From assembly GCF_003337435.1 (NCBI RefSeq), contig NZ_QPJS01000001.1, positions 264,513 to 328,512 on the forward strand: 64,000 nt of DNA, written 5' to 3'. The notes under the pieces were generated by a model. The model saw only the letters and a list, made by a program, of their open reading frames with translations, did not search any database and had not been told where the DNA came from. Below, in pieces: positions 1 to 64,000 of this stretch (the stretch's first letter is position 1; each line of letters starts with the position of its first letter). This DNA comes from Schleiferia thermophila (GTDB lineage Bacteria; Bacteroidota; Bacteroidia; Flavobacteriales; Schleiferiaceae). The translations under genes and the position numbers were made by a program.

Positions 1-2
1 GC

Positions 3-1544
3 ATTCAGCACGTAGTACCTCCAGGCACTGTCGCAGCACCTGTAGGGAATGCCGGAGGTAGCGATCCAGACCTACAGGCGTTGCTTGTATCTATGGGCTT
101 ACCGGCTGCTTCCATTAACAACCTGATCAGAATTACCTTTGACTTTGTACCCATGGGGGATTCCATCAAGTTTCGGTACGTGTTTGCCTCAAGGGAATAT
201 CCTGGATTCACTTGTTCGGTATTTAACGATGTCTTTGGATTTTTTCTCAGTGGACCAGGCATATCAGGCCCCTTCTCAAATAACTCAACCAATCTTGCAC
301 TTATTCCAGGAACCAACATCCCTGTTGCCATCAATACCGTAAACAGTGGTGTGCCCAGTGGGGGGAATCCCGGACCCTGTCTGGCTGCAAATCCAAATTT
401 TGTGGCTCATTCCATTTACTTCGTTAACAATTCTTCGATGACCACAGTAGCCATGCCAGGCTTTACTGTGCCCCTTACGGCTGAAGCAAAGGTACAGTGT
501 GCTCAAACCTACACAATTAAAATGGCTATCGCAGATGCATCTGACGGAGCCTTGAATTCGGCTGTTTTCCTAGAAGCCGGAAGTTTCAAAGGTATTGAAC
601 CAGAATTGCAAATAGCCAACCCATTCCCCAATGCACCTAACGACAGCACTTTGATTGAAGGCTGCAACTATGGATTGCTCAATTTTGTAAGTCTGTTTCC
701 AGCAGTGGACACCACAATGATTTATTACAATGTTGCCGGTACTGCTACTAACGGTGTTGATTACGATTCGCTGGACGGAATCATCCGTTTTGAGCCTGGA
801 AATACGGCAAAAGGCCTAATTGTTTATCCATTTGCTGATTCGATTCACGAAGGGGTAGAGACCGTTATCATTACCACTGCTGACAGTGGTTGTTTTACTC
901 CAGGGGTTATGCGTACCTTTTACATAGTTGATAATGATCCCATATATGTTAGTAAATTGCCCGATACATTGTTTTATTGTGACCTTCCATTTCAGTACGT
1001 ACTCAATGCAGCTCCCGACAGCGGTGGAATTCCTCCTTATTTTATCGATTGGACCTATAGAAGCGTTACCTACTCTACAAACGATACGCTATGGGAATCG
1101 GAAACATGGGCTGAGCTTGACTCCGTCGAAGTTTTCATTTATGACAACTGTTTTGCCGGTCATACCTTCCGGAAGATGGTATATTTGGTCAAACCAGACA
1201 CCTGCCCAGTAGACACGACAACGCCTCCGCCTCCACCTCCACCCCCTGGTCCTGAAGAAATTACCATCCCCAATGTATTTACACCCAATGGCGATGGAAT
1301 AAACGATGTGTTTATTGTCATTAAACTTAATACACACCCTTCTGCAAGCATCCGAATATTTAACCGATGGGGAGAGATTGTCTTTCAATCAAACAATTAC
1401 CAAAACTGTGACGAAGCTAATCCATCTGCCTGCTGGAACGGACGACGAAACAACACCGGCGAAGCCCTTGCTGACGGAGTTTACTTCTATGAGTTAATCG
1501 TTGGTCAGGAACGCTATAATGGTACCATTACATTGACGAGATAA
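3..1544 (+). CDS. Secreted adhesin-like protein with choice-of-anchor L and T9SS type B sorting domain (5' truncated)
   Basis: The frame is open from base 3, so the true start lies before the window; 513 residues are visible. Around residues 50-75 the pattern FASREYP followed by NDVFGFFLSGPG is typical of the choice-of-anchor L domain of Bacteroidota surface proteins. A Calx-beta-like stretch (GTATNGVDY then EGVETVIITT) follows at about 240-290. A run of eight prolines near residue 410 forms a linker to the last ~90 residues, which carry FTPNGDGINDVF, IFNRWGE and DGVYFYEL, the gliding-motility-associated (type B) T9SS sorting domain. I infer export through the outer membrane by T9SS and surface anchoring. 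The ligand is unknown. A terminator hairpin follows the stop. Confidence 0.9.
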   Translation: MQHVVPPGTVAAPVGNAGGSDPDLQALLVSMGLPAASINNLIRITFDFVPMGDSIKFRYVFASREYPGFTCSVFNDVFGFFLSGPGISGPFSNNSTNLALIPGTNIPVAINTVNSGVPSGGNPGPCLAANPNFVAHSIYFVNNSSMTTVAMPGFTVPLTAEAKVQCAQTYTIKMAIADASDGALNSAVFLEAGSFKGIEPELQIANPFPNAPNDSTLIEGCNYGLLNFVSLFPAVDTTMIYYNVAGTATNGVDYDSLDGIIRFEPGNTAKGLIVYPFADSIHEGVETVIITTADSGCFTPGVMRTFYIVDNDPIYVSKLPDTLFYCDLPFQYVLNAAPDSGGIPPYFIDWTYRSVTYSTNDTLWESETWAELDSVEVFIYDNCFAGHTFRKMVYLVKPDTCPVDTTTPPPPPPPPGPEEITIPNVFTPNGDGINDVFIVIKLNTHPSASIRIFNRWGEIVFQSNNYQNCDEANPSACWNGRRNNTGEALADGVYFYELIVGQERYNGTITLTR

Positions 1545-1567
1545 TCCGTACAACAAATATCAAAGTT

Positions 1568-1598
1568 CGGAGGGACTACCCTCCCTCCGGCTATTTTT
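1568..1598 (+). terminator. Rho-independent terminator after the type B adhesin
   Basis: CGGAGGG (1568-1574) pairs with CCCTCCG (1583-1589) around an 8-base loop and is followed by CTATTTTTAT. It separates the secreted-protein gene from the Nudix gene that starts at 1603. Confidence 0.7.
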
Positions 1599-1602
1599 AT
1601 AA

Positions 1603-2064
1603 ATGAAAAAAAAATTGAGTATTCGGGTCTATGCAATTTTTCAAACAGAAGATGGAAAAATTCCCGTTTTACGAGAGAAGTATCAAGGCCTTGAACTGTT
1701 AAAATTCCCGGGTGGCGGTATGGTCTGGGGTGAAGGGGTCATAGACACTCTTAAACGCGAATTGTACGAAGAGTTAGGAATGCGTCATTTTTCCTATGAA
1801 TTGTTCTTCATTTATGAAAAACCCATCATCTCCATATTCAATCCGGAAGTGTCGGTTGTGACTATATATTACATCGTGACTTCAAAAGAGAATCTTTCCA
1901 TCAGAAAACAAACTCCAGTTAAAAAAGACAATGCTCTTTTAGAGATACTTTATTTACCACTTGAAGAATCGTCGTGCAACCTGCTTACTTTTGAAAACGA
2001 CAGGCTGGCCTTGAAAACCTTTCTCCAGAGGCAACAAACACAAATGAGAAACACAGAATGCTAA
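1603..2064 (+). CDS. Nudix hydrolase
   Basis: This 153-residue protein has a complete Nudix box at about residues 37-60: G-x5-E-x7-REL-x-EEL-G-M, which binds the catalytic metal. Family members hydrolyse nucleoside diphosphates linked to another group. The substrate cannot be read from this sequence. The protein is a single domain of normal family length. It begins 4 bases after the preceding terminator's T-rich tail, so its promoter must overlap that hairpin or lie upstream of it. Its stop is 79 bp before the ammonia-lyase start. The Nudix assignment is firm and the specific role is open. Confidence 0.9.
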   Translation: MKKKLSIRVYAIFQTEDGKIPVLREKYQGLELLKFPGGGMVWGEGVIDTLKRELYEELGMRHFSYELFFIYEKPIISIFNPEVSVVTIYYIVTSKENLSIRKQTPVKKDNALLEILYLPLEESSCNLLTFENDRLALKTFLQRQQTQMRNTEC

Positions 2065-2116
2065 AATTGCCTGTAAACCTATAAAAGTCAGTCCTAACCA
2101 AAGCTTTTCGTACTAG

Positions 2117-2124
2117 TACATTTG
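2117..2124 (+). promoter_or_regulatory. Candidate -7 box for the ammonia-lyase operon
   Basis: TACATTTG matches the Bacteroidota -7 consensus TAnnTTTG, 19 bases before the ATG at 2144. No clear TTTG -33 element is seen upstream, so this is moderate evidence. Confidence 0.45.
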
Positions 2125-2143
2125 TCTTCACAAACTTTTGTAA

Positions 2144-3673
2144 ATGCATCTGGAAATACGTGAAGTTCATTGGATTGATTTTAAACAACTCTATGAGTTT
2201 TATTTTCACAAAAACGTTCAGATATCTCTGGCCCCGGAAGTATGGCATCGGATAGAAACTACCAGAGAACAGTTTGAACAGGTGATGTTTAAAATTCAAT
2301 CTCCAGTTTATGGAGTAAATACCGGTTTTGGTTCCCTTTGTAACGTAAAGATCAGCGAGGACCAATTAGCCGATTTGCAGCGCAACATTGTAGTATCGCA
2401 TGCATGCGGCACAGGCCCTTATGCCGGAGATGAAATTGTCAGGTATATGTTGTATTTAAAAATCATTTCTCTGGCCAAAGGGTACAGCGCAGTGACTTCA
2501 GCGACCATTCGGGGGTTGATGACACTTTTAAATCACAATGTTTTGCCTTATGTCCCTAAGTATGGATCTCTGGGCGCTAGTGGTGATCTGGCCCCTCTTG
2601 CCCATCTTTCGTTACCACTGCTATTGGCCGGAGAAGTATATGAAAATACCGCAAAAAAAAGAGCTTCAGAATGTGAACTTCTAAAAAGTGCAGGCTTTCC
2701 TATTGCCCTTAAGTCCAAAGAAGGATTAGCCCTGCTCAATGGCACACAATACATGTCAGCTGGTTTGACAGTCGCTTTGGTAAGAGCATTTAGAATTTTT
2801 CATCTTTCTGCTTTAATTTCCGCAATATCCCTGGAAGCTTTTCTGGCCAGGAGGGAACCCTTTGATGCACTGATTCACGAAGTCAGACCATTTAGAGGTC
2901 AGCAAAAAGTAGCTCAATTCGTTCAAAGTTTACTCAACGATAGCGAATTTAAGTACCAGGAGAGAAGTTGGGTTCAGGATCCTTACTCCTTCAGATGCAT
3001 TCCACAGGTACTGGGTGCGACCCTCGATACGTTGAATTATGCGCTAAATCTTCTTCTTACTGAGGTAAATTCCGTGACCGACAATCCTCTGTTCTTTTGC
3101 AACGAAGAAGTAATACTGTCCGGAGGCAATTTTCACGGACAACCTCTGGCCTATGCTGCCGATTTTGCAGCGATTGCCATCCACGAACTTGCCAATATTG
3201 CTGAACGTAGAATATTTATCTTACTTTCCGGACAAAGAGACCTTCCTCCCTTTTTGGTGATGAATCCCGGATTAAATAGTGGACTTATGATCATGCAATA
3301 CAGTGCTGCTGCTCTTGTGAGTGCATCCAGACAGCTGTGTACACCAGCATCTGTTGACAGCATTGTATCTAGCAATGGCCAGGAGGATCATGTGAGCATG
3401 GGTGCCAATGCAGTTAATAAATTGCTGGAGGTAGTGGATTTAGTCGAGCGCGTAATCGCTATGGAATTGATTGCAGCTTCACAGGCTCTAGTGTTTAGAA
3501 AAGGAAAAATCAACCAACATCTCGAAGATTTCCTTTCCTTGTTCAGAGATGGAGTACCGCCTATTGAAAATGACCGCGAACTTTCAATTGATCTTCAACG
3601 TGCAGTAGATTTCATCAAAACATATCCTATTTCCTTTGAACACATTCAATATTGGATCAGCCAAAATGAATAA
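2144..3673 (+). CDS. hutH: Histidine ammonia-lyase (aromatic amino acid lyase family)
   Basis: At 509 residues the protein has the usual length for HutH. It removes ammonia from histidine to give urocanate with a self-made MIO cofactor. The MIO triad Ala145-Ser146-Gly147 sits in GSLGASGDLAPL, and the catalytic tyrosine is Tyr56 in YGVNTGFG. The selectivity pair is Ser85-His86 (VVSHACGTG); in characterised enzymes Ser-His marks histidine lyases, His-Leu tyrosine lyases and Phe-Leu phenylalanine lyases. The other hut genes (hutU, hutI, hutG) are not adjacent, so the rest of the pathway must be elsewhere or absent. The next gene overlaps its stop by 8 bp, implying cotranscription. Confidence 0.9.
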   Translation: MHLEIREVHWIDFKQLYEFYFHKNVQISLAPEVWHRIETTREQFEQVMFKIQSPVYGVNTGFGSLCNVKISEDQLADLQRNIVVSHACGTGPYAGDEIVRYMLYLKIISLAKGYSAVTSATIRGLMTLLNHNVLPYVPKYGSLGASGDLAPLAHLSLPLLLAGEVYENTAKKRASECELLKSAGFPIALKSKEGLALLNGTQYMSAGLTVALVRAFRIFHLSALISAISLEAFLARREPFDALIHEVRPFRGQQKVAQFVQSLLNDSEFKYQERSWVQDPYSFRCIPQVLGATLDTLNYALNLLLTEVNSVTDNPLFFCNEEVILSGGNFHGQPLAYAADFAAIAIHELANIAERRIFILLSGQRDLPPFLVMNPGLNSGLMIMQYSAAALVSASRQLCTPASVDSIVSSNGQEDHVSMGANAVNKLLEVVDLVERVIAMELIAASQALVFRKGKINQHLEDFLSLFRDGVPPIENDRELSIDLQRAVDFIKTYPISFEHIQYWISQNE

Positions 3674-4430
3674 TCACCTAATCATCGGCAGTGGGCATGC
3701 AGCGCGGTTTGTCATACAACTATTGAGAGAAGTCCTTCCTTTTGTGTCCATTTCGGTGGTTTCCAGAAATAAAAATCAGGCTCTTCGCAAATTAGCAGAT
3801 TTGCAGGAAATCAACATATTAACAGATGAAGATGAGCTTCCTTTGGCAGACATGTTGTGGCTTGCCGTCCCTGATGAACGAATTGCAGATACGTTTCAGA
3901 AATACAAAATGCTGGCAACAAAAGGCGTATGCCACCTATCAGGTGCCACTTCACTAAAGGAAATCACAGATACAGATGCCTCTCCCATAGTTATCTGGCC
4001 GGTGGCCTCTTTGTCATTGCCTTACACCCTCTCAAAAATTTCATTGGTAATCGAGTGCTCAGATGATCACTTTTTTCTTCACACACTTCAGGAACAGAGA
4101 CTTAATATTTTTAAAACAACTTATGAAAACCGAATCAAAATGCACATGTTAGCCGTAGCGGCCAATAATTTTGTACATCACTTACACACACTGATTGAAG
4201 AGGAACTCAAAAGTCAAAACCTCTCCAAAGATTTTCTTATGCCACTGATTGAGCAGACGTACTACAACATTCTGCATGACAACCTAAAAAATCTGCAAAC
4301 AGGACCAGCGCGCAGAGCTGATGTAGCAACCATTCGTCAGCATGAAAGTATCATAAAAACACCTGCTCTGAAAAATCTGTATCAATCGATAACCAACAGC
4401 ATCCTTAACTTCTATGCAATTGAATTATAA
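3666..4430 (+). CDS. Rossmann-fold DUF2520 protein
   Basis: The reading frame extends back to 3636, but the ATG at 3666 is preferred because MNNHLIIGSGHAARF begins at once with the nucleotide-binding strand and glycine turn (GSGHAA). It gives 254 residues and an 8-bp overlap with the lyase. The N-terminal half is a Rossmann NAD(P)-binding domain resembling F420-dependent oxidoreductase and ketopantoate-reductase folds. The C-terminal half is the helical DUF2520 domain. I know of no firmly established substrate. In Bacteroidota the family is commonly found beside a KdsC-like phosphatase, as here: the next gene overlaps by 17 bp. It is probably a small-molecule dehydrogenase. Confidence 0.85.
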   Translation: MNNHLIIGSGHAARFVIQLLREVLPFVSISVVSRNKNQALRKLADLQEINILTDEDELPLADMLWLAVPDERIADTFQKYKMLATKGVCHLSGATSLKEITDTDASPIVIWPVASLSLPYTLSKISLVIECSDDHFFLHTLQEQRLNIFKTTYENRIKMHMLAVAANNFVHHLHTLIEEELKSQNLSKDFLMPLIEQTYYNILHDNLKNLQTGPARRADVATIRQHESIIKTPALKNLYQSITNSILNFYAIEL

Positions 4431-4938
4431 ACAAATACTACCAGAAATAACCACCTTTATATTTGATATTGATGGTGTTTTAACCGATGGAAGAATCCAT
4501 GTACTGCCCGACGGTCGAGCAGTTAGAAATATGACGACACACGACAGTTTTGTAATTCAGCTGGCGATAAAAAAAGGATTGAAAGTAGCTTTTATAAGTG
4601 GCGGATCCGGATTAGGAGTTTCAGAAATTTTGAGAAATCTCGGAGTAGTCGATTTGTATTTGAATGCCAGCGACAAAATGGAAGCATATTGCGATCTGAA
4701 AGCCTGTTACGGACTCTCTGATGCAGAAATTTGTTATATGGGTGATGATTTACCCGATTATAACATAATGACAAAGGTTCGTCTGGCCGCCTGTCCATCC
4801 AATGCTGCTCCTGAAATCAGAGCTGTTTCACATTACGTATCACCTAAAAATGGCGGTAATGGATGCGTAAGAGATATCCTGGAGCAAGCCCTAAGAGTGC
4901 GCCAATGGTGGAATGATTCTCAATGCCACACCTGGTGA
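4414..4938 (+). CDS. KdsC-like HAD phosphatase (Kdo-8-phosphate phosphatase family)
   Basis: This 174-residue single-domain HAD enzyme carries motif I FDIDGVLTDG (nucleophile Asp and acid/base Asp), motif II serine in FISGGS, the motif III lysine region near SDKMEAY, and motif IV MGDDLPD. Absence of a cap domain and a length near 170 match KdsC, which releases phosphate from Kdo-8-phosphate for LPS inner-core synthesis and works as a tetramer. Motif II reads ISGGS where E. coli-type enzymes usually have ITGR, so the exact substrate is less certain than the fold. It overlaps DUF2520 upstream by 17 bp and UbiA downstream by 16 bp. Confidence 0.85.
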   Translation: MQLNYKQILPEITTFIFDIDGVLTDGRIHVLPDGRAVRNMTTHDSFVIQLAIKKGLKVAFISGGSGLGVSEILRNLGVVDLYLNASDKMEAYCDLKACYGLSDAEICYMGDDLPDYNIMTKVRLAACPSNAAPEIRAVSHYVSPKNGGNGCVRDILEQALRVRQWWNDSQCHTW

Positions 4939-5846
4939 AGAACCTGGCTCGTTTTTTAATGTTCGTACGCTGGCAAAATCTCGCTCTTGCAGCATTTATT
5001 CAGTTGTTTCTAAGGTACGGATTTGTCATCCCGTTTGGCATGACACCAGCTCTCAGTCATTTCCAATTTGCTTTGGGTATAATAGCTACTATTTTGCTCA
5101 TGGCTGCCGGGTATATTGTCAATGATATTTTTGACTTAGAAGCCGATAAGATTAATAAGCCTGAACGAACTTTTATCAATAAATTTATTAGTGAAAAATA
5201 CGCATGGAATTTATATTTTGTTTTCACCATTTTCGCATTAATTATTTCACTATATTTATCTCTTATCATCAATAGGATTAACTACTTTTCCATTCCGGTT
5301 TTGACTGCTCTTTTGCTCTATCTTTATGCAACTGATTTGAAGCGAAAAGCTCTAATTGGAAATTTTATTATTGCATTGTTAGCCGGATTAAGCATTATCA
5401 CAGTCTTGCTTTTTGATATTATGCCAGTAATAACATCTCATAAACATTCATCAGCACTTAAATATTTTATTTTAATTGTGCATATTTTTATTGCTTTTTT
5501 TGCTTTTCTGACTACTTTAATCCGGGAACTTATCAAGACTCTTGAAGACTGCAAAGGAGATCATTCTGCCGGATATTCTACAGCGCCTATCCAGTTCGGA
5601 GAACAAATAACACTTCATATAGTTCGTATATTGATGGTTTTGCTTGCCTCAATCACTCTTTATGCCGCCTATATGGTCAAATCTGTCTATCTTTATATAT
5701 ACATTTCCTGTTTATTGATATTGCCATGGGCATATATTTTTTATTTGCTTTTTCAAAATTCATCAAATAAATATTCCAAATCGCAAAAGTGGATGAAAGT
5801 AACTATGTTATTTGGAATACTCTCCCTCTTTATCATCCAAATATAA
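4923..5846 (+). CDS. UbiA-family prenyltransferase
   Basis: The 307-residue polytopic membrane protein has about eight to nine hydrophobic segments. The first aspartate-rich motif, NDIFDLEADKINKPER (residues 67-82), binds Mg2+-prenyl diphosphate; the second is EDCKGD. UbiA enzymes join a prenyl chain to an acceptor. Bacteroidota members at this locus are often annotated as geranylgeranylglycerol-phosphate geranylgeranyltransferase-like, but the acceptor here is not proven. The start at 4923 overlaps the phosphatase by 16 bp; MFVRWQNL further in is an alternative. The gene is more AT-rich than its upstream neighbours. Confidence 0.85.
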   Translation: MPHLVKNLARFLMFVRWQNLALAAFIQLFLRYGFVIPFGMTPALSHFQFALGIIATILLMAAGYIVNDIFDLEADKINKPERTFINKFISEKYAWNLYFVFTIFALIISLYLSLIINRINYFSIPVLTALLLYLYATDLKRKALIGNFIIALLAGLSIITVLLFDIMPVITSHKHSSALKYFILIVHIFIAFFAFLTTLIRELIKTLEDCKGDHSAGYSTAPIQFGEQITLHIVRILMVLLASITLYAAYMVKSVYLYIYISCLLILPWAYIFYLLFQNSSNKYSKSQKWMKVTMLFGILSLFIIQI

Positions 5847-5862
5847 TTTATAATCTGACTGG

Positions 5863-6132
5863 ATGAATACCATAAAGTGCAGAAATTGTCATCAATGGAC
5901 TGATAACGATAAACCTCAATGTCTATACTGTGGTTATGAACATCACCATGAAATCAATAGAGAAAGGGAAATATTAAAAAAACCCCTTCGGACAGGCTTC
6001 CCTTTTATCAAAATCGGGAAGAGTGATGGATGGCCTATAAAAGCTGGGAAATACATTATTTTTTTCTTTCAATTGATTGTCTATGGAATAGTATCTATAA
6101 TCATGTATATTGCTTCTTCAGTAGTACATTGA
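5863..6132 (+). CDS. Small zinc-ribbon protein with one C-terminal membrane helix
   Basis: The 89-residue protein starts MNTIKCRNCHQW and has two CxxC knuckles: Cys6-Arg-Asn-Cys9, then Cys20-Leu-Tyr-Cys23, a spacing that fits a rubredoxin-like zinc ribbon. A histidine-rich EHHHE follows. Residues ~65-87 (IIFFFQLIVYGIVSIIMYIASS) form one predicted transmembrane helix. It lies 16 bp after the UbiA stop and 3 bp before the next gene, so it is very likely in the same transcript. No function is known to me. It could be a membrane-tethered metal-binding accessory of the upstream prenyltransferase, but this is inferred only from location. Confidence 0.75.
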   Translation: MNTIKCRNCHQWTDNDKPQCLYCGYEHHHEINREREILKKPLRTGFPFIKIGKSDGWPIKAGKYIIFFFQLIVYGIVSIIMYIASSVVH

Positions 6133-6135
6133 CTG

Positions 6136-6528
6136 ATGTCCGGAATTGTATCTTTATTGAAAAGTAATTTGCAAATTTATGGTAGATTTGAATTTCTTTT
6201 ACTATTGATTTTTTTGTTCAATCAATTAATTGAAAAATTCGGTTTCTACATACCAATAATTCACTCATACCTCGATGATGTTTTAGCCATTCCAATAACT
6301 TTGTCTGTGACAAAATATATAATGTACTTTCTCCACAATCCAACCTACAGATCTCTTTATTCTTCTTTTCAGGTTGGCATTGTAGTTGTAATGTTTTCAG
6401 TGTACTTTGAGTGGTACTTGCCTTTAGTATACACTATTCATTACCGTGATTTTATCGATATAATCTGCTATGCTTTCGGAGGAGTTTTTTATTTGGAATA
6501 TATCCAAAATACTAGAAAATTAAATTAA
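6136..6528 (+). CDS. Hypothetical polytopic membrane protein
   Basis: The 130-residue protein has about four hydrophobic segments (LLLLIFLFNQLI; DVLAIPITLSVTKYIMYFL; VGIVVVMFSVYFEWYL; DIICYAFGGVFYL). The arrangement resembles short VanZ-like or magnesium-citrate-type membrane proteins of Bacteroidota, but I do not recognise a family. Start ATG 6136 lies 3 bp after the zinc-ribbon gene. Its stop overlaps the convergent transporter gene by 17 bp. A PDDV-like acidic pair (Tyr-Leu-Asp-Asp-Val) sits between helices. Function unknown. Confidence 0.7.
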   Translation: MSGIVSLLKSNLQIYGRFEFLLLLIFLFNQLIEKFGFYIPIIHSYLDDVLAIPITLSVTKYIMYFLHNPTYRSLYSSFQVGIVVVMFSVYFEWYLPLVYTIHYRDFIDIICYAFGGVFYLEYIQNTRKLN

Positions 6529-8038
6529 ACAAAAAGCCACCAACTAAATAAACAAAAACAATACCCACGAAACCTATAAATACCCCAGTTTTGACAAATT
6601 CTTTACTTTGGATAAAGCCGGTGGAGTATGCTAGTGCATTGGGAGGTGTGCTCACCGGTAATGCCATGGCCAAAGATGCCGACATGGCTGCAAAAAATGC
6701 AATTTCTCGGGCAAGAAGCACATCAGCAAATCCGTCTGAATAGGCAGCTGAAATGCCGATTGGAATCACCAGATTAGCTGCTGCAGTATTTGAAATAACA
6801 GTTGAAAGCAAGAGTGTAAATAACATAATGGCCAAAAGCAGCACATGTATGTCCTTTGGCAGAAATCCAATCACCATTCTGTCGAGACCGGTATCTGTCA
6901 TCCCTCTTCCGAGTGCTATACCACCGGCTATGAGAATTAATACATTCCATTCCAGTCCATTTATATCCGATTTTGTAATTAGCCCGGTGACCGAAAATAC
7001 TACAGCTGGTATGAGAGCCACTACACTGGTGGGCAAACCGTGAAGTTTTTCAGTGATCCATAGCCCTACAGTTAGGATGAAAATAAACATTACAAATACC
7101 TTTTTTGGATCCAAATCTCCTGGGTTTAGTTCGACGAATATTTTTTTAATTTTTGGTGGATACATCCACTTTATAAAAAGCAGCATCGCACCAATCAATA
7201 TAATGACTATAGGTACAGCAATCAACATCCATTCGACAAATCCAATCCCAATTCCCTTATTCTGTAAAAATCCAAGAGCAATTGCATTGGGTGGTGAGCC
7301 AATAGGGGTTCCCATACCCCCTATATTGGCTGAAAATGGAATGGCCAACAAAAGACCGATTTTAAATTTTTTTTCATCTTTAATCTGCGCCATGATGGGA
7401 CCTATCAGTGTGATCATCATGGCTGTAGTAGCTGTATTGCTCATCCACATCGAAAACAGCGCCGTAAATCCACTTACTCCAAGCATAAGCATCGATGGAC
7501 TTTTGCCAAAGTACTTCAGTACCCAGGTAGCTAGTGTCTGATCTACACCTCTTTTTACACAGGCATGAGCCAAAATGAATCCTCCTAAAAACAAATAAAT
7601 TACTGGCTCTGAGAGTGGTTGGAAGTAATGCCTGAAATCTGGCTGAAGCTCAGGATTTTCAAAACCAAGCATCTGCCATTCACCGGGATTTGCTAGCAAC
7701 AGTACCTGAAGTCCTATTATAAGTAATGAAGTGGCAAATAATGGAATGGCCTCGCTGACCCATAGCAGACAGGCAAACACAAAAATAAAAACCATCAACG
7801 ATGCTTCCCGAGGCATACTGGTTGATTTTGCATAGTAATACACCCCCAGCGACACAATCAACAGGCTCAAAAAAATGCTCACAGCCCTTGAGTTCCATCG
7901 AGGATTCTGCCCGGCAATTTTTGTGTGGATTTTGATGAATTCCAGTACGTCCTCAAGCTTTCTTGTCGGATAAGTCCCCACGAAAATGGCGCCTTTTACC
8001 AGTCTGGAGAGGGTTTGATTGTTCTTTCTGTTTATCAT
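6512..8038 (-). CDS. SLC13/DASS-family sodium-coupled anion (dicarboxylate) transporter
   Basis: At 508 residues with about 12 membrane segments, it matches DASS transporters that import succinate, malate, citrate or sulfate with Na+. Both family signatures are present in inverted-repeat copies: SNTATTAMM with GSPPNAIALG in the first half, and SNTAAANLVIP with STPPNALAYS in the second. The SNT and PPNA motifs line the substrate and sodium sites. The ~45-residue N-terminal cytoplasmic extension is longer than in VcINDY. The gene is monocistronic and converges on the hypothetical membrane protein with a 17 bp overlap. Substrate preference cannot be decided from these motifs. Confidence 0.93.
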   Translation of the reverse strand: MINRKNNQTLSRLVKGAIFVGTYPTRKLEDVLEFIKIHTKIAGQNPRWNSRAVSIFLSLLIVSLGVYYYAKSTSMPREASLMVFIFVFACLLWVSEAIPLFATSLLIIGLQVLLLANPGEWQMLGFENPELQPDFRHYFQPLSEPVIYLFLGGFILAHACVKRGVDQTLATWVLKYFGKSPSMLMLGVSGFTALFSMWMSNTATTAMMITLIGPIMAQIKDEKKFKIGLLLAIPFSANIGGMGTPIGSPPNAIALGFLQNKGIGIGFVEWMLIAVPIVIILIGAMLLFIKWMYPPKIKKIFVELNPGDLDPKKVFVMFIFILTVGLWITEKLHGLPTSVVALIPAVVFSVTGLITKSDINGLEWNVLILIAGGIALGRGMTDTGLDRMVIGFLPKDIHVLLLAIMLFTLLLSTVISNTAAANLVIPIGISAAYSDGFADVLLAREIAFFAAMSASLAMALPVSTPPNALAYSTGFIQSKEFVKTGVFIGFVGIVFVYLVGGFLFNLIF

Positions 8039-8054
8039 GATTAGTGTGAATCAT

Positions 8055-8070
8055 ACACTTACAAAAGTGT
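8055..8070. promoter_or_regulatory. Inverted repeat upstream of the DASS transporter
   Basis: ACACTT (8055-8060) and AAGTGT (8065-8070) form a perfect 6-4-6 inverted repeat 17 bp upstream of the transporter start codon. It could be an operator or a small 5'-leader hairpin. The regulator is unknown. Confidence 0.3.
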
Positions 8071-8242
8071 CATCAAGTCGAATTCCTCAAATATGATAAA
8101 AACTATGTTTACCTACCGAACGTTTGAATAAAAGACTTTCTTTAGTTTTTGACCACGGCCATAACTGTCCGAACAACAATAAACAGTCCATCGGATTTTT
8201 TTATTTCTTTGCAGCCCAACACCAAATTTTAAATTTCAGCCA

Positions 8243-9085
8243 ATGGCATGGTTCAAAAGAAATAAGGAAGGCATTACTACCAGCACCTCCGAAAAAAAGG
8301 AAACGCCCGAAGGGCTTTGGTACAAATGCCCAAGGTGCAAAGTAATCACCGCTGTAGAAGACCATCAGGCCAACCTTTGGGTCTGTACCAACTGCAACTA
8401 TCACGAAAAAATCAATGCCAAAGAATATTTCCAGATTCTATTTGACAATGGCCAATACGTAGAGCTGGACCCCAACATGAAGTCCGTTGACCCACTCAAC
8501 TTTGTCGATACCAAAAAATATACTGACCGCCTGTCAGAAGCCATAAAAAAGGTAAAAGTCAACGAAGCCGTAACCACCGGAGTTGGTAAATTAAACGGAC
8601 GCGACATCGTTATAGCTGCTATGAATTTCAATTTTATCGGTGGCTCTATGGGAAGCGTAGTAGGCGAAAAAATAGCCAGAGCTATGAAATATGGCCTTAA
8701 ACACAAAGTACCCGTTATGACCATATCAAAATCCGGAGGGGCACGGATGATGGAAGCAGCCTACAGCCTGATGCAGATGGCCAAAACAGCTGCCTGGATA
8801 GCCCGAATGAGAGAGGCCGGCGTTCCATATATATCATTTCTCACCGATCCTACTACCGGTGGTGTCACGGCATCATTTGCTATGCTTGGCGACATAAACA
8901 TCGCAGAGCCTGGAGCTCTTATCGGATTTGCCGGTCCAAGAGTAGTCAAAGAAACCATAGGGAAAGACCTCCCCGAAGGCTTTCAAACCTCTGAATTCCT
9001 TTTGGAGCACGGATTTATTGACTTCATCGTAGAGCGAAAAAACATAAAACAAAAAGTTGATTTTTTTCTTCAATGTGTCATGTGA
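8243..9085 (+). CDS. accD: Acetyl-CoA carboxylase carboxyltransferase subunit beta
   Basis: The 280-residue subunit of the carboxyltransferase transfers CO2 from biotin on AccB to acetyl-CoA, the committed step of fatty-acid synthesis. The N-terminal zinc ribbon is intact (Cys29, Cys32, Cys48, Cys51). The crotonase-like core follows, with [20 protein letters not shown] and [16 protein letters not shown], which form the oxyanion and CoA sites. Start ATG 8243 gives MAWFKRN, the usual Bacteroidota N-terminus. accA is not adjacent. The biotin carboxylase at 46937-48433 could be its partner, but this cannot be told from sequence alone. Confidence 0.96.
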
Positions 9086-9091
9086 TTTAAC

Positions 9092-9121
9092 TTTGATTTT
9101 TCCCTGTTTGAAGTATCTTTG
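9092..9121 (+). promoter_or_regulatory. Promoter of rpsO
   Basis: TTTG (9092-9095), an 18-bp spacer and TATCTTTG (9114-9121) give a good Bacteroidota -33/-7 pair. It lies just after accD and 36 bases before the rpsO ATG, which also rules out the earlier in-frame TTG at 9119 as the start. Confidence 0.7.
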
Positions 9122-9157
9122 CCGGCCATAATTCAGGATTGTGTAAACACCTTATAT

Positions 9158-9427
9158 ATGTATCTCACCACAGAAATCAAAGAAAAAATATTTGCTCAGT
9201 ATGGCGGAAATACCACCAACACCGGCTCACCCGAAAGTCAGATAGCACTCTTCACCTACAGAATCAATCATCTGACTGACCATCTCAGAAAGCACAAAAA
9301 AGACAAAAGCACCGAGAGAGCCCTGGTGATGCTCGTTGGTAAGAGAAGAAAATTGCTGAACTATCTAAAAAACAATGACATTGAGCGATACAGAAAAATC
9401 ATCAGTGAGCTCAACATCAGAAAGTAA
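9158..9427 (+). CDS. rpsO: 30S ribosomal protein S15
   Basis: The ATG at 9158 gives 89 residues, exactly the standard S15 length, starting MYLTTEIKEKIF. The earlier TTG at 9119 would add 13 residues and lies inside the promoter. Family signatures are GSPESQIALFTYRINHLTDHL and the loop-helix RALVMLVGKRRKLLNYL, which bind 16S rRNA at the three-way junction and nucleate platform assembly. rpsO next to pnp is a widely conserved order. A terminator hairpin lies between the two genes here, so pnp may depend on readthrough or its own promoter. Confidence 0.97.
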   Translation: MYLTTEIKEKIFAQYGGNTTNTGSPESQIALFTYRINHLTDHLRKHKKDKSTERALVMLVGKRRKLLNYLKNNDIERYRKIISELNIRK

Positions 9428-9459
9428 TTTTCTCACATTCCAGCCCTACAAATCCATTG

Positions 9460-9491
9460 AAAAAGGACATCAACCATTGATGGCCTTTTTT
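9460..9491 (+). terminator. Rho-independent terminator between rpsO and pnp
   Basis: AAAAAGG-A-CATCAA (9460-9473) pairs with TTGATG-G-CCTTTTT (9477-9490), with one internal A/G mismatch, a three-base loop and a T run. It is followed 25 bp later by the pnp start. Confidence 0.75.
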
Positions 9492-9515
9492 CGTTTTTAA
9501 ATCGCAAGAAAAATT

Positions 9516-11642
9516 ATGATGCCAAGTCCTATCGTTCAGGAAATAAAAATGCCTGATGGCCAAGTGATAAGTATTGAAACCGGTAAGCTCGCACGGCAAG
9601 CACACGGAGCTGTGGTCGTCAAATCAGGGGCTACCATGCTGTTGGCCACCGTAGTATCCAACGAAGATCCCATCGAAGGCATTGATTTTATGCCACTTAC
9701 AGTCGAGTATAGAGAAAAATTCTCTTCATCAGGTCGCGTACCAGGAGGTTTTATCAAACGGGAAGCTAAGCCAACTGACGAAGAAATCCTGGTAGCACGC
9801 CTTGTGGACAGAGCCCTCAGACCACTTTTCCCGGAAGACTATCACTCCGATACCCAAGTCATTATCAATCTTATATCCTACGATAAAAACGTAGCTGCCG
9901 ATTCACTTGCAGGTTTAGCTGCCAGTGCAGCCATTGCTGTATCCAACATCCCCTTCAATGGTCCGGTCAGCGAAGTGCGTGTAGCCCGTATCAATGGTGA
10001 ATTTAAAATAAATCCTACGCCTGCCGAAATTCCCTCAGCAGATATTGACCTGGTAGTTGCCGGCACCCTGACCAGCATCATCATGGTCGAAGGCGAAATG
10101 AAAGAAGTCTCTGAAAGCGAAATGCTCCAAGCCCTAAAAGCAGCCCATGAAGCCATTAAAATTCAGTGTCACGCACAGATAGAACTCGCCTCCAAAATCC
10201 CAGGAGCATTCCCAAAACGCCAATACAATCACGACGCTCAGGATCCCGACCTGCAGAAAAAAGTCGAAGAATCAACCTACCAAAAGGTTTACCAGGTAGC
10301 TAAAAGCTTTCTCCCCAAAAAAGAACGTTCCAAGAGTTTCAAACAAATTTTTAAAGAATTTATTGAAAGCCTTGGAGATGCCGCCGATGAAAAAACTGTA
10401 GAACTGGCAGAGCGCTATTTCGGACTCGTACAATACCATGCCGTCCGCAATATGATCCTCAATGAATCTGTAAGGCTCGATGGTCGGGGACTTTCAGATA
10501 TCAGACCGATCTGGTGCGAGGTTGACTATCTGCCGGGAGCCCACGGCTCATCCATATTTACCAGAGGCGAAACCCAATCGCTCACCACCGTTACACTAGG
10601 CACAAAGCTCGATGAAAACCGCATCGATTCAGCTACCTATGTAGGTTCAGAAAGATTTTACTTGCACTACAACTTTCCCCCATTCTCCACCGGCGAAGCA
10701 AAACCCATACGAGGCGTCGGACGTCGGGAAATAGGCCACGGCAACCTAGCCCAACGTGCCCTTGAGCCTGTAATCCCGGAAGACACCCCTTATACCATCC
10801 GCATTGTCAGCGACATCCTCGAATCAAACGGGTCATCCTCCATGGCTACCGTCTGTGCCGGTACACTGGCCTTGATGGATGCAGGTATTCCCATCAAAGC
10901 ACCCGTTTCAGGCATCGCCATGGGCCTCATCACTGACGAATCCACTGGCCAATGGGCAGTACTAAGCGATATACTCGGCGATGAAGACCATCTGGGCGAT
11001 ATGGACTTTAAAGTCACCGGTACCGCCAAAGGCCTGACAGCTTGTCAGATGGATATAAAAATTCAAGGCCTCTCCTTCGAAATTTTGGAAAAAGCCCTCG
11101 ATCAGGCTCGGGACGGCCGTATGCACATTTTAAATGAAATGCTAAAAACAATCGACAAGCCGCGACCCGAACTCAAGCCACATGCCCCCAAAATCATCAG
11201 AATCAGCATCCCTAAAGACCTCATCGGCGCCGTCATTGGTCCGGGAGGCAAAATCATTCAAAACATTCAAAGCGAAACTGGCACAGTCATCGTAATAGAA
11301 GAAGTCAACGAAAAAGGTCTGGTCGAAATTTCCGGCACAGACCCCAAAGGCATGGAAGAAGCCAGACGCCGAATACTCGACATAGCTTTCGTACCTATAG
11401 TAGGTGAAGTATATACTGGCACTGTAAAATCCATACAAACTTACGGTGCCTTTATCGAAATCGGAAAAGGAACAGACGGGCTACTGCACGTATCCGAAAT
11501 CGACCATAAGCGCATTGCCAACGTATCAGACGTCCTGAAAGAAGGCGATAAAGTAGAAGTAAAACTCATCGCCATCGACGAAAAAGGCAAGCTCCGACTG
11601 TCGAGAAAAGTACTATTGCCAAAGCCCGAAGTATCAGGCTAA
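9516..11642 (+). CDS. pnp: Polyribonucleotide nucleotidyltransferase (PNPase)
   Basis: The 708-residue phosphorolytic 3'-5' exoribonuclease has the normal domain order: RNase PH domain 1 (to ~220), an alpha-helical linker, RNase PH domain 2 (~310-540, with SRPELKP-type motifs after it), a KH domain at ~565-620 containing IGPGGK, and an S1 domain from ~635 ([20 protein letters not shown]). The catalytic-core patterns FTRGETQSL and [13 protein letters not shown] are present. Two consecutive ATGs (9516, 9519) are possible starts. The protein turns over mRNA and acts as a homotrimer in the cytoplasm. C-rich third codon positions suggest high expression. Confidence 0.97.
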
Positions 11643-11718
11643 AACCACAGAAGCCACCCGCATCTGCTACCCAAACAAATCCCTATCAAACCCCCTTTCT
11701 GACTAATAAAAGTTGACA

Positions 11719-12585
11719 ATGAGGCAACTAAAAATTACAAAACAAGTAACCAACCGCGAAACCGCATCCCTGGATAAATACCTCCAGGAAATCGGCAAAG
11801 TAGAGCTCATCACTGCCGAACAGGAAGTAGAACTCGCTCAGCGCATCAAAGCCGGAGACCAAAAAGCCCTCGAACAACTCACCAAGGCAAACCTCCGCTT
11901 TGTGGTCTCCGTGGCAAAACAATACCAAAACCAAGGGCTAACCCTACCAGACCTAATCAACGAAGGCAACCTCGGCCTCATTAAAGCCGCACAACGCTTC
12001 GATGAAACACGCGGCTTTAAATTCATCTCCTACGCTGTCTGGTGGATCCGTCAATCCATCCTTCAGGCACTGGCCGAGCAAAGCCGCATTGTAAGGCTGC
12101 CACTCAACAAAATAGGCTCCATAAACAAAATCAACAAAGCTTACGCCCAGCTCGAACAAGAGCACGAACGCGCCCCATCCGCCGAAGAAATTGCCAACCT
12201 ACTCGACATGTCCGAAGAAGACGTAAAAGAAAGCCTCAAAAACAGCGGCCGACACGTCTCCATGGACGCACCACTCGTAGAAGGCGAAGACTCAAACCTC
12301 TACGACGTACTCAGTTACGGCGAAAGTCCAAACCCCGAAGACGACCTCCTCCACGAATCACTACGCATCGAAATCGAGCGCGCACTTTCCACCCTCACCC
12401 CCCGCGAAGCCGACGTAATCCGGCTCTTCTTCGGCCTAAACGGACAGCATCCTCTCACCCTCGAGGAAATCGGCGATAAATTTGACCTTACCCGCGAGCG
12501 CGTTCGCCAAATCAAAGAGAAAGCCATCCGCCGGCTCAAACACACCTCCAGAAGCCGCATTCTCAAATCATACCTCGGAAGCTAA
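11719..12585 (+). CDS. rpoD: Primary RNA polymerase sigma factor (RpoD/SigA, Bacteroidota type)
   Basis: The ATG at 11719 ([14 protein letters not shown]) is chosen over the in-frame TTG six bases upstream because it matches the conserved N-terminus of the family. The 288-residue protein lacks region 1.1 and the long non-conserved insert of E. coli RpoD. It keeps region 1.2 ([16 protein letters not shown]), regions 2.1-2.4 ([44 protein letters not shown]), region 3 and the region 4 helix-turn-helix ([17 protein letters not shown]). This is the sigma that reads the TTTG/TAnnTTTG promoters seen throughout the window. The codons are strikingly C-ended. A strong terminator follows. Confidence 0.97.
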
Positions 12586-12608
12586 AACCCATACAAAATC
12601 CAACTCAG

Positions 12609-12635
12609 CCACCCCTTCAGGGGTGGTTTTTTTTT
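12609..12635 (+). terminator. Rho-independent terminator of rpoD
   Basis: CCACCCC (12609-12615), loop TTCA, GGGGTGG (12620-12626), then nine T residues. It is a strong terminator. The GC-rich repeat element begins directly after the T run. Confidence 0.92.
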
Positions 12636-12755
12636 GGGGGCGTGTCCCCGCGCGCCGGCCATAAGGCCTTACCGCGCGGGGTCGGGCTGCTCCAGGGTCC
12701 GCTTCGCTCCCGTGCTGCGCACCGCCCTGCGGGCGCCTTCCGCATCCCTCACGCA
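12636..12755 (+). repeat. GC-rich intergenic repeat element (GGGCGTG...CACGC type)
   Basis: About 120 bp of very GC-rich sequence lies between the rpoD terminator and the AT-rich GH31 promoter. It opens with GGGGGCGTG and closes with CATCCCTCACGC, so its outer ends are complementary (GCGTG/CACGC). CCCCGCGCG (12646-12654) pairs with CGCGCGGGG (12673-12681) around an inner GGCC-ATAA-GGCC hairpin. TCGGGCTGCTCC follows, then a second hairpin CGCCC-TGC-GGGCG. From memory, intergenic elements of the form GGGCGT..CCCC..GGGG.CGGGCT...ATCCCT.ACGC recur in many Bacteroidota genomes. Their function is not known to me. No reading frame in it looks coding. Confidence 0.65.
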
Positions 12756-12827
12756 AACAAACAGCAAGCAACATTGATAAATAAAACATCCTTACACATT
12801 GCCAAAAGGTGTATAAAATACACTAAC

Positions 12828-12835
12828 TATCTTTG
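12828..12835 (+). promoter_or_regulatory. -7 box of the GH31 gene
   Basis: TATCTTTG fits TAnnTTTG and lies 15 bases before the ATG at 12851, giving a short leader. It argues against the upstream TTG start at 12833, which falls inside the box. Confidence 0.6.
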
Positions 12836-12850
12836 GAGAAATTTCCAACA

Positions 12851-15800
12851 ATGAAAAATTTTTACCCCCTTATCATCAGCCTGTTACTTTTTCTGTGCAC
12901 CAAGGCACAAATCCTCGTCGTAACACCAATCAACCCCACTACCGATGACTCAGTCACCATCATATACGATGCCACCAAAGGCAATGGTGCACTTGCCAAT
13001 CATACAGGACCGGTTTTCGCCCATACAGGTCTTATTACCACCAATAGCACCAGCCCCAACAACTGGTATTACGTTCAAGGAAATTGGGGCACCTACGACA
13101 CAGCCCGTCTTATGACGCCCTTGGGTAACAACCTTTATTCCATCAGCTATCACATCCGTACATTTTACAATGTCCCTCAAAATGAGCAGGTACTCCGACT
13201 GGCCTTCGTATTCCGAAATGTAAATGGAAGTTTAGTAGGCCGTGATGCTAACAATCAAGACATTTTTTACGACATCAATCTACTCACTCCACAGACCATT
13301 ACCTCTTTTTCGATGACTTCAGGAGTCATGACCATTTTGTGCGATACAGGAGCATTACGGTTGACCCGAGTCAAGAGCAACGTTATTAAAATACAGTTTT
13401 CGCCCACCGGGCAGTTTTTACCACAAAATTCTATTGTGACTTCAGGTGACACACCTAAACCAGCCATTGGTCTTCAGACTCCACTCGGATTGATATTCGG
13501 AGGAGCGGATGTCGCAGTTCTTGTTAAAAGCAATCCTGTGAGAATAGCCTATATCTATAAAAATGACACATTGCTTCGCGATGAAAGAGGTTTGTGGCAA
13601 CAATACACTCGTAAAGGCATTAGCTTTTCTCTTGATAGCACAGAACGATTATATGGAACAGGTTCCAGAGCCATCAAGACCAATAGACGCGGAGAAGAGC
13701 TCGATGTGTATAACACAGCAATATATGGCTATGGCCCGGGAGCTAAAACCCTGAATATTACTTTTCCATTTGTAGTCAGCTCCAAGGGCTATGGAATTCT
13801 GTTTGATAACTATGCTCCATCCAAAATAGATCTTGGAAAAAACAATCCTTCAGAAATGCGTTTTTCTTTCGAAGAAGGCGATCTTACGTATTATTTTATA
13901 GGAGGTAGTCAATACGACGAAGTTCTTAGAGGATATGCTCAAGTCACAGGTTTTCAGCCGCTTCCTCCACGTTGGTCTTTAGGTTACATTCAGTCACGCT
14001 ATGGCTACCAGTCCGAAACTGAAGCACGACAAGTAGTTAATGCCCTTCGAAACCAAGGCTTCCCCCTTGACGCTTTGGTCCTTGACCTCTACTGGTTTGG
14101 ATCACCCGCTACCATGGGCAATTTTAGCTGGGACTATTCCAAATTTCCCAATCCCATACAAATGATTAGCGATTTCAACACTGCCGGTGTAAAAACAATC
14201 CTGATTACTGAGCCTTATTTTACCCAGCAAAGCACCAAATTTCCAATCCTCTCACAAAATGGCTGGTTGGCAAAAAATACCCAGGGACAGCCCTTCATTA
14301 TAAATGGTTTTTGGGCGGGTAATGCCGGACTTATTGATCTGACCAACGACTCGGCTCTGGACTATTTCTGGAGTCTTTACCCACCACGAATCAATGAAGG
14401 CGTGGGCGGCTGGTGGTGTGACCTTGGAGAACCTGAAAATCACCCAGCGACAATGATTCATCACCGAGGTACAGCTCGACAGATCCACAACAGCTATAGC
14501 ATTTTATGGGCACGAAGAATCTTCGAAGGCTATCAGCAGCAGTATCCAGGTCAGAGGCTGTTCAATCTCATAAGATCAGGATTTGCCGGTATGCAGCGCT
14601 ATTCCACCTTTCCATGGTCTGGCGATGTTCAGCGCTCATGGGGAGGCTTGAAAGTTCAGATTCCCAACATGCTTGGCATGAGTATGAGTGGTATTGGATA
14701 CATGCATTCAGATTTAGGAGGATTTACAGGAGGTGGCCAGGATCCAGAATTGTACACACGCTGGTTTCAACTAGGTACTTTTAGCCCCATCATGAGGGCA
14801 CATGGCGAAGGCGTTCCTCCCGAACCCTACAATTATCCCACATTCTACAAAAATATTTGTCTTGAATATGCCCGGTTAAGATATCGCTTCCTCCCTTACA
14901 ATTACCATCTGGCATTTATCAATTCTACCACTGGTACACCTTTAGCCATACCAAGCGACTATTACAATCCTGGCAATCTCTTTCTGGCTGACAGGGATGA
15001 GCAATATTTATGGGGTAAAAACATATTGGTAGCACCAGTACTCGATGCCAATACCACATCAAAAACAGTGTATTTTCCTCCGGGGAAATGGGTTGATTTC
15101 CACACTAATTTGCAGTACACCGGTCTGACTCAAACCTCCATCTCAGCACCCATTGGAAAACTGCCCTTTTTCGTAAGGTCAGGGGCCATTCTAGCCATGG
15201 CTCCCGAACACATAAAAACAACAGCATTTTACACGTACGATACCCTTATACTTAGAAATTATAAAGATGATTTAGCGACCAGCGACACCCTCTCACTTTA
15301 CACAGACAACGGCATTAGCCCGGGAGCTTTGGCCATGGGCAATTATGCATTTCTCAACTTCATTTCCGCACAGTTCGGTTCAGATTACCACATTACGTGT
15401 TCACTTTCATGGCCAGGATATTCAGGTATGCCAAATACAAGATTTTACCGTTTTGAATTGGTCCGTTATCAGCAAGCTCCTACTTCTGTTGAATGGAACA
15501 ATCAACTGCTACAATCCTTCCCTTCACTCTCTCAATTGGTATCCAACAGTACTGGTTATTATTATGATCAAAACCAAAAAATCCTTTACGCTCAAGTATA
15601 TTACAACAACGGGGTTTCAACACTCAAAATCCAACATGGAATTACGTCAAATCTCGAAAATAACCTCTCACCCTTAACAACTGTTCCATTTCCAAATCCC
15701 ACATCAGGCGATTTGTTTCTTGAGGTCTTAGATTATGACCAACAGTCTGTTATTGAAATTTTCGATTTATTGGGCCGAAGGCTTTTTGCTGATAAAATTG

Positions 15801-15940
15801 TTAATCTTATAAATGTAAACAATCATGTTTACATAAATTTAAGAAACCTAAGTATGAGTACTCAAAGTCAAGTACTTATAATAAGAATTAACCATAAAGG
15901 AATTACCAAAACGCACAAATTGGTGTTTAAAACCATGTAA
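12851..15940 (+). CDS. Secreted glycoside hydrolase family 31 with T9SS type A sorting domain
   Basis: The 1029-residue protein begins with a signal peptide (MKNFYPLIISLLLFLCTKAQ). An N-terminal beta domain of the kind found ahead of Bacteroidota starch-acting enzymes follows (about 20-140), then the GH31 N-domain and (beta/alpha)8 barrel. Catalytic residues are visible: nucleophile Asp524 in WWCDLGEPE and acid/base Asp592 in WSGDVQ. GH31 enzymes are retaining alpha-glycosidases (alpha-glucosidase, alpha-xylosidase and others); the linkage is not decided here. The last ~80 residues (FPNPTSGDLFL, IFDLLGRRLF, then a terminal beta-strand) form the type A T9SS sorting domain, so it is exported and probably cell-surface attached. 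The start follows the promoter. Confidence 0.93.
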   Translation: MKNFYPLIISLLLFLCTKAQILVVTPINPTTDDSVTIIYDATKGNGALANHTGPVFAHTGLITTNSTSPNNWYYVQGNWGTYDTARLMTPLGNNLYSISYHIRTFYNVPQNEQVLRLAFVFRNVNGSLVGRDANNQDIFYDINLLTPQTITSFSMTSGVMTILCDTGALRLTRVKSNVIKIQFSPTGQFLPQNSIVTSGDTPKPAIGLQTPLGLIFGGADVAVLVKSNPVRIAYIYKNDTLLRDERGLWQQYTRKGISFSLDSTERLYGTGSRAIKTNRRGEELDVYNTAIYGYGPGAKTLNITFPFVVSSKGYGILFDNYAPSKIDLGKNNPSEMRFSFEEGDLTYYFIGGSQYDEVLRGYAQVTGFQPLPPRWSLGYIQSRYGYQSETEARQVVNALRNQGFPLDALVLDLYWFGSPATMGNFSWDYSKFPNPIQMISDFNTAGVKTILITEPYFTQQSTKFPILSQNGWLAKNTQGQPFIINGFWAGNAGLIDLTNDSALDYFWSLYPPRINEGVGGWWCDLGEPENHPATMIHHRGTARQIHNSYSILWARRIFEGYQQQYPGQRLFNLIRSGFAGMQRYSTFPWSGDVQRSWGGLKVQIPNMLGMSMSGIGYMHSDLGGFTGGGQDPELYTRWFQLGTFSPIMRAHGEGVPPEPYNYPTFYKNICLEYARLRYRFLPYNYHLAFINSTTGTPLAIPSDYYNPGNLFLADRDEQYLWGKNILVAPVLDANTTSKTVYFPPGKWVDFHTNLQYTGLTQTSISAPIGKLPFFVRSGAILAMAPEHIKTTAFYTYDTLILRNYKDDLATSDTLSLYTDNGISPGALAMGNYAFLNFISAQFGSDYHITCSLSWPGYSGMPNTRFYRFELVRYQQAPTSVEWNNQLLQSFPSLSQLVSNSTGYYYDQNQKILYAQVYYNNGVSTLKIQHGITSNLENNLSPLTTVPFPNPTSGDLFLEVLDYDQQSVIEIFDLLGRRLFADKIVNLINVNNHVYINLRNLSMSTQSQVLIIRINHKGITKTHKLVFKTM

Positions 15941-16007
15941 AACAATCCTTTTACCTACATTTTTTTAGCAAAAAATAAAATTATCTTTCACGGTTTAAAA
16001 ACATAAT

Positions 16008-16015
16008 TATATTTG
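16008..16015 (+). promoter_or_regulatory. -7 box of the giant secreted protein gene
   Basis: TATATTTG matches TAnnTTTG, 24 bases before the ATG at 16040. TTTC (15986-15989) lies 18 bp upstream as a weak -33 element. Confidence 0.55.
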
Positions 16016-16039
16016 CTCTATCACCAAAGTCATGTTCTC

Positions 16040-19000
16040 ATGAAAAACAATTACTTGATTAAGAGTATTATTACACTCTTTTCATTCGTGCTATTAGGAC
16101 TTACGGCTGTCAAAGCACAAACAACTCCTACCACGGTATCCGGATACTTTTATGCCACAAATACCACCGGAAACCTTGGCCTGGATATCAACAACAATGT
16201 GGTAGATATGACAACCGGAGTCACCACACACATTGCAGGACCGGCACCTGCCTCTGGCACCGGTAGCAATGCTACCGCAATATCTTTTCCGATTCCATTT
16301 GAAATCCTGGGACAATCTGTCACTACCTTTTCTGTTGCCACAAATGGAATATTAGGGTTAAACTTTAACGCCTCTGCAGGCAATAATATTGGCGGTGGTA
16401 CAGGGATCCGATTGGGAGCATTCGTAACAGGTTTAAGCAATGGAGGTCTACATAGCACCGGGTCAATTACCTCAAAAGTCGTTGGTACTGCTCCAAACCG
16501 GTGTTTCGTCATTCAATGGACGGGAGTTACAATCAATAATACCTCGACAACTCCAGATGGTACCTGGCAAGTTAGGTTATACGAAGGTACCAATCTGATC
16601 GAATATGTGCTTGGTCCAATCTCACTGGGAGCTGGCTCTCTTACAGCAGCCAAAAGCGGTTTTTCCAATGGAACGGCCGTCAATTCTTATTATGTGGTAA
16701 ACTTTACCGACCACTCCGCATCCACTACAACCAATCACAACAATGTAATAAACACCCTCGGTCCTGTAACATCATTAGCAGGAGGTGGTACCGCTACCAC
16801 AAGGAGACGTTACCTCTTTTCACCTACACCCTTCCCACAAACATTGGTGTCTGTGACCAATGAACAGGTTACAGGCTCAGTGGCCCAGGGGGCAACCAAT
16901 GCACCGGTGATCCGTCTTAACGTACAAACGAGCGGTACAGCTAACCCACTCAATGTAACAAGTATCACTGCCTCTGCCAATGGCACCACCAGCCTCTCCG
17001 ACATTTCCAATGCGCGCATTTACTACACTGGCAACAGTGCGACTTTCTCCACAGCCACACAACTTGGTACTACCATCGCCACCCCTTCTACCAACATGGT
17101 TTTTACATTCCCGGCGCAAAACTTAGCTGATGGAAACAACTACTTTTGGCTTACCTACGACGTAAGCCCGACTGCTATTACAAATAATGTAATTGATGGA
17201 GAAATTTCCTCTGTAACCGTTTCAGGTAACCCGCAAACACCATCACCAATAGCTCCTGCCGGAAACCGAATAATACTGGCCCCGCTTTCAGGTACCTATA
17301 CTGTAGGGACCGGAGGACAGTTTGCTACCTTGAATGATGCATTTGCAGCCATTAACAATGTAGGTCTTTCAGGAAATGTCACTCTGAACATTATCTCCGA
17401 TATGACCCTCTCCGCTCCGGCTCAACTTAACGCATGGCCAGAAACCGGTGTTGGAAACTACACCGTAACCATTCAGCCGTCCGGCGGTCCCAGAACCATA
17501 CAGGCCAGTGTTACCAATTCCGGAGTGCTGATCATTACCACAGGTCGAGTGATAGTGGATGGAAGAATTTCAGGCTCAGGCAATAATCTAACTATCCGAA
17601 ATACCGCAACAGCCGCTTCTGTAGCAGTTTTAGTCGCAGTGACCACATCAGCAGGTATTAACGACGTTACCATCAGAAACTGTAAACTTCAATGCGGCCC
17701 TACTCTAGGAACTACTACAGCTACCACAGCTCTTCAGGTTCAGACTTCAACCGGAAACCCGGGAGCCAACAATGTGAAAATTATCTCCAATATCATCCAA
17801 AGTGCTTATAATGGTATCGTAATAAATCCCACAGCAGGAAGTGCTGCATCCAATGGTATTGAGATTTTGAACAATATTATTGGAGAACCTAATGTTTCTG
17901 ACACTACTTTTAGAATAGGTTTCAGAGGTATCGTAGTTTCAAACAGTGCCTCGCCCCTAATACAAGGAAATGAAATCAATGATATCATCACCAATCTAAG
18001 CATTAATGCAGCAGGGATCAATATCGGAACCGGAACCAGTTCAGCCAAAGTATACGCCAACAGAATAAAAAACATTCATTCTCTAAATACTTCAGGGTAT
18101 GGAGCATACGGCATCAATTGCGAAGCGGGAAGCGATCATGAAATCGTCAACAATGAAATTACTGGTATCAGAACTATTAATTACTCGGCTACCAGTACTA
18201 CATGGAATGCGTTTGGTATTCGATTTACAACGGGTACGGGTCATAAAGTATATTTTAACTCGGTCAACTTGTTTGGTTCATATGACAATACAAATTCCCA
18301 AGTAGCAGCAAGTGCTTGTTTGGTAATTACTACATCAGCAGTGACGGCTGATTTGAAAAACAATAATTTTGTCAATCAGCATACTTCAGTCGGTACGGGC
18401 GATGTACAATTTCATACTTTGTGGTTTCCATCAGGATACAATTTTGGATCAAACCTGTTAAGCAATCACAACAACCTGTTCCCTCCTGCCACGAATGGAT
18501 TTGTAGCCAAAGTGGGGACCAGTGTGGCTACTGGCAATTATGCTACACTTTCAGATTTTCAGACTTTTAGCAATAAAGATAGCAACTCCGTATCAGCTAA
18601 TCCATTATTCAACAACAACCTGATCTTAATACCAACTAATCCAATTCTCAATAATGCCGGCATCCCCATCCCATCAGTCACTACCGACATAACAGGTGCT
18701 ACTAGAGGAGCACTACCAGATATCGGTTGTTATGAATTTACCCCAACTCAGGTATGCTTACCTCCCACCGGATTAACTGTTTCAAATATTACAAGTAGTA
18801 CAGGAATAGTAAGTTGGACTGCTGGTAGCAACAGTGCAAACGATACGTTGTTCCAGGTTAGTTGGGGCCCAGTTGGATTTACACCTGGTTCAAATCCAAC
18901 CACCATAGCTCAATGGAATTTTAATGGAACTAGCACCACCACTATACCAGGCGGTACCTCTTCGCCCACTGTAGCAGTTGGATCCGGTACTGTTTCCCTT

Positions 19001-22000
19001 ATAGGAGGTACTACTGCCACTTTTGCTTCCGGTGTTGTGGGGGGTGGAAGCTCTGACCCTTCTACCACTGCTCCACCTAATTATGCATGGAATATTTCCA
19101 ACTTTCCTGCACAAGGCACTGGAAATAAAACTGCGGGAATTCAAATAAACGTCTCAACAGTTGGATTGTCTAACATCGTTCTCCAATTCGACCAAAGACT
19201 TTCAAATACATCGTCCAATACGGTGGTGGTTCAGTACACTGCCGATGTTACGGCAACATCTCCTGTGTGGGTTGACTTTGCCACTTTTATAGCTCCTTCC
19301 GGTGATACCTGGTACAACAAAAGAACAGTAAACTTCTCATCTGTCACTTCGTTGAACAACAATCCAAATGTTGCCTTCAGAATTGTCTCCTCTTTTTCTG
19401 GAAGTGGATCTTCATATTCGGCATCTTCTTCATCTTCCTCTTACTCCACAACTGGAACCTGGAGATTTGATATGATTACAGTGACGGGTTCGGCTGCTGG
19501 TACCGGAACTACGGTAACTACTTCATCTAATCCGTACAACATTACTGGACTTATGAGCAGTACAACCTACCAGGTGTATGTACGTGCTCTTTGCGACACC
19601 ACCCCAAGTGCATGGTCTGGACCAGTATCCTTCACTACTTTATTTCAATGTCCACCTAATGCAGTCTGTGAAACGTATTCTGCAGGAGCTATCAATACCA
19701 TGCTAAGCTCTGTAGTTGGTCCTAACGATACTTCTGCATGCCCCGGAGTTTTGCAGATCACAGTACCTACTGGAAATGTCATTTCCGGAATAGATGTCGA
19801 GTACACTATTGTAGCTCAATCAGGTGCGTGGCTGAGCGAACAGAGAAGCAGATTGTTTAGCCCGACAGTCAATTCCGGGGAAACCATGGTAAGTGGCCCC
19901 TCCGTAAATTCTGGAGGTAACCATACCTATAACAGAAGCAACCTTTCCTTTGCCAATGGAGCTTCTGGAACTGTCACCTTCCAACTTCACGCCATCAGAA
20001 CTTGGGGTGGTACAGGAACAGGTCTCCCCACATGCGATACCATCTACCAGTTTGTTCCAAACAATTCCTGGCGTTTAGTGGTATATTATCAGCCAGCTCC
20101 AACATGTCCTGTCGTTACAGGATTGGCGGTTGGGACGATCACTGCCAATTCTGTAGCTCTTTCTTGGAATGCTGCTACCGGGGCTACAGGTTACACAATA
20201 GAATATGGTGTTTCAGGATTTACTCCAGGCAGCGGACAGACGCTCTCTGTCACTTCAAACAGCGCAAATGTGACAGGGCTAATGCCGCAGACTTCATATG
20301 AATTCTATGTAAGAACAATTTGCGGAACGGATTCATCTGCCGTTCAGGCGGGTCCGGTCTCTGCTACTACACTTTGTGCAGTTCAGCCAATTCCTTTCCA
20401 CGAAACATTTGATTCCAACTCCACTTCGCTACCGTGTTGGACAGCAGCTCCTCAGTTTCAGTTGGTCAACAACGTGAATGCGTATGGAGGAATAGGGTCG
20501 TCCATAAGATTCCCCTTCTACAATATCTCCTCTGGTTCATATGATGCTTTTTCACCTCTGTTTCAACCAGTACCTGCCAACTATAGACTGTCTATAGATC
20601 ATGCATACGCTACTTATATTAATGAAGTGGATAGTTTAGTAATATCCTACTCAACTGATGGTGGTAGCACTTATTCGACACTGATTGGTTTAGCTGGTGG
20701 TCCAAATGGTCCGCTTGCTACAGCAGCACCTACAACTTCTCCATTCACCCCATCTGCTTCCCAATGGAGTACCTTCCAAATACCAATACCCCAGGGAACA
20801 AACAGGATTAAATTCACTGCCATCAGCGCATATGGAAACAATCTGTATCTCGATAACTTCAAAGTCGAACCAAATGTGCCAAGCGGCTTTGCATTGATAT
20901 CTCCTCCGGATAGTGCTATAGTGTTGGTCGCAGGTCCGGCACAACTTCCGGTGAACATTACGTGGGAAAGTGCTAAGTCGTTGACCAACCCTTCATACAC
21001 GTGGTTACTTAAGACACCAACAGGAAGCTTTGCGAGTCCTCTGGCCGCTATTCCCTCCAATAACGGCGGTAGCGATACAACGCTTACACTTACCATTAGC
21101 CAAATTGACGCACTCCTTGCTGCCAATGGTGTTAATATTGGTGATACTATCGGCTTGCAATGGACTGTTAGGGCCATTTCAGGTAACGATACTTTGTTTG
21201 CCAATAGCCCATTCTTTATCAATCTGGTAAGACTTGGAGTAGCAGCACCAAACTTCTTGGCTGCACCATTAAACAATGGTGCTACAACACAAGTCCGCGC
21301 GCCTAACGGAACTTCAGGACATACCTACATGAGGGCAGCTATGATTATCCGCCAAAATGAGTTCCAGACAGCCGGAATTGACTCAAATACCATCCTGAGA
21401 GGAATGGGATTCACTTTAAGTACACCAACCTCTGGCTCAGTAACCGGTATTTTTAAAGTATACGTTCAAAATACAACCGACATAAACTATAATAAAGGCA
21501 CTGCCTGGACAGGCATTTTGCCTGGTATGTCACTTGTGTATGACGATACGTTGGTCATTCCAGCCAATCAAACATTATATAATCTATTGTTTGACTCTAT
21601 ATTTACGTATACCGGTCAAAATCTCTATCTTGCTTATGATTGGCAGATGATATCATCTCCGGCTCCGTCACCTTTCACTTACTTATCAAATAATATAATC
21701 GCCAGCTCTCTCGTTTCCGGAGCTTCAACCACAGCACCACCTGCTACATTGGGTGCTACTGCCTTCAGGCCAGAAATTCGTTGGGCTGTTGACAAGAAAG
21801 CAAACGACCTGGAAGTCAAGGCAATATTTGCAAAAGGTAAAAATGCAACCCCTTGGGGTAAACCTGAAACAGTAAGTGCAATCATCGTGAACAACGGTTA
21901 TCTTCCACAGAACCAAAATGTAACATTAACAATATCGGGTGCCAATACTGGTACAGTCACTGCTGGTGTAAACCTTGCCAGTGGAGCTTCCACTACTGTA

Positions 22001-23728
22001 AACTTCAATTATACATTGAATAATCTGGGCTTCAGTACACTTACCGTATCTGTACCTTCCGATGATGTCAACAGCAACAACCAAAAATCCTACACACAAG
22101 AACTCACAACAGACAGGTTCAGCTATGCAGATACAACATTGTCTGGACTTAGTGGGGTAGGCTTTAATACCGGCTCCGGACTTTTGCTCACAAGATACCA
22201 GGTTAATGGAACCAGATCGGTATCTGGTGTAAGGGTAAGAATCAGCAACAATGCTGCTTCAATTGGTCAAACTATTTATCCGGTATTGTTGAAAGATACA
22301 GTCATTGTGGCGCAAGGACCCAATTACGTAATTGCGGCTTCAGATACATCCACCTATAAAACTTTCAACTTCCCGACACCCTTCACATTTACAAATGAAG
22401 ACTTTTATGTAGGTATCGCTCAGACTGTTGGTACTCAGGGATACTTCCCATTGGCTTTCCAAAGCGAAAACCCAACAAGACCTAATGCCTACTATGCAGC
22501 AGCATTAAATGGTTCAGGACTTGGTACAGTCAACAATTTCAGGCTGATGATTGAAGCGATTTTAAACGTTCCGGATTCATTAGTACCCTTCACATTGGCA
22601 ACCCCTGCTAACAATACCACCTACAATGCTAGTGGACCTGGCTCAGTTACCATTACATGGAATAAGACGCAAAGGGCCGTCGGAACTGCACCGGCTGTCA
22701 CTTATGAGTGGATGGCCGACGTGCCCACTGGAAACTTCACAAATCCACTGGTTACATTGCCGTCTAACAGCAATGGGTTGGATACTTTCCTGGTACTGAC
22801 CAATGCTCAGATCAATGCACTCTTAGCTGCCAATAATGTTCCACCAGGCACACCAGCAGATGTAATATGGACCGTAAAAGCAACTTCTGGTACACTTACC
22901 AGGTTTGCTAACCAGCCCTTCAACATTACTTTAATAGGTGCTGTCCCATGTTCTACTCCTACGTCTATTTCAGCAGCAGCTGGTTGTGATACAGCTTTTG
23001 TGTCCTGGACATCAGGTACTGGTAAACTTACCAGCAGGATTGAATTTGGCCCTGCCGGATTTACCCCAGGTACGGGCACAGTGATCTCAGGTATTACTAC
23101 CAATTCAGCTACTCTTACAGGTCTGATACCGGGTACCTCGTACGAGCTGATAGTGACTGACTCTTGTGCCTCAGGTCTAAGTACTCCTTCGCCCAAAGTA
23201 CCTTTCAATACCGATCCTGCACCCACTGCAGCCTTTACAGTTGGGACACCTGTAGTGACTGCTACCAATGCAACAGTCACATTCGATGCCTCGACTTCCC
23301 AAAACGCCACTTCTTACACTTGGGATTTTGGAAACGGAACTCAGGGCACAGGAGTCAACCCAACGGCAACATACACTTCTAATGGGTCATATACAGTGAT
23401 ACTTGTTACCACCAATACTTGTGGATCAGATACTGCTACTGCTGTAGTCAATATCCAGGGAATCAACATCCGTGAAAACTCCTTAATGGGTATTGTTCTC
23501 TATCCAAACCCAACTAATGGAATTTTCACCATTAAAGGTATGGAAAGACTTACAAACGTGTATGTATCTGTAGTCGATGTTACCGGTAAAGTTGTATTCC
23601 GGAAGAAATTAGAAAATGGTGTTTTCGCGGAAACCTTTGATCTGAGTAAACTTGCTTCTGGTACCTATCAGGTTAAAATCAACAGTAATGAAGGTACTGC
23701 AGTCAAGTCTATTGTGATTAATAAATAA
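16040..23728 (+). CDS. 2562-residue secreted multidomain surface protein with T9SS type A sorting domain
   Basis: The start at ATG 16040 gives MKNNYLIKSIITLFSFVLLG...KAQ, a clear signal peptide. The domains in order are: a beta-sandwich (to ~280); a BNR-like beta domain (~285-420); a right-handed beta-helix region (~425-890); a fibronectin type III module around a nested beta-sandwich (~910-1200); a second FN3 (CPVVTGLAVGTITANSVALSW); a choice-of-anchor J/MAM-like domain (PFHETFDSN); two SusE-like Ig domains separated by a long beta-rich block; a third FN3; a PKD domain (TYTWDFGNGTQ-type); and the type A sorting domain (YPNPTNGIFTIKG, DVTGKVVF, LASGTYQVKI). No catalytic motif is evident. It is probably an adhesin or carbohydrate-binding surface protein. 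It is Thr/Ser/Asn-rich throughout. Confidence 0.9.
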   Translation: MKNNYLIKSIITLFSFVLLGLTAVKAQTTPTTVSGYFYATNTTGNLGLDINNNVVDMTTGVTTHIAGPAPASGTGSNATAISFPIPFEILGQSVTTFSVATNGILGLNFNASAGNNIGGGTGIRLGAFVTGLSNGGLHSTGSITSKVVGTAPNRCFVIQWTGVTINNTSTTPDGTWQVRLYEGTNLIEYVLGPISLGAGSLTAAKSGFSNGTAVNSYYVVNFTDHSASTTTNHNNVINTLGPVTSLAGGGTATTRRRYLFSPTPFPQTLVSVTNEQVTGSVAQGATNAPVIRLNVQTSGTANPLNVTSITASANGTTSLSDISNARIYYTGNSATFSTATQLGTTIATPSTNMVFTFPAQNLADGNNYFWLTYDVSPTAITNNVIDGEISSVTVSGNPQTPSPIAPAGNRIILAPLSGTYTVGTGGQFATLNDAFAAINNVGLSGNVTLNIISDMTLSAPAQLNAWPETGVGNYTVTIQPSGGPRTIQASVTNSGVLIITTGRVIVDGRISGSGNNLTIRNTATAASVAVLVAVTTSAGINDVTIRNCKLQCGPTLGTTTATTALQVQTSTGNPGANNVKIISNIIQSAYNGIVINPTAGSAASNGIEILNNIIGEPNVSDTTFRIGFRGIVVSNSASPLIQGNEINDIITNLSINAAGINIGTGTSSAKVYANRIKNIHSLNTSGYGAYGINCEAGSDHEIVNNEITGIRTINYSATSTTWNAFGIRFTTGTGHKVYFNSVNLFGSYDNTNSQVAASACLVITTSAVTADLKNNNFVNQHTSVGTGDVQFHTLWFPSGYNFGSNLLSNHNNLFPPATNGFVAKVGTSVATGNYATLSDFQTFSNKDSNSVSANPLFNNNLILIPTNPILNNAGIPIPSVTTDITGATRGALPDIGCYEFTPTQVCLPPTGLTVSNITSSTGIVSWTAGSNSANDTLFQVSWGPVGFTPGSNPTTIAQWNFNGTSTTTIPGGTSSPTVAVGSGTVSLIGGTTATFASGVVGGGSSDPSTTAPPNYAWNISNFPAQGTGNKTAGIQINVSTVGLSNIVLQFDQRLSNTSSNTVVVQYTADVTATSPVWVDFATFIAPSGDTWYNKRTVNFSSVTSLNNNPNVAFRIVSSFSGSGSSYSASSSSSSYSTTGTWRFDMITVTGSAAGTGTTVTTSSNPYNITGLMSSTTYQVYVRALCDTTPSAWSGPVSFTTLFQCPPNAVCETYSAGAINTMLSSVVGPNDTSACPGVLQITVPTGNVISGIDVEYTIVAQSGAWLSEQRSRLFSPTVNSGETMVSGPSVNSGGNHTYNRSNLSFANGASGTVTFQLHAIRTWGGTGTGLPTCDTIYQFVPNNSWRLVVYYQPAPTCPVVTGLAVGTITANSVALSWNAATGATGYTIEYGVSGFTPGSGQTLSVTSNSANVTGLMPQTSYEFYVRTICGTDSSAVQAGPVSATTLCAVQPIPFHETFDSNSTSLPCWTAAPQFQLVNNVNAYGGIGSSIRFPFYNISSGSYDAFSPLFQPVPANYRLSIDHAYATYINEVDSLVISYSTDGGSTYSTLIGLAGGPNGPLATAAPTTSPFTPSASQWSTFQIPIPQGTNRIKFTAISAYGNNLYLDNFKVEPNVPSGFALISPPDSAIVLVAGPAQLPVNITWESAKSLTNPSYTWLLKTPTGSFASPLAAIPSNNGGSDTTLTLTISQIDALLAANGVNIGDTIGLQWTVRAISGNDTLFANSPFFINLVRLGVAAPNFLAAPLNNGATTQVRAPNGTSGHTYMRAAMIIRQNEFQTAGIDSNTILRGMGFTLSTPTSGSVTGIFKVYVQNTTDINYNKGTAWTGILPGMSLVYDDTLVIPANQTLYNLLFDSIFTYTGQNLYLAYDWQMISSPAPSPFTYLSNNIIASSLVSGASTTAPPATLGATAFRPEIRWAVDKKANDLEVKAIFAKGKNATPWGKPETVSAIIVNNGYLPQNQNVTLTISGANTGTVTAGVNLASGASTTVNFNYTLNNLGFSTLTVSVPSDDVNSNNQKSYTQELTTDRFSYADTTLSGLSGVGFNTGSGLLLTRYQVNGTRSVSGVRVRISNNAASIGQTIYPVLLKDTVIVAQGPNYVIAASDTSTYKTFNFPTPFTFTNEDFYVGIAQTVGTQGYFPLAFQSENPTRPNAYYAAALNGSGLGTVNNFRLMIEAILNVPDSLVPFTLATPANNTTYNASGPGSVTITWNKTQRAVGTAPAVTYEWMADVPTGNFTNPLVTLPSNSNGLDTFLVLTNAQINALLAANNVPPGTPADVIWTVKATSGTLTRFANQPFNITLIGAVPCSTPTSISAAAGCDTAFVSWTSGTGKLTSRIEFGPAGFTPGTGTVISGITTNSATLTGLIPGTSYELIVTDSCASGLSTPSPKVPFNTDPAPTAAFTVGTPVVTATNATVTFDASTSQNATSYTWDFGNGTQGTGVNPTATYTSNGSYTVILVTTNTCGSDTATAVVNIQGINIRENSLMGIVLYPNPTNGIFTIKGMERLTNVYVSVVDVTGKVVFRKKLENGVFAETFDLSKLASGTYQVKINSNEGTAVKSIVINK

Positions 23729-23748
23729 AATTATTTATTTACGTAATA

Positions 23749-23785
23749 AAACTGCCCGAAGCGTTAGCTTTGGGCAGTTTTTTTT
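23749..23785 (+). terminator. Rho-independent terminator of the giant secreted protein gene
   Basis: AAACTGCCCGAAGC (23749-23762) pairs over 14 bp (one G-T) with GCTTTGGGCAGTTT (23767-23780), with a GTTA loop and a T run to 23785. The following ATG (23786) touches the end of the T run. Confidence 0.92.
23765..23772 (+). promoter_or_regulatory. Possible -7 box inside the terminator hairpin, for the glycosyltransferase
   Basis: TAGCTTTG fits TAnnTTTG and lies 14 bases before the glycosyltransferase ATG. It sits in the loop and right arm of the terminator. No matching -33 element is seen, so this is tentative. Confidence 0.3.
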
Positions 23786-24691
23786 ATGATACCGGAATTT
23801 TATCACTTTTCTAAGAACAGAGGGAAAATTGATGGATTTTCTATCATCATTCCATCCTGGAACAATCTCAAATACCTTAGTCTTTGCCTGCAAAGTATTT
23901 ATAAGTACTCTTTTTATAATCATCAGATTATTGTTGCCATCAATGAGGGTAGTGATGGTACTGAAAAATTTTGCAGAGAAAAAGACCTTGATTATGTTTA
24001 TTTTAAAGATAATGCTGGGGTATGTTTTGCTGTAAATGCTTGCAGAACTATAGCAATATCCGATTGGTTGATGTATATGAACGATGATATGTTTGTTCTA
24101 CCCGGATGGGACCTTGAGATATTTAATTTTTTAAAAAAAATCAATACAAAAGCAGTAATGGTTTCAGCCACTTTGATTGAACCATTAGATACTAAAAACC
24201 CTTGCGTTATAGTCAAGAATTTTGGTACAACCTATGAGGAGTTTTCTGAAAACGATGTTGTAAATTTTGCAAAAGAAAATTACAGAGAAAACTGGACAGG
24301 TGCCTCCTGGCCACCTGTGTTGGTTCATAAAGAGATTTGGGATTTGGTTGGTGGTTTTAGCATTGAATTTTCTCCTGGTTTTTATTCAGATCCGGATTTT
24401 TCGGCAAAGCTTTACATGGCAGGTGTTACAGAATTTATTGGGTTGGGCAATTCGCTTGTCTATCATTTTGGCACTAAATCCACCAAACGGGTTACTCGTA
24501 ACGATGGAAAAAATTTGTTTCTTCTAAAGTGGGGTTTAACTGCTTCAGATTTTTACCGTAAAATTCTCAACTTAGGAAATACCAATTTTACTAAAATTAA
24601 CCTGAAACCAACTTTTTCTATTTCACAAAGATTAAAATATATGATTAAATCTTTAGCTATACTGCTTAAAATCAAAATTAGGATTAAATAG
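23786..24691 (+). CDS. Family 2 (GT-A fold) glycosyltransferase
   Basis: The 301-residue cytoplasmic enzyme has the GT2 N-terminal nucleotide-sugar site: FSIIIPSWNNLKYLSLCL at ~18, DNAGVCFAVN, and the metal-binding DXD-type motif in YMNDDMFVLPGWD at ~95. The acceptor half has WTGASWPPVLVHKEIWDLVGGF and a downstream His (VYHFGTKST). It transfers a sugar from an NDP-sugar, probably to a surface glycan or glycoprotein; donor and acceptor are unknown. The start codon abuts the terminator of the upstream gene. The 3' end overlaps the convergent sensor-kinase gene by 8 bp. It stands alone, with no polysaccharide cluster around it. Confidence 0.88.
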   Translation: MIPEFYHFSKNRGKIDGFSIIIPSWNNLKYLSLCLQSIYKYSFYNHQIIVAINEGSDGTEKFCREKDLDYVYFKDNAGVCFAVNACRTIAISDWLMYMNDDMFVLPGWDLEIFNFLKKINTKAVMVSATLIEPLDTKNPCVIVKNFGTTYEEFSENDVVNFAKENYRENWTGASWPPVLVHKEIWDLVGGFSIEFSPGFYSDPDFSAKLYMAGVTEFIGLGNSLVYHFGTKSTKRVTRNDGKNLFLLKWGLTASDFYRKILNLGNTNFTKINLKPTFSISQRLKYMIKSLAILLKIKIRIK

Positions 24692-27059
24692 CCATTTTAT
24701 TTTCATTTAAAAGTAATCGTAATCCTTGCCATTTCAATATGCAATCTTTTATCTCAAGAGGTTTTACAGGTTTTGACACAAAATCATTCATACCAGCCTC
24801 CATACATTCATCTCTGTCGCGATCAGTTGCATTTGCCGTTACAGCTATAATTACTGGACGATCTTTTACCTTTGACAATATTCTTTTAGTTGCTTCCAAT
24901 CCGTCCATTTCAGGCATTTGAATATCCATGAATATGATGTCGTACATGTTTATCAAACTTTTTTCATACGCTACTTTGCCATTTTCAGCTATATCAGCAT
25001 TGTAACCAAGATTTTTAAGCATCATTACCATAAGCTTTTGGTTGACAGGGTTGTCCTCTGCTACTAAAATTTTTAACTTAGGATCGAGCTCTAATTTACG
25101 AAACATAATATTATTTTGAGCTATTGGAGTAACCTCACTTTCTTTTTTCAAGGTTAATGTGAACGAAAATTTTGTGCCTTTTCCTTCATGACTTTCAACA
25201 CTTATTTTTCCACCCATTAGATCTATAAGACGGTTTGACAAAGCAAGGCCTAATCCAATCCCGCTGTGTCTTCTTGTGTGGCTACCATCAGCCTGTTTAA
25301 AGGCTTCAAACATATTTTTGAGCCTTTCTTTGCTGATACCTATACCAGTATCAGTAATACTAAAAGTAATAGACTGGGTGTTAGCTGATTCGTTGAGCAA
25401 CTTACCTGAAATGATAACTTTTCCCTTACTTGTAAATTTGAAGGCATTGCTAATAAAGTGGATAAATATTTGTTTCAATCGGAGCTCATCACCTACTAAG
25501 GTTTCACTAATTTTAGGATCTATAATGATCTCTAAATCAATACTTTTATCTTTTCTGAAATGATTGGTTAATTCTACACTTTTTTCGATGACTTCACGTA
25601 TATTAACTTTAGAATATTTTAGTTGAATATTTCCAGTTTCTAAATCGCTAAGATTTAAAATATCATCTATGATGGAAGTAAGCTTTTCTGTGTTTTGAAT
25701 TATGGTTTCGAGTTTGCTAACTTTTGAGCTTTCATTTTCATTTGATTTGAGGATATTTGCATTTCCTAATATTCCATTTAGTGGAGTTCGCAATTCGTGT
25801 GACATAGTAGAAATAAACTCATTTTTGGCTCTTACTGATTCCTCAACCGATTTATACAAATATTTAATTTTGTTGCTATATTTAGACATTAATAGATAAA
25901 TGTGAATACACAAAAATAGAAAAAAGCCTAAAGTGTTTACAAACCATGAATTTTCAATAATTTTGAAGTGATTATTTATGAAATAAAATGATATTAGTAA
26001 TAAAGAAAATGAACCAAGATTTGTCAGTAATTTTTCATTTTCATTGAAAAAGATCGTTTTTGAAAAAACATACATCATATATAGCCCGATTGTTGGAATC
26101 AAACCAAGTAAAATTGCAGGACTGATCAATGTAAGTAAATAACTTGGCACAAATAGACCAATAAGGCCAAGTCCCGCTAAAAATCCTGAACTTACAATCG
26201 AAATTCTCTTGTTGGCATATCTTGGAAATAAATAATAAATGTTTAAAATAAATGATGAGAAGGTAAATAGTAAAAATAAATATCCAAATTTTATATATAT
26301 GTCAAATTTGATACCTTGAAAAAACGCACTAAATATTTCACTAGAATAAATGGAATATTGAGTGGTAAAAAATATTGAAAATAAAGAGAATATTAGGAAT
26401 TCAAGCCCTGATTTTCCCAAATTATATAAAATCATAAAGATAATTCCAGTTATAAAAAATATTCCAATCACTATAGCATCTGATATCAGTTTTTTGTAGT
26501 ATTGATTTATTAAGTAATTGTAGGCTCCCAATATTGGTGGTTTTACAATACCACCCTCAAAATGGTTGAAATTTGATACATGAAGTGTGATGTCTAATAA
26601 CTCAGATTCTTTTGGATCTATTTCTATAAATATAGGTTTTACTGCTGGTTTGTACGTTTCTTTTTTATCAGAAACTACACCTACAGAAGCATACAATTGG
26701 TCATTGACATAAATTTTGACTGATGAATAGATTTTTTCAAACTTCAATAAAAGTCTTGGATTTTCTCTATTGATTTTAATTCTTGCATGATAAGTTCCAA
26801 AACCAGTTCTTTTCTCTAGGATACCTCTTTTGTACAGTTCATGCCAATTGTCAGTCGCAGAAATCCTGTACCCCTTTAGGTTTTTCAAAGATTTAATTTC
26901 TTTGCTTGTATAAAATGCATTTGGATAAAATATCCATCCTTCATTTAGCAATACTGGTTTTTCATTAAAAAAATTTTTTCCACTTACATCAAATAGCTCT
27001 GCTCTGGACACTACCACCAGGCAAATCAAAAAAATTGTTTGCAAAGCCTTGATTTTCAT
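24684..27059 (-). CDS. Hybrid sensor histidine kinase/response regulator with 7TMR-DISM-like input domain
   Basis: The 791-residue protein has a signal-like N-terminus, a periplasmic jelly-roll region (about 25-180, GWIFYPNAFY through HVSNFNHFEGG) and about seven membrane helices (about 190-400). A HisKA domain follows with the phospho-acceptor His421 in STMSHELRTPLNG, then HATPase_c with N, G1 (DTGIGI) and G2 (GIGLGLALS) boxes, and a C-terminal receiver domain with Asp712 in FMDIQMPEMDG and the conserved Lys in FVSKPVKP. The 7TMR-DISM fold often senses carbohydrates or other small ligands; the ligand here is unknown. There is no DNA-binding output domain, so a separate partner is required. 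The gene is AT-rich and divergent from the MoxR/Bat operon. Confidence 0.92.
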   Translation of the reverse strand: MKIKALQTIFLICLVVVSRAELFDVSGKNFFNEKPVLLNEGWIFYPNAFYTSKEIKSLKNLKGYRISATDNWHELYKRGILEKRTGFGTYHARIKINRENPRLLLKFEKIYSSVKIYVNDQLYASVGVVSDKKETYKPAVKPIFIEIDPKESELLDITLHVSNFNHFEGGIVKPPILGAYNYLINQYYKKLISDAIVIGIFFITGIIFMILYNLGKSGLEFLIFSLFSIFFTTQYSIYSSEIFSAFFQGIKFDIYIKFGYLFLLFTFSSFILNIYYLFPRYANKRISIVSSGFLAGLGLIGLFVPSYLLTLISPAILLGLIPTIGLYMMYVFSKTIFFNENEKLLTNLGSFSLLLISFYFINNHFKIIENSWFVNTLGFFLFLCIHIYLLMSKYSNKIKYLYKSVEESVRAKNEFISTMSHELRTPLNGILGNANILKSNENESSKVSKLETIIQNTEKLTSIIDDILNLSDLETGNIQLKYSKVNIREVIEKSVELTNHFRKDKSIDLEIIIDPKISETLVGDELRLKQIFIHFISNAFKFTSKGKVIISGKLLNESANTQSITFSITDTGIGISKERLKNMFEAFKQADGSHTRRHSGIGLGLALSNRLIDLMGGKISVESHEGKGTKFSFTLTLKKESEVTPIAQNNIMFRKLELDPKLKILVAEDNPVNQKLMVMMLKNLGYNADIAENGKVAYEKSLINMYDIIFMDIQMPEMDGLEATKRILSKVKDRPVIIAVTANATDRDRDECMEAGMNDFVSKPVKPLEIKDCILKWQGLRLLLNENKMAI

Positions 27060-27118
27060 AGGTAGTGAATAGTAGCAATCATTATTCCAATGTAAATATC
27101 AATTGTAATGCGCTGGAA

Positions 27119-27130
27119 TACAAATTTGTA
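27119..27130. promoter_or_regulatory. Perfect 12-bp palindrome upstream of the sensor kinase
   Basis: TACAAATTTGTA is its own reverse complement and is followed directly by a second ATACAAATTT. It lies 60 bp upstream of the kinase start in the divergent region shared with moxR. It could be an operator; no regulator is identified, and AT-rich DNA yields such palindromes by chance. Confidence 0.3.
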
Positions 27131-27278
27131 ATACAAATTTAAAAATTCATAAATTCTCAAAAATGGAATTTAATCCATAGATGAATTCTATTTGACTCGA
27201 CTCACATTGATGAAGTAATCCAATCCATGTCCTTTCTTATTTACAAGATGGCGTTAAAGAAAATTAAATGAAATGCTA

Positions 27279-27292
27279 CGTGATTTATCACG
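27279..27292. promoter_or_regulatory. Inverted repeat just upstream of the MoxR/Bat promoter
   Basis: CGTGAT-TT-ATCACG is a perfect 6-2-6 inverted repeat about 27 bp upstream of the candidate -7 box at 27319, so it overlaps or abuts the -33 region. The TGA/TCA spacing of 4 differs from the 6 of classical CRP/FNR sites. It is a candidate operator. Confidence 0.4.
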
Positions 27293-27318
27293 ATATACCA
27301 GCCTCGATTACCTAACGT

Positions 27319-27326
27319 TAACTTTG
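27319..27326 (+). promoter_or_regulatory. -7 box of the MoxR/Bat operon
   Basis: TAACTTTG matches TAnnTTTG, 27 bases before the moxR ATG (27353). The -33 region has no TTTG, which may point to activator dependence. Confidence 0.5.
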
Positions 27327-27352
27327 TGGTCCTATACAAAATCATTTTTTAA

Positions 27353-28333
27353 ATGAAAGAACAAACTGAAGAGTTTATAGCTTCCTACTCTTTAATCGAA
27401 AAAATTAAGGATGAATTGTCCAAAGTTTTAATTGGACAGGAATACATGGTCGACAGATTGCTTATAGGGCTGATATCTTCGGGACATATTTTGCTAGAGG
27501 GTGTGCCTGGCTTGGCAAAAACTTTGACCATTAAATCACTTGCATCGTGTTTTGATGCTAAATTTTCAAGAATCCAATTTACCCCTGACCTATTGCCTTC
27601 TGATGTCATAGGAACTCAAATTTACAATATCCAATCAGGTCAATTTTCAGTCAAATTAGGTCCTATTTTCGGGAATTTTATTTTAGCAGATGAAATCAAT
27701 CGGGCACCAGCCAAAGTTCAAAGCGCATTGCTCGAAGCCATGCAAGAAAAACAGGTAACGATAGGGGAAGAGACCTATTTTTTAAAACAACCCTTTTTGG
27801 TTCTTGCAACTCAAAATCCATTGGAACAAGAAGGCACCTATCCTCTGCCCGAAGCTCAGCTAGATAGATTCTTTATGAAAGTAGTAATCACTTATCCAAG
27901 TTATGAGGAGGAGCTAAAAATATTAAAGAGTTATGCAAATACTAGCAGCGAACACCACTTGAATCCAGTAGCAACAGTAGACCAAATCTTCTCACTTCGA
28001 CAAATCGTTCAGTCGGTTTATATGGACGAAAAACTAGAGCGATACATTGTAGATTTGGTCATAGCTACCCGAAGTCCTCAACAGTATGGACTGGCTCAAC
28101 TTAAACCTTTAATTTCCTACGGAGTATCTCCTCGAGGGACGATCGCACTGGCAAAAGCAGCTAGAGCCATGGCATTCCTTCAGGAAAGAACTTATGTGCT
28201 TCCCGACGACATTAAGGCAGTAATTAACGATGTATTCAGACACAGAATCGGACTGACCTATGAAGCTGAAGCAGAAGAATTGACACCAGAGTTTTTAATA
28301 GAAAAAGTATTAAATCAAATTCAGGTACCTTGA
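27353..28333 (+). CDS. MoxR-family AAA+ ATPase
   Basis: The 326-residue AAA+ protein is the first gene of the Bat operon. Walker A is GVPGLAKT (residues 50-57), Walker B is LADEINRAP, and sensor 1 is in LVLATQNPLEQEGTYPLPEAQLDRF-like sequence. The C-terminal lid ends with DVFRHRIGLTYEAEAE. MoxR ATPases act as chaperones that load or activate VWA-domain partners, and such partners follow here. Its stop overlaps the next start in TGATG. The leader is AT-rich without an obvious Shine-Dalgarno, as is usual in Bacteroidota. Confidence 0.95.
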   Translation: MKEQTEEFIASYSLIEKIKDELSKVLIGQEYMVDRLLIGLISSGHILLEGVPGLAKTLTIKSLASCFDAKFSRIQFTPDLLPSDVIGTQIYNIQSGQFSVKLGPIFGNFILADEINRAPAKVQSALLEAMQEKQVTIGEETYFLKQPFLVLATQNPLEQEGTYPLPEAQLDRFFMKVVITYPSYEEELKILKSYANTSSEHHLNPVATVDQIFSLRQIVQSVYMDEKLERYIVDLVIATRSPQQYGLAQLKPLISYGVSPRGTIALAKAARAMAFLQERTYVLPDDIKAVINDVFRHRIGLTYEAEAEELTPEFLIEKVLNQIQVP

Positions 28334-29199
28334 TGGAGATTGCTGAGCTTTTAAAAAAAGTAAGACAAATTGAGTTAAAGACCAGAAAAAAGAGCAACGA
28401 AGTGTTGCTTGGTAGTTATCACTCTGCTTTTAAAGGTCGGGGATTAACAGTCTCTGAGGTCAGACCGTATGCCTTCGGGGATGATGTAAGGTTACTGGAC
28501 TGGAAAGTCACCGCCAGGCTTTTAATACCCCATATTAAGGTAATGCAGGAGGAACGGGAGCTCACGCTTTTGTTGGTAGTTGACCGCAGCGGCTCTCACC
28601 TATTTGGAACCAGATACGCCCAAAAAGCTGATTATATTACAGAAATAGCTGCACTTTTGGCATTTTCTGCCCTCAATAACAATGACAAGGTGGGGGTTCT
28701 GTCCATCGGTACTAATGGATTACATCTGATAAAGCCTCATAAAGGAAGACAACATGTTCTCAAGATCATCAGGGAATTGATTGGCATGAATGGTGATAAT
28801 GGTACTGCCCATTTATTTCAATCCTTGGACTTTATAAACAAAGCTTTCAAAAAAAGAAGTATTGTCTTTATATTATCTGACTTTCTTATTGAGGAAAATC
28901 TGGAGAAAAGCGTAAAACAACTTAGCACTAAACATGACCTGGTAGCCATAAGAGTTCAGGACAATTTTGAAAAACATCCGATTCCACTTGGCTTTACGAA
29001 AATGAAAGATATTGAAAGTGGGGAAAGCTATTGGGTTAATCTCAACAAGAAGAAAATTGAAGCATACAAAAAAGATATTGAACTTCTAAATAACGAAATA
29101 AAAAATATGTTTCAAAAAAATGGAGCAGGCTTTATAGACCTAACCGTGGGTGATGATTACTACAAATCCTTAATTAAATATTTTCAGTCTAGAAGATGA
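28333..29199 (+). CDS. DUF58 domain protein (VWA-like MoxR partner)
   Basis: The ATG at 28333 overlaps the MoxR stop and is preferred over the TTG three bases upstream; it gives 288 residues. The DUF58 signature GDDVRLLDWKVTARL is at about 49-63. A VWA-like strand with an intact MIDAS start follows (VVDRSGSH; Asp84, Ser86, Ser88), with DFLIEE further on. DUF58 proteins sit beside MoxR across bacteria and are thought to be its substrate or adaptor. No membrane helix is present, so it is cytoplasmic. It overlaps the next gene by 4 bp. Confidence 0.93.
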   Translation: MEIAELLKKVRQIELKTRKKSNEVLLGSYHSAFKGRGLTVSEVRPYAFGDDVRLLDWKVTARLLIPHIKVMQEERELTLLLVVDRSGSHLFGTRYAQKADYITEIAALLAFSALNNNDKVGVLSIGTNGLHLIKPHKGRQHVLKIIRELIGMNGDNGTAHLFQSLDFINKAFKKRSIVFILSDFLIEENLEKSVKQLSTKHDLVAIRVQDNFEKHPIPLGFTKMKDIESGESYWVNLNKKKIEAYKKDIELLNNEIKNMFQKNGAGFIDLTVGDDYYKSLIKYFQSRR

Positions 29200-30092
29200 T
29201 CAAGTTATTTAAGTATAGAATTACTGTTTTATATACCTTTATTTCTTTATCATTATTTGGCCAAATAAAAACCTATTCAGATACAAATGCCATATTTATT
29301 GGACAACCACTTAACTTGTTTTTTGAAATTGAAAAAGGAGTTTATGTGCAACAAGTGCAACCGCATGATACACTAAACGGATTTTTTATACTAAGTGAGT
29401 TTGATACAATAAGTCAGGATAATAATTCAATTACATTGGCTTTGACGGTGACAAAATTTGATACTGGTTTTTTTGAATTTCCCCAATTGATTTTTCTCAA
29501 AAATTCCGATACTTTACTGAGCAGTACGATTGGAGTTTTCGTACTAATACCCACTTTAAATGAGCAAATCGAAATCTATGATGTAAAGGAAAATATTTCT
29601 TTTTACGACGATAGTTGGATTATATTCTTATTACTTGCAATATTGTTGATTATAATAATTTATATACTATATAAAAAATTAAGTAAAAGAAAAAATAAAA
29701 ACTTTCAAAAAATCCTACAAATGACTCTGGAGAAAGAGACAATAGAAAAGATGAGAAATCTTGTAAAAATGTATGAGAAAGGTGATATAGATGGTAGAAC
29801 ATTTTACTTTGAATCAGATGAACTTATCAGAGGCTATATGGAAAAGAAATATGGATATAAATTTTTAGAAAGTACAACGAGAGAAATGTCAAAATATCTT
29901 GAAAAGATTCCAATAAGTATGACCAATCTAAATTTATTAAAAAAGTATTTTAAAACAGCTGAATTGATAAAATTTGCAAAAGTTCTCGACGATAGAGATA
30001 ATACTATTTTTATGATTCAAAAAATTATCGAATTTATGCAGTCACAGGAGATAAATGACATGCAAATTAATGAGATAAATGAAGTAAAATAA
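29196..30092 (+). CDS. Unknown single-pass membrane protein of the Bat operon
   Basis: The 298-residue protein has a signal-like N-terminus (FKYRITVLYTFISLSLFGQ), an extracytoplasmic beta-rich domain of about 110 residues, one strong membrane helix (WIIFLLLAILLIIIIYILY, about 143-163) and a lysine-rich cytoplasmic tail of about 130 residues that looks helical. The position between DUF58 and BatA and the layout match DUF4381-like or BatD-N-terminal-like proteins of other Bat operons, but sequence support for a named family is weak. It probably links periplasmic sensing to the cytoplasmic MoxR/DUF58 pair; this is inferred from topology. It joins DUF58 by a 4-bp overlap and BatA by a 1-bp gap. 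Confidence 0.8.
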   Translation: MIKLFKYRITVLYTFISLSLFGQIKTYSDTNAIFIGQPLNLFFEIEKGVYVQQVQPHDTLNGFFILSEFDTISQDNNSITLALTVTKFDTGFFEFPQLIFLKNSDTLLSSTIGVFVLIPTLNEQIEIYDVKENISFYDDSWIIFLLLAILLIIIIYILYKKLSKRKNKNFQKILQMTLEKETIEKMRNLVKMYEKGDIDGRTFYFESDELIRGYMEKKYGYKFLESTTREMSKYLEKIPISMTNLNLLKKYFKTAELIKFAKVLDDRDNTIFMIQKIIEFMQSQEINDMQINEINEVK

Positions 30093-30093
30093 A

Positions 30094-31089
30094 ATGGAAA
30101 TAGAATTTGATAGACAATTTGTATTATACTTTGTATTAATACCTATCTTCTTGCTTGCTATTAAGAAATTTTTAAAAAAGGAGTATTTTCCGTATTTTAA
30201 AACAAGTCATATTTTTTTTAAAAAATATGGTTTCAAATACTGGAATCCAGAGGTAATCGGAAAAACTTTATTTGCATCGAGTTTTTTAGTTTTATTGATT
30301 GCTTTATCTGGACCTTTTGAAAATGCTACCGTCAAAAAAAGTCTTGATGGAGAGGGTATATCCATTGTACTTTCAATAGACGTTTCTGCCAGTATGTTGG
30401 CAAGAGATTTTAAACCAGATAGACTACGAGCGACAAAAATGGTTGCTACTGACTTTGTTTCCAATCGACCTGATGATTACATCGGTGTAGTGTTGTATGC
30501 AGGTGAGAGCTTTACAAAAATTCCCCTGACCGTCGATAAACAGGCGTTGATAAAAGCTATTGATGAAATTGATTATGGACTTGTAGACGATGGTACTGCG
30601 ATCGGAATGGGCCTTGCAACTGCAGTCAATCGCATAAAAGACAGCCATACGAAAAGTAAAGTAATTATACTGATGAGTGACGGCGAAAACAATATAGGGG
30701 AAATAGACCCTTTAACTGCTGCAGAATTGGCAAAAAAATATGGAATACGAGTTTACACTATAGGTGTAGGAACGAAAGGCTATGCCCTAACACCAATTGC
30801 CTATGATTTTAAAGGAAATCTTGTCTTCGAAAACAGGCCTGTTTCAATCGATGAAAATTTATTAAAAAACATAGCAAAAATGACAGGAGGTAATTATTAC
30901 AGAGCCACAGATACTGACGCACTTAAACAAATATACGAAGAAATTGATAAATTAGAGAGATCCAAAATTTCTGAAATTACATATAATAATAAAAAAGAAT
31001 ATTTCAAATACTTCTTGTTTCCTGGATTGCTTCTGATTTTAAGTGACACTTTATTGAGACTGTTTGTCTTCAAATCTTTTGTGGAATGA
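30094..31089 (+). CDS. batA: BatA: membrane-anchored VWA domain protein
   Basis: The 331-residue protein has two N-terminal helices (FVLYFVLIPIFLLAI; LFASSFLVLLIALSG), a periplasmic VWA domain and a C-terminal helix. The metal-ion-dependent adhesion site is complete: Asp96-Val-Ser98-Ala-Ser100 in SIDVSASM, the Thr in DDGTAIGMG, and Asp in LMSDGENN. BatA and BatB are thought to form a periplasmic VWA complex; loss of Bat genes in Bacteroides fragilis impairs aerotolerance. It overlaps batB by 4 bp. Confidence 0.93.
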   Translation: MEIEFDRQFVLYFVLIPIFLLAIKKFLKKEYFPYFKTSHIFFKKYGFKYWNPEVIGKTLFASSFLVLLIALSGPFENATVKKSLDGEGISIVLSIDVSASMLARDFKPDRLRATKMVATDFVSNRPDDYIGVVLYAGESFTKIPLTVDKQALIKAIDEIDYGLVDDGTAIGMGLATAVNRIKDSHTKSKVIILMSDGENNIGEIDPLTAAELAKKYGIRVYTIGVGTKGYALTPIAYDFKGNLVFENRPVSIDENLLKNIAKMTGGNYYRATDTDALKQIYEEIDKLERSKISEITYNNKKEYFKYFLFPGLLLILSDTLLRLFVFKSFVE

Positions 31090-32099
31090 ATTTGGAATTT
31101 GAAAATAAAAATTTTGTATATTTAGGTATATTTTTCTTACTTCTGATATTATTCTTTGCAATAATTAATTTTCTTAAAAGTCGTAAGAAGATAAGTAGGT
31201 TAGGGGAGAAATATTTAGTGGATAAGCTACTTGTAAAATACAACAGTTTCCGGCATTTCTTAAAGTATATTTCAAGAGCATTAGCAGTCTTTTTAATTTT
31301 TTTAGCAGCAGCAAATCCCATAGAATATTTGAAAGGCTACAGGAAAAACGTATTGAGTAGTGATGTTGTTATAGTACTTGATATTTCAAACAGTATGTTA
31401 GCAGATGATATTAAACCAAGTAGACTTGAATTTGCAAAGCAATTACTTTTAAAAGTCTTAACCAGCTCTGATGATAGATTTGGCCTCGTAGTATATGCAG
31501 GTTCAGCTGCTATTGTACAGCCTCTTTCAATCGATAAGGAAATGTTTAAAGGCATCGTTCGCAACATAAAACCAGATTATATTTATCAACAAGGAACCGA
31601 TATTGAACAAGCTGTATCAAAGTCTCTTTTACTCTTTGACAAAGATCGAATATCAGATCGGGTAATTTTGTTGATCACAGATGGAGAAGATCATGAAGGG
31701 GGCGTAAACAATATTGTAAAAGAAATCAAAGACAAAAATATAAAACTAATTCTTTTGGGAGTTGGAACTAAAAACGGCAGTCCCATACCTATTTCTCAAT
31801 ATAATAGAGAAGATTTTAAGCGAGACAAGGATGGCAATGTTGTAATTACCCGACTTGATGAAGGAAATTTGCAGGATCTTGCAAAGAAAACAAAAGGAAC
31901 CTATATTAAAGCAACTTCCTTACAACAAGCTCATTCCGCACTAAAAAACGAATTTGAAAAATTAAAAAGAGAGGAAAGTGAATTTTCCATTCGGGATGGG
32001 TACAACAGTTTATATTATATTCCCTTGTCGTTGGCTATTTTTCTCATTTTATTTGAAATGGTTTTATTAGATTTTTTTTACTTTTTAATAAAAAAATGA
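31086..32099 (+). CDS. batB: BatB: membrane-anchored VWA domain protein
   Basis: This 337-residue paralogue of BatA has the same topology: N-terminal helices (VYLGIFFLLLILFFAIINFL; ALAVFLIFLAAANP), a periplasmic VWA and a C-terminal helix (LYYIPLSLAIFLILFEMVLL). The MIDAS reads Asp99-Ile-Ser101-Asn-Ser103 (VLDISNSM), with the Thr in QQGTDIEQA and Asp in LITDGEDHEGG, so metal binding is retained. A basic RKKISRLG patch follows the first helix. It overlaps batA and batC by 4 bp each, which implies translational coupling. Confidence 0.93.
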   Translation: MNLEFENKNFVYLGIFFLLLILFFAIINFLKSRKKISRLGEKYLVDKLLVKYNSFRHFLKYISRALAVFLIFLAAANPIEYLKGYRKNVLSSDVVIVLDISNSMLADDIKPSRLEFAKQLLLKVLTSSDDRFGLVVYAGSAAIVQPLSIDKEMFKGIVRNIKPDYIYQQGTDIEQAVSKSLLLFDKDRISDRVILLITDGEDHEGGVNNIVKEIKDKNIKLILLGVGTKNGSPIPISQYNREDFKRDKDGNVVITRLDEGNLQDLAKKTKGTYIKATSLQQAHSALKNEFEKLKREESEFSIRDGYNSLYYIPLSLAIFLILFEMVLLDFFYFLIKK

Positions 32100-32773
32100 G
32101 AACGGCTACTGCTCTTATGTTTTTCTTGTGTACCTTCTTTGCTGAGGCACAGATTTCCGGTTACAAGAGGTCTGTTAATGAAGGCAATCGACTGTTTAAT
32201 GAAGAAAAGTATGAAGAATCGTATAAAAAATTTCAACAAGCTATTGCTAAAAGAAATGGAATTAACACGGAAGCTGCTGAATACAATGCAGGAAATGCCA
32301 AGTATAAATTAAATGATTATCAGGAAGCTGAAAATACATATAAAAAAATTATCAGGTCGACTAGCAATAAAAGTTTAAAAGCAAAAGCTTATCATAACTT
32401 AGGCAATACCCATTATCAAAATAAGGATTATCGCAATGCTGTTGAAGCATATAAACAAGCACTTATACTTGATCCATCTGATGATGAAACAAGATATAAT
32501 CTAGCCAGGGCATTAACAATGCTACAAAATCAAAAGTCATCTGAAGGAGGAATGGCAAATGACAAAAAAAATAATAACCAGCGGCAAAATGATTCAAAAA
32601 GTGGCCAATTGTCAGAAAATGAAACTCAAGAAAATGAGAAATCAAAAATTGATGAGACAATCGCTGAAAATCTGATGCAGTACTTAAATCAAAAAGATAA
32701 CGAAGTACAATCCAAAGTTAGAGAAAAAGAACATAAGAAGAAAAGAACACGAAAAAATGAAAAAGATTGGTAA
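32096..32773 (+). CDS. batC: BatC: TPR protein
   Basis: The 225-residue protein starts with a signal peptide (TATALMFFLCTFFAEAQ). Three TPR motifs follow at about 20-140: EYNAGNAKYKLNDYQEAENTY and HNLGNTHYQNKDYRNAVEAY are the clearest. The last 80 residues are a low-complexity tail rich in Asn, Gln, Lys and Glu. BatC is the periplasmic TPR scaffold of the Bat complex. Its start overlaps batB by 4 bp and its stop overlaps batD by 17 bp. Confidence 0.9.
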   Translation: MRTATALMFFLCTFFAEAQISGYKRSVNEGNRLFNEEKYEESYKKFQQAIAKRNGINTEAAEYNAGNAKYKLNDYQEAENTYKKIIRSTSNKSLKAKAYHNLGNTHYQNKDYRNAVEAYKQALILDPSDDETRYNLARALTMLQNQKSSEGGMANDKKNNNQRQNDSKSGQLSENETQENEKSKIDETIAENLMQYLNQKDNEVQSKVREKEHKKKRTRKNEKDW

Positions 32774-34520
32774 AAAAACATGGCTTGTTCTATCTATTCT
32801 ACTTTTGAGTTCTTTTCACTTCCTGGAGGCTCAAGAGCTCCTTTTTATAGCCAAATCAAATAAATATAAAGTAGGCAAATATGAGGAATTTGAAATTACT
32901 TTTTCTATAAATGCCCAGGGAATTGGATTCAAAGAGCCCAAAAATTTAAGAGAACACTTTACAGTGATTTCTGGTCCAAATAGTTCGACCTTTACTAGCA
33001 TCAGTAATGCTGGATTAAGAATTGAACAAACCTATACCTTCATTCTAATGCCTAAGAAAATGGGTAAATTTACCATTTCCGAAGCATCCATTAATGTCGG
33101 TGGTAAAACAATTTATTCTAAACCATTTGATATAGAAGTAGTCCCACAAGTATACGATGAAAGTATAGACCCAAATGATCCAAAGACTATAGCAAAAAAA
33201 CTGGCTTTTGTTAAAATTAAAGTGCCAAAGAATAACTTTTATGTTGGCGAAGTATTTACGGTAGATTATCTGCTATATTACCGTACCGGAATTGGCAATA
33301 TTGAATTACTAAATGTACCTGATTTTAAGGGTTTTTATTCAGAAATATTAAGAGAACAAGTCAATCCTTATCAGGAGACGGTCGATGGCGAATTGTTTAA
33401 TGTTGTTGTATTAAAACGCATGCTGGTATTTGGCCAAAAGGCGGGTACATTTAGCCCCGGAAGCCTTGAAGTAAGAATTCCTACAGAAATTCAAACCAAT
33501 TCAAGAGACTTATTTAATCCGTTTTTCAGGTCTTCTACCGTTGTCAATCAAGTTAGTGTTTCTCAGTGCCCAACAATTACTATAAAAGCATTGCCAACAT
33601 ATACCTACAAAACTCCATTTTCAGGAGCAGTGGGAAAGTTTAGATTTAAAGCAAATCTTACAAAATCTACAGCTAATGCGGGCGATGCTGTTTCATTAAA
33701 ATTAACAGTTGAGGGAAATGGAAATCTCAAATTTATTCAACTGCCGGAAGTTGAATTCCCAGTACAGTTTGATGTCTATGAACCCAAGAAAACGGATAAA
33801 ATTTCCGTCACATCCGCTGGGATGGTTGGCTCCCGTGAGATTGAATATATTCTGATACCAAAGTACAATGGAGAATATACCCTTCAACCATTGTCTTTCA
33901 CCTATTTTGACCCTTCTGAAAATAAATATGTAGAACAAGTTCTGGATCGTTTAACTCTAAAGGTAACAGGTGGAGAACAGTATGTACAAATAAGCGAAGA
34001 CCAACGAAATATAACTACTCAGGACAAAGAATCTGGCTACCTTCAAAGAGATATTTTATTTATAAAACAGAATTCAAATTGGATTAAACATGTCCAGGCT
34101 TCCTATTATGTTCAAGTGTTTAAGTGGTGGACCTTAGGAGTGAGTGTTGCAATAACCTTTGCTTTGTTATTAGTACTGGGAAAACAATTATATGGATCTA
34201 ATATTTACAGAAAAATATACTTTAAAAAACAAATACATCAAGCATTTATAGAAGTTGAGAAAAACTATACGGAACCAAAAGATAGACTCAATTTATTAAA
34301 TCAAAAACTTCAGATGATTTTAAGTAATTATACTTTAAATAATTCACAAATTACGGCTAAAAAATCTGATGATTCTGTAAGTGAGATAGCCAATCAATTC
34401 AAGTCATTCAATAAAAAAATAGAAGAGTCGATCTTTAGCGGAAGTACCAATGATGAATTGATAGATTTATATCAGGATATTAAAATGTATTTTTCCAAAA
34501 AGCTCAAAATTACTATATGA
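32757..34520 (+). CDS. batD: BatD: large oxygen-tolerance membrane protein
   Basis: The 587-residue protein has a signal peptide (TWLVLSILLLSSFHFLEAQ) and several Ig-like beta domains of the BatD family, with the recurring pattern of PKKMGKFTI and PKYNGEYTLQPLSF. A C-terminal membrane helix (WWTLGVSVAITFALLLVLG, about 455-475) is followed by a ~110-residue cytoplasmic helical tail. The paired helices and the large periplasmic part fit a structural partner of BatA/BatB. It overlaps batC by 17 bp and batE by 4 bp. Confidence 0.92.
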   Translation: MKKIGKKTWLVLSILLLSSFHFLEAQELLFIAKSNKYKVGKYEEFEITFSINAQGIGFKEPKNLREHFTVISGPNSSTFTSISNAGLRIEQTYTFILMPKKMGKFTISEASINVGGKTIYSKPFDIEVVPQVYDESIDPNDPKTIAKKLAFVKIKVPKNNFYVGEVFTVDYLLYYRTGIGNIELLNVPDFKGFYSEILREQVNPYQETVDGELFNVVVLKRMLVFGQKAGTFSPGSLEVRIPTEIQTNSRDLFNPFFRSSTVVNQVSVSQCPTITIKALPTYTYKTPFSGAVGKFRFKANLTKSTANAGDAVSLKLTVEGNGNLKFIQLPEVEFPVQFDVYEPKKTDKISVTSAGMVGSREIEYILIPKYNGEYTLQPLSFTYFDPSENKYVEQVLDRLTLKVTGGEQYVQISEDQRNITTQDKESGYLQRDILFIKQNSNWIKHVQASYYVQVFKWWTLGVSVAITFALLLVLGKQLYGSNIYRKIYFKKQIHQAFIEVEKNYTEPKDRLNLLNQKLQMILSNYTLNNSQITAKKSDDSVSEIANQFKSFNKKIEESIFSGSTNDELIDLYQDIKMYFSKKLKITI

Positions 34521-35284
34521 TGTTAGGCTTCAGGGCATTGTGTTTGCTTTTGTTTTTATCATTGAGTCATTTGTTGTTTTCTGAATTATATTTAAAAACG
34601 GAAATAGACTCCCTGTTTACGGTGGCTAATGAGTTTTATAAAAATGAACAATATCAAGAGGCCATTCGTATGTACAATTCAATTCTTGATAAGAGGTACA
34701 TAAGTTCAGAGCTTTTTTATAATCTGGCCAATGCGTATTTCAAAGAATCCCAATATGGAATGTCCAGATATTATTATGAAAAAGCTTTGATGTATACGCC
34801 ATATGATGCCGAGATCTTGCACAATGTGAACCTGTTGCTTGAAAACATTCCATATGATATTGGTTTCGGACTTCCTTCGGAAATTGAAAAAGTAATTTTC
34901 TGGTTAATTCATTCGGATGTGATGCTGTATTTAACGATTTTATCATTTCTTTTGGTCATACTTACTTTTTATTATTGGGTTAAAAATTACTTTTTTAGAG
35001 ATGTAAAATATTTTGTGCCAAAAGTGGTTTCATTGCTTGGTATGAGTTTAATCCTTATTGGGATTGTATATTGGATAGATTCAAAGAATGTGGAAAACTA
35101 TTGCATCGTTGTGAAAAACACAACTTTTATAAAAAGCGAACCTGTAGAATCGGCAAAAGAAATTTTTATTCTCAATGAGGCTATGAAAGTAATGAAATTA
35201 GATGAATACAATGGATATGTAAAAATTCGATTACCAGATGGTAAATTAGGTTGGGGAAATAAGGATGATTTCTTTTATCTATAA
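34517..35284 (+). CDS. batE: BatE: TPR protein with C-terminal SH3-like domain
   Basis: The 255-residue protein has a signal peptide (LCLLLFLSLSHLLFS), TPR motifs at about 28-115 (FYNLANAYFKESQYGMSRYYYEKAL), two membrane helices (VMLYLTILSFLLVILTFYYW; VVSLLGMSLILIGIVYW) and a C-terminal bacterial SH3-like domain ending GYVKIRLPDGKLGWG. This architecture is typical of BatE, the last gene of the operon. Two adjacent ATGs (34517, 34520) are possible; the first gives the 4-bp ATGA coupling seen in the rest of the operon. There is no clear terminator within the 175 bp before ahcY. Confidence 0.92.
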   Translation: MMLGFRALCLLLFLSLSHLLFSELYLKTEIDSLFTVANEFYKNEQYQEAIRMYNSILDKRYISSELFYNLANAYFKESQYGMSRYYYEKALMYTPYDAEILHNVNLLLENIPYDIGFGLPSEIEKVIFWLIHSDVMLYLTILSFLLVILTFYYWVKNYFFRDVKYFVPKVVSLLGMSLILIGIVYWIDSKNVENYCIVVKNTTFIKSEPVESAKEIFILNEAMKVMKLDEYNGYVKIRLPDGKLGWGNKDDFFYL

Positions 35285-35431
35285 AATCTTTTTGAATGTA
35301 TCAAAAAATTTTCTGTTGTGGTCATTTTTAAATGATATTCGGTAATTACATTAATATATTTCTTTGTGTTTGTGTGTTGGTAATGGACTTCGTTATTTGT
35401 GAATTTAACAATTAAAAAAAATTCTGGTTGT

Positions 35432-35439
35432 TAACTTTG
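35432..35439 (+). promoter_or_regulatory. -7 box of ahcY
   Basis: TAACTTTG matches TAnnTTTG, 20 bases before the ATG at 35460. The same octamer precedes moxR. No -33 TTTG is found at the right distance. Confidence 0.5.
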
Positions 35440-35459
35440 CTGTCCTTAATATATTCATT

Positions 35460-36776
35460 ATGAATGTTACTGAGACAAAATTTATCCCATACAAAGTAAA
35501 AGATTTATCACTGGCAGAGTGGGGCAGGAAAGAAATTCAGCTGGCCGAAGCCGAGATGCCCGGATTAATGGCTTTAAGAAAGAAGTACGGTGAATCGAAA
35601 CCGTTAAAAGGAGCTCGAATTGCTGGGTGCCTGCATATGACTATTCAAACGGCTGTATTGATTGAAACCCTTGTGGAACTGGGGGCCGAGGTTACCTGGT
35701 CTTCATGCAATATTTTTTCTACACAAGACCATGCTGCAGCTGCCATTGCAGCTCGAGGCATACAGGTATATGCATGGAAAGGCATGACTGAAGAAGAGTT
35801 TGAATGGTGTATTGAGCAAACACTCTTTTTTGGACCTGAGCGTAAACCCTTGAATATGATTTTGGATGATGGTGGTGATCTCACAAATATGGTTCTTGAT
35901 CGCTATCCTGAGCTCGTACCCGGAATTCGCGGTATCTCAGAGGAGACGACCACTGGTGTACACCGCCTCTATGAGCGTATGAAAAAGGGAACGCTGCCTT
36001 TACCAGCTATCAACATCAATGACTCTGTTACGAAGTCAAAGTTTGACAACAAATACGGCTGTCGTGAATCTGCAGTGGATGCTGTACGTCGTGCAACTGA
36101 TGTAATGATAGCAGGCAAAGTAGTAGTAGTCGCCGGTTATGGAGATGTGGGCAAGGGAACAGCTGCATCTTTCAGAGGGGCCGGAGCTCGGGTCATTGTC
36201 ACAGAGATAGATCCCATTTGTGCCTTGCAGGCAGCAATGGATGGATATGAGGTGAAAAAAATGATTAATGCTGTACCATTGGCAGATATTGTAATCACTG
36301 CTACTGGAAATTGTGATATCGTTCGGGAAGAACACTTCCGGCTTATGAAAGACAAAACCATCGTATGCAATATTGGCCACTTTGATAATGAAATAGATGT
36401 AGCCTGGCTTAAGAAGAACTATGGTCATACCCATGTCAACATCAAACCTCAGGTCGATTTGTACAACGTGGACGGTAAAGACATTATTCTACTTGCCGAG
36501 GGTCGCCTTGTTAATCTTGGCTGTGCCACTGGTCATCCATCCTTTGTGATGTCAAATTCTTTTACCAACCAAGTGCTCGCTCAGATGGAGCTATGGACCA
36601 ACGGTGAAAAGTATGAAAATAAAGTTTACACACTACCAATGCATTTGGATGAAATGGTTGCCAGACTTCACCTTGAAAAAATAGGTGCAGAACTCGATGA
36701 ACTTACTCCCAAACAAGCTGAATATATTGGAGTAAATATGGAAGGACCTTACAAGCCTTCATATTACAGGTACTAA
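35460..36776 (+). CDS. ahcY: Adenosylhomocysteinase
   Basis: The 438-residue enzyme hydrolyses S-adenosylhomocysteine to adenosine and homocysteine, relieving product inhibition of methyltransferases. The substrate domain has [16 protein letters not shown] and [10 protein letters not shown]. The NAD+ domain has the glycine-rich [13 protein letters not shown] at about residue 223, followed by the acidic residue in VTEIDP. The C-terminus ends with the conserved KPxYYRY (KPSYYRY), whose Lys and Tyr contact NAD+ of the neighbouring subunit. It is single-copy, flanked by its own promoter and terminator, and cytoplasmic. Confidence 0.97.
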
Positions 36777-36799
36777 TATGCACATTAATCAAAGGAATT

Positions 36800-36831
36800 A
36801 GCCGTCAATGCTTTTAGACGGCTTTTTTTTT
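36800..36831 (+). terminator. Terminator of ahcY
   Basis: AGCCGTC (36800-36806) pairs with GACGGCT (36817-36823) around a 10-base loop and runs into nine T residues. Confidence 0.85.
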
Positions 36832-36840
36832 AAATTAAAA

Positions 36841-36865
36841 AGCCATCTCATTTGATGAGATGGCT
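36841..36865 (-). terminator. Terminator of the small acidic lipoprotein gene
   Basis: AGCCATCTCA (36841-36850) pairs with TGAGATGGCT (36856-36865). Read on the minus strand the hairpin is followed by TTTTTAATTTAAAAAAAA. It lies back to back with the ahcY terminator. Confidence 0.75.
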
Positions 36866-36892
36866 CTTAATACTCTTTAAACTACTTTCTGA

Positions 36893-37093
36893 TTACTCAG
36901 CAGGAGTTTCTGCTTGCTCTTCATCAGCAGCTTGTTCAGCTTCAGCAGTTTCAGCAGCTTCTTCCTGAGTAGCTTCTTCTTGTGCTACTTCTTCAGTCTG
37001 AGTTTCTTCTTGAGATGTTTGTTCAGCAGCGTTGTTGCATGCTACAAAGGCTACCATAGCAAGGGCAGCGATGAACAGATTCACTTTTTTCAT
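36893..37093 (-). CDS. Small acidic low-complexity lipoprotein or secreted peptide
   Basis: The 66-residue product starts with a signal peptide (MKKVNLFIAALAMVAFVAC). A lipobox-like FVAC puts the lipid-accepting Cys at 19. The mature part is almost entirely Glu, Ala, Gln and Thr in a loose repeat of QEE/TEE/AEE, with no Lys or Arg, and should be disordered and strongly negative. It has its own -33/-7 promoter and terminator, so it is a real, probably well-expressed gene. Similar short acidic lipoproteins are common in Bacteroidota, but I know of no function. It might serve as a surface or periplasmic cation-binding polymer; that is speculation. Confidence 0.8.
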   Translation of the reverse strand: MKKVNLFIAALAMVAFVACNNAAEQTSQEETQTEEVAQEEATQEEAAETAEAEQAADEEQAETPAE

Positions 37094-37128
37094 GACGCGT
37101 AAAGGTTTATGGGTTTATAATTCTGGTA

Positions 37129-37160
37129 CAAAAGTATGGAGAAGAATTTTCAACAAACAA
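37129..37160 (-). promoter_or_regulatory. Promoter of the acidic lipoprotein gene
   Basis: On the minus strand TACTTTTG (37129-37136) is the -7 box. TTTG (37154-37157) and TTG (37158-37160) lie 17-21 bp upstream. The box is 35 bp before the start codon. Confidence 0.65.
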
Positions 37161-37277
37161 GTTAGCTGGTTTCTTTTCACTTGATTTACAGTTGGTTTTA
37201 ATAAGGTTTTAACTATGGTTGCTTTTTATACTAAATAAAAGTTATAGGTGAATCTCTGGCGCACTGCATTGCCCAAC

Positions 37278-37305
37278 TTTGATGCTTTGTATGAGGTTAC
37301 TTTTG
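37278..37305 (+). promoter_or_regulatory. Promoter of the polyprenyl synthetase gene
   Basis: TTTG (37278-37281), 16-bp spacer, TACTTTTG (37298-37305); the ATG is 16 bases downstream. Confidence 0.55.
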
Positions 37306-37321
37306 TCCATAATCTATAAAT

Positions 37322-38299
37322 ATGGTCAATTTTGAAAAATATCTGAAAATCCTTAATGATCAATTACTTCGATTCGAATCGGGCAAGTATCCGGAAAACC
37401 TTCACCAGCCAGTTCGATATTTCCTCGGATTAGGGGGAAAACGCATTAGGCCGGTTTTGGTGTTGATGGGTTATGAGTTGTTTGATTCTCAGTATGAAAA
37501 AGCTCTGCACCAGGCACTAGCGATTGAATTATTTCACAACTTTAGTTTGATACACGACGATATAATGGATAAAGCTGACTTACGAAGAGGTCAGAGCACT
37601 GTCCACAAAAAATGGAATGAATCAACTGCTATATTGGCAGGAGATTTAATGCTGATAAAGGCCTATGAATTGCTGGCGGATGCGCCATCGAAATTTTTAC
37701 CGGCCATTTTTGAATGTTTTAATAAAATGGCGGTAGAAGTGTGTGAAGGTCAGCAAATGGATATGGATTTTGAACGTGCAGATGCGGTGGAGGAAGAGTT
37801 GTACTTAGAAATGATTCGAAAAAAGACTTCTGTGCTTCTGGGTGCAGCATTACAGATTGGTGCACTTCGGGCAGGAGCTGATGCCGGGCCTGCTGAGCTG
37901 CTGTATGAATTTGGTGTGAATATCGGCATGGCATTTCAGATGATGGATGATTTCCTGGATGTATTTGGTTCGTCTGAAAAAACGGGGAAAGTAGAAGGCG
38001 GAGATGTGCTAAATGGTAAAAAAACATTGCTTTATCTGCACAGTATGAATCATCTGAGTCCAACCGAAAAAGAGCAGCTGATGGAGGTTTATTTGCCGAC
38101 GTGCAAGCGGACACCTAAAGAAAGAGTCGAAGTGGCACGGAAATTATTCCTCCGCACGAAATCCGATGTTTATCTGAAACAAAAGGCCAAGGATTATTAT
38201 ACCGTTGGAATTAATTTGCTGAAGAGTATCGATCAATCACCGGAAAGGTTAAGACCGCTCTTGGAATTGGCGGAATTCCTTGCCAACCGGGACTATTAA
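37322..38299 (+). CDS. Polyprenyl diphosphate synthase (trans-isoprenyl diphosphate synthase)
   Basis: The 325-residue all-helical enzyme adds isopentenyl diphosphate units to an allylic primer. The first aspartate-rich motif is LIHDDIMD followed by RRG (about 76-90). The second is MMDDFLDVFG (about 210). GGKRIRP, the IPP-binding basic motif, is at about 39. The residues before the first motif (ELFHNFSLIHDD) include Phe/Asn-Phe, not two aromatics at -4/-5, so product length is uncertain: octaprenyl/heptaprenyl (quinone side chain) or geranylgeranyl are both possible. It could supply the UbiA enzyme at 4923-5846. Cytoplasmic; own promoter. Confidence 0.92.
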   Translation: MVNFEKYLKILNDQLLRFESGKYPENLHQPVRYFLGLGGKRIRPVLVLMGYELFDSQYEKALHQALAIELFHNFSLIHDDIMDKADLRRGQSTVHKKWNESTAILAGDLMLIKAYELLADAPSKFLPAIFECFNKMAVEVCEGQQMDMDFERADAVEEELYLEMIRKKTSVLLGAALQIGALRAGADAGPAELLYEFGVNIGMAFQMMDDFLDVFGSSEKTGKVEGGDVLNGKKTLLYLHSMNHLSPTEKEQLMEVYLPTCKRTPKERVEVARKLFLRTKSDVYLKQKAKDYYTVGINLLKSIDQSPERLRPLLELAEFLANRDY

Positions 38300-38303
38300 A
38301 CGA

Positions 38304-38333
38304 ATAAGCCCCCATGAGATTCTGGGGGCTTAT
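38304..38333. terminator. Hairpin between convergent polyprenyl synthetase and acyl-CoA ligase genes
   Basis: ATAAGCCCCCA (38304-38314) and TGGGGGCTTAT (38323-38333) form a perfect 11-bp stem with an 8-base loop. It lies 4 bp past one stop and 26 bp before the other gene's end. The T tract is poor, so it may be a bidirectional weak terminator. Confidence 0.6.
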
Positions 38334-38358
38334 GTTTGGACATAAAAATTTCATTTTC

Positions 38359-40131
38359 CTATCCTTCAGCATATATCTTCTTGTATAGGTCCTGGTATTT
38401 GTTTAAAATGACCTTTCTGCGCAGTTTCATGGTGGGAGTCAGATGCCCGGCTTCAATGGTCCATTGATCCGGTGTCAACTCAAATTTTTTGATTTTTTCC
38501 CAGTTGCCAAATTCCTGGTTGTATTTGTCAATTTCTCTTTGATATCGTTCAATTATTCGGGGATTTTTTATCATTTCTTCATTGGATGTATAGGGGATTC
38601 CTTTTCTTTCGCACCATTGTTTCAGGAATACAAAATCCGGTTGAATAAGGGCGGCAGGGTGTTTTTCGTTTTCGCCAATGACCATGATTTGTTCGATGAA
38701 TCGACTTTCTTTAAATTTATTTTCCATGATTTGAGGGGCGATGTATTTTCCTCCCGAAGTTTTAAAAATTTCTTTTTTTCGGTCAGTGATTTTGAGATAT
38801 TGCCCTTCTACCATTTCGCCAATGTCGCCGGTGTGGAAAAATCCATCTTCGTCGATGACCTGAGCAGTGAGGTCAGGTCGTTTGTAATAACCCATCATTA
38901 CGTTTGGACCTTTGACAAGGATTTCTCCATCATCAGCGATTTTTACCTGACATTCTTTAATGGGGCGACCTACCGTGCCGATTCGCGTTCCGTCGTTTTT
39001 AGGGCAGTTTACGGCCACTACGGGTGATGTTTCAGTGAGGCCATAGCCTTCTTGAATGTTAATACCAGCGGCCAGGAAGATGCGGCATAATCTGGGATTG
39101 AGTGCAGCTGCTCCGGACGCAATTGCCAAAACCCGGCCTCCCAGAGCTTCCTGCCATTTGCTGAAGATGAGTTTTCGGGCTATTTTGAGTTTGAAATGAT
39201 AGAAAGCGCTTTTTCCTTTGACGTCGTACTCTTCGGCCAGGTTCACAGCCCAGAAAAAAAGTGCTTTTTTAATACCGGTCAGGGCAGCTCCCTTGTCCAT
39301 GATTTTGGCAAATACTTTTTCCAAAAGTCTGGGTACTGCGGTGAAAATGGTAGGTTTAACCTCTCTTAGGTTATCGCCTATGGTTTCGAGGCTTTCTGCG
39401 TAGTAGACGGACATGCTGTTGTAGCAGTACAGGTAGTTAAGCATACGCTCGTAGATATGACACATAGGCAGAAAGCTGAGGGCTATTCCCTGGTCTGTGA
39501 TGGGCAGCCGGTCCTGACAGTTTTTAACGTTGCTGGCAATGTTTCGGTGGCAGAGCATTACCCCCTTTGGCCGGCCGGTAGTTCCCGAGGTATAGATGAG
39601 GGTGGCCAATTGCTCGGGGTCTATTTGCTCCATTATTTTTTCCAGTTCGGCTCTTTTGTTTGATTTTTTACCTAATTCTATTACCTGATTGTAATTAGGC
39701 AGACCTTCAACCTCATCAAAAACATATACAGACTGTAATGAAGGAACCTGGGGTTTTATGCGCATTACTTTATCATACAGGTCCTTATCCGATACGAAGC
39801 AAATTTTTACTTCAGCATCATTGAATATGAAAATGTAGTCCCCTTCGGAGGCTGTGGGATATACGGGTACGTTGATGGCTCCGCATTGCATGATTCCTAT
39901 GTCGCAAAAATTCCATTCGAACCGATTATTGGTGCTGATCAATGCTATTTTGTCATCAGGTTTGATTCCTAACTCCATTAAACCTAATGAAATGCAATCA
40001 GATGTTTCAACATATTCCTTAGTGGGGATTTCTTTCCAAACTCCGTTTCTCTTTGAAGCAAGGGATACTTGTAATGGCTTGGTAGCAAGTTGATATCTTG
40101 GAAAATCGAATAATCTGGTCGGTTCTTTCAT
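38359..40131 (-). CDS. Long-chain acyl-CoA synthetase (AMP-forming)
   Basis: The 590-residue ANL-superfamily enzyme activates fatty acids to acyl-CoA through an acyl-adenylate. The P-loop is YTSGTTGRPKGVML (about 188-201). The adenylate motif is GYGLTETSPVVAVN and the hinge region is FHTGDIGEM...LKITDRKKEIFKTSGGKYIAP. The length fits the FACL/FadD15-like group of Bacteroidota, not the ~560-residue E. coli FadD. It is soluble or peripheral to the membrane. It is monocistronic and converges on polyprenyl synthetase. Its upstream 480 bp to the DUF2795 gene hold no confident gene. Confidence 0.95.
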   Translation of the reverse strand: MKEPTRLFDFPRYQLATKPLQVSLASKRNGVWKEIPTKEYVETSDCISLGLMELGIKPDDKIALISTNNRFEWNFCDIGIMQCGAINVPVYPTASEGDYIFIFNDAEVKICFVSDKDLYDKVMRIKPQVPSLQSVYVFDEVEGLPNYNQVIELGKKSNKRAELEKIMEQIDPEQLATLIYTSGTTGRPKGVMLCHRNIASNVKNCQDRLPITDQGIALSFLPMCHIYERMLNYLYCYNSMSVYYAESLETIGDNLREVKPTIFTAVPRLLEKVFAKIMDKGAALTGIKKALFFWAVNLAEEYDVKGKSAFYHFKLKIARKLIFSKWQEALGGRVLAIASGAAALNPRLCRIFLAAGINIQEGYGLTETSPVVAVNCPKNDGTRIGTVGRPIKECQVKIADDGEILVKGPNVMMGYYKRPDLTAQVIDEDGFFHTGDIGEMVEGQYLKITDRKKEIFKTSGGKYIAPQIMENKFKESRFIEQIMVIGENEKHPAALIQPDFVFLKQWCERKGIPYTSNEEMIKNPRIIERYQREIDKYNQEFGNWEKIKKFELTPDQWTIEAGHLTPTMKLRRKVILNKYQDLYKKIYAEG

Positions 40132-40560
40132 TGTTAAAGATTTTGTAATGTTTGCAAATTAAATAAAATTTTATGCAAGCGTTCAATAATGGTCGTTAAA
40201 AATTCTCCTTTAGAGGAGTTCAAAAGTAGTAATGTGAAACATGAAATGCTGATGTAGAAGTCAAAAGTTCCATTTGTCCAGACTGCCAGAGCGATATGAA
40301 ATCAGCAGCTGGATTTGGATTGTCATTTACGAGTGGAACTGGACGTTTCTGCGAAGCTCTGAGTAAAATTCGGTGTTCGTGTATTTGCTGTTGACAATTA
40401 GAATATCACATTTTGAGCATTGGTGTGCATATGATATGACCAAAAACTCATTTTTTTGCGAAGAAGATAAGTGTACGCGATAAAATGCTTCAGACTTGAG
40501 CATCAGTGAAATAAAATGTTGGAATTCAATAAAAAATCCGGAAAAATTATGATAATAAAA
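40132..40560. other. AT-rich intergenic region, mostly without recognised features
   Basis: The gap of about 480 bp between fadD and the DUF2795 terminator holds the fadD promoter (near-match TTAATTTG on the minus strand at 40155-40162) and one short open frame (40327-40503). No hairpin family, tRNA or repeat is recognised. Confidence 0.5.
40327..40503 (-). CDS. Possible 58-residue orphan ORF or gene remnant
   Basis: A minus-strand frame from ATG 40503 to TAA 40327 reads MLKSEAFYRVHLSSSQKNEF...IVNSKYTNTEFYSELRR, with one CxxC (CSKC). Residue composition is protein-like, and the frame stays open a little upstream of the ATG. A second ATG overlaps its stop (TAAATGA), with a short open stretch behind it. 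No family is recognised and no promoter is clear. It could be a decayed gene or chance. Confidence 0.2.
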   Translation of the reverse strand: MLKSEAFYRVHLSSSQKNEFLVISYAHQCSKCDILIVNSKYTNTEFYSELRRNVQFHS

Positions 40561-40561
40561 T

Positions 40562-40590
40562 AAAAAAACCGCCTCTATGTCGGAGACGGT
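40562..40590 (-). terminator. Terminator of the DUF2795 gene
   Basis: On the minus strand CCGTCTC pairs with GAGGCGG (one G-U), with a 7-base loop followed by seven T. Plus coordinates: stem 40569-40575 and 40583-40589, A run 40562-40568. Confidence 0.85.
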
Positions 40591-40614
40591 GTGCAGATTG
40601 TTACGCGTTTGGTT

Positions 40615-40839
40615 TTAGTACTCGTCTTCGTTCCAAAGAAAATCCTCCTGGGTTGGGTAGTCTGGCCAGATGTCTTCAATGGATTCGTAAATTTCACCCT
40701 CATCATCTTCAATGGCCTGGAGGTTTTCAATCACCTCAAGAGGTGCACCCGTCCTGATGGCGTAGTCAATAAGCTCATCTTTGGTAGCAGGCCAAGGTGC
40801 ATCGCTGAGATAGGAGGCCAACTCTAATGTCCAATACAT
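40615..40839 (-). CDS. DUF2795 domain protein
   Basis: The 74-residue acidic protein reads MYWTLELASYLSDAPWPATKDELIDYAIRTGAP, the standard DUF2795 core. A Glu/Asp-rich tail ends with WPDYPTQEDFLWNEDEY. This compact small protein is highly conserved in Bacteroidota and usually single-gene; no function is established. It has a TACTTTTG promoter 25 bases upstream and a good terminator, which fits a well-expressed small cytoplasmic protein. The net charge is strongly negative, so direct DNA binding is unlikely. Confidence 0.9.
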   Translation of the reverse strand: MYWTLELASYLSDAPWPATKDELIDYAIRTGAPLEVIENLQAIEDDEGEIYESIEDIWPDYPTQEDFLWNEDEY

Positions 40840-40863
40840 CCTTTAAGGGTTTTAAAATTGCTG

Positions 40864-40896
40864 CAAAAGTATAAAAAAATCAAATTAGTTTTACAA
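40864..40896 (-). promoter_or_regulatory. Promoter of the DUF2795 gene
   Basis: On the minus strand TACTTTTG (40864-40871) is the -7 box, with TTG (40894-40896) 22 bp upstream. Confidence 0.55.
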
Positions 40897-40926
40897 TACT
40901 AACAGGGTTAAATATAAAAAAAATTA

Positions 40927-41472
40927 TCATTCCGATTTCCAGATAATTTCTTCAGAACCTGTAAGAAATAATGTATATCTTGCCAATACAAATAGATAGT
41001 CGGATAGTCTGTTCAGGTATTTAATGATGTCGGGATTGATTTGTTCTTCGGATGCCAGGAATACGGTTACGCGTTCTGCTCTTCTGCACACACAACGGGC
41101 GATATGGCAATAGGACGCTATGGAATGTCCTCCGGGAAGAATGAAGTTTTTTAATGGTTTGAGGTGTGAGCTCATTTCGTCGATGGAATTTTCCAATAGT
41201 TCACAGCTTTCAGATGGCCATGGAGGTAGGCTGGAGGTGGTTTGGTCATTTTCAGCAGCCAGGTAGCTGCCTGCCAAAAAGAGTGTCTTCTGGACCTGAT
41301 GGAGTTGTTTTTTGATGTCAGGATGCATGTGCTCATCGGCGATGAGTCCGATCCACGAGTTGAGTTCATCCAATGTACCATAGGCTTCGATGCGCAGGTG
41401 ATACTTATCAACCCGGCTTCCTCCGAGGAGTGAAGTTTGTCCGGTGTCACCGGTTTTTGTGTAAATTTTCAT
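40927..41472 (-). CDS. PduO-type ATP:cob(I)alamin adenosyltransferase
   Basis: The 181-residue enzyme transfers the adenosyl group of ATP to cob(I)alamin, making coenzyme B12. The N-terminal ATP site YTKTGDTGQTSLLGG is at residues 4-18, followed by YGTLDELNSWIG. The C-terminal helix has CRRAERVTVFL and YLNRLSDYLFVLAR, the family signature. It implies a B12-dependent enzyme elsewhere, for example methylmalonyl-CoA mutase or ribonucleotide reductase. It lies 39 bp after the start of... no cobalamin riboswitch or B12 gene is visible nearby; the next upstream minus-strand gene ends 39 bp beyond its start, so the two may be cotranscribed. Confidence 0.93.
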   Translation of the reverse strand: MKIYTKTGDTGQTSLLGGSRVDKYHLRIEAYGTLDELNSWIGLIADEHMHPDIKKQLHQVQKTLFLAGSYLAAENDQTTSSLPPWPSESCELLENSIDEMSSHLKPLKNFILPGGHSIASYCHIARCVCRRAERVTVFLASEEQINPDIIKYLNRLSDYLFVLARYTLFLTGSEEIIWKSE

Positions 41473-41511
41473 GGAATCTGTTGTTTTTGTTTAAAATAAG
41501 TCTTTAGCTAC

Positions 41512-43488
41512 TTAGAGTTCTTTAATGACGAAGACGGTCCTTCTGTTCAGAGCCCGGCCGCTATCGGTCTGGTTAGAGGCGATGGGCCTGTCGGGACCAA
41601 AACCCCGGTAAGTCATTCTGGTGGAGGGTATCCCCTTTTTAACGAGGTATTCGTAGACTACACGGGCTCGATTTTCAGAAAGTACCAGGTTGTCGTCGCG
41701 GGTGCCTACATCATCGGTATGTCCTTGAATTTCAATTTTAATGTGTTTGTTTGCGATGAGAAATTCATAAAATTCTTCCAGAATTCTAATGGCTTTTTTA
41801 TCGAGCTCATACGAGTTGGTGGCGAAATTGATGTCGTGTATTCTGTATTCTTCGCCTTTTTTCATTTTTTTCAGTTCAATGGTTTCCCCGGCAACTAGGT
41901 GGTTTTGGTTGGGGTCTTGCTCGGATTCACTGGCAGCATAGTATCGGGAAGTAAAGGCGGTACCTGATTTTTCGGCTATTAGAATGAGGTCATCGGATTT
42001 TTGGGTAGTAATTGCAACTGAAAATAATCCGGATACTGTATCTATTCTGGCTCGTGTGACCTCGGATGACCGGACATTTTTAATTTTTACTTCGACCTGG
42101 CCTGGTGGATTTCCTTGTTCTTCTACCAGTTGGCCGGTGAGGAGTCTTGTATAGGCTGGTTTTGCCGGGTCGGGCAGGTCGAAGTAAAAAATGTCCCAGC
42201 CTCCTTTTCCTTTGATTTTATCGGTACTGATGAATCCTCTGCTGCCGTCCAGACTTACGAAGAGGCCAACTTCGTCATTTTCGGTGTTGATGGGATAGCC
42301 GATGTTTTCGGGTGAGCTCCATTGACCGGTTTTTTTATCGAGTCTGGAGTAGAAGATATCCAAACCTCCAAGTCCGGGGTGTCCGTTGGAAGCAAAGTAC
42401 AGGGTGAGGCCATCGGAATGGATGTATGGGGATTTTTCATCTCTGGCTGTGTTGATGGTAGGGCCAAGGTTTTCTGGTGTGCTCCAGCTTCCGTCAGGTA
42501 GTCTGTAAGAGCGATAGAGGTCGATACCTCCCAGACCGCCCTTGCGATTGGAGGCAAAATACAGCCAGTCGCCGTTGGCGGTAACCGATGGTTGGGACTC
42601 CCAGGAGTCGGGTCGGTTGATATGGTCGCCTACACTTTTGGGTTCGCTCCACGTTCCTCTTGTGTAGGTGGAGTAGTATATGTCGCAGTTTTGGTAGCCA
42701 GATGGCAGCAACTCGCAGATGGTAAAGTAGAGTTCGCGATTGTCGCCTGTGATGGAGGGGCCTCCTTCATTGAAATATTGGTTGAAGGGAGCAGGTAATG
42801 GATTTCCTCTATCGAATTTGCCATCGGGTCTCTTTTCGGCAAGTGAAAACCTTTCGACGATGCGCTCTGTGACTGCCGGGCCGCTGCGTCGGTCGAGTTC
42901 TTTGGCTCGGCGGGTAAAGAAGCAATATTTTCCATCGGGTGAGATTGTGGCCAGGTATTCATCTGCTTGTGTGCAAATATCTTCCAGTGGTTTTGGGTTG
43001 AAGATTACTGGATTTTCTCTCAGAGAGCGCTCCATATCCATGGTGTGGATGATTTCCTGTGCCTCTCTGGCAAATTGAGGTTCCCGGTCCGGGTGCTTGA
43101 TATATTTTTTCAGTAATTCGTGGCCTTTGGTCGTTTTCCCGTTTTCTACCAAAACCACTCCTAAAAAAAAGAGTACATCGGCTTTGTAGTCCGGACAAAG
43201 CTCCAGAAGGCGCATCCAGGAGGCCTCTGCTTCGCGGGTACGCCCGCCTCGTACTGCTGTTTCGCCATATAGGTAGAGGGCATGGGGACATTCATTGTCG
43301 TAGCTAATCATGAGGTCGGCATATCGACGAATTTCAGCATAATTTTTTGATCGCCAGGCTCGGTTCCATTTTTCTATTTGTGCTTTGGCTTTGTCATGGC
43401 AGGGGTGGTCACATTCACCGAGCTCCGGCTGGGCAGAGGCAAAGTTGAAAAGGCCGATCAAGGTCACACTTGCGAATATGAATTTCAT
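41512..43488 (-). CDS. OmpA-family outer-membrane protein with TPR and PD40 beta-propeller repeats
   Basis: The frame extends to 43704, but the start at 43488 gives a signal peptide (MKFIFASVTLIGLFNFASA) and 658 residues; the upstream extension lies over the divergent DUF2892 gene. The order is: TPR-like helices (about 25-145); WD40/PD40 repeats (about 170-430, with YFTRRAKELD, LYFASNRKGGLGGIDLYRS, LYFASNGHPGLGGLDIFYS); a carboxypeptidase-regulatory-like beta domain; and a C-terminal OmpA peptidoglycan-binding domain (INFATNSYEL, GHTDDVG, NLVLSENRARVV). The layout resembles PorE-type or gliding-associated envelope proteins tethered to peptidoglycan. It probably links outer membrane and cell wall; a T9SS role is possible but not shown. 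Confidence 0.92.
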   Translation of the reverse strand: MKFIFASVTLIGLFNFASAQPELGECDHPCHDKAKAQIEKWNRAWRSKNYAEIRRYADLMISYDNECPHALYLYGETAVRGGRTREAEASWMRLLELCPDYKADVLFFLGVVLVENGKTTKGHELLKKYIKHPDREPQFAREAQEIIHTMDMERSLRENPVIFNPKPLEDICTQADEYLATISPDGKYCFFTRRAKELDRRSGPAVTERIVERFSLAEKRPDGKFDRGNPLPAPFNQYFNEGGPSITGDNRELYFTICELLPSGYQNCDIYYSTYTRGTWSEPKSVGDHINRPDSWESQPSVTANGDWLYFASNRKGGLGGIDLYRSYRLPDGSWSTPENLGPTINTARDEKSPYIHSDGLTLYFASNGHPGLGGLDIFYSRLDKKTGQWSSPENIGYPINTENDEVGLFVSLDGSRGFISTDKIKGKGGWDIFYFDLPDPAKPAYTRLLTGQLVEEQGNPPGQVEVKIKNVRSSEVTRARIDTVSGLFSVAITTQKSDDLILIAEKSGTAFTSRYYAASESEQDPNQNHLVAGETIELKKMKKGEEYRIHDINFATNSYELDKKAIRILEEFYEFLIANKHIKIEIQGHTDDVGTRDDNLVLSENRARVVYEYLVKKGIPSTRMTYRGFGPDRPIASNQTDSGRALNRRTVFVIKEL

Positions 43489-43498
43489 TTTATTTTTG
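43470..43498 (+). promoter_or_regulatory. Promoter of the DUF2892 gene, overlapping the OmpA-family start codon
   Basis: TTG (43470-43472), 18-bp spacer, TATTTTTG (43491-43498). The ATG at 43511 is only 13 bases away. The element spans the divergent gene's start codon at 43486-43488. Confidence 0.6.
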
Positions 43499-43510
43499 AA
43501 AAAAACAACC

Positions 43511-43711
43511 ATGAAAGCTAACGTAGGAACTGTAGACAAAGGTATTCGACTCACCTTAGCAGGCGTATTGATCATATTGTATTTTACAAAAGTACTAACT
43601 GGTACGCCGGGATTGGTGGGGTTGGTGGTGGCCGGATTGCTGGTATTTACTTCATTAGTGAAGTTTTGTCCGGCATACACTCTTTTTGGCATTAATACCT
43701 GCAAGCGGTAA
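43511..43711 (+). CDS. Small DUF2892 (YgaP-like) inner-membrane protein
   Basis: The ATG at 43511 (MKANVGTVDKGIRLTLAG) is the family start and gives 66 residues; the longer frame from 43385 lies inside the OmpA-family gene. Two membrane helices (LTLAGVLIILYFTKVL; GLVGLVVAGLLVFTSLV) and the ending FCPAYTLFGINTC define DUF2892. The final two cysteines are conserved in the family, which is often fused or linked to rhodanese domains; none is fused here. Function uncertain, possibly sulfur-related. The start is 22 bp from the divergent OmpA-family start. Confidence 0.9.
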   Translation: MKANVGTVDKGIRLTLAGVLIILYFTKVLTGTPGLVGLVVAGLLVFTSLVKFCPAYTLFGINTCKR

Positions 43712-43790
43712 GATAAACCGCGCGGGCTTTCATTTTGTGCAATTTTAGGGAGGTACTATTTCAACTTTCTGGGACTATCTCTTGGGGAGT

Positions 43791-44231
43791 TTATTGTCCT
43801 GTGGAGCCAAAACCGCCAGTGCCCCGCTCGGTGTGAGGTAGCTCTGAAACCGGGGTCCATTCTACTCGGGTGTAGGAGGCTACTACAAGCTGGGCAATGC
43901 GGTCGCCTGGCTTTATTTCAAAGGGTTCATTGCCGTGGTTGATTAGTATGACGCCTATTTCGCCTCTGTAGTCGGCATCGATGGTGCCGGGAGCATTGAG
44001 GCAGGTGATACCGTGCTTTAGAGCCAATCCGCTTCTGGGGCGTACTTGTGCTTCAAATCCCTCTGGCAGTGCGATACGGATGCCGGTGGGGATGATTTGC
44101 CGTTCGCCGGGGTGTATTGTAATGGACTCTTTGATGTGTGCTCTGAGGTCCATACCTGCTGAATGGGGAGTCTGATATTCGGGCAGGGGATTGGCGCTTT
44201 GGTTGATGATGGATACTTTTATCGATTCCAT
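43791..44231 (-). CDS. dut: Deoxyuridine triphosphatase (dUTPase)
   Basis: The 146-residue trimeric enzyme splits dUTP to dUMP and pyrophosphate, keeping uracil out of DNA and feeding dTMP synthesis. All five motifs are present: [32 protein letters not shown] (catalytic Asp), RIAQLVV and the flexible tail [10 protein letters not shown]. The start overlaps the end of the flippase gene by 13 bp, so the two are cotranscribed. This dut-flippase pairing is common in Bacteroidota. Confidence 0.97.
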
Positions 44232-45682
44232 TTGGTTTTCAATTGCTTAAGAAATGGGATAAGTTGTTGCTTGTTGATGGATACCAGCATGAGGAGTGTG
44301 GTGAAAAAGACCAGTATTCTCAGCCAGTGGTGGGAGGATAGACAAAGTACAAAGGAGGCTGCGGTGGCCAATAAAATATTGGCTGCAATCCTGCTTACCG
44401 GGTAGGGGATGGGGTAGTGTTTACGGCTTAGGTGATAGGAAACGAGCGTCATTGTAGCATGGGAGACCAGTAGTGCAAGTGATGCGCCGAGTATGCCAAG
44501 TGAGGGGATCAGGGAGATATTGAGTGTAAGATTGGCAAAGGCGCCGGTTCCGCTGATGAGGATACCGTATTCGGTTTTTTCGGTGACTTTGTACCAGATG
44601 TTTAGATTGAAAATGATACCAAGCAGCATCTGTGCGCTGAACAGAATGGGGAGTATGTACAAGCCTTCCCAGAACTTGTTGTGGATGAAGTATTTTATCA
44701 AAGGAAGGAATAGGCTGAGTACAACTACTGCAAGTGCCATCAGAACGACAAAAATATCCATGACCCTGGCGTAGAGTGCGGGTGCGTGGATGTTGTCAGC
44801 GTTTTTGAAGAAAAAGGGTTCGGCGGCATATCTGAAAGCCTGGAGGAAGAGGGAGATAAAGACCGATAGACGGAATACAGCGGCATAAACTCCTAATTCT
44901 TCCAGGGATGTAGCAGGGGGCAGGAGGTATTTGAGCAGTTGTCTGTCGAATACTTCGTTGATAATTCCGGGTAGACCTGCCAACATGACCGGAAGGCCAT
45001 ATCGCAGGATTTTTCTGAGCGGGTAGGCTGGTTCTTGAGTGGTATAAATTGGTTTGAGCAATGGGGCAAGAAGCAGGAGCTGAACTACTACTGCTGCGGC
45101 ATTTGCGAGGAAGATACCCAGTACCGGATTCACCGGGGCTGGCAGGTAGAGTCCTCTTTCCATAGTGTATGGCACCAACAGAAAGAAATAGAGATTCAGG
45201 CCAATGTTGATACAAATATTGGTAAGCCTGATGAGGGCAAATTTCATGGCTTTGCCTTGCTGTCTGAGGCGGGCATAGGGCAGGGTAGCGAGTACTTCGC
45301 CTGAGAGTATTACCATCAGCAGCCAGAGGTATTCCGGATGTGCTGTGTAGCGCATGGCCTTTAGGATGTAAGACTGAAGCAGCAGAACCAGAATGTTGAA
45401 GATAAGGACGCCTGAGAAGAGTATGAGATAAGTTTGCCGGAAGATAGCCTTTTCGCTGACATCCCGGCGCGTGGAAAATCGAAAGTAGGTAGTCTCGAGT
45501 CCGAGCGTGAGCACTACGGTGAGCACTGCTATCCAGGAGTAGATGTCGGTGTTGATGCCCATCTGCCCTTTGCTGAGTACGTATGTGTGCAATGGGGTAA
45601 GCAGGAAATAGGCCAGGCGACCGATGATGGATGAAAGGCCGTATATGGCTGTCTGGCCTGCCAGTGAACGCAATGAGGACAA
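44219..45682 (-). CDS. Polysaccharide/lipid-linked oligosaccharide flippase (MOP superfamily)
   Basis: The 487-residue protein has about 14 membrane helices, starting [26 protein letters not shown], the usual N-terminus of Wzx/RfbX-like proteins of Bacteroidota. The family moves undecaprenyl-linked oligosaccharides across the inner membrane. Charged residues within helices (for example [24 protein letters not shown]) are conserved in the group. The substrate is unknown. It is translationally coupled to dut by a 13-bp overlap. A 536-bp gap with a repeat element lies upstream. Confidence 0.9.
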
Positions 45683-46030
45683 TCTGGTTTGGATTAATCG
45701 AGTGGCAAATAAACGTAAAAATACGGTTTGGGGGGAGTGGTGAATGTGTGGTGATGGGTTACAGGAGAGTTTTTAAGGATTGGTAGGAGGGGGGATGTTG
45801 AGTGTGTTGTTTAAAGCGGTGAGGATATCGTTTGCGATTGTGGACAGGGATTGGGGATTATTTTTTAAGTCCTTGCGGGTGTAGGAAGTGGATTAATTAG
45901 TGAGGTGCACTTGTGTACGGATGGAGTGGTATAGAGGGATTTTGCAGATATGGGGTATTTGTGATTGGGACTTTTAGGGCGGGGTAAGTCATTGGTTTTG
46001 GATTGAAGCGGTGATTTATTGAACAGGACA
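45683..46030. other. Intergenic region, plus strand G-rich, no gene
   Basis: This is the upstream region of the flippase gene. It contains runs of G on the plus strand but no recognised promoter pair, RNA or coding frame. A near -7 match (TTTATTTG, minus strand, about 45710) may serve the flippase gene. Confidence 0.4.
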
Positions 46031-46206
46031 ATGCGCCAGGGCGGAGGCGGATATGAGCTGCAGCGGGCGGGCCAGTGGCTCACGGGCGAGGAGGCGGAGC
46101 GGCAGCAAGCCACCGCAGCCCGATGTGCCACGCCCGATCCGCAAAGGGAATAGGAGCCGTAGACCGACCCCCGGCCGCGCCTTCATGCGGCCGGGGGGGC
46201 GCCCAA
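46031..46206 (-). repeat. GC-rich intergenic repeat, copy A (minus orientation)
   Basis: On the minus strand this ~176 bp element reads TTTGGGCGCC... to ...CTGGCGCATT and aligns along its whole length with 53484-53663. The stem CCCCCGGCCGC/GCGGCCGGGGG (46168-46178 and 46187-46197) is identical to copy B, while the 8-base loop differs. A 33-base block from CGGGCGTGGCACATCGGGCT onward is identical in both copies. It lies between the DUF4294 gene (12 bp from its stop) and the flippase promoter region. The open frames across it are by-products of high GC. Confidence 0.85.
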
Positions 46207-46218
46207 AAGGAAAATGTT

Positions 46219-46974
46219 TTAAAATATCTGCCACCAGCGTCGCCGTGGTTTTTGGATAACTTCGCCGGTGTCGTCGAAGTCGGCGGGGTCAAATATTTTC
46301 TTCTGCCTGGGGGTGAGGATGCCTTCGGCAAAGGCGCGCTGGAGGATGTTTTCGATGAAACGGTCTTCGGGGTCGTTTTCGGGGTCGTATTGTTTTTTGA
46401 GGGAGATTTCGTAGAAGTTGGCGGTGATGTTGTAGAGAAAGGCGCGCATGCCTCCGCGGTATTGCTGGATGAGGTCGTAGGTGGTGATGCCGGTTTCGCG
46501 GTAGATGAGTTTGCAAAGGATTTGCCCTTCGGAGCGGGTGAGTCGCTTGAGTTCTTCTGCGAATTCTTGCTCGAGATATTCCTGAAATTGCTTGATGAAG
46601 CGTTTTTTATCGCGTTCGCGACGCAGGAGTGAGAGGCGAAACTGCAGGGAGTCGAGCTTGTCGCCGGCGATGACGGCGTAGGGATATACTTTGTGGACTT
46701 TGCGACGAAGCAGATAGTAACGACGGCGGGCTTCATCGGAGTCGAAGGCGGGTGTGGAGACGAAAAGTACTTCGTCGAGTATCCAGATGGGGACGGTGTC
46801 GCCGTCGATGATGATGGCGTGGAGGCGGTTTTCTTTGTTTTGGTAGATGTAGTTGAGGATGCTGTCCTGGGTTTGCTTTTCGGTGGGTTGTGCCAGTGCA
46901 TGGTGGTACAGGCACAACCACCAGAGCGCGAGGAGGCTAATAGATCTGACGTCGAATTTTCCAGAGGGAGACAT
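46219..46974 (-). CDS. DUF4294 protein, probably exported
   Basis: The 251-residue protein has an N-terminal hydrophobic segment (ISLLALWWLCLYHHALA) with a likely signal-peptidase site, then a charged region with IIDGDTVPIWILDEV and ARRRYYLLRRKVHKVYPYA, the DUF4294 signature, and ETGITTYDLIQQYRGG near 170. The DUF4294 family is confined mainly to Bacteroidota and has no established role. The only start available overlaps biotin carboxylase by 38 bp, so the two are cotranscribed. It ends with KPRRRWWQIF. Confidence 0.88.
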   Translation of the reverse strand: MSPSGKFDVRSISLLALWWLCLYHHALAQPTEKQTQDSILNYIYQNKENRLHAIIIDGDTVPIWILDEVLFVSTPAFDSDEARRRYYLLRRKVHKVYPYAVIAGDKLDSLQFRLSLLRRERDKKRFIKQFQEYLEQEFAEELKRLTRSEGQILCKLIYRETGITTYDLIQQYRGGMRAFLYNITANFYEISLKKQYDPENDPEDRFIENILQRAFAEGILTPRQKKIFDPADFDDTGEVIQKPRRRWWQIF

Positions 46975-48433
46975 CGCTGGTGTGGGATTGTCCGTTTTGG
47001 GAGATAACGGGTGGGTTGGAATTATGGTATGCCCAGGCGGCAGCTGTGAGGGCGGCTACGGTGATTTCTTCGTCGGTAGGGGCTGGAAGCTGGTCGGGTG
47101 TGAAGTGTTGCTTAACGAAGTTGGTATCGAAGTCGCCGGAGAGGAATGCGGGGTGCTGCATGACGTATTCGATAAAGGGCAGAGTGGTGTGCACACCTGC
47201 GATTTCATAGTCGCGGCAGGCGCGAATCATGCGTTGTATGGCTTCGGTACGGGTGCTGCCATAGGTGATGAGTTTGGCAATCATGGGGTCGTAGTAGATG
47301 GGGATTTGCATGCCTTGGCGGTAGCCGTCGTCTACGCGTATGCCGGGGCCTGAGGGCTGGTTGTATACGGTGAGGGTGCCGATGTCGGGGGTAAAGTTTT
47401 CCCAGGGATTTTCGGCGTATACACGGGCTTCGATGGCGTGGCCGCGTATGCTCAGGTCGTCTTGAGTGTAGCCGAGGGGCTCGCCACGGGCTATGCGGAT
47501 TTGCTCGCGTACGAGGTCGATGCCGGTGATGAGCTCTGTGACGGGATGCTCTACCTGCAGACGGGTATTCATTTCAAGAAAGTAAAAGTTGAGTCCGGCA
47601 TCTACGAGAAATTCTACCGTGCCGGCTCCTACGTAGCCGCAGGCGCGTGCTACATTGACAGCGGCTTGTCCCATAGCCCGGCGCAGTTGGGGTGTAACAA
47701 GGGCACTGGGGGCTTCTTCTACTACTTTTTGATGACGGCGTTGTATGCTGCATTCTCGCTCAAAGAGGTAGACTACTTGGCCGTGCTGGTCGGCGAGGAT
47801 TTGAATTTCGATGTGGCGGGGTTTTTCGACGAATTTTTCGATGAAAACGGCTCCGTTGCCGAAGGCTGAGGTGGCTTCGTTAATGGCCAGTTGCATTTGT
47901 TCCTCGAGCATGTCGATGTCTTCGACCAATCGCATACCTTTACCTCCACCGCCTGCCGATGCTTTGATGATGATGGGCAGGCCGATACGACGGGCTACTT
48001 CGAGGGCTTGGTCGATATGGCTTACCGCTTCATCGGTGCCGGGTACCAGAGGGACGCCAAAGGCTTTTACGGCATTTTTGGCCGATAGCTTGTCGCCCAT
48101 GATTTCCATGGCTGTGGGTGGAGGACCGATGAATGTAAGGCCGCTGTCTTGTACCAGTCGGGCAAAGGCAGCATTTTCGCTCAGGAATCCATAGCCCGGA
48201 TGTATGGCATCAGCTCCTGTGCGCAAGGCTGCTTCGACAATCGCTTCTCCGCGCAGGTAGCTTTGTGAAGAGGGAGCCGGCCCTATACAGACTGCCTCAT
48301 CGGCGTAGTATACGTGTGGGCTGCTGGCATCAGCTTCGCTGTAGACGGCTACGGTGGCTATGCCCATATCTCTGGCAGTCTTCATGATGCGGAGGGCTAT
48401 TTCGCCCCTGTTGGCTATGAGTATTTTTTTCAT
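46937..48433 (-). CDS. accC: Acetyl-CoA carboxylase biotin carboxylase subunit (or acyl-CoA carboxylase alpha)
   Basis: The 498-residue ATP-grasp enzyme carboxylates biotin with bicarbonate and ATP. The N-terminal domain begins MKKILIANRGEIALRIMKTA. The ATP-grasp glycine loop is KASAGGGGKGMRLV, and the catalytic site EMNTRLQVEHPVTE is intact at about 285-300. A ~50-residue C-terminal extension beyond the 450-residue E. coli AccC is usual in Bacteroidota. No biotin carrier (accB) lies next to it, although accB-accC pairing is the common order, so assignment to acetyl- versus propionyl-CoA carboxylase stays open. Confidence 0.92.
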   Translation of the reverse strand: MKKILIANRGEIALRIMKTARDMGIATVAVYSEADASSPHVYYADEAVCIGPAPSSQSYLRGEAIVEAALRTGADAIHPGYGFLSENAAFARLVQDSGLTFIGPPPTAMEIMGDKLSAKNAVKAFGVPLVPGTDEAVSHIDQALEVARRIGLPIIIKASAGGGGKGMRLVEDIDMLEEQMQLAINEATSAFGNGAVFIEKFVEKPRHIEIQILADQHGQVVYLFERECSIQRRHQKVVEEAPSALVTPQLRRAMGQAAVNVARACGYVGAGTVEFLVDAGLNFYFLEMNTRLQVEHPVTELITGIDLVREQIRIARGEPLGYTQDDLSIRGHAIEARVYAENPWENFTPDIGTLTVYNQPSGPGIRVDDGYRQGMQIPIYYDPMIAKLITYGSTRTEAIQRMIRACRDYEIAGVHTTLPFIEYVMQHPAFLSGDFDTNFVKQHFTPDQLPAPTDEEITVAALTAAAWAYHNSNPPVISQNGQSHTSDVSLWKIRRQIY

Positions 48434-48447
48434 TCGTCAGAAGTGTG

Positions 48448-49266
48448 TTATTTGTTGTCGCCCAATATGATGGGTAGTCCGTTTCGAGAGTTACCGATGA
48501 TGACGACTTTTGAGTTGTTGCTTTCTGCCAGTTTCAGGGTGGCTTCAATGCCTTTTTCTTGCAGGATTTTTTCGGTCAGTGAGCGGTTGATGATGTCATA
48601 GGCCTCTGCTTTGCCTTTGGCTTCGATTCGAAGTCTTTCGGCTTCTTTTTCAGCGGCTTCCAATCTGAATTCGTATTCCAGAGCTATTTGTTCTTGTTTG
48701 AGTTTCTTTTCGATGGCTTCCTGAAGGGAGGTTGGCAGTGTAACATCGCGGATGAGTACATCATCGAGCAGAATGTGTTTACCGGCTATGGATTTGCGGG
48801 TACGATTCATGATTTCGTCTTCGATTACTTCGCGTTTGGTAGAGTAGAGCTCTTCGGGCAGGTATTTGCCAATGACTTCGCGTGTTGCGGAGCGTATGGC
48901 GGGATTTACGATTTTTTCGTGGTAGTTGGGTCCGACTTCGTCGTGCAGTAAGGGAAGGCGGTCTTCTTTGGGTTTATACCAGTATGAAACATCCACGCGG
49001 ATGGTCAGTCCGTTGCGTGAAAGTACTTCCATCATGGAGTTGGCTTCCTGAATTTTGACATCGTACTTATACATCTTGTTCCAGGGTGCGATAAAGTGGA
49101 AGCCCTGGTCAAAAATCTTTTTTTTGTCGATGCCTCCGCTAAAAGTTCGGAAGATGACCCCCTTTTGGCCGAAGTCGATTGTAGTTGTAATGGAACCCCA
49201 CAACAAAACCACAAGTAATACAGCCAAAAACCCGCCAACGAGCAAAAATGGTAGACTGCGATTCAT
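48448..49266 (-). CDS. Prohibitin-like SPFH/Band 7 membrane protein
   Basis: The start at 49266 gives MNRSLPFLLVGGFLAVLLVVLLWGS, one N-terminal membrane helix, and 272 residues; the frame runs on upstream into non-coding sequence. The SPFH domain follows (about 27-190: IDFGQKGVIFRTFSGG, VDVSYWYKPKEDRLPLL), then a coiled-coil (ALEYEFRLEAAEKEAERLRIEAKGKAEAYD). Prohibitin-type proteins form ring assemblies in the membrane that scaffold proteases such as FtsH. It lies 14 bp upstream of accC and 20 bp downstream of the VWA-like gene, so these probably share an operon. Confidence 0.92.
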   Translation of the reverse strand: MNRSLPFLLVGGFLAVLLVVLLWGSITTTIDFGQKGVIFRTFSGGIDKKKIFDQGFHFIAPWNKMYKYDVKIQEANSMMEVLSRNGLTIRVDVSYWYKPKEDRLPLLHDEVGPNYHEKIVNPAIRSATREVIGKYLPEELYSTKREVIEDEIMNRTRKSIAGKHILLDDVLIRDVTLPTSLQEAIEKKLKQEQIALEYEFRLEAAEKEAERLRIEAKGKAEAYDIINRSLTEKILQEKGIEATLKLAESNNSKVVIIGNSRNGLPIILGDNK

Positions 49267-49286
49267 GATTGAAGAAGATTTAGTGG

Positions 49287-51332
49287 TTAATAACTGCCCA
49301 AATATCGCCTTAAAAACCACTCGGCCGCCAGTAAGAGAAAGATTAAAATGAAATAGGGCCACCATTCGATGAGTTGAAATTTTTCTGTGCGGGTGATTAG
49401 ACGGGGTGCAAAATCTCTGGCCCTTAAAGAAGCTTCCAGCTGGTCGAGCTGGTTGAGGGTAAAAAACTCCCCATCGGTGTTTTGTGCGATTTGTCTGAGC
49501 CTGGGATGGTCGGCTGTGATTTCGGAGGTTTCTACATCGTATTCCTGTATGATGATAAAGCCCCTGTCGTTCCATTTTGCAGAAGCTTTGACGGCTTGAG
49601 CTGTCCAGTTGTAGACGCCAGGATTCAGGTCTTTAATGGCAGTTGAGTAATATCCGGATTCAGGGCTGAAGTTGTAGCTGAAAGTTCTGCCAGCGGTATC
49701 TCGGAAGGCGATGGATACTTGAGCACCCGACACCGGTAAGCTGGCTTCATCGGTCAGGTACGCTTTTGCTGTGATGAGGTCGCCGGAATAGGCTCGTCCT
49801 GGTATGATGACTTCAAAAGGACGTTGGTTTTCTCCTGAGGTCAGCCATCGCATCAAAGGCATCCAGAGGTTTACCATGCCCATGGTATCGCTTTCAGCCA
49901 TTCGATGATTTCGCCATTTCCACAAGCCTTCTCCATTGAACAGGACAATTCTCCGACCTGATTCTCTGAGCAGGGTAAGAGGACGGGAGGTGGACACTCC
50001 ATTGATTTTTTGAAAGTTCATGATTTCATCTTCATTGGCACCTGTAATGCCGTAGAAAACATCAATGGGTGGCATTCCGGTGGCTGAGCTAGCAGTGAAA
50101 AAACTCTGCTCAACCTTGTAAAATTTGTCGTTGATGGCGGGGAAAGCCTTATCCGGGCGGGCAAACCGTGTAAATTCCAGTCCGGTGAGGGTCGCCAGTG
50201 CCCGGGTGTCTGCTCCATAGCCAGCAATCATCAGCAGGGGTACAGAAGCTTTGCGCTTCAGGTAGGCAAAGGTTTCCGGATGTGCAGGGCTGTGCACAAT
50301 GGCAAAATCCGGCTCATCGGAGAAATATTTCAGACTATCTGGCGCTACAATTTTCAGGTCGTGCTCCGAATGCCTCAAGACGTATTCTTTTAGAATACCA
50401 ATGTCAGGATGCTTGATTTCATCGATGAGCAGCACCTTTTTTCGGTCCTCGGTTACCTCTACATAGAAGGTAAATGAGTTGTTTTTCAGATTACGCTCAC
50501 CTGGCACAGCTGTGATAGAGACCGTGTACTTATGAATGCCGGCTTTATCAGCTTTGATTTTAAATTTTGCGGATTTGGTGGCTATGTCCTCAGCAGGCGA
50601 AAAGGCTGCTCGGTTTGTGACCACTCCCTGGCCTGAGACGGTCAGCTCCAGATTTTTTCCGGTAAGAAAGGTGGCTTTGGCTATTACTTCTATTTCGAAC
50701 GTGGTGTTGGGAAGCACCTTTCGTGGGTGAATGACAGAATATACCCCAGCATCCGGTACTACAGCAGTATCGCCTGTACCTACTACAAACACTGGTACTC
50801 TAAGCCCCGATACAAAAAATTCCGGGGAATAGGAAGTGTTAAAAATTCCATCGGTCACCAGTACCACAGCTGCTATTTCATCCCTTGCCCGGGTTTGCTG
50901 CAGATGACGGATCCATTGGTATCCATCTGTCCTGTTGTGATCAAAGTCAAAATTCGGTTTTTCTGTGACTTCCTGACCAAATCCGATTACATCGGCAAGG
51001 AACAGTCCCTTGAGATTTGAATTGATGTTATCGATTTTTTTTGCCAGCTGCCTTACCTCAGAGGAGTCCTGTGAAAGTACCATGCTTCGCGAGTGGTCCA
51101 CCACCCATACCAGCGATTTGGGTTGCAGCTCTGCCTTTTGAAAGATGACATAGGGATGCACCAACAGGAAGGTGAGCAGGGCAAGGGCGGTCAAACGCAA
51201 TCCTCTGAGCAGTCGGTACATTCTCCTTCCAAAAATAGCTGCCTGCCCTCTGTAGAGCCAATGAACCAGTACAATGGCTCCTGACAGAGCCACTATCCAC
51301 CACAAGAGCGAGTATTCGGTGCCAATCTGCAT
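49287..51332 (-). CDS. Large membrane protein with VWA-like domain
   Basis: The 681-residue protein has two N-terminal helices (LLWWIVALSGAIVLVHWLY; LRLTALALLTFLLVHPYVIF), a large extracytoplasmic part and a C-terminal helix (WWPYFILIFLLLAAEWFLRRY). A VWA-like strand with a MIDAS-type start (VVDHSRSM; Asp79, Ser81, Ser83) is followed by VVLVTDGIFNTS. Beta domains and a ThuA/glutamine-amidotransferase-like segment are possible downstream. The architecture resembles BatA-type and aerotolerance-related VWA proteins, but the gene is far from the Bat operon. It sits between fabG and the SPFH gene. Role unknown; periplasmic interaction with other envelope proteins is likely. Confidence 0.8.
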   Translation of the reverse strand: MQIGTEYSLLWWIVALSGAIVLVHWLYRGQAAIFGRRMYRLLRGLRLTALALLTFLLVHPYVIFQKAELQPKSLVWVVDHSRSMVLSQDSSEVRQLAKKIDNINSNLKGLFLADVIGFGQEVTEKPNFDFDHNRTDGYQWIRHLQQTRARDEIAAVVLVTDGIFNTSYSPEFFVSGLRVPVFVVGTGDTAVVPDAGVYSVIHPRKVLPNTTFEIEVIAKATFLTGKNLELTVSGQGVVTNRAAFSPAEDIATKSAKFKIKADKAGIHKYTVSITAVPGERNLKNNSFTFYVEVTEDRKKVLLIDEIKHPDIGILKEYVLRHSEHDLKIVAPDSLKYFSDEPDFAIVHSPAHPETFAYLKRKASVPLLMIAGYGADTRALATLTGLEFTRFARPDKAFPAINDKFYKVEQSFFTASSATGMPPIDVFYGITGANEDEIMNFQKINGVSTSRPLTLLRESGRRIVLFNGEGLWKWRNHRMAESDTMGMVNLWMPLMRWLTSGENQRPFEVIIPGRAYSGDLITAKAYLTDEASLPVSGAQVSIAFRDTAGRTFSYNFSPESGYYSTAIKDLNPGVYNWTAQAVKASAKWNDRGFIIIQEYDVETSEITADHPRLRQIAQNTDGEFFTLNQLDQLEASLRARDFAPRLITRTEKFQLIEWWPYFILIFLLLAAEWFLRRYLGSY

Positions 51333-51355
51333 AATCCCTCCTTAGCCGGAAGTCG

Positions 51356-52102
51356 TCACGTCAGCATTCCACCGCATACATGGATGGTTTGCCCGGTGAT
51401 GTAGGCGGATAGGTCGCTGGCCAAAAACAAGCAAGCATTGGCTACATCTTCCGGTGTACCTCCACGCTTGAGCGGAATGCTGTCTCTCCAGCCCTGAACG
51501 GTTTTCTCATCCAGTACAGCAGTCATTTCAGTTTCGATGAAACCGGGTGCTATGGCATTGCAGCGAATGTTGCGGGAGCCAAGCTCCAGCGCTACAGATT
51601 TGGTAAAACCTATGGCTCCTGCCTTCGATGCTGCGTAATTGGCCTGCCCGGCATTGCCCTTTACTCCTACCACACTGCTGATGTTGATGATCGAACCGCT
51701 GCGCGCCTTCATCATCGGCTTAATTACGGCCTTGGTCAGATTAAAGACTGAGTTCAGATTGACCTTAATTACTTGATTGAAATCCTCCTCGCTCATGCGC
51801 AGCAACAAGTTGTCTTTCGTAATACCGGCATTATTGACCAGGACATCAATTTTCCCAAACTCTGCCAACACTTCATTTACCAATGCCTCAGCCTGAGTAA
51901 AGTCAGAAGCATCACTTCTGTAGCCTTTCACTTTTACACCGAATTGTGAGAGCTCACGCTCGAGCGCCTGCCCTTTTTCTACCGACGACAGATAGGTAAA
52001 CGCCACCTGACAGCCATTTCTGGCAAATACCTCGGCAATACCACGCCCGATCCCCTTGGATGCTCCGGTGATCAAGGCTACTTTATTCTCTAACAATTTC
52101 AT
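51356..52102 (-). CDS. fabG: 3-oxoacyl-ACP reductase
   Basis: The start at 52102 (MKLLENKVALITGASKGIGRGIA) gives 248 residues; the frame's upstream part covers the promoter. The SDR Rossmann motif TGASKGIG at 12-19 binds NADPH. The catalytic tetrad is Asn115, Ser143, Tyr156 and Lys160 (QANYAASKAG), with spacing as in E. coli FabG. NAG at 91-93 is also conserved. It reduces 3-oxoacyl-ACP in fatty-acid elongation. It ends 24 bp before the next minus-strand gene, suggesting fabG leads the fabG-VWA-SPFH-accC-DUF4294 transcript. Confidence 0.95.
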   Translation of the reverse strand: MKLLENKVALITGASKGIGRGIAEVFARNGCQVAFTYLSSVEKGQALERELSQFGVKVKGYRSDASDFTQAEALVNEVLAEFGKIDVLVNNAGITKDNLLLRMSEEDFNQVIKVNLNSVFNLTKAVIKPMMKARSGSIINISSVVGVKGNAGQANYAASKAGAIGFTKSVALELGSRNIRCNAIAPGFIETEMTAVLDEKTVQGWRDSIPLKRGGTPEDVANACLFLASDLSAYITGQTIHVCGGMLT

Positions 52103-52132
52103 GCAAGTGACAAATTTTTCAAATCCCGGTGC

Positions 52133-52160
52133 CAAAGATAGACACGTTTTACAAAGTCAA
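52133..52160 (-). promoter_or_regulatory. Promoter of fabG and probably the downstream minus-strand run
   Basis: On the minus strand TATCTTTG (52133-52140) is the -7 box, with TTG (52158-52160) 17 bp upstream. It lies 31 bp before the fabG ATG and divergent from the acyl-CoA dehydrogenase promoter. Confidence 0.6.
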
Positions 52161-52207
52161 CCTTTTGCGCATTACAGGCCTTCTACCATCCAATCGCCTT
52201 CCAGCGG

Positions 52208-52215
52208 TACATTTG
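52208..52215 (+). promoter_or_regulatory. -7 box of the acyl-CoA dehydrogenase gene
   Basis: TACATTTG matches TAnnTTTG, 28 bases before the ATG at 52244. No TTTG is found at the expected -33 distance. Confidence 0.45.
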
Positions 52216-52243
52216 CCCGAAAGATTAAAATCCCGAAAACAGC

Positions 52244-53422
52244 ATGAGCAACGATTTATTTCAGTCGCACGACTACTACCTGGTGGATGAATTGCTGAGC
52301 GAAGAGCACAAACTCGTGCGCAACACCACCCGCGAATGGGTCAAAAGAGAAGTCACTCCCATCATCGAAGAATATGCCCAGCGCGCAGAATTTCCGGCTC
52401 ACCTGCGCAAAGGACTGGCCGAAATCGGCGCCTATGGCCCCTTCATTCCGCAGGAATACGGGGGCGCCGGTCTTGACTACATCTCCTACGGTTTAATGAT
52501 GCAGGAAATCGAACGCGGTGACAGCGGCATACGCTCCACTTGTTCCGTACAGTCCTCGCTGGTCATGTTTCCTATCTACAAATACGGCTCCGAAGAGCAA
52601 AAGCGCAAATACCTCCCCCGACTGGCCTCGGGCGAACTGCTCGGTGCCTTCGGCCTCACCGAACCCAACTACGGCTCCAATCCCGGCGGCATGGTCACCC
52701 ACTTCAAAGACATGGGCGACCACTACCTGCTCAACGGCAGTAAAATGTGGATCAGCAACGCTCCCATCTGCGACATCGCCATCGTCTGGGCCAAAAATGA
52801 AGAAGGACGCATCCACGGCCTCATCGTAGAGCGTGGCATGGAAGGCTTCTCCACGCCCGAAACCAAAAACAAATGGAGCCTCCGCGCCAGCTCCACCGGC
52901 GAACTGGTCTTCGACAACGTACGAGTACCCAAAGAAAACCTGCTGCCCGGCCGCTCAGGCCTCGGCGCCCCCCTCTCATGCCTCGACAGCGCCCGCTATG
53001 GCATCGCCTGGGGAGCCATCGGCGTGGCCCTCGACTGCTACGACACCGCCCTGCGCTACGCCAAGCAACGCATCCAATTCGATAAGCCCATCGCTGCCTT
53101 CCAGCTTCAGCAAAAGAAACTCGCCGAAATGATCACCGAAATCACCAAAGCCCAACTGCTCGCCTGGCGCCTCGGCACCCTTCGCAACGAAGACCGCGCC
53201 ACCACAGCCCAAATCTCTATGGCCAAGCGCAACAATGTAGAAATAGCCCTCCGCGTCGCCCGCGAAGCCCGTCAGATTCTCGGCGGCATGGGCATCACCG
53301 GCGACTATCCCATCATGCGCCACATGATGAACCTCGAGTCCGTCATCACCTACGAAGGCACACACGACATCCACCTGCTCATCACCGGAGCCGACATCAC
53401 CGGCATCCCCGCCTTCAAATAA
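52244..53422 (+). CDS. Acyl-CoA dehydrogenase, glutaryl-CoA dehydrogenase-like
   Basis: The 392-residue flavoenzyme has an N-terminal helical domain, a middle beta domain (FGLTEPNYGSNPGGM, then KMWISNAP) and a C-terminal helical domain (RQILGGMGITGDYPIMRHMMNLESVITYEGTHDIH). The catalytic base is Glu371 in YEGTHDIH. The length, the EPNYGSNPGG form and the C-terminus resemble glutaryl-CoA dehydrogenase, which decarboxylates glutaryl-CoA to crotonyl-CoA in lysine/tryptophan breakdown; other substrates remain possible. Third codon positions are overwhelmingly C, in contrast to its neighbours. It is monocistronic and followed by repeat copy B. Confidence 0.92.
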   Translation: MSNDLFQSHDYYLVDELLSEEHKLVRNTTREWVKREVTPIIEEYAQRAEFPAHLRKGLAEIGAYGPFIPQEYGGAGLDYISYGLMMQEIERGDSGIRSTCSVQSSLVMFPIYKYGSEEQKRKYLPRLASGELLGAFGLTEPNYGSNPGGMVTHFKDMGDHYLLNGSKMWISNAPICDIAIVWAKNEEGRIHGLIVERGMEGFSTPETKNKWSLRASSTGELVFDNVRVPKENLLPGRSGLGAPLSCLDSARYGIAWGAIGVALDCYDTALRYAKQRIQFDKPIAAFQLQQKKLAEMITEITKAQLLAWRLGTLRNEDRATTAQISMAKRNNVEIALRVAREARQILGGMGITGDYPIMRHMMNLESVITYEGTHDIHLLITGADITGIPAFK

Positions 53423-53483
53423 TACTTCCTCACCAAGGCCGTCAGCACCCTCACAAGCCCCCTGAGCGTTTTTTTTACTAGTG

Positions 53484-53663
53484 TTTGGGCGCCTCCCCCG
53501 GCCGCTTTTAACGGCGGCCGGGGGCCGGTCTGCGGCTCCTACTCACCTTGCAGAGCGGGCGTGGCACATCGGGCTGCGGTGGCTTGCTACCGCTCCGCCT
53601 CCTCGCCCCTGTGCCACAAAGCCCGCCGGCTGCGGCTCATATCCGCCTCCGCCCTGGCGCATT
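53484..53663 (+). repeat. GC-rich intergenic repeat, copy B (plus orientation)
   Basis: This ~180 bp element starts TTTGGGCGCC and ends CTGGCGCATTT, inverted relative to copy A at 46031-46206. The stem is 53495-53505 with 53514-53524 (11 bp, perfect), loop TTTTAACG. A second potential hairpin, GCGGT-ggcttgct-ACCGC, has its A replaced by G in copy A, which keeps a G-U pair. It begins 61 bp after the dehydrogenase stop, behind a T run at 53469-53476. Confidence 0.85.
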
Positions 53664-53956
53664 TCGCCCGCCACTATCAGAAAGGTTGGCTCTCGTTAGT
53701 CAAAACCAGATGAACTTCAGAAACTCACAAATTTTACCCCCCATACCAATGCAGTGCAATAATTTCATCAAGGGACTATTTCCCCGGTCCACTCTGCAAC
53801 ATTTGCAAATACCTCCCATTCAATTATCATCACCCACCGGCCTATGAGCCGATTAGCGACATTTGCCCGGGTAAGCAAGTAAAAATTTCACAGTAAAAAC
53901 TAGATACATCACATCTACGAAGTCGCTAAATCCAGTCCTTTTACCTGGCTTAAAAC
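53664..53956. other. Intergenic region after repeat copy B, no feature recognised
   Basis: About 290 bp between the repeat and the end of the convergent TPM gene holds no recognisable gene, RNA or strong hairpin. Confidence 0.5.
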
Positions 53957-54700
53957 CTACCAACGGCCACCGGCACCTCCCCCGCCAAATCCTCCACCGC
54001 CGAATCCACCCCAGCCGCCCGCGCTGCCTCCCCAGCCGGAGAAACCACCGCCTCTGCTCACCGGCGGAAAAATCACAGGCCCTCCGCCTTTCAGCCCTCC
54101 ACCTTTTCTTGGTGTACGCGTCATAATAAACAATATGACAAAAACAATCAGAACAATAAGCCACATTGGTATCTCCTCACCTCTCTGACCTTTGACTTTT
54201 GGAAAATTTTCTTCAGCTCCTCTGCTTTTGATAGCCTGTATGGCCAACCTAAGCCCTTCGTAATATCGACCTTGCCTGAAATATGGTTTCATAATTTCCT
54301 CCACGATGCGCTTGGCAATGGCATCGGGCAGAAACCCTTCTGCACCATACCCCGTTTGGATGAAAATGGCTCTGTCTTCCAGAGCGATATAGATCAGTAC
54401 ACCATTGTTGGATTCCTTTGATCCTACCCCCCAACCCCTCGCGATGGCCAATGACCTGTCAAACTCACTCTCACCCCCCAAGGTAGGCTCTATACACACA
54501 GCTATCTGAATACCAGTGCTGTCCTCAAAAGCGATGAGCTCCTGGTTGAGTTTTTTTGCTTCTACAGGCGCTAGAAAAGCTCCCGTATAATCATTGACCG
54601 GTGCCCTGTAAGTAGGAATCGGCCTGCTCTCGGTGCGGGCCGGCAGCCATGTCAGACCAAAAACAGAAAGAACAAGTGAAACCAGCCAGTTTTTAATCAT
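53957..54700 (-). CDS. TPM-domain membrane protein with glycine-rich tail (YgcG-like)
   Basis: The start at 54700 gives MIKNWLVSLVLSVFGLTWLPA, a signal peptide, and 247 residues; the longer frame overlaps the upstream gene. The TPM domain spans about 30-165 (VNDYTGAFLAPVEAKKLNQEL; GVGSKESNNGVLIYIALEDRAIFIQTGYG; YFRQGRYYEGL). One membrane helix follows (MWLIVLIVFVILFIMTR), then a tail rich in Gly, Trp and Phe ending GGGAGGRW, typical of this family. TPM proteins accompany LemA; roles in photosystem repair (plants) or phosphatase-like activity are known only for distant relatives. It overlaps the next upstream gene by 8 bp. Confidence 0.92.
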   Translation of the reverse strand: MIKNWLVSLVLSVFGLTWLPARTESRPIPTYRAPVNDYTGAFLAPVEAKKLNQELIAFEDSTGIQIAVCIEPTLGGESEFDRSLAIARGWGVGSKESNNGVLIYIALEDRAIFIQTGYGAEGFLPDAIAKRIVEEIMKPYFRQGRYYEGLRLAIQAIKSRGAEENFPKVKGQRGEEIPMWLIVLIVFVILFIMTRTPRKGGGLKGGGPVIFPPVSRGGGFSGWGGSAGGWGGFGGGGFGGGGAGGRW

Positions 54701-55127
54701 ACGAAATGTGATTTGGCAACTGGTTTTTGCTAGCAGGCCGCCCCGGGAAAAACATGGCCAGCGATTCTCCAGCCTGTTTGATGCCCGCAATCAGCCCATC
54801 AGCAAAACGCCCCTTTTTAAACTCCTGGACCATGGCATCGCGGGTAGCATCCCAGAAGTCTTGACCTACCAACTTGTTGATACCTTCATCACCGATGATG
54901 GCAAATTCCTTTTTCACCGGACAGATGTAAATCAGTACTCCATTCCGTTCCTCCGTATTGTCCATTCCAAGCTCTGCAAACTTATCCACAGCTGCCATCA
55001 GCACATCGTCGTAGTCCGACTTATGGGTAATGTGGATGCGAATCTCTCCTCGACAGACCTTCTCTGCTTCAACTATGGCTTGCTCGATTCGCTGAACTTC
55101 CTGCTCGGTCAGAAATTCCCTTTCCAT
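54693..55127 (-). CDS. Cytoplasmic TPM-domain protein
   Basis: The 144-residue protein is a second TPM domain without signal or membrane helix. It has EIRIHITHKSDYDDV, FAELGMDNTEERNGVLIYICPVKKEFAIIGDEGIN and FKKGRFADGLIAGIKQAGESL. Its core TERNGVLIYI aligns with the SNNGVLIYI of the next gene's TPM domain, so the two are paralogues. It sits 9 bp after LemA and overlaps the membrane TPM gene by 8 bp, forming the LemA-TPM-TPM operon common in Bacteroidota. Molecular role unknown. Confidence 0.9.
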   Translation of the reverse strand: MEREFLTEQEVQRIEQAIVEAEKVCRGEIRIHITHKSDYDDVLMAAVDKFAELGMDNTEERNGVLIYICPVKKEFAIIGDEGINKLVGQDFWDATRDAMVQEFKKGRFADGLIAGIKQAGESLAMFFPGRPASKNQLPNHISYD

Positions 55128-55136
55128 AAGGATCTT

Positions 55137-55736
55137 TTATTTGAAATCAAATTGAACCTCCGGGGCTTTCTCTGCTCCTGCCTCGCTTTTAAACATAGCT
55201 TTAGGTTCAAATCCAAATACTGAAGCCCAGAATCTGCCGGGAAATCTCTTAACCGCTTTGTTGTATACGGCTACTACGTCGTTGAAGTCTCTTCGGGCTG
55301 TGGCGATTCTGTTTTCAGTGCCCTCCAGCTGGGCTTGTAGCTCCAGAAAGTTTTGGTTGGCCTTCAGCTCAGGGTACCGCTCCACCACCACCAGCAGTCT
55401 GCTCAAAGCTGACCTCATTTGGTCCTGAGCAGCCTGAAATTCGGCTAGTTTCTCTTCTGTCAATTCATTGGCATTGAGCTGGATAGATCCTACTCTTGCT
55501 CTTGCTTCAGTGATCTCGGTGAGGGTGCTTCTTTCAAAGTCTGCTGCTCCCTGTACAGTTTTTACCAGATTGCCGATCAGGTCCAGCCTTCTCTGGTATT
55601 GCGTCTGCACATTGGCCCAGGCTTTTTCTGCGTTTTCATTAAATTCCACAAACTGATTGTAGGTGTTGCAGCCATTGAAACCAACCAATGCAAGCAAACC
55701 TGCTATCACCAATAAAATAAGATTTCCCTTTTTCAT
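55137..55736 (-). CDS. lemA: LemA family protein
   Basis: The 199-residue protein has an N-terminal membrane helix or lipoprotein signal (LILLVIAGLLALVGFNGCNTYN); Cys23 is in a loose lipobox. The long LemA helical bundle follows: NENAEKAWANVQTQYQRRLDLIGNLV, then RYPELKANQNFLELQAQLEGTENRIATARRDFND, the family's strongest signature. LemA proteins are common, largely uncharacterised and typically partnered with TPM proteins, as here. It is the first gene of the three-gene operon. Confidence 0.95.
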   Translation of the reverse strand: MKKGNLILLVIAGLLALVGFNGCNTYNQFVEFNENAEKAWANVQTQYQRRLDLIGNLVKTVQGAADFERSTLTEITEARARVGSIQLNANELTEEKLAEFQAAQDQMRSALSRLLVVVERYPELKANQNFLELQAQLEGTENRIATARRDFNDVVAVYNKAVKRFPGRFWASVFGFEPKAMFKSEAGAEKAPEVQFDFK

Positions 55737-55865
55737 CTTTTAAATTTTCACGCGAATGTATGCTCAAAAGAACTTTTGCCTGAAGTATTGTTCAGAGTTT
55801 TATTTAAAAGGATTGACACTGAAAGGCCGATAGCCGGGCAGAAGTTTATCCCTCTGTAGCATTCG

Positions 55866-57167
55866 CTACAATGGGGTCTCCCCGGAGCTGTACAAAGGTT
55901 CATCATCTCCTGGTAGTGTATTCATTGGTATTGGCCGGATGTTGTGCGCATGCTTCTGCAGCCATTCTCTTATAAATCCTCTGATGACAGCATCTTCTGG
56001 TATGGGCGAGAGGGTTTTTTTAAATGCTTCGAATCGGACGAGTTCGTGGTGGAGTCGGTAGTAACCATAGCCCACAGCGGTGTAGTTTTCGATCAGTATC
56101 ACGGCTGTCTCATCCAGAGATCGCCCGCTGAGTTGTATCAGCATGTCTTTTCGTTCATACACCAATTGTTTCACCCGATCGATGGCTTCTTCGGTATGGT
56201 CGGGAAGGGGCTGATCGAGGAGTTTTTTCATGCACTGAACGGCCTGATGTCTCATCTCTAAACTTATCAGAGATGCTTGGGGAGGTGATTTCTGTCGGAC
56301 CAGCCCATACCTCCCCCCGGAAAATACTATATGCCATTCAGGAAGCCAGTGGTATGCGTAGGTTGCAGGCAGCGAAAAGTTCCGGGATTCGACGTACAGT
56401 TTGATTTTTGAAATCAAGTCATTGCCGGTGAGTTCCGTCTGCAAGTCTGCGATGCTGGAGCTGAGTGTATCGTCTAGCAAGAAGAGCTGATGCAGCTCGG
56501 CAAAGAGATTTTTTGAAAATCCGGTCTTCAGTATCTTACCTTGCTGGTCTCTCAGATAGTAAACACCCGGCTTTGGCTGCACCAGGTCGAGCAAACGGTT
56601 CAGCTTGCCAGAAGCAGGGTGTTTTTCCAGATTCGTGCTGCCCGGGCTGGCCAAAGTGAGAATTTCCTTTTTCTGGTCTTTTTCCAGCAGTATTTTGAAC
56701 AGCTCCAGGGTCACCCGTGCATCACCAGCTGCCCTGTGCCGCTGAGGATTGTAAATGTTTAATTCACGACACACGTTCTCAAGACCATAGGATTTTAATC
56801 CAGGAATCAGCTTCTGTGTCAGTGGTATGGTATCAAGTGTCTTTCGATTGAACTCATAGCCTAAAGCTGCAAATTCCTGCACCAACATCCGGTAATCAAA
56901 CCCGACATTATGACCTACCATGATGGCATCTTCCGTGATTTGAACAATGCGCTTGGCCAATTCGTAAAATTTCGGTGCCCTGCGCAGCATGTTGGGCGTA
57001 ATACCGGTCAATTTCTGCACATAGGGCTGAATGTATCCGCTGCAGTGGACCAGGCTGATGAGTTGGTCTACAACCTGCTGTCCGTCAAAGCGAAATATGG
57101 CTATTTCGATGATTTTTTCCTTTCCGGGTTTTCCTCCTGAGCTTTCGATATCGATAATTGCATACAT
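55866..57167 (-). CDS. DnaQ-type 3'-5' exonuclease with GIY-YIG-like domain
   Basis: The start at 57167 (MYAIIDIESSGG) is chosen because the exonuclease strand starts there; it gives 433 residues. The DEDDh residues are visible: Asp6 and Glu8 (IIDIES), Asp in GHNVGFDYRM, and His/Asp in HRAAGDARVT. From about 200, KPGVYYLRDQQGKILKTGFSKNL resembles the UvrC GIY-YIG domain, but the second YIG tyrosine and the usual Arg are replaced (KTGFS), so the nuclease centre may be inactive. The 150-residue C-terminal part is unrecognised. Proofreading or repair function is inferred; this fused architecture also occurs in other Bacteroidota. Confidence 0.88.
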   Translation of the reverse strand: MYAIIDIESSGGKPGKEKIIEIAIFRFDGQQVVDQLISLVHCSGYIQPYVQKLTGITPNMLRRAPKFYELAKRIVQITEDAIMVGHNVGFDYRMLVQEFAALGYEFNRKTLDTIPLTQKLIPGLKSYGLENVCRELNIYNPQRHRAAGDARVTLELFKILLEKDQKKEILTLASPGSTNLEKHPASGKLNRLLDLVQPKPGVYYLRDQQGKILKTGFSKNLFAELHQLFLLDDTLSSSIADLQTELTGNDLISKIKLYVESRNFSLPATYAYHWLPEWHIVFSGGRYGLVRQKSPPQASLISLEMRHQAVQCMKKLLDQPLPDHTEEAIDRVKQLVYERKDMLIQLSGRSLDETAVILIENYTAVGYGYYRLHHELVRFEAFKKTLSPIPEDAVIRGFIREWLQKHAHNIRPIPMNTLPGDDEPLYSSGETPL

Positions 57168-57255
57168 GAGCACAAAGTAACTCTTCCGACACAAGCTTCC
57201 TGGTTGAATTTTCCTAAAAAAACAGGGTTAGGTCTATTTTATGTGTTACTTTTCA

Positions 57256-57263
57256 TACCCTTG
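57256..57263 (+). promoter_or_regulatory. Weak -7 box of the sugar nucleotidyltransferase operon
   Basis: TACCCTTG differs from TAnnTTTG at one position and lies 47 bases before the ATG at 57311. TACTTTTC just upstream (57247-57254) is an alternative. Confidence 0.3.
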
Positions 57264-57310
57264 CCCGTAAATTCGCCCTTAGTTTCAATTAACCAAGAGC
57301 ATTCAGAATT

Positions 57311-58315
57311 ATGAAAGTAATTGTTCCAATGGCAGGTAGGGGCACCCGACTGCGTCCGCATACACTTACCACACCCAAACCATTAATTCCGATAGCCGGA
57401 AAACCGGTGGTCCAACGGCTGATGGAAGACATTGTAAAAATTTGTGGTCAGAAAGTAGAAGAAATTGCCTATGTAATCGGAGATTTTGGCAAGGAAACTG
57501 AGCAAATGCTGATAGAAGTCGCCCAAAGGCTTGGAGCCAAAGGCACCATTTATTATCAGGATCAGCCGCTGGGCACTGCTCATGCCATACTTTGTGCAGG
57601 TCCATCACTCACCGGACCTGTAGTCATTGCCTTTGCAGACACACTTTTCAGAGCTGATTTTACTCTCGACAGCAGCCTCGACGGGGTGATCTGGACCAAA
57701 AAAGTGGACAATCCCAGACAATTTGGCGTGGTGAAAAAAGATGAAAACGGCTTTATCACCGACTTTGTCGAAAAACCCGAGCATTTCGTTTCCGATGAAG
57801 CCATAATCGGCATCTACTTCTTCAAAGACGGGGAATACCTCAAAAGCGAACTGCAATATCTGATTGACCACAATATCAAAGAAAAAGGGGAGTATCAGCT
57901 CACCAATGCAATGGAAAACATGAAAAACAAAGGCAGTAAATTCAAAACAGGAGCTGTAGATGAATGGATGGACTGCGGCAATAAACAAGTAGTCCTTGAA
58001 ACCAACATGAAAATACTCGAATTTGTAAAAAATGACGAACAACTCATTCACCCGAACGCACACATCGAAAATTCTGAAATTACAGAACCTTGTTTTATTG
58101 GCAATGGTGCCCGCATTGTCAATTCCAAAATTGGCCCCTATGTTTCCGTTGGAGAAAATTCAACCATACAAAATGCACAGCTCACACAGACCATAATTGG
58201 CCGGGATACCGTTATCAAAAATGTCGGGTTGACTCAATCCATGATCGGAAATCACGTATATTTCGATGGAAATTTTAAAGAAGTCAGCATTGGCGACTAC
58301 AGCAGATTGGAATAA
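57311..58315 (+). CDS. Sugar-phosphate nucleotidyltransferase (NDP-sugar pyrophosphorylase)
   Basis: The 334-residue enzyme has a nucleotide-binding N-terminus MAGRGTRLRPHTLTTPKPLIPIAGKP (residues 7-32; broken here only by its own signature G-x-G-T-R...PKP), TAHAILCA, and the Asp in VIAFADT that binds metal. The C-terminal third (about 250-330) is a left-handed beta-helix of hexapeptide repeats (IVNSKIGPYVSVGENSTI). The fold makes NDP-glucose, dTDP-glucose, GDP-mannose or similar; the base and sugar cannot be settled. It begins a four-gene run with TPR, DUF4292 and EnvC-like genes. Confidence 0.9.
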   Translation: MKVIVPMAGRGTRLRPHTLTTPKPLIPIAGKPVVQRLMEDIVKICGQKVEEIAYVIGDFGKETEQMLIEVAQRLGAKGTIYYQDQPLGTAHAILCAGPSLTGPVVIAFADTLFRADFTLDSSLDGVIWTKKVDNPRQFGVVKKDENGFITDFVEKPEHFVSDEAIIGIYFFKDGEYLKSELQYLIDHNIKEKGEYQLTNAMENMKNKGSKFKTGAVDEWMDCGNKQVVLETNMKILEFVKNDEQLIHPNAHIENSEITEPCFIGNGARIVNSKIGPYVSVGENSTIQNAQLTQTIIGRDTVIKNVGLTQSMIGNHVYFDGNFKEVSIGDYSRLE

Positions 58316-58318
58316 ACC

Positions 58319-60049
58319 ATGCAGTATAGACCAATAAAAAAAATATCAATCGCATTCTTAATTCTAGGATGGGCAGCTGCCATCCTCTCCGTAGCGCAGC
58401 CAGAAGAAGGTACTGATCTGGCTGCAGCTCACTCAGCCTCATTGCCATTTGACAACAATTTTTTTGAAGGCAATCGAGCATACGCCATTAACAACTATCT
58501 GGAAGCCATACCTTTTCTGAAAAATTGTTTGAATTTTCGACCAGACGAACATTCCGTGCACCACATTTTATCCAAAATTTACAAAGAACTTGGTCGAGCC
58601 GAAGAGGCCTTTTTCCATGCCGGAGAAGCAGTCAGGCTAAATCCTCAGAATTACTGGTACTACGTAGCACAATCTGAAATTTACAGAAAATTCAATTACT
58701 ACAAACAAGCAGCTGACGCACTGATGGAAGCCTCCAGGCTGGTACCAAGCGGTGCGAAAGGACTTCAACTGGAAGCCGCAGACCTCTACATCGAGGCAAT
58801 GGAATACAAGCTTGCCTTAAAAATTCTGGACCAACTGGAAAAAAAAGCAGGCTTGCAAGACGATATCATTCGCCGGAAATACAACATCCTTATCAAATTA
58901 GGTAAAACAAAACAAGCCGAAAAATTACTAGAAAAGCTTCGCAATACCAACAATACCTCAGACCTCATCAATGGAGCATTGCTCAACCACTACAAATACT
59001 TCAGAAAAGACGCAAAGCGCGAAAAACTTCTCAAAGATTGGCTGCGAATTGCTCCGGAAAATGGGGAAGTGATGGTCGAACTTGCCAACCTGTACCTCGA
59101 AAAAAACCGAAAAGATCAAGCGCTGCATCAATTTAAAAAGGCAATGACCCAATCCGATCTCGATGGGCGTCGGAGTGTAGAAATACTGCTGTTTTTAGTT
59201 CAGAAATTCAGTGAGATCCCATTTGATGAGACAAAAAAACTGGCTGAAAATGTGGCCAGCCACCACCCCTATTCACCAGAGGCACAAGCCATGTTGGGTG
59301 ATCTTCTGGCCAGGGAAGGAAACATTGATCAGGCCATAGAAGCCTATAAAAAAACACTCAGCAATGGCGGCAGAAAAGAAACGGTGTATCAAAACCTTTT
59401 GCTTCTGCTTAATGATAAAAAGAGGTTTGATGAAATACTTGATTTTGGTACTGAGGCCATCGCAAACTTTCAAGATAATCCACTTTTTTATGTTCTCACG
59501 GCCATGGCGGCCTTTCAGATAGCGGATTACCAAAAAGCAGTTGAACTTGCAAAGTCCGGCCTGCCATTCAGCGTAGGTAACAAACAGGTAAAGTTTCAGT
59601 TGCATTACCTATTGGCCGAAAGCAATCATCACTTGTCCAATCACCACGCGAGCGATGACCACTTCGAAAAAGCCCTTAACATCGATCCCAACAACATTTC
59701 AGCTCTCAATAATTATGCTTACTACCTTGCCGAGCGGGAGCAAAATCTCGATAAAGCACTTGTGCTCATCACCCGTGCGGGGTCTATAGCCAATGATCAC
59801 CCCTCAGTACTCGATACTTGGGCTTGGGTATTGTACAAAAGAGGAGAATATGAAGAGGCACTTGTCAAAATAAAAAAAGCCATCGAAATTGATGGTGGCA
59901 AAAGCGCCATATTACTCGAACACTACGGAGATATACTCTTCACACTTGGCAAAGCCAATGAAGCAATAGTCGCATGGCATCAAGCACTTGCCATTGACAA
60001 GGAGAATAGCAAACTTTTGAGCAAAATCAATAATCATTCACTCCGTTGA
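58319..60049 (+). CDS. Exported TPR-repeat protein
   Basis: The 576-residue protein has an N-terminal hydrophobic segment (ISIAFLILGWAAAILSVAQ), then at least ten TPR-like helix pairs. Clear units are FFEGNRAYAINNYLEAIPFLKNCL, HHILSKIYKELGRAEEAFFHAGEAV and NYAYYLAEREQNLDKAL with DTWAWVLYKRGEYEEAL near the C-terminus. TPR superhelices bind other proteins; in Bacteroidota this gene usually precedes DUF4292 and an EnvC-like gene. It starts 3 bp after the nucleotidyltransferase stop and overlaps the next gene by 4 bp. Confidence 0.92.
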   Translation: MQYRPIKKISIAFLILGWAAAILSVAQPEEGTDLAAAHSASLPFDNNFFEGNRAYAINNYLEAIPFLKNCLNFRPDEHSVHHILSKIYKELGRAEEAFFHAGEAVRLNPQNYWYYVAQSEIYRKFNYYKQAADALMEASRLVPSGAKGLQLEAADLYIEAMEYKLALKILDQLEKKAGLQDDIIRRKYNILIKLGKTKQAEKLLEKLRNTNNTSDLINGALLNHYKYFRKDAKREKLLKDWLRIAPENGEVMVELANLYLEKNRKDQALHQFKKAMTQSDLDGRRSVEILLFLVQKFSEIPFDETKKLAENVASHHPYSPEAQAMLGDLLAREGNIDQAIEAYKKTLSNGGRKETVYQNLLLLLNDKKRFDEILDFGTEAIANFQDNPLFYVLTAMAAFQIADYQKAVELAKSGLPFSVGNKQVKFQLHYLLAESNHHLSNHHASDDHFEKALNIDPNNISALNNYAYYLAEREQNLDKALVLITRAGSIANDHPSVLDTWAWVLYKRGEYEEALVKIKKAIEIDGGKSAILLEHYGDILFTLGKANEAIVAWHQALAIDKENSKLLSKINNHSLR

Positions 60050-60813
60050 ACCAAAAAACTGTATTGATTGCAATAGCATTGTTGGCAGTTTCCTGCAAAG
60101 GAAAAAAAACCACCACCAGAGGACCTGCCGAGTTGCCGGCTCCTTCTATAGCCGAAAGCATCCTTTCCAAAATACCTTCCTATCCATATCTCACCCTTAA
60201 AGGAAAAGGAACCTACAGAGATCAATCCGCCAACCAAAATTTTCGTTTTGACATACGAATTCAAAATGAAGACCGAATACTGGCTGAAGTCTCCGACCCA
60301 ATCCTTGGACTCAGAGTAGCCAGATTGTATGCCGATGGAGATACCTTTCTCTTTATCAATCGCATGGAAAAAACCTATATTGCCGGAAACAGCACAGACA
60401 TCAGCAGGCTTGCAGGCATCGAAATTCGCACCGATGATCTGATACGATTGGTCAAAGCATTGCCCGTCCGCTGGAATGCCCATTGGAAGCCAGAGACAGA
60501 AGGTCACGAGCTCATTCACCTCTACAGCATAATCCCAATCGATCAGACCGACCACCTCAACGGAGAACTTTTCATATCGGGTTTTGATTTTAAAATCCGA
60601 AAACAAATTTTGTCAGGAAATCCATACTGGCTGATGGCAGCCTATGATTACACCAGCCAATCCGAAACAATCGCACCCCGGATGATCACTTTCACATTGA
60701 AAGCCAAAGGCATCGAAAACCATCTCATACTTTCAAACGACCGGGTAAGCAGCGAATACTTTGAAATCAAAATTCCTGAAATACCCAATGGATATACTCC
60801 GGTGCGTTGGTAA
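60046..60813 (+). CDS. DUF4292 lipoprotein
   Basis: The 255-residue protein starts with TTG at 60046, overlapping the TPR stop as TTGA in the same way ATGA couplings do. No ATG is available before the signal peptide (TVLIAIALLAVSC), so TTG decides the start. The lipobox LAVSC gives a lipidated Cys17. The mature part is the DUF4292 fold, a LolA/LolB-like beta sheet: YLTLKGKGTYRD, RFDIRIQNEDRILAEV, LYADGDTFLFINRMEKTY. It is likely an outer-membrane or periplasmic lipoprotein handling lipid or lipoprotein. It overlaps the EnvC-like gene by 26 bp. Confidence 0.9.
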   Translation: MNQKTVLIAIALLAVSCKGKKTTTRGPAELPAPSIAESILSKIPSYPYLTLKGKGTYRDQSANQNFRFDIRIQNEDRILAEVSDPILGLRVARLYADGDTFLFINRMEKTYIAGNSTDISRLAGIEIRTDDLIRLVKALPVRWNAHWKPETEGHELIHLYSIIPIDQTDHLNGELFISGFDFKIRKQILSGNPYWLMAAYDYTSQSETIAPRMITFTLKAKGIENHLILSNDRVSSEYFEIKIPEIPNGYTPVRW

Positions 60814-62194
60814 AGTGGCATGCATCCTGGCCCTATCGGTAGGAGCTCTTTGTGCCCAGAGCATATCCCAAAAAGAAAAATTGCAACAACAACGAGCTAA
60901 GCTGCTCGATGAAATAAAACTTGCCAATTTTCTGCTACAGGAAAACAAAGCCAATCAGGCAAACAGTCTGACCATAATCGAAACGCTTTCCCAAAAAATA
61001 AAAATCCGTGAACAACTGATTGATAATCTCGAAGCTGAGCTTCAATTTATCCAGCAAGACATAGAACAATCAACACGCGAAATCCTGGAACTGGAAAAAG
61101 AAGTTCAGACTCAGCGAGACAACTATGCTGAAATGATACGCCGGGCCTACAACAGCCGCAGTCGACATGCCCGTCTTATGTTTATCCTGTCAAGTCAGAA
61201 CGCCTACCAGGCCATCAGGCGGATGCAATACTTGCGTCAGTTGGCCAATGCCAGAAGGAGGCAGATCCATCTGACCATCGAAAAGGAAAAATTGCTGCAG
61301 GAGCAAATCGCCCGACTTCAAGCCCGAAAAAACAGCCAGCAAAAACTGCTCGCCAGTCAGGTAGATGAACGCAACCAACTGTCCGCGGAAAAAAAAATGC
61401 TGGAGGAACTGGTGAGAACCCTTAATATTCAAAACCGTCAGCTGGAACGCCAGATCGCTGAAAAGCAGAAGCAAAGCAAAGATCTGGAACGCGAGATTCA
61501 GCGCCTGATAGCCCTCGAAATCAGGCGTGCCCGTGAAGCAGCAGAACGCAAGGCTTTAGAAGAGCGGGCTGCCTCAGAAGGCCTTGTAAAAGGAAAAGAT
61601 TACACAGCACGAACGCCCAACACTGAGCTCGAGAAGCTCATCGCCAGAAAAAGAGCTCAAAACGATGCTGCAAGACGAGCAGCCACGGCTTCAGCACCTG
61701 CAAGCCGACCAGAGGCACCTGCGGCTTCGACAGGTCCTGTAGCCGATGCTCTGAAATCTACACCTGAAGCCCGTCAGTTAGCGGCTAATTTCGCTGCCAA
61801 CAGAGCCAGGCTTCCCTGGCCTGTGGATAGAGGCATAGTGGTACAGCGATATGGAAAGCAGCAGCACGAAGTAGCGAAGTATGTGGTGGTCGAAAATCCG
61901 GGAATCAACATTGCCACAGAAAAAGGGTCAAAGGCCAAAGCTGTGTTTGACGGGGAAGTTACCGGAGTGCTGCAATTGCCTGATGGCTCAATGGCAGTAT
62001 TGCTAAAACACGGAAATTTCTTTACCGTCTATGCCAATCTAATCAATGTACTGGTAAAGAGCGGGGACAAGATAAAAAACAGGCAAGAGCTGGGTACGGT
62101 GTTTACCGACTTTAAAGAAGGAAAGACGATTTTACACTTTGAAGTCTGGGAGGAGTCAAGACACATGGACCCCATGCTGTGGCTTCAGAAGTAG
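60788..62194 (+). CDS. EnvC-like murein hydrolase activator with degenerate LytM/M23 domain
   Basis: The ATG at 60788 is preferred over the TTG at 60761, because MDILRCVGKVACILALSVGALCA is a signal peptide; it gives 468 residues. A long coiled coil spans about 25-250 (repeated KLQQQRAKLLDE, LEAELQFIQQDIEQ). An Ala/Pro-rich linker follows, then the LytM domain from ~345. Zinc ligands are missing: the HxxxD site reads NPGINI, and the second motif is LHFEV instead of HLHxE. EnvC-type proteins have lost peptidase activity and instead activate amidases that split daughter cells. It overlaps DUF4292 by 26 bp. Confidence 0.9.
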   Translation: MDILRCVGKVACILALSVGALCAQSISQKEKLQQQRAKLLDEIKLANFLLQENKANQANSLTIIETLSQKIKIREQLIDNLEAELQFIQQDIEQSTREILELEKEVQTQRDNYAEMIRRAYNSRSRHARLMFILSSQNAYQAIRRMQYLRQLANARRRQIHLTIEKEKLLQEQIARLQARKNSQQKLLASQVDERNQLSAEKKMLEELVRTLNIQNRQLERQIAEKQKQSKDLEREIQRLIALEIRRAREAAERKALEERAASEGLVKGKDYTARTPNTELEKLIARKRAQNDAARRAATASAPASRPEAPAASTGPVADALKSTPEARQLAANFAANRARLPWPVDRGIVVQRYGKQQHEVAKYVVVENPGINIATEKGSKAKAVFDGEVTGVLQLPDGSMAVLLKHGNFFTVYANLINVLVKSGDKIKNRQELGTVFTDFKEGKTILHFEVWEESRHMDPMLWLQK

Positions 62195-62227
62195 CAAGAG
62201 TTTAAGAGAACCTTGGTTTTGAAATCA

Positions 62228-62235
62228 TACATTTG
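62228..62235 (+). promoter_or_regulatory. -7 box of the ftsK gene
   Basis: TACATTTG matches TAnnTTTG and lies 21 bases before the ATG at 62257, within the 62 bp between the EnvC-like gene and ftsK. Confidence 0.5.
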
Positions 62236-62256
62236 CACTTTCCGTAAAAATCCCTG

Positions 62257-64000
62257 ATGCCGCCAAAAAAGGCCACAAAATCAACCAAAAACAGCCAGAA
62301 CTCTAGAGCAGCCTTCCACTTCAGCGACTTGCTGAGCAAGCCCGCCTATAAGCTGTTTGCAGGCTTTTTTCTGTTGTTTTCGGCACTCTTCATTGCGGGG
62401 TCTTTGGTAAGCTATTTCATCTATTGGAAGAGCGATATGAGCGCCTTCGACCAAACCTTCTGGCAATTAATTTCCAATAGAGATTTCACGGTTCGAAACC
62501 TCTGGGGCAAGCTTGGAGCAGCACTGGCACACTCCATGGTATACCGCTCTGCAGGTGTGGCTGCTTTCGCTTGGGTATATGTGTTGTTTCAAATGGGCTC
62601 GCGCTTGGCGCTCAATCTGGGATTCCGCGGATTTTCCACTGTGCTGATCAGGTTCTTGTTTATCATCATCTGGCTGCCAACCTTTCTGGGACTTGTTTTA
62701 CCCGATTCGCTTGCTCTTTTGGCAGGAGCCAATGGATATTTTCTCGCCGGGTGGCTGGTGAGTTCCGCCGGACCGGCAGGAGCGTATACCGTATTATTTT
62801 TTGCTTTGCTGACCTACTTAGCAGCCTCTTTTGAATGGACACCCGAAAAAGTAGCATCGTGGCTCGCTGCCCTCCGCTCTGCATTCAAATCAAAGAAACA
62901 AAAAAAATCAACACCAGCCGGAGAAGCCCTTGAAAGTTTTGACTACACAAATGAAACCTGGCAATTCAAAAACCATTCGACCCCAACCAATAGTGACAAC
63001 ACCTCAGATAGCCAGCTTATCCCTGAACGAGAATCTCCCAACACTGATGAAAAGGAAGATGATTCCTTCACAGTGGAAATAAAACAAGATGAACAACCTC
63101 CTTCCGATGTCGGAAAGAATAGACCGATTGATGAAATCGAAGTTAAAGAGGAATCTCCCCTCGACGACGACACAGCCAATCGCCTGATCAAAAAATATGG
63201 CGAGTACGACCCCACCCTGGAACTTTCTTCTTACAAATCACCCACACTCGAACTGCTGGTTGACTACGGCAGCAGGCAAATCACCGTGGAAAGAGCCGAG
63301 CTGGAGTCCAATAAGGACAAAATCGTAGAAACCCTCCAGCAGTACAGCATTGAAATATCAAAAATTAAGGCCACTGTAGGTCCTACGGTTACCTTGTATG
63401 AGATAGTGCCGGCTCCTGGAATCAGGATTTCTAAAATAAAAAATCTGGAGGACGACATCGCTCTTAGCCTGGCAGCCATGGGTATACGCATTATTGCCCC
63501 TATACCCGGAAAGGGTACCATTGGAATTGAAGTGCCCAATGCCCACCCTCAGATCGTACCAATGCGCACCTTATTGGTCAGCGAAAAATTTCAAAACACC
63601 GAAATGGAACTTCCACTGGTCCTCGGAAAAACCATCAGCAACGAAACCTTTGTGGCAGACTTGACCAAAATGCCACACCTGCTTATGGCTGGCGCCACAG
63701 GACAGGGAAAATCCGTCGGTATCAATACCATCATCACATCCATCCTCTATAAGAAGCACCCTTCTCAGGTAAAATTTGTACTCGTTGACCCTAAAAAAGT
63801 AGAACTCAATCTCTACAACAAAATCGAAAGACACTATCTTGCTCGCCTTCCCAACAGCGAGGAAAGCATCATCACCGACACAAAGAAAGTCGTTTACACG
63901 CTCAATTCTTTGACCATAGAAATGGACAATCGGTATGAATTACTCAAAGCAGCCAATGTCCGCAACCTAAAGGAATACAACACCAAGTTCATTCAGCGTA
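62257..64000 (+). CDS. ftsK: FtsK/SpoIIIE DNA translocase (3' end beyond the window)
   Basis: The frame is open from ATG 62257 to the window end (581 codons visible). The N-terminal third has four membrane helices (AGFFLLFSALFIAGSLVSYFI; SAGVAAFAWVYVLFQ; FLFIIIWLPTFLGLVLP; TVLFFALLTYLAASF). A low-complexity acidic linker (about 230-330) follows, then the alpha domain (YGSRQITVERAELES, GPTVTLYEIVPAPGIRISKI) and the start of the motor with Walker A GATGQGKS at Gly479-Ser486. LVDPKKVELNLYN follows. FtsK pumps chromosome DNA at the division septum. Walker B and the gamma domain lie outside. It follows the EnvC-like gene. Confidence 0.95.
   Translation, partial: MPPKKATKSTKNSQNSRAAFHFSDLLSKPAYKLFAGFFLLFSALFIAGSLVSYFIYWKSDMSAFDQTFWQLISNRDFTVRNLWGKLGAALAHSMVYRSAGVAAFAWVYVLFQMGSRLALNLGFRGFSTVLIRFLFIIIWLPTFLGLVLPDSLALLAGANGYFLAGWLVSSAGPAGAYTVLFFALLTYLAASFEWTPEKVASWLAALRSAFKSKKQKKSTPAGEALESFDYTNETWQFKNHSTPTNSDNTSDSQLIPERESPNTDEKEDDSFTVEIKQDEQPPSDVGKNRPIDEIEVKEESPLDDDTANRLIKKYGEYDPTLELSSYKSPTLELLVDYGSRQITVERAELESNKDKIVETLQQYSIEISKIKATVGPTVTLYEIVPAPGIRISKIKNLEDDIALSLAAMGIRIIAPIPGKGTIGIEVPNAHPQIVPMRTLLVSEKFQNTEMELPLVLGKTISNETFVADLTKMPHLLMAGATGQGKSVGINTIITSILYKKHPSQVKFVLVDPKKVELNLYNKIERHYLARLPNSEESIITDTKKVVYTLNSLTIEMDNRYELLKAANVRNLKEYNTKFIQR

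Follow-up and report, generated by a model that had tools for sequence, protein, structure and literature searches.

A GC-rich element behind rpoD of Schleiferia thermophila is best explained as a copy of a dispersed mobile repeat in a folding superfamily that includes Rfam Flavo-1

Among the closest described systems is Flavo-1 (Rfam RF01705), which the table of Weinberg 2010 (PMC2864571) lists in Bacteroidetes as a probable RNA ('y') and as not cis-regulatory ('n'). Similarly, a 2022 review (PMC9029176) places Flavo-1 among the most abundant bacterial sRNA families and leaves its function blank. In F. psychrophilum, Flavo-1 matches are described in part of PMC9723704 as lying indistinctly sense or antisense to transcribed regions, many of them outside such regions, and these data argue against a consistent Flavo-1 transcript. 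Among the open-licence papers listed by searches on this family, no title or abstract opening presents Flavo-1 or RF01705 as a mobile or repeated element. REP/RAYT repeats are defined, in an excerpt of PMC3733652, by a 20-40 nt palindrome that has a GTAG or CGTC tag next to it. On plasmids, CUP-1 to CUP-4 are placed at the 5' ends of same-direction operons of an IncN regulon (Delver and Belogurov 1997, as cited in PMC5371602), and are also described as carrying promoter and ArdK sites. Single-strand promoters and initiation sites (Frpo/ssi) are likewise known from plasmid leading regions (PMC11541004, in excerpt).

The DNA analysed here (the window) is a stretch of 64,000 nucleotides of the S. 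thermophila genome (2.6 Mb, 99.83% complete). Behind rpoD it carries a GC-rich element at positions 12638-12754 of the plus strand, a member of a subfamily designated C. The element is written as T-tract|GGGCG...CACGC, and its probable folding strand is the complement. Related copies from a strict pattern or from covariance model R1 are called Flavo-1-type; they come mostly from one family, f3, which is presumably flavobacterial, since Rfam Flavo-1 matches f3 copies. R1 was built from 19 Flavo-1-type copies, with seven of odd length or left end excluded, and a second model, R2, from 28 C copies of the own genome; the near-duplicates L014 and L028 were excluded from alignment A5. The features of the window are as follows.

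12609-12635, plus strand: intrinsic terminator of rpoD with a T9 run at its end, putatively the insertion target; the element starts 2 bases behind it.
12638-12754, plus strand: whole element, subfamily C (R2, 122 bits, this copy being in the training set of R2; R1, 20 bits; sequence).
12640-12644, plus strand: P1 5' arm GCGTG, pairs with 12750-12754 and covaries across copies.
12646-12654, plus strand: P2 5' arm; the apex is hypervariable among copies, with pairing mostly kept.
12673-12681, plus strand: P2 3' arm, partner of 12646-12654.
12684-12690, plus strand: P3 5' base GGG-C-TGC, pairs with 12742-12748; A.G mismatch on the minus strand.
12742-12748, plus strand: P3 3' base GCA-T-CCC, pairs with 12684-12690.
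12750-12754, plus strand: P1 3' arm CACGC, pairs with 12640-12644 and covaries across copies.
46033-46204, minus strand: copy A, subfamily B, BLAST family match (L049).
53487-53660, plus strand: copy B, subfamily B, BLAST family match.

A preliminary description of this DNA had reported GGGCGTG at one end (12638-12644), CACGC at the other (12750-12754), a C-rich/G-rich stem with a nested hairpin (12646-12654 with 12673-12681) and TCGGGCTGCTCC (12682-12693) behind that stem; all of these are present, and TCGGGCTGCTCC sits inside the element as the start of arm P3. The placement directly behind the rpoD terminator is also correct, and the limits of 12636 and 12755 were off by at most 2 bases. 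The right-end 11-mer ATCCCTCACGC occurs 35 times in the genome, against once for a reversed control, and R2 finds 41 subfamily C matches there, four of them divergent or cut; the element is therefore far from chance. When the 330 nt downstream of rpoD were compared by eye in 22 relatives, no such element was seen, and most had a terminator.

Comparison of the copies shows a three-way-junction fold of P1, P2 and P3 with covariation, the usual ends being GGGCG and CNNCGC. In subfamilies C and B alike, a T-tract is followed by GGGCG, the terminal stem P1, the variable hairpin P2, CGGGCT or CGGTCT and the long arm P3, and behind P3 by CCCT and the 3' arm of P1, so that the right end usually reads CNNCGC. 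All 30 C and 25 B copies first extracted begin with GGGCG (the C copies having been chosen by their right end), and a GGCCG left end occurs among later copies (L276). C copies terminate in CACGC and B copies in GGCGC (in one case TGCGC), with few exceptions among later copies. Directly behind CACGC, four own copies (L006, L008, L015 and L021) carry a further G/C-rich inverted repeat, for example GCCGGAGG...CCTCCGGC. P1 takes many forms, including GCGTG/CACGC, GCGTT/AACGC, GCGTA/TACGC, GCATG/CATGC, GTGTG/CACAC and GCGCC/GGCGC, and further GCGCA/TGCGC, GCGGC/GCCGC, GGGTG/CACCC, CCGTG/CACGG, GCGTC/GACGC and GCGAA/TTCGC. Similarly, the base of P3 covaries in relatives (TG/CA, TA/TA, TT/AA).

In an alignment of 19 Flavo-1-type copies (16 from f3), made from sequence only and with the structure predicted from the same alignment, 96.2% of cells are paired and 9 of 21 pairs have double changes. 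Its covariation score was reached by none of 500 shuffles, the count of further pair types did not exceed that of shuffles (208/500), and pairing fell to 36-56% when partners were slid as a control. For 55 distinct copies the values are 98.1% and 15 of 21 pairs, figures that lean towards structure because this alignment was fitted to the model. Subfamily C alone has double changes in 7 of 38 pairs. The fold energy of the window copy is unremarkable relative to shuffles (z -1.62 on the plus strand and -0.97 on the minus strand), and the structure is supported by covariation instead.

Support for a folding superfamily is good. The preliminary description had suggested that this genome contains divergent subfamilies of a single superfamily, and copies from the sister genus g141 (L233, L236, L237 and L242) support this, in that they hold a B core within a GGGCGTG...TCGGGCTA...TATCCCTCACGC frame of the C kind. 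Subfamily B, with 26 BLAST matches in the own genome (one partial, beside masked bases), is joined through these sister-genus intermediates only, because both R1 and R2 miss B copies. The preliminary description would have been refuted if the model of one subfamily had failed to find another and similar elements had been absent elsewhere in Bacteroidota. This did not happen, but detection between subfamilies is weak: R1 finds the window element as its sole match in the window (20 bits, E 0.019), and R2, given 18 Flavo-1-type copies, places 8 of them exactly (E 0.017-0.8) and misses 10. R1 has no match in the own genome at E 0.001. Further R2 relatives, preselected by a pattern of the C core, are in Shiella aurantiaca, a Chitinophagales MAG, a Flammeovirgaceae MAG and Moheibacter sediminis; three more matches to that pattern, from Streptomyces, Brachybacterium and a Clostridia MAG, are apparently due to chance. 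B-like sequence outside the own genome was found only in G296 and G314 among 60 genomes searched. The expectation of similar elements across Bacteroidota agrees with the distribution: the strict pattern finds the family in 44 of 296 Bacteroidota genomes (a control pattern, in 5 genomes), and R1 finds it in 57 of 395 genomes.

At its gathering score (42 bits), RF01705 matches 7 of 15 related loci, each match covering P3 and lying on the complement of the orientation used here. It has no match for the window, and none at E<=10 in 12580-12800 or at six other C/B loci. Rfam Flavo-1 belongs to the family, with an RF01705 model that covers P3 alone and misses the GC-rich copies. Flavo-1 and the window family have in common the P3 stem with covarying pairs, and R2 reaches 8 of the 18 Flavo-1-type copies; RF01705, in contrast, is without P1 and P2 and is described as RNA. 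The earlier statement that no function is assigned stands, although the relatives do have a name, Rfam Flavo-1. At another locus (L075 1357-1456), a long inverted repeat with GTCATTTCGAGGAACGAGAAATC arms gives a false mir-548 match, and similar arms occur in other spacers.

Several comparisons bear on which strand folds. The consensus fold is better on the minus strand in both C (-56.5 versus -44.7 on plus) and B (-88.7 versus -83.6), and C has 18 G.U cells on minus and 2 on plus, B 17 and 1; both structures are minus-derived, and the cells tally related copies rather than independent events. The B helices shared with a plus-derived structure have the same, minus, direction of wobble; over the whole plus-derived B structure, G.U cells are 42 on plus versus 13 on minus, with a single invariant column accounting for 25 of the 42. 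The Flavo-1-type set has 53 on plus versus 5 on minus, 52 of the 53 at two adjacent columns beside a possible bulge, and its consensus fold is slightly better on plus (-13.7 versus -11.7). GGA-type purine internal loops are on the minus strand. That the folding strand is the minus strand, the one Rfam used for Flavo-1, is supported, though not settled. A replication-strand bias was also considered; one-strand runs in G371 and G198 were suggestive, but sampling of the GC-skew arms gave no sign of it: across three single-contig chromosomes, strand and GC-skew arm were not linked (pooled 17/17 versus 18/13, p 0.62; 65 matches including partial ones, arms set by eye, G398 with its unclear arms excluded), and dnaA was not found in these chromosome samples. 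The missing link counts against a lagging-strand function, because such a function predicts one.

Copies have evidently moved in recent times. A comparison of 36 C copies showed L014, L028 and L279 to be identical (127/127) and L016 and L026 to differ from them by 1-2 bases, and the ungapped flank identity of these near-identical pairs is 24-40%. A gapped search of 38 copies showed that L014 and L028 share their right flank (88 nt at 98%) and found five other short flank matches; local duplication may thus account for at least one pair. On these sequences, recent dispersal to unrelated sites marks the element as a mobile repeat. In the sampled Bacteroidota chromosomes, copies also strongly prefer the position immediately 3' of a T-tract. 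T content in the 15 bases left of the element is 0.59 in own C (n=41), 0.57 in own B (n=25), 0.75 in sister (n=16) and 0.55 in Flavo-1-type copies (n=45), against 0.26, 0.20, 0.26 and 0.38, respectively, at -60 to -20. The T-tract varies from copy to copy and is thus read as part of the target. No target duplication was seen by eye in the flanks, and the terminal stem is just 5 bp.

Related loci suggest turnover as well. For the element locus of G398, 18 related genomes were searched, of which 12 had both anchors, 5 lacked one and 1 was left out (L229 and five other loci were excluded from the locus comparison). R1 finds an element in 3 of the 12, once in the same orientation, once inverted and once elsewhere in the spacer; a precise empty site was not obtained, the spacers around the element being unalignable. 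In a hand-picked rather than sampled comparison of orthologues, L155 and L204 keep the ends and the place and have exchanged the inner P2/P3 subtype, and in L196 and L211, relative to L203, the interior subtype is replaced and P1 has changed from GCGTG/CACGC to GTGTG/CACAC. Such subtype exchange at orthologous loci would reflect either gene conversion or repeated insertion.

The search for a parent transposase covered Y1 and RVT_1. A link to a Y1 (RAYT) transposase had been raised in the preliminary description, and a cognate Y1 gene flanked by the repeat was found in neither the own nor the related genomes. The own genome has one Y1 gene, in the flanks of which lies another palindrome, AACGATTAAAATCGTT. 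At this locus (L057, C1:429118-432459), the transposase ORF has a YIKNQKQHH motif and stands amid AACGATTAAAATCGTT palindromes; a third-type element, GGGCGCATCCCG...CGGGCTATCCGCT...ATCCCTAACG, lies about 160 nt behind the ORF (L057 2023-2103), its right end runs into a AACGATTAAAATCGTT-type palindrome, and R1 misses it. Across 30 Y1 loci, R1 finds no element beyond one partial match of 23.6 bits, which is not proof because R1 also misses the third-type element. In 8 of 36 genomes, drawn from the 44 with pattern matches, Y1 has no match at E 0.001. Y1/RAYT was accordingly rejected as the mover, given the other palindromes around the own Y1 and the pattern genomes without Y1. Several unrelated palindromes, e.g. 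GCACGGATTGCAAATCCGCGC and AATCCCTAACGGGATT, flank the Y1 genes of relatives (L110, L112, L113, L095, L106); the ATCCCTAACG motifs beside those of L095 and L106 belong to a different palindrome, AATCCCTAACGGGATT. REP/RAYT (TnpA-REP) repeats are likewise short intergenic folding repeats in many copies, but are 20-40 nt long, whereas the present element is about 75-175 nt and no cognate Y1 gene was found for it; in the copies read by eye, no GTAG or CGTC tag next to a 20-40 nt palindrome was noticed. Overall, neither a resident Y1 transposase nor a resident reverse transcriptase is likely to be the moving enzyme. Two short motifs were also considered: the promoter -7 motif, which we take to be TAnnTTTG, does not fit the T-W-W-TTT-G flank at the left end by eye, and AAGCGG, presumably the primosome n' site, is present on the minus strand of some Flavo-1-type copies and absent from C.

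Relatives on plasmids and viral contigs were reached via the conserved-end pattern, so part of their model score is selected for; a direct DNA search from the window element reached no proteobacterial plasmid and one Hymenobacter plasmid only. The scan of viral contigs with this pattern gave at least 120 stretches. Among the 80 viral matches listed, R1 supports a full element at the pattern place in 20 (E <5e-4), and some of the other 60 have weaker R1 matches (E 0.001-0.08). The nucleotide that follows CGGGCT pairs with the one preceding ATCCCT in 18 of the 20 R1-positive matches versus 21 of the 60 others, and the less telling P1 check gives 16/17 versus 8/10 where a left end was found, both checks being among the matches listed and partly what R1 selects for. 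Four viral contigs hold inverted pairs of elements with left ends outward (L307 1944-2289, L339 1289-1619, L314 10862-11425 and L349 310-847). These pairs overlap both ends of short ORFs of 128-216 aa with seemingly unrelated middles; the ORFs have no PHROG match at E 0.01, and the left ends of the pairs lack a T-tract. For one viral copy (L335) there are 734 matching plasmid records at E 0.001, 257 of them over most of its length and mostly from Proteobacteria, and no matching phage record. Additionally, Flavo-1-type copies are on gut Bacteroidales plasmids (Phocaeicola massiliensis, Bacteroides ovatus) and on one unverified phage record, MT837256.1.

R1 finds four copies on p5E34 (IncN), three on pALIDE201, two on pRK1-4, three on pACP3.3, two on a Herbaspirillum plasmid, three on a Pandoraea plasmid and one on a Massilia plasmid. 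On four of these plasmids R2 adds seven copies of a second type (GCGAA/TTCGC, CGGGCTGCTCCAGG; E 0.006-0.03), a type beyond the reach of the end pattern. Six plasmids, five of them typed as conjugative, carry more than one copy, and in the stretches read (18-50 kb of each) the copies of a plasmid always share a strand (24 of 24); the plasmids were hand-picked, with one Pandoraea place outside the view, and four have a common replicon type, leaving about three independent groups. P1 has 5/5 pairs in 22 of the 24 copies and 4/5 in 2. The copies follow the direction of mobF in all four stretches that hold mobF, and sit around ssb, DUF932, DUF3560 and radC genes. We take this region, in records where oriT is unannotated, to be the leading region, and the folded strand to be the T-strand. 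The fold of one IncN copy is not better than that of shuffled sequences, whichever strand is used, and Rfam has nothing at E 0.5 on two of the plasmids. The four p5E34 copies, on one strand before mobF in the stretch read, recall the CUP repeats of IncN; the likeness is one of position and description. Similarly, Frpo/ssi are described, in the excerpted source, as a folded single strand in the leading region, on one strand and upstream of the ssb operon, and this also describes the plasmid relatives. That likeness too is one of description: one-strand placement in a presumed plasmid leading region is seen in the plasmid relatives only (24/24, six plasmids), whereas the chromosomal copies have no matching orientation.

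The element is best explained as one copy of a mobile repeat that is short, non-coding and dispersed and forms one branch of the superfamily to which Rfam Flavo-1 also belongs. We infer a mechanism as folded single-stranded DNA: the folded strand would be recognised when exposed, as a conjugative T-strand, a lagging-strand template or an excised single strand, by a DNA-processing or transcribing machine, and might serve as a single-strand initiation or promoter site, as a transposition end, or as both. A single-strand DNA site is the simplest reading because the structure is kept (by selection or by gene conversion), one strand seems to matter, the plasmid copies are one-stranded and the copies have spread. 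That the element works in this way, and not as a conventional sRNA, is nevertheless held tentatively, at a little short of an even chance. Much of the same evidence would suit a purely selfish, MITE-like repeat whose fold is a transposase recognition end, in single- or double-stranded DNA, with no function for host or plasmid: recent identical copies at unrelated sites, a T-tract target, the inverted pairs that bound short viral ORFs, and turnover at the locus. This is unlikely on balance, though it deserves weight. A parent transposase was not seen, the sole own Y1 being flanked by other palindromes; the 30 Y1 loci gave no strong R1 match (the third-type element being likewise missed), and 8 of the 36 pattern genomes have no Y1 match. 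Nor was a target duplication seen by eye, and one-strand placement on plasmids is unexpected for a neutral repeat.

The covarying structure, the minus-strand G.U wobble in C and B and the GGA-type purine loops of the minus strand are what a family of trans-acting small RNA genes would show, as Rfam and the reviews list Flavo-1, yet 41 + 26 matches in one genome, some copies directly behind the terminators of other genes, and the F. psychrophilum matches that are sense or antisense alike and often untranscribed (PMC9723704, in part) make it improbable. An element of the 3'-UTR or boundary of the upstream gene, acting on mRNA end stability or as a transcription barrier, would explain why 19 of the 30 C copies and 20 of the 25 B copies in the own genome start 9-191 nt past the stop of a co-directional ORF (simple ORF caller). 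The 54 Flavo-1-type loci have no such strand bias, however (upstream ORF plus in 29, minus in 25), the own-genome bias may stem from T-tracts behind genes, and most relatives read have the terminator behind rpoD without the element, so this role is very improbable. Slighter still is the chance of a retroposon-like origin by target-primed reverse transcription, with the T-tract priming on an A-tailed minus-strand RNA: the minus strand does run into an A-rich tract and the left end lies on a T-tract, but RVT_1, present in 11 of the 18 genomes searched, has no match in the other 7, which include G126, with its 52 pattern matches, and the own genome, where zero RVT_1 matches led to rejection of a reverse transcriptase as the mover.

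Flavo-1, the GC-rich repeats of this genome, the viral inverted pairs and the repeats in the presumed leading regions of IncN and related conjugative plasmids could form one cross-phylum class of folding single-stranded DNA elements, acting as early start sites on plasmids and as mobile repeats in Bacteroidota chromosomes; such a class is possible but doubtful. If Flavo-1 is one arm of a mobile, strand-specific DNA element, its annotation as an sRNA misleads in many genomes, and the link to early plasmid transfer, if true, would be a direct route to testing what the fold does.
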